The notes under the pieces: generated by a model | The model's input: only the letters and a program-made list of their open reading frames with translations | Databases searched by the model: none | What the model was told of the DNA's origin: nothing | Shown here: positions 1 through 36,034 of the stretch, one piece after another | How positions within the stretch are numbered: the first letter of the stretch is position 1 | How the letters are laid out: the number at the start of each line of letters is the position of its first letter | NCBI GenBank assembly: GCA_016875215.1 | Contig: VGRX01000014.1 | Location: forward strand, 1-36,034 | From: Deltaproteobacteria bacterium | GTDB taxonomy: Bacteria > Myxococcota_A > UBA9042 > CAIXZC01 | DNA length: 36,034 bases | Reading direction: 5' to 3' | Translations under genes and position numbers: made by a program

Positions 1-21
1 AAAATAGCATTGCTCGCCGGG

Positions 22-49
22 TTGACAATAAACGCGCAGGGACTACCAT
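22..49 (+). promoter_or_regulatory. Possible sigma70-type promoter of the prolyl oligopeptidase gene
   Basis: TTGACA at 22-27 is followed after 16 bases by TACCAT at 44-49. The coding start lies 56 bases further on. The -35 box is perfect, but the -10 box is weak, so this is a tentative call. No other promoter-like pair is evident in the first 104 bases. Confidence 0.35.
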
Positions 50-104
50 GGCGCCATGTTCGCACCGGCCGTGGGCCTGACAAGGATGTGGGGGCGGAGG
101 GAGA

Positions 105-2330
105 ATGAACCAGCCAGGAATGGGACCCGACGTACGGAAGGCAGCCGATGCTTCGAATACGTTTGCGCGGGGCATCTCGGGGTGGGTCGCTGCATTGGCG
201 CTGGCCTTCGCCTCCTGCGCCACCACGAGCCCTCACGTGGCCGGCGACGGCGGGGGGGGGAGTGCGCTCTCCTATCCCGCAGCACGCCAGGCCGACCTCG
301 TCACCGACTACCACGGAACCCTCGTCCCCGAGCCCTACCGCTGGATGGAGGAGGAGGGCAGCCCAGAAATCTCCGCCTGGATCGACGCCGAGAACCGGCT
401 GACCCAGGGCTGGCTGTCCCGAACGGGCCTGGTGAAGCCGCTCTTCGATCGGCTGGCCGCGCTCTGGAGCTTCGAACGCTGGACCACGCCGTTCCGTCGA
501 GGTCCCTACTACTTCTACTTCCACAACGACGGCCTCCAGAACCAGGATGTCCTGCTGGTCCAGGAGGGACTCTCGGCAAAGCCCCGGGTGCTGCTCGACC
601 CCAACACCTTGAGCGAGGACGGAACCGTCGCCGTCAGCGGGACCTCCCCCAGCCGGGACGGCAAGCTGCTGGCCTATGCCGTCTCCGTGCACGGCAGCGA
701 TCGGCAGGAATGGCGGCTTCTCGATGTCGCAACCGGCGATCCGCTGCCCGACGTGATCCGGTGGTGCAAGTTCTCGAATCTGACCTGGGTCCCGGACGGA
801 AGCGGGTTCTACTATGACCGCTTCCCGGAGCCGGGCGCCGTACCGAAGGAGGACGAGAACAACTACAGCCGCGTCTACCGGCACGAGCTGGGGACCCCGC
901 AGGACCAGGATCGGCTGCTTCTCGAGCGCCCGGATGACAAGGAGCTGGGGTTCGGCGCCTACGTGACCGATGACGGCCGCTTCCTGATGGTCTTCGTCTA
1001 CCGGGGGACCGACCCTCGAAACGGCCTGTACTACTTCGCGCTGGACGAGGCCTCGCACACGGACGGGAAGAACCTCGTGCGACTCCTCGAACCGGGGGAG
1101 GCGATGTTCTCCTTCATCGAGAACGAGCAGGATACCTTCTTCGTCCAGACCGACCTCGATGCTCCCAGGGGGCGGGTGGTGGCCATCGACCTCGCTCATC
1201 CCGAACGGACCGCATGGAAGGAGGTGATTCCGCAACGCCCGGACGAGGTGATCGAATCGGTCGTCATGGCCGGCAACGGGCTCGTGGTCAACCTGCTCAA
1301 GGATGCCTGGTTCCGCATGCGGGTGTTCGACCTGTCCGGGATGAAGCGGTTCGACGTGCCGTTGCCGGAGATGGGGTCGGTCAGCGGGATGTCCGCCCGC
1401 AAGGAGGACGAGGAGATGTTCTTCTCGTTCACCTCGTTCCTGCGGGCGCCGGAGATCCGGCGAGTGCGCCTGGCCGACGGGAAGTCCGAGCCGGTGTTCT
1501 CACCCTCCGTTCCGTTCGACACGGCCCCGTACGAGACGAGGCAGGTGTTCTACGCCTCGAAGGACGGGACCCGGATTCCGCTCTTCCTGACCGTGAAGAA
1601 GGGGCTCGAACCCACCGGAGACACGCCGGTGCTGCTGTACGGGTACGGTGGGTTCAACATCAACGTGACCCCGTATTTCAGCACCATGCGCCTGGTCTTC
1701 CTGGAAGCCGGGGGAATCCTGGCCCAGGCCAACCTGCGGGGAGGCTCCGAGTACGGCGAGGAATGGCACCAGGCCGGCATGCTGGACCGGAAGCAGAACG
1801 TGTTCGACGACTTCATCGCGGCGGCCCGCTTCCTGGTGGACGAGGGCTACACGAAGCCCGGGAAAATCGCGATCATGGGGGGAAGCAACGGCGGCCTGCT
1901 CGTGTCCGCGTGCATGCTCCAGCAGCCCGACCTGTTCGGGGCCGTCCTCGATGTCGTGCCGGTAACCGACATGCTCCGCTACCACAAGCTCACGGTCGGC
2001 CGCTACTGGGTTCCCGAGTACGGCTCCGCGGACGACCCGAAGCAGTTCCCGTTCCTGCATGCCTACTCGCCGGTGCACAACGTGAAGGAAGGGACCGACT
2101 ACCCGCCGGCCCTGATCCTGACCGCGGATACCGACGACCGCGTGGTCCCCTCCCACTCGTTCAAGTTCGCTGCCGCTCTGCAGGCCAACCCGGGCCAGAA
2201 ACGCCCGATCCTGCTTCGCGTCGAGACCAGGGCCGGCCACGGTGCGGGCAAGCCCACCACCAAGAAGATCCAGGAAGCCGCGGACATGTTCGCGTTCGTC
2301 TTCCACCTGCTGGGGATGGAGCTTCCCTAG
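105..2330 (+). CDS. Prolyl oligopeptidase (family S9A), probable lipoprotein
   Basis: This is a serine peptidase that cleaves after proline in short peptides. The 741 residues show an N-terminal hydrophobic stretch ending in a lipobox-like AFASC (Cys38), then a beta-propeller region, then a C-terminal alpha/beta-hydrolase domain. The catalytic set is intact: Ser594 in GGSNGG, Asp677 in the DTDDRVVP motif, and His712 in RAGHG. The length fits the family (about 700) plus a signal sequence. The ATG at 105 is chosen because GGAGG lies 5 bases upstream and the start yields an export signal. Exported prolyl oligopeptidases usually scavenge peptides in the periplasm or outside the cell; that role is inferred. 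The stop codon TAG falls inside the terminal CTAG of a palindromic element, so the element sits exactly at the gene end without altering the C-terminus. Confidence 0.93.
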   Translation: MNQPGMGPDVRKAADASNTFARGISGWVAALALAFASCATTSPHVAGDGGGGSALSYPAARQADLVTDYHGTLVPEPYRWMEEEGSPEISAWIDAENRLTQGWLSRTGLVKPLFDRLAALWSFERWTTPFRRGPYYFYFHNDGLQNQDVLLVQEGLSAKPRVLLDPNTLSEDGTVAVSGTSPSRDGKLLAYAVSVHGSDRQEWRLLDVATGDPLPDVIRWCKFSNLTWVPDGSGFYYDRFPEPGAVPKEDENNYSRVYRHELGTPQDQDRLLLERPDDKELGFGAYVTDDGRFLMVFVYRGTDPRNGLYYFALDEASHTDGKNLVRLLEPGEAMFSFIENEQDTFFVQTDLDAPRGRVVAIDLAHPERTAWKEVIPQRPDEVIESVVMAGNGLVVNLLKDAWFRMRVFDLSGMKRFDVPLPEMGSVSGMSARKEDEEMFFSFTSFLRAPEIRRVRLADGKSEPVFSPSVPFDTAPYETRQVFYASKDGTRIPLFLTVKKGLEPTGDTPVLLYGYGGFNINVTPYFSTMRLVFLEAGGILAQANLRGGSEYGEEWHQAGMLDRKQNVFDDFIAAARFLVDEGYTKPGKIAIMGGSNGGLLVSACMLQQPDLFGAVLDVVPVTDMLRYHKLTVGRYWVPEYGSADDPKQFPFLHAYSPVHNVKEGTDYPPALILTADTDDRVVPSHSFKFAAALQANPGQKRPILLRVETRAGHGAGKPTTKKIQEAADMFAFVFHLLGMELP

Positions 2331-2513
2331 GAGCCTGTTGCGAATAGCCTCCTGCTGCGGGAAAGCGACCATCCCGACCTGCCACGTCGCTGCACCCCGA
2401 AATCGAGTCAACGTAGGCCGGGACTACGCTTCCTCGCTTTCGGGGCCCCCGCTCCTTGCATCTCGGGCGGTCGCTATCCCTCGCCACGGAGTCTATCTGC
2501 AACAGGCTCCTAG
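2327..2513. repeat. 187-bp near-perfect palindromic element (MITE- or REP-like)
   Basis: The ends form a perfect 15-bp inverted repeat, CTAGGAGCCTGTTGC at 2327-2341 and its complement at 2499-2513. The next 30 bases or so on each side also pair imperfectly. The centre holds CCCCGAAA (2395-2402) pairing with TTTCGGGG (2438-2445), then CGAG with CTCG and GTAG with CTAC. Both the outer and inner arms are symmetric about position 2420, so the whole element can fold into one long hairpin. It has no coding capacity. It lies between convergent genes and could act as a two-way terminator. CTAG at both ends may be a target duplication or simply part of the repeat. Confidence 0.82.
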
Positions 2514-2677
2514 CGCCACCCCCGGCAAATTCGATCATAGGGGCCCGTGCAGGAATGAACGGTGAGCTGCTACTGCACCGTTGCGCCGACGAGCAGGTGG
2601 TGAGGCGTGGCGGTTGGGAACCCGAAATCAAATGCGACCGATGCCGACGGGAAGAGAGTCGTTCCCGACCCCCGCCC
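2514..2677. other. Non-coding remainder of a convergent intergenic region
   Basis: Together with the palindromic element this makes 347 bases without a gene between the prolyl oligopeptidase and the minus-strand lipoprotein. Nothing recognisable was seen here: no start codon with a ribosome site leading to a plausible protein, and no stem followed by a T run. Confidence 0.6.
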
Positions 2678-3901
2678 CTACTGTCCCGCCCTCTCTCTCA
2701 TCTTCTTGATGTGGGACGGAAGGACCGAAAGGTAGAGCTCCTCCGGCGTGAGCTGCGAGAAATCCCCGTTGTCGTCGAACACGTCGGTGCCGAACCCATT
2801 GCCCGCCTTGGGCTTGAGGTAGACACCGGCCTTGACGAGCTCCTCCTCGCCATAGCCCTTGAGGTTGCTATCTACGGAAACATTATTGATCTGGTACGTG
2901 GGGGCATCGGACTGCGTGACCCAGTGGAGGGCCTCACGAGCGTTGTAGCGGGTGGGCTGGCGGTGGTCGTGCAGGAACTGGATGCGGAGGTAGTGGACCG
3001 AGATGTCCGGCAGGTAGGTCTTGGCCTCCCGGGACTGCCACCACTTGTCGTCACCGCATTCCTTTCCCGACGCGAGCAGCACGGGGGAGCTGGTGTTGCA
3101 GATGTAGCTGGTGGGCGTGCCGTCAGTCCCCTTCCCGTCGGAGCTGGTACCGGCAGGGAACTTCTCCTTTCGCAGGTTGAGGTTGAAGTCGCACCGGGTA
3201 GTTGAGACTCCGGGGCCATCCCCGTTGACGCGCCTCTCCTTCTCCGGCGGATGGTAGAACGGCGACTGCGTGATGAAGCACCGGTTGGTCGGCCCCTCGA
3301 TGTCGATCAGCCAATCCACGAAGTCGAGCGACGTCCCGTGGAACCGTGCGATGGCCCCCGCTGCGTCGGCCAGGCCGTCGCCGACGCTGATGATGCCGAA
3401 GTCGTCGGCATCGACCAGCCCCTTCTTGCGGAAGTGATTGGCGACATCCTTGAGTGCATCCTGTGCGACCGTGCCGCCGAAATCCTCCTCCCCGCCGGAA
3501 AGCTGGCCGCCGGATCCTCGGCCGGGAGGGTTGTAGGTGACCACTACCGCATGCATCTTCCGGGCGAGCTCGCCTGCGCAGCAGGAGAACTGCTCGATTC
3601 CCGGCATGAGCTGGTCGGGCACGAGGACGATGGCCGGGCACGGGCTGTCCTTGATACAATCGGAAGGGACGTAGGATTCGGCATAGAGCGAGTTCGGCCC
3701 CGACGTGATCCACTCCTGCTGAAGTGATGCCGGCACCGGCTCCGGGCCTGTGTCCGGGGGCTCGGGGACATCGCCAGGCGTTCCGACATCCGGGCCCGCA
3801 TCGGAGACGGTCGTGCCGTCCAGAGAGAACCCACCGCCGTCGCCGCCGCCACAACCCGGCGGAATCAGAAGGCAAAGTACCAGAAAAACGCGCGAAATCA
3901 T
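2678..3901 (-). CDS. Secreted lipoprotein with alpha/beta-hydrolase-like features, function unknown
   Basis: 407 residues. An N-terminal hydrophobic stretch ends in PPGC and is followed by a Gly/Asp/Pro-rich linker to about residue 55, as in many surface lipoproteins of myxobacteria-like species. The body resembles an alpha/beta hydrolase: a VVTYNPPGRGSGG segment sits where an oxyanion or loop region is expected, a strand-turn-helix IISVGDGLADAAG lies where the nucleophile elbow would fall, and a late His lies in FLHDH. The elbow has no Ser, Cys or clear GxSxG, so it may be a non-catalytic or atypical member. Several Cys residues (CCAG, CIKDSPC, RCF) suggest disulfides outside the cytoplasm. 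The start has GAGGTGAG just upstream. It is divergent from dprA with only 57 bases between the starts. Confidence 0.7.
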   Translation of the reverse strand: MISRVFLVLCLLIPPGCGGGDGGGFSLDGTTVSDAGPDVGTPGDVPEPPDTGPEPVPASLQQEWITSGPNSLYAESYVPSDCIKDSPCPAIVLVPDQLMPGIEQFSCCAGELARKMHAVVVTYNPPGRGSGGQLSGGEEDFGGTVAQDALKDVANHFRKKGLVDADDFGIISVGDGLADAAGAIARFHGTSLDFVDWLIDIEGPTNRCFITQSPFYHPPEKERRVNGDGPGVSTTRCDFNLNLRKEKFPAGTSSDGKGTDGTPTSYICNTSSPVLLASGKECGDDKWWQSREAKTYLPDISVHYLRIQFLHDHRQPTRYNAREALHWVTQSDAPTYQINNVSVDSNLKGYGEEELVKAGVYLKPKAGNGFGTDVFDDNGDFSQLTPEELYLSVLPSHIKKMRERAGQ

Positions 3902-3958
3902 CGCTCACCTCGATAACCCAAGGCGAGCACAGTGTACCAGAAGGGAGGGGCAAGGCCA

Positions 3959-5164
3959 ATGGACATGCTGGAGCAATTGGAGGGGCGGCTGGGGCCGTTC
4001 GACGAGCCGCGGGCGCGGTCAGCTCTGCTCTGCCTGCTGCAGGATGCGATGGCCCTTCGGCGCGAAGTGCTGCTGCACGGGTCGGCCCGGGCGGCACTGG
4101 CGGAGATGGACATGGCCGCTCTGACACGCGGGCGGGAGGCCGGAGGCGGAAGGCCGGAGGCGGGAGGAAGCGGCCCGTTTGCAGACGGGGGAGCCGCCGA
4201 CCTCGACGGGGCGATCCGCCTGGTGCAGCAGGAATTCCGGCTGCAGGAGCGGCACGGGGTCTCGCTGCTGGTGCCCGGCGGTCCGGGGTGGCCGGCGTCG
4301 CTCGATACGTGCGTGGAGCCTCCGGTGCTGCTCTACGTGCGGGGGGAGACGGCGGTCCTTCAATGTCCGGCAGCGCTGGCCCTGGTCGGCAGCCGGCACG
4401 GCGTGGCGTATGGATGCCGCGTGGCCGGGGGGCTGGCTGCGGGATGGGCCCGATTGGGCGGGGTCGTGGTGAGCGGCGGGGCCATCGGAGTGGACACTGC
4501 GGCCCACGAGGGATGCCTGGCTGCGGGAGGCGGCACGATTGCGGTCATGGGTACGGGGCTGGCAGAGCTGTACCCGCGCCGCAATCTCCCGCTGTTCTCC
4601 GCGATTTCCGCATCCGGAATCGTCGCGAGTGAGCTTCCCATGCGGTCGCGGGCCCTGCCGTTCAACTTCCCGCGACGCAATCGGATCATTGCGGCCCTGG
4701 CGCGGGCCGTGGTGGTGGTCCAGGCCCGCCGCGATAGCGGCGCTCTGCACACTGCGCGCTTTGCGTTGAAATGCGGCCGATTATTGTTTACAGTGCCTGC
4801 TCCGGTGGACGACGAGTCCTGCCTGGGAGGTCTCGAATTGCTGCTCCAGGGAGTCCCCGCCATGGTCGGTGCCGCTCAGTTGCCGGGGTTGTTCGCCGGC
4901 ATGACCGGAGGCCGCCCCGAGGAGCCGCGGCTGCCCCTCGAATCCCCGACGCGCCGGGTGGTCCGACTGAGCGGGTTGCCCCAGGACGAGAGGGAGCTGC
5001 TCGAGTTGCTCTCCCAGGATGCCTGCCACGTCGACGACCTCGCCGGAGCCGTTGGCCGCGGTGGGCGGGAGCTGGCGGTTCGGCTCCTTTCGCTGGAATT
5101 GCGGGGATGGATTGAGAAGGCCCCTGGAAATCGATACGTCAGCACGGTTCGCCTGGAGAGGTAG
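3959..5164 (+). CDS. dprA: DNA-processing protein DprA (Smf), RecA loader for incoming single-stranded DNA
   Basis: 401 residues. The Rossmann-like DprA core is clear: LVGSRHG, then VVSGGAIGVDTAAHEG, TIAVMGTGLAELYPRRN, FNFPRRNRIIAALA, and SGALHTARFALKCGR. These are the ssDNA- and RecA-binding signatures of the family. The C-terminal 60 residues resemble the winged-helix domain of longer DprA proteins. DprA shields incoming DNA in transformation and loads RecA. The ATG at 3959 is preferred over a GTG at 3932 because AGGGAGGGG lies 8 bases upstream. A low-complexity Gly/Ala stretch at about residues 55-75 separates the N-terminal helical region from the core. topA follows after 3 bases, so the genes are co-transcribed. 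Confidence 0.9.
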   Translation: MDMLEQLEGRLGPFDEPRARSALLCLLQDAMALRREVLLHGSARAALAEMDMAALTRGREAGGGRPEAGGSGPFADGGAADLDGAIRLVQQEFRLQERHGVSLLVPGGPGWPASLDTCVEPPVLLYVRGETAVLQCPAALALVGSRHGVAYGCRVAGGLAAGWARLGGVVVSGGAIGVDTAAHEGCLAAGGGTIAVMGTGLAELYPRRNLPLFSAISASGIVASELPMRSRALPFNFPRRNRIIAALARAVVVVQARRDSGALHTARFALKCGRLLFTVPAPVDDESCLGGLELLLQGVPAMVGAAQLPGLFAGMTGGRPEEPRLPLESPTRRVVRLSGLPQDERELLELLSQDACHVDDLAGAVGRGGRELAVRLLSLELRGWIEKAPGNRYVSTVRLER

Positions 5165-5167
5165 CCC

Positions 5168-7426
5168 ATGTCCAAGTCACTGTTCATCGTCGAGTCGCCG
5201 GCCAAGGCAAAGACCCTGTCGAGGTACCTGGGAAGGGACTTCATCGTCAAGGCAACGGTCGGACATATCAAGGATCTTCCCTCCAACAGCCTGGGCGTGA
5301 ACGTGGCACGGGAGTTCTCGCCGTCCTACGGGATCATCCGGGGGAAGAGCAAGGTGGTGCAGTCCATCCGGGAAGCCTCCATGGGAGTCGAGGCCGTCTA
5401 CCTCGCCTCCGACCCTGACCGGGAAGGGGAGGCCATCGCCTGGCACGTGGCCGAGGAGATCTCGCGAGGACGCTCCCAGGACTCGCTCCCGCGCTTCCTG
5501 CGCGTCATGCTGCACGAGATCACCCGCACCGGGCTCCGCAAGGCACTGGATGACGCCGGTGAGCTGGACCGGAACCGGTACGAGTCGCAGCTCGCCCGCC
5601 GCATTCTCGACCGGCTCGTGGGCTACGAGCTTTCCCCGCTGCTGTGGAAGAAGGTGACCGGCGGCCTGTCGGCCGGCCGCGTCCAGTCAGTGGCCGTTGC
5701 CCTGGTCGTGGACCGGGAGAAGGAGATCCTCGCGTTCGTCCCTCAGGAGTACTGGATCATCCGGGCCCGCCTGCTCGGGGACAACCCGCCCGATTTCGAG
5801 GCGCGGCTCGTCCGCATCGACGGGAACAAGGCCCAGGTCTCTGACGAGGCCACGGCACGGCCTCTGATCGAGCGTCTCAAGACCGCGGCGTGGCGCGTCC
5901 TGTCGGTAGCGCGCGAAGAGAAGAGGCGATGGGCGCCGCCGCCGTTCATCACCTCCACGCTGCAGCAGGAGGCATTCCGCCTGTTCCGCTTCTCCACCAA
6001 GAGGACCATGTCCCTGGCGCAGAGGCTCTACGAAGGCGTGGACATGGGTGAGATGGGTGCGCACGGCCTCATCACCTACATGCGTACCGACTCGACTCGA
6101 CTGGCGGACGAGGCGGTCTTCGGCGTGAGGAAGTTCATCGAAGAGCAGCACGGCCCCGCCTACCTCCCTGACGGCCCGATCCGGTACAAGAACAAGAAGT
6201 CCGCACAGGACGCACACGAGGCAATCCGGCCGACATCGCTGGAGTTTACGCCCGAGAAGGTCGCTTCCTTCCTCGACAGGGATGAGCTCAAGCTCTACAA
6301 CCTGATCTGGAACCGTTTCGTCGCGTGCCAGATGGCCCCGGCGCGGTACGACGTGACCGTGGCCACCGTCTCGGCCGACGAGCGGTGGATCTTCGAGGCC
6401 ACCGGCAAGGTGCTGCTGTTCGACGGCTACCTCAAGCTCTATCTCGACGACGAGGCGCAGGAAGACGGCAACGACAGGCTGCCGCCTCTGCGGCCGGAGG
6501 AGATGCTCAAGCTGTTGTCGCTCGACGGCGAGCAGCAGTTCACCCAGCCCCCCCCGAGGTTCACGGAGGGCACGCTGGTCAAGGAGCTCGAGAAGCGCGG
6601 GATCGGGCGGCCCTCCACGTACGCGACGATTCTCTCGACCATCCAGGAGAAGAACTACGTGGAGCGGGACAAGGGCAAGTTCCGGCCGACCGACCTCGGG
6701 GTGGTGGTCACGGATCTGCTGCGCGAGAACTTCGCTGACGTCATCGACGTCGGCTTCACGGCCCAGATGGAGGAAGAGCTGGACCGGATCGAGGAAGGGA
6801 ACGCGCTGCGCCCGGAGGTGCTGAGCTCCTTCTGGAGCAAGTTCAAGGTCGAGCTGGACACCGCCAGGATGCAGATGAAGAGCGTCAAGCGTGAGCCGGA
6901 GAAGACCGACGTGAGCTGCCCGAAGTGCAGCAGCCCCATGGTCGTCCGGTTCGGTCGCAAAGGGTCGTTCCTCGCCTGCTCCGCGTTCCCCGAGTGCAAG
7001 ACCACGCTGGCCTTCCAGAGGGGCGAGGACGGCCGACTCAGCGTGATCGAGGAGAAGGTCGCGGACGAGAAGTGCGACCAGTGCAGCTCCCAGATGGTGC
7101 TGCGCGAGGGGCGCTTCGGCCGGTTCTGGGCCTGCTCCAACTATCCGAAGTGCCGGGGCACTCGGCCGTACTCGACAGGCTTCCCCTGCCCGAAGCCGGA
7201 CTGCGGCGGCACGCTGGTGGAGAAGAAGTCGAAGAAGAACTCCACCTACTACCGGTGCTCCAGGAGCCCGCAATGCGACCACGTCTCGTTCGGCAGGCCC
7301 CGGCAGGTACCATGCCCCTCGTGCGGCCTCCCGTACATGGAGGAGAAGGGGCGGGGCAAGGCGCGGTCGATCCGCTGCCCGAAGTGCGGCCATTCCACGG
7401 AAGCGCTGGAGGCCGGAGAGGCGTAG
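5168..7426 (+). CDS. topA: DNA topoisomerase I (type IA)
   Basis: 752 residues. It relaxes negatively supercoiled DNA through a 5'-phosphotyrosine intermediate. The TOPRIM domain opens with FIVESPAKAKTLSRYLG and includes the metal-binding DPDREGEAIAWH. The catalytic Tyr304 lies in GLITYMRTDSTR, and FTEGTLVKELEKRGIGRPSTYA is the usual late core motif. The C-terminus from about residue 584 carries four cysteine-rich zinc-ribbon repeats (CPKC...C...C, CDQC..., CPKPDC..., CPSC...CPKC). This four-ribbon tail is typical of bacterial topA outside the enteric group. The gene follows dprA by 3 bases and precedes trmFO, an order found in many bacteria. Confidence 0.97.
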   Translation: MSKSLFIVESPAKAKTLSRYLGRDFIVKATVGHIKDLPSNSLGVNVAREFSPSYGIIRGKSKVVQSIREASMGVEAVYLASDPDREGEAIAWHVAEEISRGRSQDSLPRFLRVMLHEITRTGLRKALDDAGELDRNRYESQLARRILDRLVGYELSPLLWKKVTGGLSAGRVQSVAVALVVDREKEILAFVPQEYWIIRARLLGDNPPDFEARLVRIDGNKAQVSDEATARPLIERLKTAAWRVLSVAREEKRRWAPPPFITSTLQQEAFRLFRFSTKRTMSLAQRLYEGVDMGEMGAHGLITYMRTDSTRLADEAVFGVRKFIEEQHGPAYLPDGPIRYKNKKSAQDAHEAIRPTSLEFTPEKVASFLDRDELKLYNLIWNRFVACQMAPARYDVTVATVSADERWIFEATGKVLLFDGYLKLYLDDEAQEDGNDRLPPLRPEEMLKLLSLDGEQQFTQPPPRFTEGTLVKELEKRGIGRPSTYATILSTIQEKNYVERDKGKFRPTDLGVVVTDLLRENFADVIDVGFTAQMEEELDRIEEGNALRPEVLSSFWSKFKVELDTARMQMKSVKREPEKTDVSCPKCSSPMVVRFGRKGSFLACSAFPECKTTLAFQRGEDGRLSVIEEKVADEKCDQCSSQMVLREGRFGRFWACSNYPKCRGTRPYSTGFPCPKPDCGGTLVEKKSKKNSTYYRCSRSPQCDHVSFGRPRQVPCPSCGLPYMEEKGRGKARSIRCPKCGHSTEALEAGEA

Positions 7427-7584
7427 GACGACCGTTCGTTTCAAGACAGCCGAGGCAATGTTCGATGGTCGATGGTCGACGAAGTCCCGCCGTAGCCTTG
7501 TGCAAAGGCGGATGGTCGCCGGTCCTGAATCCGAGGCTCGCAAGCTCAAACGAGAACACCGAACCTGACGACGGGAAGCAGGGG
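7427..7584. other. topA-trmFO spacer with a small hairpin
   Basis: 158 bases without a convincing gene. The stem GCCTT (7495-7499) pairs with AAGGC (7505-7509) inside CCGCCGTAGCCTTG...GGCGG. Just upstream is a short direct repeat of ATGGTCG. An open frame from the ATG at 7465 runs into trmFO but would add about 40 residues that do not look like the family, so the spacer is taken as non-coding. The hairpin is not followed by a T run. Confidence 0.45.
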
Positions 7585-8913
7585 GTGCGCGGTCCGTCCT
7601 CTGGCGTGACCGTCGTCGGCGGCGGGCTGGCCGGAACCGAGGCTGCCCTGTACCTTGCCCGTCACGATGTCCATGTGACCCTTGTCGAGATGCGCCCGGT
7701 CCGGATGACGCCGGCGCACGCCACGTCCGACCTGGCCGAGCTGGTCTGCTCCAATTCGCTTCGTTCCGATGACCCGACGACCGCATCAGGGCTGCTCAAG
7801 GAGGAGATGCGGCGCCTGGGATCCGCCGTGCTCGAAGCGGCAGACCGTCACCGGGTCAGGGCCGGGACCGCGCTGGCGGTCGACCGGGAGGCTTTCTCCC
7901 GGGACCTGACCCGGGCCGTGGAGGGGCACCCGCTCATCCGCGTGGAGCGCCGCGAGGTGACGGAGATTCCGGGCGGTGTTTCCCTCCTTGCCCCAGGTCC
8001 TCTCGTCTCCGATGCTCTGGCGGCTGCCGTCGCGGAGGTTGCCGACCCCGAACGCTTCTTCTTCTTCGATGCCATCGCTCCCATCGTGTCCGCGGATTCG
8101 CTGGACATGAGCCGGCTTTTCCGGGGCTCCCGGTATGGCTCCGGGGACGAGGGCGACTACCTCAACTCGGCCATGGACCGGGAGAGCTACGAGCGGTTCG
8201 TGAGGGAGTTGCTGGCCGCAGACCAGGTTGTCCCGCACGGATTCGAGGCCGGCCAGAAGCTCCCCCTCTTCTCCGGATGTCAACCCATCGAGGCCATCGC
8301 GATCACCGGGCTCGAGTCGCTGGCGCACGGTCCCATGCGTCCCACCGGGTTCTCCGGCAACCCGTTGGGCGAGCGGCTGCACGCCCTGGTCCAGCTCCGG
8401 GCCGAGAACGAGGCCGGGACCGCCTACAACCTGGTCGGCTTCCAGACCCGGCTCCGGCAGGGCGAGCAGAAGCGCGTGTTCCGCTTGATCCCCGGGCTCG
8501 AGAACGCAGAGTTCCTCCGCTACGGAAGCCTGCACCGCAACAGCTACATCGATTCCCCCCGGGTGCTCTCCGCCGACCTGTCGTTCAGGAAGCGGCCCGA
8601 TCTGTTCGCTGCGGGCCAGTTCGCCGGCGCTGAAGGCTATGTCGAGTCCACCGCGCTGGGGCTGCTGGCCGCGGTGTTCGTCCTCTCCAGGCTGAGGGGC
8701 CTCGAGCCGGTCGTGCCGCCTGACAGCACGGCGATCGGTGCGCTGCTGCGGTACGTCACAACCTGTCCGACCTCGCCGCTCGAGCCGAGCAACATCCACT
8801 TCGGGCTGCTGCCTCCCGGCCGCGGCCCGGGACGTCAGGGCAAGCGCAGGGCCGTGGTCGACCGGGCCCGGGAGGCGCTCCCCGGCTGGCTGGCCAGGCT
8901 CCCCCACAAATAA
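7585..8913 (+). CDS. trmFO: tRNA uracil-54 C5-methyltransferase, folate- and FAD-dependent (TrmFO)
   Basis: About 442 residues. It makes ribothymidine at position 54 of tRNA using methylenetetrahydrofolate and FADH2. The FAD-binding VGGGLAGTEAA lies at the N-terminus, followed by the family signatures ELVCSNSLRSD, the ALAVDREAFS segment, GCQPIEAIA, and the C-terminal ALLRYVTTCPTSPLEPSNIHFGL block. The start is uncertain. GTG at 7585 gives an N-terminus of family length; GTG at 7606 would begin directly at VTVVGGG, and ATG at 7465 would add an unlikely extension. No strong ribosome site precedes any of them. It is the third gene of the dprA-topA-trmFO cluster. Confidence 0.92.
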   Translation: MRGPSSGVTVVGGGLAGTEAALYLARHDVHVTLVEMRPVRMTPAHATSDLAELVCSNSLRSDDPTTASGLLKEEMRRLGSAVLEAADRHRVRAGTALAVDREAFSRDLTRAVEGHPLIRVERREVTEIPGGVSLLAPGPLVSDALAAAVAEVADPERFFFFDAIAPIVSADSLDMSRLFRGSRYGSGDEGDYLNSAMDRESYERFVRELLAADQVVPHGFEAGQKLPLFSGCQPIEAIAITGLESLAHGPMRPTGFSGNPLGERLHALVQLRAENEAGTAYNLVGFQTRLRQGEQKRVFRLIPGLENAEFLRYGSLHRNSYIDSPRVLSADLSFRKRPDLFAAGQFAGAEGYVESTALGLLAAVFVLSRLRGLEPVVPPDSTAIGALLRYVTTCPTSPLEPSNIHFGLLPPGRGPGRQGKRRAVVDRAREALPGWLARLPHK

Positions 8914-8936
8914 GTCACCTGCCCGCGATTTCATCG

Positions 8937-8964
8937 TTGACACCGGGGGGGCGAAAGGGATAAA
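8937..8964 (+). promoter_or_regulatory. Probable sigma70-type promoter of the thiolase/DUF35 operon
   Basis: TTGACA at 8937-8942 and GATAAA at 8959-8964 are separated by 16 bases. The pair lies in the 92-base gap after trmFO and 41 bases before the first thiolase start, which has its own strong AAGGAGG site. The fit of both boxes and the position make this a credible promoter. Confidence 0.5.
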
Positions 8965-9005
8965 CCGACCCGGAGTTTCCGATCTCTGTCACGGAAGGAG
9001 GAAGA

Positions 9006-10157
9006 ATGAACAGGAAGGTGGGAATCGTGAGCATGGGGTATCACGGGTTTTCGCCCGTGTCCCCGGACTTGAGCTTCCGCGAGCTGGTCTACGCAGCAGC
9101 CTCGAAGGCTTACAGCAAGGCCGGGATCACCCCTGGGGACGTGGACATGTTCATCTGCGCCGCGGAGGACTTCTGCGAAGGGTACTCCATCAGCGACGAG
9201 TACTGCAACGACCAGCTCGGCGCCGTGCTCAAGCCGGTGCACACGGTCACCGGCGAGTATCTCCAGGCGATCGCCAACGCAGCCATGATCATCCAGAGCG
9301 GCCTCGGCAGGATCGTGGTGGTGGAATCGCACAGCAAGGCCTCCAACATCAAGAACATGGATGCCATCCACAGCTTCGGCATGGATCCCGTGTTCAATCG
9401 GTCGCTGCGGGTGACTCCGCATTTCGCGGCCGGGCTCGAGATGTCCCGCTACCTGTCCGAGACCAAGACCTCGGAAGAGCACTGCGCCCGGATCGTGGTG
9501 AAGAACCGGGCCAATGCTCTCAGCAACCCGAGTGCCGGACACGGCGCCATTCTCTCCGCGTCGGACGTGCTGGCATCGGACCCGGTGGCCTGGCCGGTGA
9601 GCCGGCTGTCCATCGCTCCCCGCAGCGACGGTTGCATCGTGACCGTGCTGGCCGAGGAAAGCGTGGCCAGGAGCCTTGCATCCGATCCGGTGTGGATCCT
9701 CGGGACCGGATGGGCCACGGAATCCAGCACCCTGGAAAACCGGGCCTGGGGCGAGCCGGTATCCGTCGACATCGCGGCCCAGATGGCCTACAAGGAAGCC
9801 GGGATCACCGTCCCGTCGCAGCAGATCGACCTGTTCGAAATCGATGACAGCTACTCGTTCAAGGAGCTGCAGACGCTCGAGGGGCTTCGGGTCGTCGGCC
9901 GCGGCCAGGCAGCGCATGCCCTGGACGAGGGGCGGCTCGGACCGGAGGGGGACATCCCGACCAACGTGTCCGGCGGCTCCCAAGGAGTAGGTCATCTCCT
10001 GGAAGCCACGGGCGGCCAGAAGCTGCTCGAGCTGTTCCTCCAGTTGACCTATCAGGCAGGCGAGCGCCAGCTTCCGGACGTGCAGGTCGGCCTGGCACAG
10101 GCGTGGCGAGGAGTTCCCACGACCACGTCGGCAGTCATCATCGTCGGCAACGAGTAG
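9006..10157 (+). CDS. Thiolase-superfamily protein, degenerate active site (first of a pair)
   Basis: 383 residues with the thiolase fold of the SCP2/lipid-transfer type. The N-terminal half covers about 1-200, and the C-terminal half ends in NVSGGSQGVGHLLEATG and LAQAWRG. In the position where thiolases carry the nucleophilic Cys the protein reads HTVTGEYLQ (about residues 79-87), with no Cys. His330 of the GH element is kept, but the usual Pro after it is Leu. Such Cys-less relatives include the Ltp2-type retro-aldolases that work with DUF35 partners; the function here is inferred only as acyl-CoA chemistry. AAGGAGG precedes the ATG. The gene is followed after 11 bases by a second thiolase and then two DUF35 genes, which suggests a multi-subunit complex. 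Confidence 0.82.
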   Translation: MNRKVGIVSMGYHGFSPVSPDLSFRELVYAAASKAYSKAGITPGDVDMFICAAEDFCEGYSISDEYCNDQLGAVLKPVHTVTGEYLQAIANAAMIIQSGLGRIVVVESHSKASNIKNMDAIHSFGMDPVFNRSLRVTPHFAAGLEMSRYLSETKTSEEHCARIVVKNRANALSNPSAGHGAILSASDVLASDPVAWPVSRLSIAPRSDGCIVTVLAEESVARSLASDPVWILGTGWATESSTLENRAWGEPVSVDIAAQMAYKEAGITVPSQQIDLFEIDDSYSFKELQTLEGLRVVGRGQAAHALDEGRLGPEGDIPTNVSGGSQGVGHLLEATGGQKLLELFLQLTYQAGERQLPDVQVGLAQAWRGVPTTTSAVIIVGNE

Positions 10158-10168
10158 GAGGGAACGAC

Positions 10169-11332
10169 ATGGGACTTCGAAAAGTCGCCTGCGTCGGTGC
10201 AGGCATCACCAAGTTCGTGCGGCGGGCCAAGGAAACCGGCCGTGAGCTCGCGTGGGAAGCTGCCAAGATGGCGCTGGACAATGCCGGGATGACCCTGGCC
10301 GACATCGACTGCGTGGTCATCGGGTCGGCTCCGGATGCGTTCGACGGCGTGCACATGAAGGGGGAGTACCTCGCGGATGGCTCGGGCGGGTTCTGCAAGC
10401 CGGTCATGCGCCACTTCGTCGGCGGTGGCACTGGCGTGTTCTCCCCGATCCACGCCTGGCAGCACATCGCATCGGGCAAGTTTGAAACCTGCCTGGTCGT
10501 CACCGAAGAGAAGATGTCGAGCTGCTTCCCGGCCCCTGCCGGAGCGTTCATCACCATCTTCGACCACACGACCGAGCAGCCTCTCGGCCCGACGCTGATC
10601 TGGATCTTCGCCCTGGAGATGAACCGCTACATGCAGCGGTACGGCCTGACCGAGGCCGACATCGCCAAGGTGTCGGTGCAGAACAAGTTCAACGCGATCG
10701 ATCACCCCGCGGCCCAGCTCCCGGGCAAGATCACGGTCAAGGACGTGCTCAACTCGGAAGTGCTGGCGTGGCCCGTGAAAAGGCTGGACATCAGCCCGGC
10801 CAGCGACGGAGCTGCCGCCATCGTGCTCACGTCGGAGCACAAGGCCCGCCGGATCACCGACAAGCCGGTGTGGGTCTCGGGTGTGGGCTGGGCACTGGAC
10901 ACGGCCTACTGGGCCACCCGTGACCTCTACTACCCGCAGTACGTCGAGAAGGCAGCCCGCATGGCCTACGAGATGGCAGGGATCCGGGAGCCCGACAAGG
11001 AAATCCACATCGCGGAGCCGTACGATCCGTTCGATTACAAGATGCTCCACCACATGGAAGGGCTCCTGCTGTGCAAGCGGGGCGAGGCAGCCAAACTCGT
11101 TGCGGATGGTGTGACCGCCCGTACCGGCCGGCTCCCCTGCTGTCCGTCGGGCGGTGCGCTCGGTGTCGGCAACCCGATTGCGGCCACCGGCCTGATGAAG
11201 ATCATCGAGCTGTTCCTCCAGCTCCGGGGCGAAGCCGGCAAGCGGCAGGTCCCGGGCGATCCCAGAATCGGCGTGGCCCAGGCATGGGGTGACCTCATGC
11301 AGGTGGGTACCGTCGTGGTCATGAGCAGGTAA
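10169..11332 (+). CDS. Thiolase-superfamily protein, degenerate active site (second of a pair)
   Basis: 387 residues and a distant paralogue of the preceding protein. The nucleophile position reads VGGGTGVFS (about residues 84-92), again without Cys. The catalytic His of the C-terminal motif is Asn335 in GVGNPIAATG. A Tyr appears in AEPYDPFDY, the place where SCP2-type thiolases have His and where retro-aldolase relatives can have Tyr. The C-terminal IIELFLQLRGEAG.RQV block is strongly thiolase-like. The ATG at 10169 has TAGGAGG just upstream, so a longer in-frame extension from 10103 was dropped. It is probably the heteromeric partner of the upstream thiolase. The reaction is unknown; a carbon-carbon lyase or condensation on a CoA or protein-bound acyl group is the best guess. 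Confidence 0.82.
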   Translation: MGLRKVACVGAGITKFVRRAKETGRELAWEAAKMALDNAGMTLADIDCVVIGSAPDAFDGVHMKGEYLADGSGGFCKPVMRHFVGGGTGVFSPIHAWQHIASGKFETCLVVTEEKMSSCFPAPAGAFITIFDHTTEQPLGPTLIWIFALEMNRYMQRYGLTEADIAKVSVQNKFNAIDHPAAQLPGKITVKDVLNSEVLAWPVKRLDISPASDGAAAIVLTSEHKARRITDKPVWVSGVGWALDTAYWATRDLYYPQYVEKAARMAYEMAGIREPDKEIHIAEPYDPFDYKMLHHMEGLLLCKRGEAAKLVADGVTARTGRLPCCPSGGALGVGNPIAATGLMKIIELFLQLRGEAGKRQVPGDPRIGVAQAWGDLMQVGTVVVMSR

Positions 11333-11342
11333 GGAGGAGACC

Positions 11343-11846
11343 ATGAGCAAGGAAATTCTGCCCGGAACCCCGCTCAGCAGCGAGGAATTCGAGAAGTCCA
11401 TCACCATCGAGGAGCACCCGACCCTCGAGTATCGCTGGGATGACGGCATTGCCATCGGCCGGTATCTCAAGGAGCTCAAGGAAGGACGGATCATCGCCCG
11501 GACCTGCTGCGGCTGCAACCGCACCATGCTCCCGCCCCGGATGTTCTGCGAGCTGTGCTACCGTCCGACCGACGAGTGGGCATTCGTCGAAGATACCGGA
11601 GTGGTCAACACCTTCTGCGTCACCCGGGTCAACTGGGATGCCAGCCGACGCGGCCCGGATGAGCCTCCGCTGATCCCCGCGGTCGTCGAGATCGACGGTG
11701 CCAGCAAAGGGATGGGAATCCTCCACCTGCTGGGCGAGGTCGACCCCAAGAAGGTCAAGATCGGTATGCGGGTCAAAGCCGTGTGGAAGCCCAAGGCGCA
11801 GCGCGAGGGCAAGATCACGGACATCAAGTACTTCAAGCCGTACTAG
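11343..11846 (+). CDS. DUF35 zinc-ribbon/OB-fold protein, thiolase partner
   Basis: 167 residues. An N-terminal helical part precedes a rubredoxin-like zinc ribbon with Cys55/Cys58 (with an extra Cys56) and Cys69/Cys72 in the C-x2-C...C-x2-C pattern, followed by an OB-fold ending near GMRVKAVWKP. DUF35 proteins bind thiolases, HMG-CoA synthases or Ltp2-type aldolases and are thought to shape the acyl-CoA tunnel. AGGAGGAG sits 4 bases before the ATG, and the gene starts 10 bases after the second thiolase. Each of the two DUF35 genes may serve one of the two thiolases. Confidence 0.88.
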   Translation: MSKEILPGTPLSSEEFEKSITIEEHPTLEYRWDDGIAIGRYLKELKEGRIIARTCCGCNRTMLPPRMFCELCYRPTDEWAFVEDTGVVNTFCVTRVNWDASRRGPDEPPLIPAVVEIDGASKGMGILHLLGEVDPKKVKIGMRVKAVWKPKAQREGKITDIKYFKPY

Positions 11847-11861
11847 GAAAGGGAGGGTCCC

Positions 11862-12344
11862 ATGAGCTTTCTGGAGAAGCCTCAAAGAAACGTGGATCTG
11901 ACCGCTTACGATGGGAAGATCCCGGTCCACTACAAGTACACGCTCGGTCTTGCGGGCGACAAGTTCTTCACGGCCATCAAGAAGGACGGGAAGTTCGTCG
12001 GCACGCACTGTGAAGAGTGCGACGTGATCTACTCCCCGCCGGCCATCTACTGCGAGCGTTGCTTTGCCTCGCTCGAAGATAGCTGGGTCGAGCTGCCGTC
12101 CTCCGGCACCGTGGTGGCTTTCACCGTGGTCACGGAAGACGACCAGGGCAAGGAGCTCCACTGCCCCCAGGTCATTGCAGCGATCCAACTCGACGGGGCG
12201 GACAACGTGTTCATCCACCGCGTCTGCGACTGCTGCATCGAAGACCTGGGAATCGGTGTGCGTGTCCAGGCGACGTTCAAGCCCAAGAAGGAGCGCAAGG
12301 GCACGCTGGACGACATCGAGTACTTCGAGATCGCGACGGAGTAG
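11862..12344 (+). CDS. DUF35 zinc-ribbon/OB-fold protein (second copy)
   Basis: 160 residues, same architecture as its upstream neighbour. The zinc ribbon uses Cys50/Cys53 (THCEECD) and Cys64/Cys67 (YCERCF), then an OB-fold ending GVRVQATFKPKKERKG. The central region has extra cysteines (CDCCIEDLG) that the first copy lacks. It begins 15 bases after the first DUF35 gene and has a GGGAGGG ribosome site. The two DUF35 proteins are clearly divergent, so this is an old duplication or separate recruitment rather than a recent tandem copy. It is likely the last gene of the thiolase operon proper. Confidence 0.88.
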   Translation: MSFLEKPQRNVDLTAYDGKIPVHYKYTLGLAGDKFFTAIKKDGKFVGTHCEECDVIYSPPAIYCERCFASLEDSWVELPSSGTVVAFTVVTEDDQGKELHCPQVIAAIQLDGADNVFIHRVCDCCIEDLGIGVRVQATFKPKKERKGTLDDIEYFEIATE

Positions 12345-12375
12345 GCTTCCCCAGCCCCGACAGCAGGTCCTGCAC

Positions 12376-12738
12376 ATGAGAGTGGAGCTGCGAAAACGTT
12401 TGAAGTTCGAGGCCGCGCACCACCTGCCCATGGCGCCGGAGGGGCATCGTTGCCGGAGTGTCCACGGGCATTCGTACACGGTGGAGATCGCTGTGGCAGG
12501 AGAGGTCGATCCCAATCGCGGGTGGTTTCTCGATTATGGCGACATCACCCGTGAGTTCGAGCCGATCCGGTTGATGCTGGACCACAAGCACATCAACGAC
12601 GTCCCCGGCCTGGAATCCGGAACTGCGGAATCACTGGCCATCTACATCTACAGGAAGCTCAAGGGCTCGCTCCCCGGGCTTCTCGAGGTCACGGTCCGGG
12701 AAACCGAATCGTCCTCGTGCACCTATCGCGGCGAGTAG
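12376..12738 (+). CDS. queD: 6-carboxy-5,6,7,8-tetrahydropterin synthase (QueD/PTPS family)
   Basis: 120 residues, the usual size. It converts dihydroneopterin triphosphate to 6-carboxytetrahydropterin in queuosine (7-deazaguanine) synthesis. The zinc ligands are in FEAAHHL and VHGHSY, and the catalytic Cys is in the HRCRSVHGH motif. LDHKHIND, the GTAESLA substrate segment and the terminal Glu of VRETESSS are all present. The ATG at 12376 begins the family-length protein; a long upstream extension in the same frame only overlaps the DUF35 gene. It lies 31 bases after the DUF35 gene and 4 bases before the DUF2723 gene. Other queuosine genes are not in view. Confidence 0.88.
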   Translation: MRVELRKRLKFEAAHHLPMAPEGHRCRSVHGHSYTVEIAVAGEVDPNRGWFLDYGDITREFEPIRLMLDHKHINDVPGLESGTAESLAIYIYRKLKGSLPGLLEVTVRETESSSCTYRGE

Positions 12739-12742
12739 CCTC

Positions 12743-14662
12743 GTGACCCGAAGGACCGTCGGACTGGCGCTCTTCCTGAGCGCGAGCCTGTTCTACTGGT
12801 TCCACACCGGCCAGGAGACCTTCTGGCTCGACTCGGCCGAATTCAACGCCATGGCGTCGGCAGCGGGCATCCCGCACCCGCCCGGAACGCCGCTGTATGT
12901 GCTGCTGTGCTCCGTCGTTGCACGAACCCTGCCCATCGGCAACGTGGCGCTTCGGGTCCATCTGCTCAACTGCCTTCTCGGTGGACTGTGTGCGTTCCTG
13001 GTGTACCGATTGGCCGTGAAGCTGGGCGGCGTCCCCTCGGCGGGAGGAGGCTCGATCGGGGCCGGCGGCGTCCCCTCGGCTGGAGGAGGCTCGAGCGGGG
13101 CCGGCGGCTGCTGGGCCAGGCGGGTAGAGGTGGTCGTGGGGGCGGTCGTGGCAGGGGCATTCGCACTGTCCCCGGCCATATGGTTCCAGTCGATCCGGGC
13201 CGAGGTGTACTCGCTGAACACGGCAATCACGACGGGCATGGTGCTGCTGGCGCTGGAGGCAGGAGAGCGGGCGCCCCATGGACAATCGGCCCGGGGTCCG
13301 CTGCTGCTCCTGGCTCTGCTGGGAGGGCTCGGACTGGCGAACCACCACTTCCTGACCGCGCTCACGGGAGCGTGCTGCCTGGTCTACCTGCTCGTCAACT
13401 CGGGGACCCGCCTGCCGCTGCTTCGAGCACTGCCGCTGGCCGCGGCCTTCGGCCTTGCCGGCTTTGCCGTCTACCTGTATCTGCCGCTGAGGTCGTTGGA
13501 CGGCTGGAAGATGTGGGGGGACCCGACTACCCTTTCCGGGTTCAAGGCCATCCTCTCCGCCGAGGCTTTTCACATCAGCGTCACGGAGATGCCCAAAGCA
13601 CCGTTCCTGGTGGCGTGGTTCATGATCCTCGAGAAGTGGATCGACCTGCTCGGATTTCCGCTGTTTCTGGCCGGGATCGCTGGACTGTGCATCCTGCTGG
13701 CCAGGAAGCGGGCAGAGGGGTTGCTCGTTGCGCTGTTGATCTTTGCCGGTGGGGCATCCAAGGCGATCATGTATCTCGACCTGGACAACCCCGACGATCA
13801 CGCGTACTTCCTGGTGGGACTGACCGCACTGGCAGCAGCGGCGGGGGGGCTCCTTCTGCAGGTCCGGGGACCTCTGCTGTGTCGGCTCGTGCCCGCAGTC
13901 GCGCTGCTGGCCGGACTCGCTTCCGCCGCGATGCTCTTTGCCGCGAACCGGACGACCTGCGACCTGTCCCGCTTCTCCGGCCCCGACTTCCTCAACCGGC
14001 ATTTCCAGGAGCGGGCGCCCCCGGATGCGCTGCTCATGCCCAGCTACTACCCGGTCCACTTCAACCATCTCTTCTTCCGGGAAGTCGAGAAGCGCAGGCC
14101 CGACCTGCTGTATGCGCACCAGTCTCTCTATTCGAGGTTCCAGGGGGGGCGCCCGTACTGCCAGGACCTGGTGCGCCAGTCTCCGGAGCTGGCACCGGTG
14201 ACGGAGGAATACCTGTCGACAGGCGGCTTCCCGGTCCGTTCGCTGCGGGAGCTGTCGAAGCATCGCGAGGTGTTGCTCGAGAACGACACGATGCGGGTGT
14301 CTGCGGACGACCCCCGTCTTGCCCCCTTCTCGCTGGGGGATTCCGGCCTGCCGGTCGATGCCCGGGAGTTGACCTACGAGGGACCGGGCGTGCTTCTTGC
14401 CCCGGCAGCGGGAAGGGAGGTCGAAGAGACGACCAGCCAGCGGAGCTTCTGGACCGGGTTCTACCGGGACCTGGAGGGTTCCGGAGGACTGCATCCGGAG
14501 TTGGCCAAGCTGCTCGTATGGTTCCACTACCGAAACGCTTTGCTGTTCGTGAACAAGAAGGTATGGAGAAACGCTCTCCTCGAAGTCAGGATGGCCCGGC
14601 GCCTCGAACCGGATGAACAGCGGCTGCTCGACCTGGAGATCCTGCTGGAAGGGGCTCTGTAG
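12743..14662 (+). CDS. DUF2723 polytopic membrane protein, possible glycosyltransferase (GT-C type)
   Basis: 639 residues starting at GTG, 4 bases after queD. Residue 1 opens directly into a first membrane segment followed by an acidic loop (FWLDSAEFNAMA) and PHPPGTPLY, the hallmark of DUF2723 proteins, which resemble GT-C lipid-dependent glycosyltransferases. About ten hydrophobic segments run to about residue 410, then a soluble C-terminal domain of about 230 residues. The loop after the third hydrophobic segment (about residues 95-125) contains a 39-bp in-frame tandem repeat that gives Gly/Ser/Ala-rich sequence. The donor and acceptor are unknown. Confidence 0.8.
   Translation: MTRRTVGLALFLSASLFYWFHTGQETFWLDSAEFNAMASAAGIPHPPGTPLYVLLCSVVARTLPIGNVALRVHLLNCLLGGLCAFLVYRLAVKLGGVPSAGGGSIGAGGVPSAGGGSSGAGGCWARRVEVVVGAVVAGAFALSPAIWFQSIRAEVYSLNTAITTGMVLLALEAGERAPHGQSARGPLLLLALLGGLGLANHHFLTALTGACCLVYLLVNSGTRLPLLRALPLAAAFGLAGFAVYLYLPLRSLDGWKMWGDPTTLSGFKAILSAEAFHISVTEMPKAPFLVAWFMILEKWIDLLGFPLFLAGIAGLCILLARKRAEGLLVALLIFAGGASKAIMYLDLDNPDDHAYFLVGLTALAAAAGGLLLQVRGPLLCRLVPAVALLAGLASAAMLFAANRTTCDLSRFSGPDFLNRHFQERAPPDALLMPSYYPVHFNHLFFREVEKRRPDLLYAHQSLYSRFQGGRPYCQDLVRQSPELAPVTEEYLSTGGFPVRSLRELSKHREVLLENDTMRVSADDPRLAPFSLGDSGLPVDARELTYEGPGVLLAPAAGREVEETTSQRSFWTGFYRDLEGSGGLHPELAKLLVWFHYRNALLFVNKKVWRNALLEVRMARRLEPDEQRLLDLEILLEGAL
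13025..13102 (+). repeat. In-frame 39-bp tandem repeat, two copies, inside the DUF2723 gene
   Basis: Units at 13025-13063 and 13064-13102 differ at only two bases. Each encodes 13 residues of the type GGVPSAGGGS-GA, so copy-number change would keep the frame. The repeat falls in a predicted loop between membrane segments. A third partial unit (GGCGGC) follows. Confidence 0.88.
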
Positions 14663-14871
14663 CGTTTCTCGTCACCCCAGGATCGAGATGTCCGGCATTG
14701 AGGCCGGATCCGGCGGCAATTCGGCCTTCCAGGTGCTGGCACGGCCATTGCATAAGCGCACATCGGGTTGACAATTGACCGGCGCTTCGAAGGCTCCCCT
14801 CCTTCCGGCCGACGAAGCGGCTTCCTCCTTCCAAGGTGATTGCGGCCTGCGACGAGGGCCGGGGTTCCCCC

Positions 14872-14970
14872 CCCGGCCCTCAACCTTTTCCACCCGCTCC
14901 CCATCCCGGCCCTCAACCCTTTCCACCCGCTCCCCATCCCGGCCCTCAACCTTTTCCACCCGCTCCCCAT
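14872..14970. repeat. 33-bp tandem repeat, three copies (VNTR), in the 335-base gap 14663-14997
   Basis: Three units at 14872-14904, 14905-14937 and 14938-14970 differ at a single base (a T/C change in the middle unit). The unit contains CTCAACC, TTTTCCACCC and GCTCCCCAT. The gap separates convergent genes, the DUF2723 protein and the second Mla ATPase. The minus-strand translation would be an 11-residue charged repeat, but no gene with a credible start covers it. No spacers are present, so this is not a CRISPR. The remaining 209 bases (14663-14871) show nothing else that is clear, apart from an isolated TTGACA. Confidence 0.88.
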
Positions 14971-14997
14971 CCCGGGCTGAGACGACGTTGTCCTGAG

Positions 14998-15750
14998 TCA
15001 GATCTCCCCTTCCACGCGGGCATGGACGAACTGGTCGAGCACGGGGTCGGCGGAATGGAAGAAGCCGTCCACGCCCCCCTCGTAGCGGACCTTGCGGTCG
15101 AACAGGAATACGACCTCGTCGGCCAGTCTTCGGATGCTCTGGAGATCGTGCGAGATGACGAGCAGCGTGACTCCCAGCTCCTTGAGCCGGCGAACGTGTG
15201 CGTCGATCTCGAACGCGGCATAGGGATCGAGCCCGGTCGTCGGCTCGTCGAGGATGAGCGTCTCCGGCTCGAGCGCGAGCGCCCGGGCAAGGGAGACGAG
15301 CTTCTGCTCGCCTGCGGGGAGCTCGGGGGGCCGGGATTCGGCGAGGCGGGACAGCCCCATCCGATCGAGCTGGGCTCGGGCCAGCCCCTCTGCCGCGGCT
15401 GCCTTGACCCCCTTGTGGTACTTGACCACCAGGGCCACGTTTTCCGTCACGGTCATCGAGTCGAACAGGGTGGGATGCTGGAACACGTACACGCACCGGC
15501 GCCGAAGTCCGAGCAGTGCCTCCTCGTCCAGCACGTCCACCCGCAGGTCCTTGTACCAGACCTCGCCGGCATCGGGTTTCAGCAGGCCGACGAGGTGACG
15601 GACCAGCACCGACTTGCCCGTGCCGGACGGCCCGGCAACGAACGTGCAACGCCCTTCGGAAAGCTCGAGCGTGACACCGGCCAGGACCTGGTGCGCACCG
15701 AATGCCTTTGCGAGCCCGACGGTTCGGGCAACGGGGTGCGCGGCGGTCAT
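14998..15750 (-). CDS. MlaF-type ABC ATPase with a degenerate signature motif (ATPase B)
   Basis: 250 residues, an ATP-binding subunit of an Mla/Mce-type lipid transporter at the inner membrane. Walker A is GPSGTGKS (40-47), the Q-loop lies in VFQHPTLFD, Walker B with catalytic Glu169 reads LILDEPTTGLDP, and the switch His is in ISHDLQS. The signature is unusual: LPAGEQ (144-149) replaces LSGGQ/M, so Ser becomes Pro and the first Gly becomes Ala. The partner ATPase encoded at 17366-18223 has the reverse pattern. The start codon overlaps the stop of the upstream permease (ATGA), giving translational coupling. Confidence 0.9.
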   Translation of the reverse strand: MTAAHPVARTVGLAKAFGAHQVLAGVTLELSEGRCTFVAGPSGTGKSVLVRHLVGLLKPDAGEVWYKDLRVDVLDEEALLGLRRRCVYVFQHPTLFDSMTVTENVALVVKYHKGVKAAAAEGLARAQLDRMGLSRLAESRPPELPAGEQKLVSLARALALEPETLILDEPTTGLDPYAAFEIDAHVRRLKELGVTLLVISHDLQSIRRLADEVVFLFDRKVRYEGGVDGFFHSADPVLDQFVHARVEGEI

Positions 15751-16478
15751 GACAGGACCTCGCCGATGTAGGTGATGAGAGCATCCTCGACGATCACGAT
15801 GAACGAGGAAAGCACGACGGCCCGGGTCGTGGCTCGGCCGACCCCCTCGGAGCCCCCCGTTGCCAGGAAGCCGCACGCGCAGCTCACGAGGGGAACGGTG
15901 AACCCGAACACGAGCGCCTTGCAGATCCCCATGACCAGGTCGGCCGTGACCACGAAACGCAGCGACATGAAAGTGTCCGGGAGGATCGAGAAGCCGAGCC
16001 ACGCCACGCACATCCCGGAGAAGAACGCGATGGTCGTCCCCACGGCAGCGAGCCCGAGGGATGCCACGGACGTTGCAAACAGCCGAGGCAGCACGAGCAG
16101 CTCCACCGGATCCACGGAGCTCAGCTTCATCGCATCGACCTGGTCGCTGACCTGCATGGAGCCGATCTCCGCGGCCATCCCGGTCCCCACGCGGGTGGCC
16201 AGCAGCAGGCCGGCCATGATGGGCCCCATCTCGCGGGTCAACCCCTGCAGCGTGGCCGCACCGAGCGTCGAGTACTCCGGAAGGACCGCCTCCATGGTGG
16301 AGGCCAGCTCGTACACGCCGATCATGCCGATGAATGCCATCGTGATGCCCACGAACAGCAGGGAGCGGTTCCCGGTCTCGTAGACCTGGCGGAGCATCTC
16401 CCGACCGCCGAGCCGCATGCGCACCAGCGCCCACAGGCTGAGCGAGAGCATCTGTCCGATGGTGATCAGCAACGCCAT
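15747..16478 (-). CDS. MlaE/YrbE-type lipid-transport permease (permease B)
   Basis: 243 residues, polytopic, MlaE family. It would form the membrane channel of an Mla/Mce-type transporter. Typical segments are REMGPIMAGLLLATRVGTGMAAEIGSM and the coupling-helix region SDQVDAMKLSSVDPVELLVLPR, where family members have EQ-x-x-A-(L/M)...DP. GSEGVGRATTRAVV is the C-terminal family motif. The ATG at 16478 is chosen since AAAGGGA is close upstream and the N-terminal helix starts there. A longer frame from 16589 would add a non-family Gly/Glu-rich tail. It overlaps ATPase B by 4 bases and lies 114 bases after permease A. Confidence 0.9.
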   Translation of the reverse strand: MALLITIGQMLSLSLWALVRMRLGGREMLRQVYETGNRSLLFVGITMAFIGMIGVYELASTMEAVLPEYSTLGAATLQGLTREMGPIMAGLLLATRVGTGMAAEIGSMQVSDQVDAMKLSSVDPVELLVLPRLFATSVASLGLAAVGTTIAFFSGMCVAWLGFSILPDTFMSLRFVVTADLVMGICKALVFGFTVPLVSCACGFLATGGSEGVGRATTRAVVLSSFIVIVEDALITYIGEVLS

Positions 16479-16532
16479 GCTTCCCTTTCCCCCTGTCCCT
16501 TGCGCCTTCCCTGCGTCAACTGCCTCTGCCAA

Positions 16533-16550
16533 CTCAGCTCGGGAGCTGAG
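16533..16550. other. Hairpin in the 114-base gap between the two MlaE genes
   Basis: CTCAGCT (16533-16539) and AGCTGAG (16544-16550) form a perfect 7-bp stem with a 4-base loop (8 bp with a 2-base loop). No T run follows on the minus strand, so it is not a clear terminator. It could affect mRNA processing or the ratio of the two permease/ATPase pairs. The rest of the gap is pyrimidine-rich and empty. Confidence 0.45.
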
Positions 16551-16592
16551 CACTCTCCCACACGGACCTTCCTCTTCCCTTTCCCCCACCCC

Positions 16593-17369
16593 CTATATCT
16601 GGAACCACACCCACGTGATCACGTAGTCCGCGATGAAGATGCCCAGCGCGGTCGTGACCACGCAACCGTTCACGGCCCGCCCTACCCCCTGGGCACCGCC
16701 CGTCACGGTGAGCCCGTAGTTGCTGCTCACCGTGGAGATCACGCCTCCGAACGCGGCAGCCTTGCACAGTCCGACCACGAAGTCGTCGAGCAGATCCACT
16801 TCCATGAGTCCGGCCAGGTAGGTGCGCCAGTCGATGTCCAGCAGCCAGTGGCACGCCATCGCCCCACCGACCAGGCCGCACAGGTCGCCGACCACGGTGA
16901 GCAGCACCAGCGACGTCACGATGGCGATGAAGCGGGGGGCGACGAGGAACCGTATGGGGTCGATGGCCAGCGCCCGGAGCGCCTCGACCTGCTCCGAGAT
17001 CACCATGTTGCCCAGCTCCGCTGCAGCGTTCGCTCCGACACGGCCGGAAAACATGAGGCCGATGAGCGACGGTCCGAGCTCGGAAAGCACGGCCAGCCCG
17101 GCCCCGGCTCCCACGAAGCCTGTGGCACCGGTCTTGCGGACGTAGGTCATGCTCTGGAGCACCATGATCACGCCCACGAGCAGCGCGGTGAGCACGACGA
17201 TGGGCAGGGAGCGGACCCCGATGCGGTGGAGCTGTCGGAACAGCTCCTCCCGGTCGTATCGAGGGGGGAAGAGCGCCCGCAGCGTGCGGTAGAACATGAC
17301 GTTGAGCGATCCGACCCGTGCCAGCGAGTCCAGCAGTTCCCTGCCGAACCCGGCGAGGAGTGGCTTCAT
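16593..17369 (-). CDS. MlaE/YrbE-type lipid-transport permease (permease A)
   Basis: 258 residues, the closer of the two permeases to canonical MlaE. An amphipathic N-terminal helix precedes several membrane segments. The family motifs are GVIMVLQ, LGPSLIGLMFSGRVGANAAAELG, the coupling helix SEQVEALRALAIDPIRFLVAPR, and GGAQGVGRAVNGCVV. It overlaps the upstream ATPase gene by 4 bases (ATGA). Actinobacterial YrbEA/YrbEB pairs form heterodimeric permeases, and this gene with permease B looks analogous. No MlaD/Mce substrate-binding gene is in view, so the periplasmic partner must be encoded elsewhere or be absent. Confidence 0.93.
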   Translation of the reverse strand: MKPLLAGFGRELLDSLARVGSLNVMFYRTLRALFPPRYDREELFRQLHRIGVRSLPIVVLTALLVGVIMVLQSMTYVRKTGATGFVGAGAGLAVLSELGPSLIGLMFSGRVGANAAAELGNMVISEQVEALRALAIDPIRFLVAPRFIAIVTSLVLLTVVGDLCGLVGGAMACHWLLDIDWRTYLAGLMEVDLLDDFVVGLCKAAAFGGVISTVSSNYGLTVTGGAQGVGRAVNGCVVTTALGIFIADYVITWVWFQI

Positions 17370-18223
17370 GATACCCCCCCGCTCTTCCCGAGGACCGCGG
17401 CCGCTGCATCCCCGGGGGATGATCGGCCGGACCGTGCGGGTGGATCGTCGAGGTCGGGGTCGGCTTCCCCCGAGAGCGCGGCGGCCACGAACCGGCGGAC
17501 CTCGTCCGGTGCGCCGGTCATGAGCGCTGAGGTCGGGCCGTCGTACGCGACCCTTCCGCCAAAGACGGCCACGACCCTCGACGTGATCGGAAGCAGCCGG
17601 TCCAGGTCGTGAGTCGCCACGAGGACCAGGCTGCCCGAGGTCGATGCATAGTCCCTCAGCAGTGCCATGATCTTGGCCGAGTTGACGGGGTCCAGCCCCG
17701 CCACCGGATCATCGAAGACCGCTATTTCCGGGGCTGCGGCCATGACCCTGGCGATGGCCACCCTGCGCCGCATCCCGCCCGACAGCTCGGAAGGGAGCTT
17801 CGCTTCACTGCCGGAGAGGCCCACGCGCTCGAGCGCGGAACGGACCAGGAGGTCGGCTTCATCGGGCCGCATGCCGCGTGCATGCAGCAGGGGGAAGGCC
17901 ACGTTGTTCCAGACATCGAGATAGTCGAACAGGGCGAAGTTCTGGAACTGCAGACCGATCCGGGTCCGGCACTCGCGCAGGCGCCTCCTCCGAAGCAGCC
18001 CGACCGGCCGGCCGAACAGCTTGAGGTCGCCCCGGGCGGGCCAGGTGAGGGTGACGAGGCAACGGATGAGCTGGGTCTTTCCCGAGCCGCCGGGGCCGAT
18101 GAGCCCAACGACCTCACCGGGGTACAGGTCGAGCGAGACGTCCTTCAGGATGGGGCGGCCGCCGATCCGGTGCACGAGCCCCCGAACCGAGACGACCGGC
18201 TCTCCGATGCCTTCGCCGCGCAT
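17366..18223 (-). CDS. MlaF-type ABC ATPase with Asp in place of the catalytic Glu (ATPase A)
   Basis: 285 residues. Walker A is GPGGSGKT (43-50), the Q-loop lies in LQFQNFALFDYL, the signature LSGGM (147-151) is normal, and the switch His is in ATHDLDR. Walker B reads IAVFDDPVAGLDP, so position 172 is Asp where ABC ATPases have the catalytic Glu (MlaF of E. coli has DEP). A 40-residue C-terminal extension recalls the MlaF tail that reaches across the dimer. The ATG at 18223 has a GGGGAAGG site immediately before it; the spacing is short. The methylmalonyl-CoA mutase stop is 23 bases upstream, so the genes are probably co-transcribed. Confidence 0.92.
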   Translation of the reverse strand: MRGEGIGEPVVSVRGLVHRIGGRPILKDVSLDLYPGEVVGLIGPGGSGKTQLIRCLVTLTWPARGDLKLFGRPVGLLRRRRLRECRTRIGLQFQNFALFDYLDVWNNVAFPLLHARGMRPDEADLLVRSALERVGLSGSEAKLPSELSGGMRRRVAIARVMAAAPEIAVFDDPVAGLDPVNSAKIMALLRDYASTSGSLVLVATHDLDRLLPITSRVVAVFGGRVAYDGPTSALMTGAPDEVRRFVAAALSGEADPDLDDPPARSGRSSPGDAAAAVLGKSGGVS

Positions 18224-18246
18224 CCTTCCCCCTGCAGGCAATGGGC

Positions 18247-19914
18247 TCAAATCTCGATGATCTCTTCGAACCTGCCGAAGACCTCCTCCATGGCAGCGGA
18301 GATCTCGCCCAGGGTTGCCATGCGTCGGACCGCGTCGAGGATGTGCGGGACGAGATTGTCGCTCCCCCGGGCTGCCGTCGTGATGCGCTCCAGCGCTGCG
18401 TCGACGTCGGTCCGGCTGCGCTCGCTGCGAACCTGGGCGAGACGGGCCCGCTGGGTCTCCTCCGCTGCTGCTGTGACCTTCAAGAGCTGGCGCCGCGGCG
18501 GCTCGTCCTTCTGGAACTGGTTGACCCCGACGACCACGGCATCCTTCGCCTCGACCGACCGCTGGTAGCGATAGGAGGTGTCGGAGATCTGCTTCTTGAC
18601 GAAGCCTGACTCGATGGCCCTGAGCATGCCCCCCATGTCGTCGATGCGCCGGATGAGGGCCCCGGCCTTCTTCTCGATGGCATCGGTCAGCGCCTCGACG
18701 GCGTAGCTGCCTCCCAGCGGGTCGACGAAGTCGGCCACACCGCTCTCGTAGCCGATGATCTGCTGGGTTCGAAGTGCCACCGTGACGGCCTCCTCGGTGG
18801 GGAGGGAGAGCGCCTCGTCGAACGAGTTGGTGTGGAGAGACTGGGTACCGCCGAGCACGGCGGCCAGTGCCTGGAGCGTGACCCGCACCACGTTGTTGAG
18901 GGGCTGCTGGGCCGTAAGCGTGCAACCTGCGGTCTGGGTGTGGAACCTCAGCGGCCAGCTCTTGGGGCTCCTGGCCTGGAAGCGCTCCTTCATGATGCGG
19001 GCCCAGAGCCTGCGGGCCGCACGGAACTTGGCCACCTCCTCGATGAAGTTGTTGCTGACGCTGAAGAAGAAGGCAAGGCGTCCTGCGAACTCGTCGACGT
19101 CGAGCCCCTTCTTGATGGCAGCATCCACGTATGCGATGCCGTCGGCCAGCGTGAACGCAACCTCCTGGACCGCGTCGGCGCCGGCTTCCCGGATATGGTA
19201 TCCCGAGATGGAGATGGTGTTCCACTTCGGGATCTCCCTCGAGCAGAAATCGAAGATGTCCGTGATGATGCGCAGAGACGGTCCGGGCGGGTAGATGTAG
19301 GTCCCGCGGGCGACGTATTCCTTGAGCACGTCGTTCTGGATGGTACCGTTGAGCTGGCCCGGGGTGACTCCGTTCTCCTCGGCCACTGCGATGTACATGG
19401 AGAGGAGGGCAGCGGCCGTCGAGTTGATGGTCATGGAGGTGGAGACCTTGTCCAGCGGGATGCCGCCGAACAGGAGGCGCATGTCGGCCAGGGAATCGAT
19501 GGCCACGCCCACCTTCCCGACCTCACCCCGGGCGAGGGGGTGGTCCGAGTCGTAGCCCATCTGTGTGGGAAGGTCGAACGCCACCGAGAGCCCGGTCTGC
19601 CCCTGCCCGAGCAGATAGCGGTATCGGGCGTTGGATTCCTCGGCCGTTCCGAAGCCGGCATACTGGCGCATGGTCCAGTGCCGCCCCCGGAACATGTTGG
19701 CCTGCACGCCCCGCGTGAAGGGATATCGCCCCGGGAAGCCCAGCTTGCCTGCGTAGTCGAGCTCTCCGTCAGGGACGTAGAGGGGCAGCAGCTCCTCTCC
19801 GTCCGAAGCGGCAAAGGACTTGCGGCGGGGTGCGACCTTGGCCTCGCCCGGCTTCAGGGTCTTCTCAAGCCATTCCTGGTACTGCTGCTGCACCGTCGGT
19901 CTGTTGTCATCCAT
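18247..19914 (-). CDS. Methylmalonyl-CoA mutase catalytic (large/N-terminal) subunit
   Basis: 555 residues, the TIM-barrel catalytic chain without the C-terminal cobalamin-binding domain of full-length mutases (about 720). It interconverts methylmalonyl-CoA and succinyl-CoA with a B12-binding partner. Family motifs are [13 protein letters not shown] (substrate Tyr85), [10 protein letters not shown], the IQNDVLKEY segment, LRFHTQTAG (Arg323, carboxylate binding) and [14 protein letters not shown] (His361). The Tyr and Arg favour methylmalonyl-CoA over isobutyryl-CoA. AGAGGAG lies 9 bases before the ATG. It sits 13 bases after the diguanylate cyclase gene in a run of seven same-strand genes. 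The B12-binding subunit, epimerase and MeaB chaperone are not in the window. Confidence 0.96.
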
Positions 19915-19927
19915 GCCGTTGTCTCCT

Positions 19928-21280
19928 CTAGGCGTTGAGCACCGTGCGATTCCTGCCCTGGCCTTTTGCCCGGTAGAGGGCGGCGTCGGCCCTCTGGAGC
20001 AGCTCGACGGGGTCTCTCAGGTCGGGTTCCAGCCCTGCGACGCCGATGCTGACGGTGAGCACGCCCCCGGGCTGGGTTTCTTCGTTGGGGAAGGGGCGGT
20101 CCTCGATCCGCTGACGAAGGACCTCCACCACCTTGAATGCCTCGGCCGCATCGGTATCCGGGAACAGGATGGCGAACTCCTCGCCTCCGTAGCGGCAGGG
20201 GATGTCGGTGGAGCGGATCCGCTCCCGGACGGTTTCTGCCACGGCCCGCAGGACCTCGTCGCCCGCGGGATGACCGTGCGTATCGTTGTAGGCCTTGAAA
20301 TGGTCGACATCGAGCATGGCCAGTGCGATGGGGCGGCCGCCGCGGCGGGCCAGGGCGAAGTAGTACTGGAGCATCTCCTTGAGATAGCGGCGGTTGAACA
20401 GGCCGGTGAGCGGATCGGTCCGGGCCAGCTCCTCGAGCTTCTCGTTGGCCTGTGTGAGCTGGTCTGCGGTCCTCCTCAGGTTCGTGTTGGTCGCTTCCAG
20501 CTCGCCGGTCCGCTCGTCGACCAGCCGCTCGAGGTGCTGAGTGTGTTTCTCGAGCTCACCGGCCATGAGGTCGAACGTGCTGCCCAGGCGGGCGACCTCG
20601 CCGCTGCCGGTCATTCCGGTCCGGAAGGAGAGATCGCCGTGTCCCAGTGCCGTGGCAGCCTGCGTCAGGCGGGCCAGCGGCCTCAGAATCACCCGATCGG
20701 CGGTGACGTAGAGGAGCAATGCGGTGAGCAGCGCGAACAGGCCGAGAAGCCTCAGGTTGGTGGCGATGTTGGCCTCCATCTCCAGGTCCGCACGCTGCAT
20801 TCCCAGCCGAGCCAGGATGGTGCCCCAGCGGATGCCCGAAAGGTCCCGGAACCGGGTCTCCAACGGCATGGAGACCAGCATGGCCCGCCCCTCCTCCTCG
20901 TGGACGATTCGGACCAGCCCTTCCGGTGACTGAGCTGCCCGGGATGCGAAATCATCCTGGGCAAGCCTGCCGTACATGGTCTCGTCGGTGTGGCCGACGA
21001 TGCGGCTGCGGGCGTCCAGGACGGAAAGCCACTCGACGTCAGCGGACTGCCCCATGCTGTTCTGGAACTCCTCGACCGTGAGATCGAGATCCTCGATGCG
21101 GTTGGATGCGAGGGCGGAGAGGCAGGGAACGGCCATGGCAGCGAGGACTACGGCTGCCTTGTTTTCCAACTCCCGCTCGAAGGTCTCCCGCTGCTGGACA
21201 ATCATGGTGTACCCGACGATGAGGATCGCCAGGGCCACCATGCCCACGCCCGTGGCGAGGAGGCGGATGCGAACGCTCAT
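19928..21280 (-). CDS. Membrane diguanylate cyclase with periplasmic sensor, HAMP and GGDEF domains
   Basis: 450 residues. It makes the second messenger c-di-GMP at the cytoplasmic face. TM1 is at about 7-27, a periplasmic sensor of about 150 residues follows, TM2 is at about 178-193, HAMP at about 195-247, a coiled coil to about 285, and GGDEF at about 288-450. The active-site motif is GGEEF (365-369), and the RSTD (356-359) five residues ahead matches the RxxD inhibitory site, so an active, product-inhibited enzyme is predicted. The ATG at 21280 overlaps the stop of the upstream PhnD-like gene (ATGA). A longer frame from 21475 would lie in that gene and was rejected. The PhnD-like lipoprotein is a likely sensor partner. 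Confidence 0.93.
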
Positions 21281-22257
21281 CGGTCCCCCCTTGCGCGCAC
21301 GCGGCGCAGGCGCTCCCGGACCGGCTCGTAGGCGCTGTCGTCGGTCATGACCCACCCGCCCAGCTCGATGACGCCGGCCAGGACCCTGCGCCCTTCCGGG
21401 GTGGCGCCGTTCAGGCCCAGCAGCCCCTTCTGGACGAGGGCGGCACTCTCCTGTGGAAACCCCGCCCTCGCGCAAACCGCATCGAACGGAACCCGGCCGG
21501 CCACGGCCAGGACGCGCAGGTTGTTGACGTCGAGCCCCGCGGCCCGGGCCGGCTGGAGCACCCGGGCGAACGTGGCCACAGCGTCGACCTCCCGCTTCAC
21601 GAGCATCCCGAGTGCATCCAGATGTTCACGGGCGAATCGTACCTCCCCGAAGAACTCCTCCGGGACGATGCCCCGGTCGAGCAGGAACGCCAGCGGAAAC
21701 AGGTAGCCCGAAGCCGAACTGGTGCTTCCAAACGCGATGCGCTTGCCCGCCAGGTCCTCCACGGACTGGTACGGAGCATCCTCCTGGACCAGGATGTAGC
21801 TGGAATAGAACGTCGCACCGGACGACACCTGCATGGCCAGGAGCTGGAGGCACGGCTGAGTCTCCTTGGCCTCCACGTAGAGCAGCGGCGAGAACGAAAC
21901 CACGTCCACGCTTCCATCCAGGACGGCCCGCAGGAGATCCTCGTAGTCCCGGGCCACGATCATGGTGAACTTCAGCCCGGTGACCCGCGCCAGGTGAGCC
22001 AGGATCGGCTCGAACTGGCGGGTCACCATTTCCGAGCCGACGTACGGGGTCACCCCGAAGCGGACCACCTCGGGGGCCTGCGAGTCGTAGGAGCACGCAC
22101 CGGCCGGCAGCGCAGGAGCAGGCACCGCCACGGCTCCCTCCTTCCCGTCACCGGCGGTTCCGGGTTCCTCATGGGAACGAACGGCCCGCACCGCGTCATG
22201 CGGATCGCATCCGCAAGCGAGCACCAGAACCGTCAATCCCAGGCATCTTGCCGTCAT
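21277..22257 (-). CDS. PhnD-like periplasmic binding lipoprotein (phosphonate/phosphite/phosphate type)
   Basis: 326 residues. The N-terminal hydrophobic stretch ends in LVLACGC, a lipobox candidate, followed by a low-complexity linker to about residue 50. The binding domain opens RFGVTPYVGSEM, and contains DVVSFSPLLYVEA, SYILVQEDAPYQSVEDLAGKR and AFGSTSSASGYLFPLAFL, all typical of PhnD/PtxB-type ligand-binding proteins. No transporter ATPase or permease gene of the Phn type is adjacent. The gene is instead coupled by a 4-base overlap to a diguanylate cyclase, so a sensory rather than transport role is inferred. GGGGGAAGG lies directly before the ATG, close spacing like that of ATPase A. Confidence 0.87.
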   Translation of the reverse strand: MTARCLGLTVLVLACGCDPHDAVRAVRSHEEPGTAGDGKEGAVAVPAPALPAGACSYDSQAPEVVRFGVTPYVGSEMVTRQFEPILAHLARVTGLKFTMIVARDYEDLLRAVLDGSVDVVSFSPLLYVEAKETQPCLQLLAMQVSSGATFYSSYILVQEDAPYQSVEDLAGKRIAFGSTSSASGYLFPLAFLLDRGIVPEEFFGEVRFAREHLDALGMLVKREVDAVATFARVLQPARAAGLDVNNLRVLAVAGRVPFDAVCARAGFPQESAALVQKGLLGLNGATPEGRRVLAGVIELGGWVMTDDSAYEPVRERLRRVRARGDR

Positions 22258-22285
22258 CCTTCCCCCGCGCGCCGCGCAACAAAGC

Positions 22286-22314
22286 ATGTTAGTTGGAACT
22301 CGATACAGGGTCAA
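22286..22314 (-). promoter_or_regulatory. Probable sigma70-type promoter of the PhnD/GGDEF operon
   Basis: On the minus strand TTGACC (22314-22309) and TAACAT (22291-22286) are separated by 17 bases. The predicted transcript would begin about 22 bases ahead of the PhnD-like ATG at 22257. It lies in the 128-base divergent region shared with the E2-like gene. Confidence 0.5.
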
Positions 22315-22385
22315 GATACGGGGAAAATCGACAGAACGGGCCGGGGTCCGTAGAATATCCGCGGTCCGAATCGAGGAGGCAGATC

Positions 22386-23243
22386 ATGCCCAACGTTGAG
22401 CTGCAGCCGTATTCCAGACCCTCCATGTGGCGCAGGATGTCGTTCGCAAACTGGACCGATCCGGTCGACCCGCAGGTCTACGGTCGTCTCGAGCTCGACA
22501 TGTCCAACGCGCTCAAGTACGCGGAGGAGGAAAGCAATCGAACCGGCGCCCGGGTGTCCCCCACTCACCTGGTCGTCCGCGCCGTGGCGCTTGCCCTGGC
22601 GAAGTTCCCTGATGCGAACGCGCTCATCCGCTGGCGCCGGGTCTATCGTCGCAAGCACGTGGACGTCTTCTGCCAGGTGGCCATCCCGGGGGAGAAGCCC
22701 GACCTGTCCGGAGCGGTGCTGCGGGACGCGGACGGCAAGCGGCCAGGAGAGCTTGCTCTCGAGCTGCAAGGGGGGGCCGCTGCCGTCCGGACGGGAAAGG
22801 ACACGGAGATGGCCAAGACTCGCCACTCGCTCGATCTCCTCCCCTCGATGTTCAGCAGGTTCATCCTCAACTTCGTGGCGTTTCTCACCTACACCCTCAA
22901 CCTGAACCTCAAGGCCTTCGGCATCCCTCGGGACCCGTTCGGAGGAGCGATGGTATCGAGCATCGGCAGCCTGGGCATCCCGGAGGGGTGGCCTCCGCTG
23001 GTCCCGATGAGCTCCACACCGCTCCTGGTTGCGGTGGGGCGCATCGAAGACAAGCCGGTGGTGCGGGACGGGCCCGCGGGCAAGGAGATCGTGATCCGCC
23101 CGATGTGCGTGCTTTCCTGCACCTTCGACCACCGCGTCATGGACGGATTCCTCGGCGGCAAGCTGGCCCGATTCGTCGAGGACTACTTCAACGACCCGTG
23201 GGCCGCCGAAGCGCAGATCTCCACCTCTCGCCAGGAGCCGTGA
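22386..23243 (+). CDS. Standalone 2-oxoacid dehydrogenase E2-type acyltransferase catalytic domain
   Basis: 285 residues resembling the C-terminal catalytic domain of E2 acyltransferases and chloramphenicol acetyltransferase. The active-site His249 sits in FDHRVMDGF, the family HRxxDG motif. There is no lipoyl domain or peripheral subunit-binding domain, and no E1 or E3 gene nearby, so it is unlikely to work in a 2-oxoacid dehydrogenase complex. A hydrophobic stretch at about 155-178 may be a membrane-contacting insert. The ATG at 22386 has GAGGAGG 6 bases upstream. Standalone proteins of this type are often annotated as acyltransferases of unknown acceptor. It is divergent from the PhnD-like gene. 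Confidence 0.82.
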   Translation: MPNVELQPYSRPSMWRRMSFANWTDPVDPQVYGRLELDMSNALKYAEEESNRTGARVSPTHLVVRAVALALAKFPDANALIRWRRVYRRKHVDVFCQVAIPGEKPDLSGAVLRDADGKRPGELALELQGGAAAVRTGKDTEMAKTRHSLDLLPSMFSRFILNFVAFLTYTLNLNLKAFGIPRDPFGGAMVSSIGSLGIPEGWPPLVPMSSTPLLVAVGRIEDKPVVRDGPAGKEIVIRPMCVLSCTFDHRVMDGFLGGKLARFVEDYFNDPWAAEAQISTSRQEP

Positions 23244-23257
23244 TTCCAGCTTCAGAT

Positions 23258-23280
23258 CGTCCGCCCGCGTCGAGCGGACG
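23258..23280. terminator. Stem-loop after the E2-like gene, possible terminator
   Basis: CGTCCGC (23258-23264) and GCGGACG (23274-23280) form a 7-bp GC-rich stem with a 9-base loop, 15 bases after the stop codon of the E2-like gene. There is no clear T run after it, so the terminator call is weak. Confidence 0.35.
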
Positions 23281-23301
23281 CTTTGGGGCAGCAGACGCAG
23301 C

Positions 23302-23331
23302 TTGACATCCCCCCCTTCCGGTTCCTACACT
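23302..23331 (+). promoter_or_regulatory. Probable promoter of the DUF3352-like lipoprotein gene
   Basis: TTGACA at 23302-23307 and TACACT at 23326-23331 are spaced by 18 bases, 29 bases before the ATG at 23361. The gene has its own GGGAGGAAG ribosome site. The following amidohydrolase gene is only 40 bases after this gene and may use the same promoter. Confidence 0.5.
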
Positions 23332-23360
23332 GACGCCACGATATCTTCGGGAGGAAGAAG

Positions 23361-25619
23361 ATGAAGACACGTCTGGCCTCGGTATCGGCGCTCTGTCTGT
23401 TCGCTGCGGTGCTGGCGTTTGCCGGCTGCAAGAAAGAGGAGGGGGTCAAGCAGGAGGGCGGCGGGAAGGTTGAGTCCCCGACGCCGGAGAAGCCGGCGGA
23501 ACCGGGAAAGCCGGGGGAGCCGGACAAGAGGGTCGACGCTGCCGATCCGATGCCGTACAAGCAGGGTGCGGCAGATGCGCTCAAGCCGGACAATGCCCTC
23601 CTGGCGGTCGACGCGCTCGACCTGCTCCCGGCCGGGACGCCCCTCGTGGTCGTCGCTGCCGATCCGCTCGGGATCGTGGAGAGGATCCTCGGTGCTCCAT
23701 TCGACGATTTCGTCAAGAAGTACGCGGAGTACTACGAGAAAGCCGTGGCCGAAGTGACCCAGGAGACCGGCTACAATCTCCTGTCCCCCAAGACGTACGC
23801 GGAGATGGGGCTGGACCTGCACGGACCGATGGGATTCGCCTTGCTGAGGCTGAATCCGGTGACGGTGGTAGCCTTCGCCCGGCTGACCGATGCCGACAAG
23901 TTCAAGAGCACGGTCTATGCGATTGCCGGTCGAGTCGGCGAGAAGTTCGAGCCCCATGTGATCGGCGATGCCATGGCCATCTGCCCGCAGAACGACGAAG
24001 AGATCTGCTTTGTGCTCAAGGGCGGCTACGTGTTCCTGCACGCGGTGGATGGCGACGAGAAGCAGGGACTGGCCGCGGCGCTCGAGTTTGCCGGGGCCAA
24101 GCCTGTGCCCTCCCTTGGAACCTCGGAGGAATTCAAGAAGGACGCCGAGCGCCTGACGTTTGGCAGGGACTGTGCCGCCGTGGCCAACGTGTCTGCGATT
24201 CTCGCCCAGTACAGGGACATGCCCAAGACCGGGTGGGAGGAGCAGTCTGTCGAGCGGCAGAAAAAGGAGCTGGAGGAGCTGCGAAAGGGAACCGATGCGG
24301 AGGCCATCAAAGTGGCTGAGCAGCGGCTGGCCGAGGAGGAGGAGTGGGCCAAGCGTGCCCGGGAGCGGCGGGAGAACGAGGCCAGGCTCATCAACGAGAT
24401 GTTCGCCCCGGTCAAGTACGTCGGCGTCGGTATCGAGCTGACCGAGCGGGGGGTGAAGGCCAGGATGGTGTACGAGTTCGACCCGGAATCGAAGATGGCA
24501 AAGCTCGTTCGCCCGGTGGCCGGAACCTCGGCCCTGCTCAAGGCGCTGCCCGAACAGCCGGTCTACCTGGCCCAGATGAACGTGGATCTCGATGCCTACG
24601 TGGATCTGCTCAAGACCATGCTGGCACCGCAAGGGCTCGATTGGGAGACGGTGCAGGAGGAGTTCCGCAAGGCCGTCGGGCTTGGGCTCGAGGATGATGT
24701 CCTGGCGGCATTCTCCGGAGAGGTGGGCCTTGCATTGACGGCCCCGCCAGTCACTGCCGATGGCGATTCCAAGGAGTTCGTCAAGGGGATCAAGGTTTGG
24801 GGAACGCTGGGACTGAAGGACGCTGCCAAAGCCACGATCGTGCTGGACAAGGTGGCCACGCTCCCAGGGGTCTCGATGTTCTTCCGAAAGACCGAGGCGG
24901 GCTGGCAGATGGACGTGCCCGAGTGGAAGTCGATCTTCGTCAAGGCTGAGGGCGGACAGCTCGTCGTTTCGACTGAAGACGGGTTTGCCGCGGATCTGGC
25001 TGCGGGCAAGGGGACCTACCTGGCGTCCATCGGCGATCCGGAGCTCAAGGGGCTGCTGTCCACCCCCGACAGCTACGGAATCGGCCTGGTGAATCTCGGA
25101 ATGCTGGGCAACCTGTTCTACCAGACAGTCCGCTTCGATGGAGGCTGGGCCGAGCCACCGGCGCAGGAGGGGGCGCCCCAGTCCGAGGAATACAAGAAGC
25201 TGCTGGCCCAGTACGAAGAGGTCAAGGCGGAGGCCAAGAAGAAGCGGGACGAGATCCAGGGGCAATCGGATCGACTGGCCGGCGAGATGCTGGCCTCCAT
25301 CGGCGTCACCGCAGCCGTCGCCCGCAAAGAGGGCAACCTCTACGTGTGCGACCTCATCCACGTGGTGGGGGGCGATACGCTGCCCAAATCAGCCTCCACC
25401 GTCCTCGACAACGCGGTGGCGATGTACAAGGTAGAGGAGAGGCGCCACGAGATGTGGCAGTTGGAGGACAAGAAGTGGGAGCTGAGGCGGCAGCTCGACG
25501 ACCTGCGCGCGAAGGAGAGCGAGGCCGCACCGCCTGCGCCGGACGGTGGAGTCGTTCCGCCGGCGGGTGATGGGACAGCGGCCCCCGGAGAGGTCAAGGT
25601 CATCGAGGCCACCAAGTAA
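23361..25619 (+). CDS. Large lipoprotein, DUF3352-like, function unknown
   Basis: 752 residues. The lipobox LAFAGC places the lipidated Cys at 23, then a Lys/Glu/Pro/Gly-rich linker to about residue 60. The body has alternating beta and helix segments with repeated themes such as LPAGTPLVVVAADP and LPEQPVYLAQMNVDLDAY, which suggest two related modules, as in DUF3352-type proteins of unknown function. Two charged helices likely to be coiled coils fall at about 295-350 and 610-645, with a third near 690-715. The tail is Pro/Gly-rich. No catalytic motif is visible. It precedes the amidohydrolase gene by 40 bases. Confidence 0.8.
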   Translation: MKTRLASVSALCLFAAVLAFAGCKKEEGVKQEGGGKVESPTPEKPAEPGKPGEPDKRVDAADPMPYKQGAADALKPDNALLAVDALDLLPAGTPLVVVAADPLGIVERILGAPFDDFVKKYAEYYEKAVAEVTQETGYNLLSPKTYAEMGLDLHGPMGFALLRLNPVTVVAFARLTDADKFKSTVYAIAGRVGEKFEPHVIGDAMAICPQNDEEICFVLKGGYVFLHAVDGDEKQGLAAALEFAGAKPVPSLGTSEEFKKDAERLTFGRDCAAVANVSAILAQYRDMPKTGWEEQSVERQKKELEELRKGTDAEAIKVAEQRLAEEEEWAKRARERRENEARLINEMFAPVKYVGVGIELTERGVKARMVYEFDPESKMAKLVRPVAGTSALLKALPEQPVYLAQMNVDLDAYVDLLKTMLAPQGLDWETVQEEFRKAVGLGLEDDVLAAFSGEVGLALTAPPVTADGDSKEFVKGIKVWGTLGLKDAAKATIVLDKVATLPGVSMFFRKTEAGWQMDVPEWKSIFVKAEGGQLVVSTEDGFAADLAAGKGTYLASIGDPELKGLLSTPDSYGIGLVNLGMLGNLFYQTVRFDGGWAEPPAQEGAPQSEEYKKLLAQYEEVKAEAKKKRDEIQGQSDRLAGEMLASIGVTAAVARKEGNLYVCDLIHVVGGDTLPKSASTVLDNAVAMYKVEERRHEMWQLEDKKWELRRQLDDLRAKESEAAPPAPDGGVVPPAGDGTAAPGEVKVIEATK

Positions 25620-25659
25620 CTCGCAGACCAACGTGAACAGGCAGGAGGTTCCTTCGAGC

Positions 25660-27012
25660 ATGGACAAGAAACTGATCTTCAACGCTACCGTCGTGAGCCA
25701 GGGCAACCCCGACTTCGTCATCGAAGACGGGGCCGTCCTGGTGGAGGGAAACCGCATCGCGGCCGTCGGCACGAGCCGTGATCTGTGCGGGAAGCACCCC
25801 GATGCCGGCCAGGTGAACGCCAACGGCGCGGTGCTGATGCCGGGGCTGGTCAACGCGCACCATCACCTGTACTCGACGTTTGCGTGCGGGCTCGGGTGCG
25901 ACCCGGCCTACAACCTTCCGGAGATCCTGCGCAAGCTGTGGTGGAAGCTCGACCGGGCGTTGTCGATGGAGGACGTGTACTTCAGTGCCATGGTCCCGCT
26001 GCACCGCTGCATCCGGGCGGGCACGACCACGATCATCGATCACCATGCGTCGCCGTACGCTGTGAAGGGAAGCCTCTCGACCCTGGCAGCGGCAGCGCAG
26101 GCCGCGGGCGTGCGGGCTTCGTTCTGCTACGAGGTCTCGGACCGGGACGGAACCGAGTCGCTCGAGGCGGGGCTTGCGGAAAACGCCGAGTTCGCGGCCA
26201 GGGCTGCTGCCACGCCGGGCAACCTGGTGCGGGGCATGTTCGGCCTGCACGCGTCCATGACGGTTTCGGAAAGCACTGTGGCCCGCGCGGTCGAGACCGC
26301 AAAGCAGCTTGGAATCGGCATCCACGTGCACGCGGCCGAGGACGTATCGGACCAGGAGGACAGCCTGAAGAAGTACGGCAAGCGGGTGGTTCGCCGGTTT
26401 GCCGATGCCGGGGCCCTGGGGCCCAAGACGATTCTGGCACACTGCATCCACGTGGATGGCGAAGAGAAGCAGCTCCTGAAGGACTCCGGGACGTTCGTGG
26501 TGCACAACCCCGAGTCCAACATGAACAACGCGGTCGGTGCAGCCGACGTGCTGGGCATGCTGAAGATGGGCGTGAAGGTCGGGCTCGGGACCGACGGCAT
26601 GACCTCGAACATGCTGGATGAGGCTCGCTTTGCCGTGATGCTCCACCGGCACGTGAAGCACGATCCCACCGTCGCTTTCGGCGAAGCCGTCGACATGCTG
26701 GTGCGCAACAACGCCCGCTTCGCCAGCGAGCAGTTCGGCGTCAAGCTGGGGGTGATCGAGCCCGGTGCAGCGGCCGACCTCGTGATCGTGGCGCACTACC
26801 CGTTCACGCCGATCTCCACTGCGAACTGGTATGGGCACTTCCTGTTCGGCATCCAGCCCTCGGCCGTGACGCACACCATGGTGGACGGCAAGTGGCTGAT
26901 GTTCGACGGCAAGGTCTCGACCCTGGACCTGCCCTTCATCGCGCAGCACACCCGCAAGCTCTCCCCCGAGACCTGGAAGCGTTTCGGTGCCATGCCCGAG
27001 CACAAGGGGTAA
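25660..27012 (+). CDS. ssnA: SsnA-type amidohydrolase (metal-dependent aminohydrolase)
   Basis: 450 residues. The amidohydrolase superfamily TIM barrel shows the metal ligands of the cytosine/guanine deaminase branch: HxH in NAHHHLYS, His in HVHAAED, His in AHCIHVDGEE, and Asp in GLGTDGM. N- and C-terminal beta-sandwich strands flank the barrel. The overall pattern, including STANWYGHFLFG near the end, fits putative aminohydrolase SsnA; the natural substrate is not known. AGGAGG lies 11 bases before the ATG. The last 112 bases, from 26902 to just past the stop, occur again perfectly at 29251-29362, and a palindromic element begins exactly at the stop codon. Confidence 0.88.
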   Translation: MDKKLIFNATVVSQGNPDFVIEDGAVLVEGNRIAAVGTSRDLCGKHPDAGQVNANGAVLMPGLVNAHHHLYSTFACGLGCDPAYNLPEILRKLWWKLDRALSMEDVYFSAMVPLHRCIRAGTTTIIDHHASPYAVKGSLSTLAAAAQAAGVRASFCYEVSDRDGTESLEAGLAENAEFAARAAATPGNLVRGMFGLHASMTVSESTVARAVETAKQLGIGIHVHAAEDVSDQEDSLKKYGKRVVRRFADAGALGPKTILAHCIHVDGEEKQLLKDSGTFVVHNPESNMNNAVGAADVLGMLKMGVKVGLGTDGMTSNMLDEARFAVMLHRHVKHDPTVAFGEAVDMLVRNNARFASEQFGVKLGVIEPGAAADLVIVAHYPFTPISTANWYGHFLFGIQPSAVTHTMVDGKWLMFDGKVSTLDLPFIAQHTRKLSPETWKRFGAMPEHKG

Positions 27013-27013
27013 G
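26902..27013 (+). repeat. Left copy of a perfect 112-bp direct repeat (3' end of the amidohydrolase gene)
   Basis: Identical, base for base, to 29251-29362. It covers the last 36 codons, the stop codon and one further base (TAAG). The identity stops one base into the palindromic element that follows. The two copies are 2,349 bases apart. Confidence 0.95.
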
Positions 27014-27172
27014 GGTCCGTCAAGAAACAAGCCGATCGAACCGAGGACGTCGAGGCACCCTGCCGGCAAGGCGAGATGACGAGGCATACTGGAGGTATGC
27101 CGAGGAAGAACAACGAAGTCGGAAGGGATGCATCGGCGCCCGAATTCATCGGGTTGTTTTGAGACGGACCCT
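27012..27172. repeat. 161-bp palindromic element (MITE- or REP-like), second family
   Basis: The ends AGGGTCCGTC (27012-27021) and GACGGACCCT (27163-27172) are a perfect 10-bp inverted repeat. The pairing continues imperfectly for about 55 bases per side (AAACAA-CCGAT and related). The centre is a perfect hairpin, GGCATAC (27083-27089) with GTATGCC (27095-27101), loop TGGAG. Outer and inner arms are both symmetric about 27092. It has no coding capacity, and its ends do not match the element at 2327-2513. It lies at the start of the accessory segment and overlaps the amidohydrolase stop codon by one base. Confidence 0.82.
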
Positions 27173-27337
27173 AAGGGCGGGAGGAGGTGCCCCCAGACGA
27201 TCCCGCTCCCTCCGGTTCCGGCCTGGAACGGCATCAGCGCCATGCCGGATGGAGGCTTCCTCGTTGCCGGCGCCCTCGACTCGGGCGTGGCAGCCATTCT
27301 CCGGGCCGATGCCGACGGTCACTACCGGTGCTGGTAG
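27173..27337 (+). pseudogene. Remnant of a protein with a propeller-like repeat
   Basis: The frame gives AWNGISAMPDGGFLVAGALD and then SGVAAILRADADGHYRCW before a stop. The phrase pattern of a Gly-rich strand ending in LVAG followed by GVAAILRADADG resembles delta-60-type or related beta-propeller repeats. No start codon or ribosome site is convincing, and there is no upstream protein, so this is read as a leftover fragment next to the palindromic element. Confidence 0.4.
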
Positions 27338-27615
27338 GATTGCAGGCCGCTGGACTCGTGCAACGCCATCCAGCGGACGTGAAAGTGTCGGGGGCACGGA
27401 GCAGATCGCCGAACATCCTTGGCTTTTCGCACATCCAACGCCGGAATTGCCTTGGATTTCAGCGGACCGTCACGAGCCGGTAGAGGCCGGTAGGGGCAAT
27501 GGGGGGCGTTGTGCGCGCTGCCCCCCCCCACGTTTCGGGGCTTTGCCCCAGGCCACGCCCGGGCCGCGGAACCTCCCCCGTGAGCCGAGGATGCGGAGAA
27601 CACTGCGGCCTTGAG
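27338..27615. other. Gene-free part of the accessory segment
   Basis: GC-rich, with homopolymer runs of G and C near 27505 and 27521. A short hairpin-like GGGGCTTTGCCCC is seen at about 27537-27549, ahead of the 3' end of the minus-strand gene. Nothing else is recognisable. Confidence 0.45.
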
Positions 27616-29091
27616 CTACTTGCACACGAACGTGTATTCCGGGATGCGGGGCTTCCACCAGCTCCGAGCTGGAACCGCTGTCGAGAAGGCTACCGACGGG
27701 CGAATGGCCACACTGCCGTCCTTCGCGACGGCGACCAGCATCGGCTCGCCGCTGGCGCAGTCCTCGAGCAGCGGCTCCCACGAGGAATCGGCCAGGTCTG
27801 CCTCGACCGGGCACTTCCCCGTCCGTGCCCGCACGGCCAGGAACTCGAGTTGCAGTCGAAGCGCCTGCAGCCAGAACGTCCTCGCCTGGTAGTTCACCAC
27901 CGGGTGGACATACCAGGGGCCTTCGCTCCGCTCCATACCGTCGAGAAGCATCTCCCGCAACTCCAGAATCGGCTCAGCAGCCAGGAGCGTGAAGATGACC
28001 CTCCGGCACTTGTTCCTCCTGCATCGCTGCGAGGCGGCAACGAACACATCGTCGAAGGCCTTGGCCAGAGCGACAGGCCTGCTCTGCCCGCTGCAGGCCT
28101 TCTCCAATTCCCGGTGACGCCGCTCCGCGACCAGCCAGTGCAGTGCTGCATCGTTCCACTCTCTCGAGCCGAACGGCGGCCCTCCGGGCACGCTCGCAGG
28201 TTTCGTCATGTCGGCCTCGAATCCTCCCGGCGGGACCCACCCTTCCCCCTTCAGGACGGGAAGATACCATAGGAGCACAGGCCCGTAGCGCAACTCGGGC
28301 AGGAAATCGCAGAATGCCGGCTCGGTGGCAAGCAGCACCTCCACCTCTTGCGTGATGCGGGCCAGCAAGTCCGGGCTCGGAAGGGCAGCCGACAGCGTCG
28401 GTCCGATTCCTCGGGTGACGATGACGTGCCAGGCGGCACCTCCGACGGTACCGGTCGCGTACGGTGCACCGGCTCCTCTGGACAGGTCCTGGAACAGGCG
28501 GAGACCGTCAAACGCCAGAGCCAGCGCCGCTGCCGTCTTGCCGGCATCGGCCAGCATCCGGACGTTCATGGCGAGAACCCAGGACAGCCGGAGCAGCCGA
28601 ACCAGAGAAGGCATCGCCCGCCGCCCCACCAGGTAGGGCGAGCAGGCATCTTCATGCCGGGTCGCGTGGGAGACGGCGGCGGGGAGGCCTCGGCAAGCCT
28701 TCACGATGCCCGCCGGGGGTCCCGAGTCGTGCGAGGGCTGCTCCAGCCAGGCCCACAGGGCATCTGCGTCCTTTCCGCCGGCGGCCTTGTAGCACGCCTC
28801 GTTCTCCTTCCCTTCCAGGACTCCGGCCAGATCGTTCTGACCGCTTCCGGGAAGCGCCTTCCCCCTCAGTACCGGTCGGGGACACAGACGCCCCTGGTTC
28901 TCCTTGACTGTGGCCATGAGGTCGGCCTCCAGGGCATCGAGTTCCTCCTGCGTGACCAGGTACTTGACCTCGGGGGACGACGCGGGCAGGCCCGAGGGGA
29001 CTGCCTCCTGCGCCTGCAGACTCGGCTGCCCACAGAACCAGGATAAGAGGCAAAGTGGCAGAGCCAGTCGGTTCGATTCGTTTCGCTTCAC
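27616..29091 (-). CDS. Unrecognised secreted protein in the accessory segment
   Basis: About 491 residues, family not recognised. A signal-peptide-like stretch (LALPLCLLSWFCG) follows a charged N-terminus. The body is mostly helical with several Cys pairs (CSGQ, CRRNKC) and a Trp/Tyr-rich C-terminal part ending YTFVCK. The GTG at 29091 is chosen since it puts the signal at the N-terminus, has GGAG about 10 bases upstream, and follows a plausible promoter by about 24 bases. GTG at 29106 is an alternative. The frame stays open much further upstream into the repeated amidohydrolase 3' end on the opposite strand, but that is not coding. It is the only intact gene of the segment between the two 112-bp repeats. 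Confidence 0.7.
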   Translation of the reverse strand: MKRNESNRLALPLCLLSWFCGQPSLQAQEAVPSGLPASSPEVKYLVTQEELDALEADLMATVKENQGRLCPRPVLRGKALPGSGQNDLAGVLEGKENEACYKAAGGKDADALWAWLEQPSHDSGPPAGIVKACRGLPAAVSHATRHEDACSPYLVGRRAMPSLVRLLRLSWVLAMNVRMLADAGKTAAALALAFDGLRLFQDLSRGAGAPYATGTVGGAAWHVIVTRGIGPTLSAALPSPDLLARITQEVEVLLATEPAFCDFLPELRYGPVLLWYLPVLKGEGWVPPGGFEADMTKPASVPGGPPFGSREWNDAALHWLVAERRHRELEKACSGQSRPVALAKAFDDVFVAASQRCRRNKCRRVIFTLLAAEPILELREMLLDGMERSEGPWYVHPVVNYQARTFWLQALRLQLEFLAVRARTGKCPVEADLADSSWEPLLEDCASGEPMLVAVAKDGSVAIRPSVAFSTAVPARSWWKPRIPEYTFVCK

Positions 29092-29121
29092 GACAGTCCA
29101 CTCCACTTTCGAGGCGACAAT

Positions 29122-29150
29122 AACATACTGCTCTCTGTGAGTTTGCGCAA
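29122..29150 (-). promoter_or_regulatory. Possible promoter of the secreted-protein gene
   Basis: On the minus strand TTGCGC (29150-29145) and TATGTT (29127-29122) are separated by 17 bases in an AT-richer stretch. It predicts a transcript start near 29115, compatible with the GTG start at 29091. Confidence 0.4.
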
Positions 29151-29250
29151 GGGTTTCCATCCCCCAAGGAAGAGGCCCAGTGTCGCCGAATTCAACATGC
29201 TCGACATCCCCGTAAGCCTCGTTTACACTCAACACATGACGTTTGAGGGA

Positions 29251-29362
29251 TTCGACGGCAAGGTCTCGACCCTGGACCTGCCCTTCATCGCGCAGCACAC
29301 CCGCAAGCTCTCCCCCGAGACCTGGAAGCGTTTCGGTGCCATGCCCGAGCACAAGGGGTAAG
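29251..29362 (+). pseudogene. Right copy of the 112-bp repeat: detached 3' end of the amidohydrolase gene
   Basis: It carries the last 36 codons and stop of the SsnA-type gene, identical to 26902-27013, without any of the preceding gene. An ATG at 29236 could open a 41-residue frame through it, but it has no good ribosome site and is likely an accident. After the stop the sequence continues TAAGATCC, which differs from the left copy, where the palindrome begins. The right copy may preserve the original downstream junction of the gene. Confidence 0.85.
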
Positions 29363-29406
29363 ATCCGACGTGCCTGCCCCGAGCGAAGTCGAGAGGTCCG
29401 ACACCT

Positions 29407-29434
29407 TTGACTTCGCCGATTGCCGCAGTATACT
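29407..29434 (+). promoter_or_regulatory. Promoter and possible operator of the RHH/PIN pair
   Basis: TTGACT at 29407-29412 and TATACT at 29429-29434 are spaced by 16 bases. A second TATACT follows directly at 29435-29440. This tandem TATACT repeat next to the transcript start could be the operator for the RHH antitoxin, which typically represses its own operon. TAGGAGAGGG precedes the ATG at 29459. Confidence 0.5.
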
Positions 29435-29458
29435 TATACTGATGAGTAGGAGAGGGCC

Positions 29459-29707
29459 ATGGCGCAGACGCGGAGGGCGCAGATACTGATGGAGCCCGGG
29501 GAGTACGGACGACTGGAGAAGCTTGCCCGGCAAAGCGGCGTGTCGGTCGCTGAGCTGATCCGGCGGGCGATCAAGGAGCAGTACTTTGCGGGCAGCACGA
29601 CCGCTCCCAAGGCGGCAAGACGGATCTGTTCGATGAATCTCCCGGTCATCGAGTGGGACGAGGCCGAGAAGGACATCGCGGAGGGGCACAATGGCGCTCT
29701 TCCTTGA
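29459..29707 (+). CDS. Ribbon-helix-helix (CopG/Arc type) antitoxin
   Basis: 82 residues. The N-terminal RRAQILMEPGEYGRLEKLA followed by SGVSVAELIRRAI fits a ribbon-helix-helix DNA-binding fold: a short strand, then two helices. The C-terminal 35 residues would bind the toxin. It overlaps the PIN-domain gene by 17 bases, the usual antitoxin-first order. Autorepression at the TATACT repeat upstream is likely by family analogy. Confidence 0.82.
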   Translation: MAQTRRAQILMEPGEYGRLEKLARQSGVSVAELIRRAIKEQYFAGSTTAPKAARRICSMNLPVIEWDEAEKDIAEGHNGALP

Positions 29708-30116
29708 TACCAACGTGTTCCTGTACGCAGCCGGAGGCCCCCACCCGCTCAAAGAGCCGTGCGGGAGGATCCTCAAGGCGGTGGCGGACGGTACGATCGA
29801 GGCCGTAGTGGATACCGAGGTACTCCAGGAGCTGCTCTACGTCCTCGAACGCCGTGGCCTGGTGAGGCGGGGAACCGGCCTGGTTTCCAGCGTGGTGGAG
29901 CTCGTTGGCCGAGTGCTGCCCGTCGCAGCCCACGACATGGAGCTGGCCTGCAAGCTGCTGCTCAAGAGCAAAGGGCTGCCCGTGCGCGATGCAGTCCACG
30001 CCGCGGTCATGATGAACAACGGCCTCGACACGGTGGTCACCGCGGACCAGCATTTCGCCAGGATCAAGGGGTTGCGCTGCATCCAGCCCGCGGAAGTGGA
30101 GACGACCAGGGCGTGA
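29691..30116 (+). CDS. PIN-domain toxin, VapC family (predicted ribonuclease)
   Basis: 141 residues. The PIN-domain acidic residues are all visible: Asp6 (LFLDTNVF), Glu47 (VLQELLYVL), Asp100 (PVRDAVHAA) and Asp119 (VTADQHF). VapC toxins cut tRNA or rRNA and are held inactive by the antitoxin. The start overlaps the antitoxin end, so the two are translated together. The pair sits directly beside the duplicated amidohydrolase end, typical of accessory DNA. The toxin appears intact. Confidence 0.88.
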   Translation: MALFLDTNVFLYAAGGPHPLKEPCGRILKAVADGTIEAVVDTEVLQELLYVLERRGLVRRGTGLVSSVVELVGRVLPVAAHDMELACKLLLKSKGLPVRDAVHAAVMMNNGLDTVVTADQHFARIKGLRCIQPAEVETTRA

Positions 30117-30199
30117 GAAGGGGGCGGCAGCGGCACGCCCGCAATCGGCCTCGGAGCGACACCTCGGAGCCTTTCGTTGCGGCCCATCCGCAGCCGGCC

Positions 30200-31618
30200 T
30201 CAGTACGACAGCTTCAGCACCGCGAATCCCATGACGGGCATGAGACCGTACTCGGAGTTGAGGTCGATGCCCAGAGAGTAGGTGCCGGGGGGGGGGCCTT
30301 CGGACTTCACGCCCAGGGGCACAAGGGCGCCGGCGGAGAAGCGGGCGTTCTCGACGACCGACCATTTCAGTCCCGCCATCAGGAAACCGGACGGGTCGAG
30401 CAGGTTGCCGACGGCCGAGAGCGTGACGTGGAGAACCGGGAGGACCTCCTGGTCCAGCGCCAGCCCCACGTAGTACCGGCCGACGTTGAAACTCTCCCCC
30501 CGCGCCAGCCGCTCCCCCTTCTCGGGCAGCGCACCGCTGAGCGGGTCGGACATGTCCATGTAGTAGCTCAGGTACTCGTCCGGGTCATCGGTGCCGTAGC
30601 CGTTGTAGAACGCCTCACCTGCGACCATGAGACCGAAGGAGAAGCGGTAGTCGAGCCCGGCCACGGCCTCGACGTCCCAGTCGTGGGATTCCTCCATGAA
30701 GTTGAATGCGGCCTCGGCACGGAATCCGAGCGGACCGAGCGGCCCCGTGGTCTCGAGCCCGCCCATCCAGTTGCCCTGCTGCGACAGTTGGAAGCGGGCT
30801 GCGCTGATTGCGAGGTCGTAGCGCCCGATGCCGGTGCGGAACCGCAGGCCGCCGTGCGCCCACCATTCCCGGTCCGTGTTCTCGTGCCGCTCGAACGACC
30901 CGACCAGGTCGAGACTGGTCCGCTCGCCCAGGAAGATCTCCGCCCGGATGGCATCGATGCCCCGCTTGACGTCGGGGTCGATATCGGTGGGGGAGAACGG
31001 GCTGAAGCGGTCGGTTGGCTTCCAGAACCAGGCCGTGCCCCACGAAATGGCCTGGCGCCCGACGCGCAGGTCCACCGGTCCCAACGGCAGGTGCACAAAC
31101 GCCCGGTCGATGCTGTGCTCGAGCAGGATTCCGTCGCCCCGATGCGGGTCGGGATCCCAGAGGCGGGGACGGGCAACGCCTGAGATTCCGAGCATCGAGA
31201 GGCCCCCCGGAGTCTCCCCCGCACCATTCCCCGAACCGAGCCCGGAACCGCGCCCGGAACCATCCCCCGAGCCGCCCGCCCCGCCGGCCAGCCCCGTCCC
31301 CGACTGCATGTCCTCCAGCACCGAGGACATGACCGAGGCGGTGAACTCGTACTCCAACCCGAGTCGGAAGTCGTTCCAGTATGCGTCCCCGCCGATGCGG
31401 GCGCGGGTGGCGGACATGCCCGCGGCATCGACGGAATCATCGCCGGAAATCCAGTCGTACAGCCAGATGTCGCGAAAGTTCATGCCGAGAAGCTGGGACT
31501 TGAAGTAGCCGCCTCCGTCCAGGGCAAAAGCACCGTCCTGGCTGGTCCAGAGCTCGCGGGACAGTGCGGAGGCAGGGAGGAGGAGGAGGAGGAGGAGGAG
31601 GCAGTGCCCATGGCCCAT
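30200..31618 (-). CDS. Predicted outer-membrane beta-barrel protein of the Lol-like cassette
   Basis: 472 residues. The signal peptide is MGHGHC, eight Leu, then PASALS. The mature chain is rich in alternating strands with aromatic ends and finishes AVLKLSY, as in outer-membrane barrels. The motif GRQAISWGTAWFWKPTDRFSP resembles that in DUF1302-type and related porin-like proteins. A Gly/Ser-rich insert lies at about 115-140. The ATG at 31618 has GGGAGGGGG upstream and a clean signal; GTG at 31669 and ATG at 31666, with a GGAGG site, would add a 16-17 residue N-terminus and couple to the ATPase gene. It is the last gene after the permeases and ATPase, so it is perhaps the outer-membrane end of the system. 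Confidence 0.75.
   Translation of the reverse strand: MGHGHCLLLLLLLLPASALSRELWTSQDGAFALDGGGYFKSQLLGMNFRDIWLYDWISGDDSVDAAGMSATRARIGGDAYWNDFRLGLEYEFTASVMSSVLEDMQSGTGLAGGAGGSGDGSGRGSGLGSGNGAGETPGGLSMLGISGVARPRLWDPDPHRGDGILLEHSIDRAFVHLPLGPVDLRVGRQAISWGTAWFWKPTDRFSPFSPTDIDPDVKRGIDAIRAEIFLGERTSLDLVGSFERHENTDREWWAHGGLRFRTGIGRYDLAISAARFQLSQQGNWMGGLETTGPLGPLGFRAEAAFNFMEESHDWDVEAVAGLDYRFSFGLMVAGEAFYNGYGTDDPDEYLSYYMDMSDPLSGALPEKGERLARGESFNVGRYYVGLALDQEVLPVLHVTLSAVGNLLDPSGFLMAGLKWSVVENARFSAGALVPLGVKSEGPPPGTYSLGIDLNSEYGLMPVMGFAVLKLSY
31575..31601 (-). repeat. (CTC)8 trinucleotide repeat coding the poly-Leu signal core
   Basis: The minus strand has eight consecutive CTC codons for residues 7-14 of the barrel protein, all Leu. 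Slippage here would change the length of the hydrophobic core by whole residues without breaking the frame. Confidence 0.8.
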
Positions 31619-31665
31619 CAACAGGCCCCCTCCCGCGTGGTCGGGGTTGGGGAGGAGGCGGTGCA

Positions 31666-32373
31666 TCACGGCGGTCCTCCGTTGTCCTGGCGCACGTCCG
31701 AGTCGATCCGGCCGTCCTTCAGGCGGACGAGGCGCGAGGCGGCATTCATGACCATGGGGTCATGCGTGGAGAACAGGAAAGTCAGCCCCTTTTCCCGGTT
31801 CAACCGTCGCATGAGCTTGAGCAACGCCGCACCGGTTTCGGAGTCGAGGTTCGCTGTGGGCTCGTCGGCCAGCACGATGACGGGCTCGCAAACCAGGGCA
31901 CGGGCGATGGCCACCCGCTGCTGTTGCCCACCGCTCATCTGCATGGGACGGCGGTGCGTCATTTCGGAAAGCCCCACGGCATCGAGCAACTCCTGCACCT
32001 TCTTCCGTCGGACCGGTCCGGGCTCCCCGCGAAGAATGAGGGGATACTCGACGTTCTCCCCCGCGGTCAGGACCGGGATGAGGTTGTAGGCCTGGAACAC
32101 GAATCCGATCTTCTCCAGGCGCAGGCGGGAGAGCTCTTTGCGCGAGAGACCTCCCAGGCGACGTCCCCCGACGGAGATGGTGCCCGAGGTCGGCTCGTCC
32201 AGCCCGCCGATCAGGTTGAACAGCGTGGTCTTTCCGGAACCCGAGGGCCCGGCGACCGCGGTGAATTCCCCTGGTTGGATGTCCAGGTCGATGCCCCGCA
32301 GCGCCTGGACCTCGATGTCGCCCATCTTGAAGACCCGGGTCACCTCTCTGACGGTCACGATCGGTTCAGACAT
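31666..32373 (-). CDS. LolD/MacB-type ABC ATPase
   Basis: 235 residues, an ATP-binding subunit of the FtsX-permease ABC class, whose members drive lipoprotein release or outer-membrane extrusion. Walker A is GPSGSGKTT, the Q-loop lies in FVFQAYNLIP, the signature is MSGGQQQRVAIARAL, Walker B is IVLADEPTANLDS, and the switch His is in FSTHDP. All motifs are intact. The ATG at 32373 overlaps the permease stop by 8 bases, and its own stop overlaps the alternative GTG of the barrel gene, so all are co-transcribed. Confidence 0.94.
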   Translation of the reverse strand: MSEPIVTVREVTRVFKMGDIEVQALRGIDLDIQPGEFTAVAGPSGSGKTTLFNLIGGLDEPTSGTISVGGRRLGGLSRKELSRLRLEKIGFVFQAYNLIPVLTAGENVEYPLILRGEPGPVRRKKVQELLDAVGLSEMTHRRPMQMSGGQQQRVAIARALVCEPVIVLADEPTANLDSETGAALLKLMRRLNREKGLTFLFSTHDPMVMNAASRLVRLKDGRIDSDVRQDNGGPP

Positions 32374-33652
32374 TTTCGCACCTGATGGCAGCAAGGGCCT
32401 TCATGCGGGCGACCCGCACGGCAGGCCATAGAGCGAACAGCAGGATACCGGCCAGCACCACGACGGTGGGCTCGACAAACACCTTGAGACTTGCCGACCC
32501 TCTGTACACGTTCTCGATGAACATCCCGTTGAACTCGAAGCCGTCCACGATGAAGCTCAAGTCGAGTCCCCAGACCGTGAGATAGGCGACGCAGAGGCCG
32601 CCCACGACAAGCCCGATGGCCATGGCCAGCAGGCCGATGAGGAGCGCCTCGCACATGATGCCGGCAAACAGGCTGCGGCCTCGGGCGCCCAGCGCAAGCT
32701 GCACGCCGAACTCGCGCTGCCGCTCGAACACGACCATGAACAGGGTCGTGAGGATTCCGGCGGACAGGATGGTGAGCATGAGGAGGTAGAGCAGGCCGTT
32801 CCAACTGTCGACCATGGCGAACATCTGGGCGATTTCGGGGCTCACGTCGTACCAGGCGAGCACTTCGGTCGAGTCCAGCCCCTGGGCAGCAATGCGCTGT
32901 CGAATGTCGTCGACGACCGGGGCGATGGCGCGGGAATCGTGGACCATGACCGAGATCTCGTGGACCGTGTCATCGGCACCGGTGGCCTCCTGGAAATCCT
33001 TCAGGGCGACCATGACCATCTGCGAGTCAAAGGCATCGGTATCGGTCTGGATGATCCCGGTGACGACGAAGGCGAGAGCCACGGTAGCCCCCTGGAACCC
33101 GGCGCAGTCGAGGCGGACCCTGGAGCCGATTCCGACCTTGAGCTGACGGGCGAGCTTGGCTCCAAGGAGGATCCCCTTCCGCTGCCGGAAGCGCTCCGGT
33201 GCATCCGGTTCGAGCGCCTCCGGGGGGGGGACGACGAACCCGCCGGCGACGAGCTTCTCCGGCAACGCGCTGAAGTGGCGTTCCCGCTCCGGATCCACGG
33301 CCAGGACCCGCACCACCCGCACGGTGCTGGACAGGCTGGACCGGATGCTGCCCGAGAACATGAGGCGGGGGCTTGCGGCCTTCACTCCGGGGGTGGACTC
33401 AATGGCTTCGAGCACCTTGGAGGCAGATGGGATGACGAGCTGGGTGCTCTGCCGCTCCCGGTATTCGGGGTGGTGGAGTTGAATGTGGCCCATGCTCGAA
33501 CGGGCGAGCTGGTCCACGAACATGTCGATGAACCCTTCGGTGAACGACACCATGGTGATGAGGACGGCCAGGCCGAGGCTGATGGCCGCCACCGTGAGCA
33601 ATGTCCTTCGGCGGTTGCGCCACAGGTTTCTCCACGCCATGATCAGGAGCAT
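32366..33652 (-). CDS. FtsX/LolC/LolE-type ABC permease (second permease)
   Basis: 428 residues. A first membrane helix follows MAWRNLWRNRRRTLLTVAAIS, the typical N-terminus of MacB/LolCE permeases. A periplasmic domain runs from about residue 40 to 270, and three C-terminal helices include FERQREFGVQLALGARGRSL, the family coupling motif. ATG at 33652 is chosen because GAGG lies 8 bases upstream; GTG at 33661 and ATG at 33640 are other options. It is 56 bases after the first permease and overlaps the ATPase by 8 bases. The pair of unlike permeases parallels LolC and LolE, which form a heterodimer. Confidence 0.9.
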   Translation of the reverse strand: MLLIMAWRNLWRNRRRTLLTVAAISLGLAVLITMVSFTEGFIDMFVDQLARSSMGHIQLHHPEYRERQSTQLVIPSASKVLEAIESTPGVKAASPRLMFSGSIRSSLSSTVRVVRVLAVDPERERHFSALPEKLVAGGFVVPPPEALEPDAPERFRQRKGILLGAKLARQLKVGIGSRVRLDCAGFQGATVALAFVVTGIIQTDTDAFDSQMVMVALKDFQEATGADDTVHEISVMVHDSRAIAPVVDDIRQRIAAQGLDSTEVLAWYDVSPEIAQMFAMVDSWNGLLYLLMLTILSAGILTTLFMVVFERQREFGVQLALGARGRSLFAGIMCEALLIGLLAMAIGLVVGGLCVAYLTVWGLDLSFIVDGFEFNGMFIENVYRGSASLKVFVEPTVVVLAGILLFALWPAVRVARMKALAAIRCENV

Positions 33653-33708
33653 GCTGGGCACCTCGGCCGGTTCTTGGGAGCGCGCTCGTCGTTCGCCATT
33701 GCACCCTC

Positions 33709-35232
33709 CTACACGAATCGGATGGCATCGACCGGGCGCAGGCGGTGGATGCGCAGGGCCGGGTAGAGGGAGCCGAGCACCGCATAGGCCACTACGGTGC
33801 CCACCGAGAAGACTATCCCGTAGAGGGTGAGCTCGGTGTAGTAGACCGTGCTCAGCACCACGCCGGTGATCGAGACTTCGCCCATTCCCAGGTCATATCC
33901 GTTGACGGAGAAGTACCAGTTGAACGCCTCGCCGATCCCTGTGCCGACGGCACCGGACAGCAGGGCAAGGATCACCATCTCCAGCACGAGCCCGCCCGCG
34001 ATGCGGCCGGGGGATTCTCCCACGGCCATGCGCACGCCGAATTCCCGGGTGCGCTCCATGACCGACATGGTGACCACGTTGGCCAGGATGACGCCGACGA
34101 TCATGATGAGAAGCGCCAGCGTCACGAGGAGGCTGCCCTGGTCGAGCTTGACGTAGACATCGAGCTCGGGTGACAGCTTGCGCCAGGACAGGGCCGACAG
34201 CCCGATGCCGGCCGAATCCAGCGCCCGTCCCAACTCCTCGGCCACTTCCGATGCACCTTCGAGATCGTCGATGGCGACGACCACGGCCGATGCGCCGCCA
34301 TTGGTCTCCAGGCCGGCGGAGAGCTTGTCGATGTGGGTCAGCGCAAAGGTGCGGTTGATTTCTAGGCTGCCGGTCTTGACCAGGCCGACGACCTTGTAGA
34401 GCGAGGCAAACGCCCGGCCCCGGGCGGTTCCGGTGGTGAGCGCTACCCGGTCACCCACTCCCACGTCGAGCAGCATGGCCAGGCCGGTACCCAGCACGAT
34501 CTCGCCCATGTAGGGATTGTCTGCATGGGGGTCAGTCGATGCCAGGAAGCGGGCGGGCGGGCAGTAGTCGCTGAACCGGTCGGCACAGTCGGCATCGTCG
34601 CACAGGTCGTCCCCGTCGGGGCAGCGCCCCTTGCAGACGGTCGCACCAGCCTCGTCGCATCGTTCGTCCAGAGGGGGCAGGGTCGGGCAGAGGGACTCGC
34701 AATCTGCGGAATCGGCGTAGATTTCGGCCCGGGCCGCTCGGCACCCTCGCAGGCAGCGCTGGTCAGGCTCGTCTGCGACCAGCGACGACTCCAGCGTGCT
34801 GACCTTCCGCTCGTCGTCGGGACGGATTCCGACCACGAACGCTCCTTCGGAGGTCATCCCCTTCCACGACGAGAGGTTGTCCTCGTCCGGGGGGTCAGGG
34901 ACCTTCTTGCTCAGCAGACCGCCCGTCTGGAGCCTGGGGGCGAACCCGAGCACGCCGGGCATGTCCTGCAGCACCGGAACGAGCGCTTTCAGATCGGCCC
35001 CCGGAATCTGGTGCTCCAGGTCGGGCTCGTCGTGATACCCGGGATGCTGCACCTGGAGGTGCCCGAGGAAGGAATCCGTGGCACCGCGGATCATCTGGGT
35101 GTGCATGCCGTCGCCCATTCCCACGAACAGGATCATGACCGCCACGGAGAACACCATGACCAGCCCGGTCAGCACCGTCCGGCGCCGGTTGCGCCAGAGG
35201 TCCCGCCAGCACAGTGCGAGGAAGTTTTTCAT
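33709..35232 (-). CDS. FtsX/LolC/LolE-type ABC permease with a Cys-rich periplasmic insert (first permease)
   Basis: 507 residues, about 80 longer than its partner. The N-terminus MKNFLALCWRDLWRNRRRTVL and the C-terminal MERTREFGVRMAVGESPGRI are family motifs. The extra length is partly an insert at about residues 160-224 with ten cysteines (CLRGC, CESLC, CKGRC, CDDADC and others) rich in Asp. Such spacing suggests disulfides or metal binding in the periplasm. The upstream gene is the lipoprotein-sorting protein, 84 bases away. The insert is not present in LolC/LolE of E. coli. Confidence 0.88.
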   Translation of the reverse strand: MKNFLALCWRDLWRNRRRTVLTGLVMVFSVAVMILFVGMGDGMHTQMIRGATDSFLGHLQVQHPGYHDEPDLEHQIPGADLKALVPVLQDMPGVLGFAPRLQTGGLLSKKVPDPPDEDNLSSWKGMTSEGAFVVGIRPDDERKVSTLESSLVADEPDQRCLRGCRAARAEIYADSADCESLCPTLPPLDERCDEAGATVCKGRCPDGDDLCDDADCADRFSDYCPPARFLASTDPHADNPYMGEIVLGTGLAMLLDVGVGDRVALTTGTARGRAFASLYKVVGLVKTGSLEINRTFALTHIDKLSAGLETNGGASAVVVAIDDLEGASEVAEELGRALDSAGIGLSALSWRKLSPELDVYVKLDQGSLLVTLALLIMIVGVILANVVTMSVMERTREFGVRMAVGESPGRIAGGLVLEMVILALLSGAVGTGIGEAFNWYFSVNGYDLGMGEVSITGVVLSTVYYTELTLYGIVFSVGTVVAYAVLGSLYPALRIHRLRPVDAIRFV

Positions 35233-35316
35233 CTTGAGGATCCTGTCCTCTCAATCATGAAGCAGCCCACCATTCCGTCCTCTCTTCCGGCTCGGACTTC
35301 GGCCCGTCCCGCCGCA

Positions 35317-36034
35317 CTACCGTCCCTTCTTCAGGCTGCGGATCGTGAACGTCTTGTCCGGCAGCGACTCGACGAACTCCATCTTCTTGACCCGGATCTC
35401 GGTGTAGCGCCCGGGATCCTGGAGGTTCTCCATCTTCCAGAGGAACGGGTAGTTCCGGCCGTCGTTCATCTTCCGATAGTCGGAGAAGTGCATGACCCGG
35501 GCGAGTTTCCCCTTCTCGTCGTAGAACTCCTGGCGCAGCGGACGGAGGTCGTCCTGCGCGACCTCGAGCACCTCCTTCTCCCAGACCACCGGACTCGACG
35601 GCTTCGGTTTCAGGGTCACCCGCCACGTCTTCACCTCCCCCATCTTCCCCGCCTCGGCGGGAAGCACGTCGTAGTCGAGCTTGACGCTGGAGCTGCGGGA
35701 GATGTCATCGTTCGTGAAGTCGGAGCCCATCCAGGAATCGAGCATGAGCGACGGAGGGATCTTCTGAACCTGGTCGATCTTGGGATTGTAGGCCCACAGG
35801 TCCTTTCCGAGCTTGAGGCTGGCCATGCCGGCATCCTCCGCCGGGGCGGTGAGGCGGACCAGGCTCTTGTCCGGGTAGACCTCCTGGAACTTCATGGTGA
35901 GGGTACGATCCCACCGCTTGATGTACATCTCCATCTCCCCCACCGAGGCCTTGCCCCGCATGAGGTTCTCCATGTCGTCGACGATCTTCTCGGCCAGGAC
36001 CGAAGGCGACGGCGCCTGAGACTGGCCAACGGAC
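35317..36034 (-). CDS. Outer-membrane lipoprotein-sorting protein (LolA/LolB-fold), cut at the window end
   Basis: 239 residues are visible. The frame is open to the window edge, so the true start lies outside. The fold is that of the family annotated as outer membrane lipoprotein-sorting proteins: an N-terminal helix (VLAEKIVDDMENLMRG), strands in MEMYIKRWDRTLTMKFQE, then KLGKDLWAYNPKIDQVQKIPPSLM and a LDSWMGSDFTNDDIS segment, ending in FVESLPDKTFTIRSLKKG. These proteins carry hydrophobic cargo across the periplasm. Gene order places it first in a five-gene cassette with two permeases, an ATPase and a barrel. The cargo is unknown. Confidence 0.87.
   Translation of the reverse strand, partial: SVGQSQAPSPSVLAEKIVDDMENLMRGKASVGEMEMYIKRWDRTLTMKFQEVYPDKSLVRLTAPAEDAGMASLKLGKDLWAYNPKIDQVQKIPPSLMLDSWMGSDFTNDDISRSSSVKLDYDVLPAEAGKMGEVKTWRVTLKPKPSSPVVWEKEVLEVAQDDLRPLRQEFYDEKGKLARVMHFSDYRKMNDGRNYPFLWKMENLQDPGRYTEIRVKKMEFVESLPDKTFTIRSLKKGR

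Follow-up and report, generated by a model that had tools for sequence, protein, structure and literature searches.

Two unlike ATPases with complementary ATP-site defects suggest an asymmetric MCE/Mla-type lipid transporter in a deltaproteobacterium

In diderm bacteria, MCE transporters carry lipids between the two membranes; which way the Mla system moves them, and how transport is energised, is debated. The E. coli Mla complex has the composition MlaF2E2D6B2, with two copies of one ATPase and one permease (PMC7790496), and mycobacterial MceG is a homodimer beneath a YrbE1A/B heterodimer (PMC9882608). A preliminary description of the locus treated here had set it against a homodimeric MlaF and an ATPase shared among Mce systems, correctly according to both papers. 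In ABC proteins, each ATP site is shared between two subunits: one supplies the Walker A and B motifs and the H-loop, and its partner supplies the signature (PMC12038006). Heterodimeric exporters can carry one consensus and one degenerate site; nucleotide at the degenerate site keeps the nucleotide-binding domains (NBDs) in contact, and the consensus site hydrolyses (PMC5216877). In the exporter MsRv1273c/72c, Asp and Gln stand at the positions of the catalytic Glu and the H-loop His (PMC12038006).

The window, the whole 36,034-nucleotide stretch of DNA analysed, holds a cassette of four genes, all on the minus strand, in the order ATPase A, MlaE permease A, MlaE permease B and ATPase B. The ranges first reported for the ATPases (17366-18223 and 14998-15750) are exact open reading frames; their minus-strand orientation had gone unstated. 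The genes and their ATP-site motifs are as follows.

17366..18223, minus strand: ATPase A, MlaF-like, ORF of 285 aa (PF00005, E 9e-28; A clade), would-be signature donor to the working site
18074..18097, minus strand: ATPase A Walker A GPGGSGKT, intact (residues 43-50)
17771..17785, minus strand: ATPase A signature LSGGM, intact (residues 147-151)
17705..17716, minus strand: ATPase A Walker B FDDP, with Asp172 instead of the catalytic Glu (residues 170-173)
17606..17614, minus strand: ATPase A H-loop THD, His kept, where many relatives have Ser, Asn, Gln or Thr (residues 204-206)
16593..17369, minus strand: permease A, MlaE family (PF02405, E 5e-64; gene junction; permease A clade)
15747..16478, minus strand: permease B, MlaE family, start ATG at 16478 or GTG at 16589 (PF02405, E 1e-55; gene junction; clade)
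14998..15750, minus strand: ATPase B, MlaF-like, ORF of 250 aa (PF00005, E 8e-27; B clade), would-be catalytic subunit of the working site
15610..15633, minus strand: ATPase B Walker A GPSGTGKS, intact (residues 40-47)
15307..15321, minus strand: ATPase B degenerate signature LPAGE, LPAGEQ from residue 144 (residues 144-148)
15241..15252, minus strand: ATPase B Walker B LDEP, catalytic Glu present (residues 167-170)
15145..15153, minus strand: ATPase B H-loop SHD, intact (residues 200-202)

The stop of ATPase A and the start of permease A share a 4-nt ATGA overlap, as do the stop of permease B and the start of ATPase B, and these overlaps suggest matched synthesis. A methylmalonyl-CoA mutase gene (18247-19914, also minus strand) lies directly upstream, with 23 bp between its end and ATPase A, and possibly shares a transcript with it.

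The two ATPases are 33% identical, and so are the two permeases. Translation bears out the motifs first reported, namely LSGGM with Asp172 for Glu in FDDP in ATPase A, and LDEP with its Glu and LPAGEQ in place of the signature in ATPase B, at residues 167 and 144. The presence of two unlike MlaE permeases also holds, as both proteins encoded between the ATPase genes match PF02405 far above the cut-off. Among solved structures, MlaF is one of the nearest ATPases, the lowest E values being about 1e-42 (A) and 1e-35 (B), and a few peptide or amino-acid importer ATPases match A and B equally well or better. For the permeases, MlaE is the nearest solved structure, followed by YrbE1A/B.

Like canonical MlaFE, the cassette encodes an MlaE-family permease and an MlaF-type ATPase side by side, but where MlaFE has one kind of ATPase forming two equivalent canonical ATP sites, the cassette has unlike ATPases whose defects are complementary. 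Its resemblance to E. coli MlaFEDB, an MCE-type (type VIII) ABC transporter, covers MlaE-family permeases, MlaF-like ATPases and, in the operons of relatives, an MCE protein, whereas the presence of two kinds of ATPase and of permease sets it apart. Mce1 (YrbE1A/YrbE1B-MceG) offers a heterodimeric MlaE-family permease under an MCE assembly (PMC9882608), an arrangement that is predicted here; Mce1, however, has a MceG homodimer and six different MCE proteins, and the cassette type has one. The Veillonella minimal MlaEFD transenvelope system shares an Mla core without MlaA and a long MCE protein, but has one permease and one ATPase (PMC10665443). In the DppABCDF peptide importer, two different permeases and two different ATPases are likewise encoded together, but in E. 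coli the hydrolysis motifs remain functional in DppD as well as in DppF (PMC12136057), the permease family is unrelated, and a binding protein takes the place of the MCE protein.

Loss of the catalytic residue in one NBD and of the signature in the other, the hallmark of ABC proteins with a degenerate site, is present in the window. TM287/288, BmrCD and MsRv1273c/72c show the same combination of a consensus and a degenerate site, with Asp in place of Glu and loss of the H-loop His on one side and a deviant signature on the partner (PMC5216877, PMC12038006). In contrast to the fused TMD-NBD chains and unrelated membrane domain of these exporters, the window has separate subunits, with MlaE-family permeases of the MCE type. 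Heterodimeric exporters with one degenerate site are the closest working analogy, and MlaF and MceG, both homodimers, are the nearest characterised proteins by descent.

A motif census of relatives indicates how general the pattern is. After duplicate removal it comprises 84 A-type and 96 B-type ATPases, with 64 ATPases from single-permease MlaF loci as controls; the sequences are related, so these counts are not independent trials, and the count before duplicate removal gave the same picture. The profiles that separated A from B contain the motif columns, but trees built without those columns yield the same split. The catalytic Glu and the H-loop His occur together in none of the 84 A-type proteins, of which 83 have an SGG signature and the remaining one AGG. 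Asp occupies the catalytic position in 59 and Glu in the other 25, all 25 Glu carriers being devoid of the H-loop His, and this His is gone, additionally or instead, in 43. Loss of this His, and not of the Glu, constitutes the A lesion in many relatives; this point, the MCE partner and the conservation all go beyond the preliminary description. Every B-type protein has both Glu and His (96/96) and none has SGG (0/96), and 62 of the 64 controls are fully canonical. The complementary-defect pair noticed in the window accordingly recurs in both sets, which come from two phyla, without a single departure from the pattern at the decisive positions, and conservation on this scale rules out chance or an annotation artefact. 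Walker A (GK[ST]) is kept in 80 of 81 readable A-type and all 96 B-type sequences, suggesting that nucleotide binding is constrained even at the degenerate site. The Q-loop and D-loop are kept in both types alike.

These data very probably reflect a transporter of the MCE/Mla type in which ATPases A and B form an obligate heterodimer on a heterodimeric permease, with one ATP site that hydrolyses and one that only binds. In this proposal, the four genes would form an inner-membrane ABC core in which the two permeases pair with each other, as do the two ATPases. Site 1, composed of Walker A and B of ATPase A and the signature of ATPase B, would be degenerate and would not hydrolyse at a useful rate; since it keeps Walker A, it probably binds ATP. 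Site 2, composed of Walker A, Walker B and the H-loop of ATPase B and the signature of ATPase A, would be canonical and hydrolyse ATP. Probably one ATP would be used per cycle, as in TM287/288-type exporters, and an MCE (MlaD-like) protein would provide the periplasmic part. Heterodimer assembly, one-site catalysis, the lipid substrate and the MCE partnership in this genome are all predictions from sequence.

The MCE (MlaD) gene is the last of the operon in most relatives, and in the window's genome no MCE gene adjoins the cassette. Another contig, C433, unlinked to the cassette, carries a lone MCE gene (L006:2423-3631, plus strand; PF02470, E 4.5e-15) whose product has a single MlaD domain and a long C-terminal region, and this is probably the partner of the system. 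The same genome also holds a canonical MlaE-MlaF-MCE set (contig C22) and one MlaC homologue on a contig other than that of the cassette (contig C58, E 4.5e-36). MlaC and MlaA both belong to the six-component Mla system of Proteobacteria; a search for MlaA gave no match in this genome, which is about 94% complete.

Two separate transporters, an A-A homodimer on permease A and a B-B homodimer on permease B, would also account for two unlike ATPases and permeases. The gene arrangement of one family, f5, speaks for this reading. There the cassette is split into separate loci, with ATPase A beside permease A in most, permease B on its own behind unrelated genes, and ATPase B with the MCE gene. The linkage of A with permease A and of B with MCE could suggest separate sub-assemblies and so count against a heterodimer. 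However, permease B and ATPase B are unlinked to each other in f5, and all parts persist with intact motifs in the genomes examined. The motif census argues further against homodimers, since in none of the 84 A sequences would an A-A dimer possess a site that combines Glu and His, and in none of the 96 B sequences would a B-B dimer possess an intact signature.

Co-occurrence bears on the same point. The preliminary description had proposed that relatives of either ATPase found alone with one permease and the same changes would undo the heterodimer idea, and such cases were sought in 12 genomes, several picked because A had not been seen beside B. All 12 hold one outstanding A-type ATPase with the A lesion, scoring 312-372 bits, and the next best match per genome scores 241-269 bits; A and B are found together in every one of them. 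Two loci of the window's own family (L038, L040), in which draft contigs end inside the cassette, were left out of this judgement. Taken together, these observations make two independent transporters very improbable. In several f5 genomes, the lone permease B gene (L049:4175-4984, plus strand; also L041, L079 and L044) lies beside PDZ/protease-like and PEGA-like genes in a shared order.

A second alternative attributes the odd motifs to drift in a decaying or regulatory ATPase, such that one ATPase powers the pump and the other serves as a scaffold. Many of the substitutions are indeed lineage specific, and the A tree has long branches. B signatures read GDG, GPS or PAG in some lineages and SYG or SFG in others, and A lesions are Glu to Asp and/or His to Ser, Asn, Gln or Thr, varying between the two phyla and inside the A clade. 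Yet Walker A, the Q-loop and the D-loop are kept in both ATPases, and each subunit retains exactly its own exclusive half of a working site. Because it lacks a signature, B alone would be unable to complete a site. With the motif columns left out, the A tree requires at least 8 changes in the combined Glu/His state, and none of the sampled A proteins carries the two residues together. Given that an ABC site is built from two subunits, all the lesions observed map to one composite site, and the other is left intact. The variety of the lesions, together with the lack of any A with both residues, looks like continued selection for a non-hydrolysing site rather than one frozen accident. We therefore give drift little credence. 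The pairing of a working with a dead ATP site seems to be selected and not accidental, as the arrangement recurs throughout two bacterial groups.

It is least probable, and barely so at all, that both sites of an A-B heterodimer hydrolyse, with Asp and the GDG, SYG and PAG signatures as functional substitutes; Asp is a conservative replacement that can leave some activity at the catalytic Glu position, and 41 of 62 A-type proteins of the window's phylum retain the H-loop His, but this His is lost in 43 of the 84 overall. Moreover, Asp for Glu, Gln for His and a deviant signature mark the impaired site of TM287/288 and MsRv1273c/72c (PMC5216877, PMC12038006).

The cassette type is widely distributed. 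Tandem permease pairs turned up in a search of 90 relatives, and when their surroundings were fetched and profiled, the order ATPase A, permease A, permease B, ATPase B, MCE appeared in many. Among the matches listed, named orthologs above 45% permease B identity belong to Myxococcales and 'Deltaproteobacteria' MAGs, and the cassette is found across the window's phylum, which these names make most likely Myxococcota. A Bdellovibrionales MAG has the order ATPase A, ATPase B, permease A, permease B, MCE, and a survey of Bdellovibrionota found this block in nearly all loci examined. In trees without motif columns, A forms one clade spanning both phyla (support 99/93), as does B (100/98), and the permease clades across both phyla have supports of 98/95 and 100/96. 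Single clades for A, B and the permeases over both phyla imply that the pair is old or was transferred as a unit.

Outside these groups, an A-profile search of ten genomes of other lineages gave a best score of 295 bits, compared with 312-372 for true A, with motifs inspected for some. In the phylum to which a Syntrophaceae MAG belongs (297 genomes), the best 30 A-profile matches all have canonical SGG, Glu and His. Because only sequences of the window's phylum went into the A profile, these searches of other lineages could miss a diverged A of the Bdellovibrionota kind. A literature search, which lacked subscription papers, found no paper on an asymmetric Mla/Mce ATPase pair, and an earlier description is possible.

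A broader view is that the cassette represents an ancient MCE branch of Myxococcota and Bdellovibrionota with an obligately asymmetric engine of one hydrolysis per cycle, that asymmetry arose more than once among MlaF-type ATPases, and that it may go with a direction or lipid unlike that of homodimeric MlaFE. We hold this only tentatively, at somewhat less than even likelihood. More than one origin is suggested by a single ORF with two fused MlaF-type NBDs, found in one sub-clade (L361:5258-6838, plus strand), in which NBD1 has LSGGM and DDP and NBD2 has ISNGQ and DEP, the same complementary pattern in one chain.

The characterised MCE members compared here have identical ATPases, and a conserved member with one dead and one live site would be a natural probe of the role of each ATP site. 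It would also allow one to ask whether asymmetry sets the direction of transport, and it would extend the degenerate-site design from fused exporters to an MCE system with separate subunits.

Other variants were seen among the relatives. A second ORF with two fused MlaF-type NBDs has a canonical NBD1 and an NBD2 with ISNGQ (L360:6749-8476, plus strand). An MlaF-like ATPase with LSGGM, DDP and THN (L362:5907-6896, plus strand) lies in a 10.3-Mb single-contig genome with no second such ATPase nearby. Lone odd motifs are rare; two single-ATPase MlaF-type proteins have Ser for the Walker B Glu (L259, about 6796) and an LSVGM signature (L216, about 6768).

Two further features of the window lie outside the cassette. 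Just downstream of ATPase B, at 14872-14975, a 33-bp unit is repeated in tandem (3.2 copies, 97% matches), at the position where the MCE gene sits in most relatives. MacB/FtsX-like permeases with an ABC ATPase (31666-32394) occupy 31666-35232 on the minus strand and form a second, unrelated ABC system.
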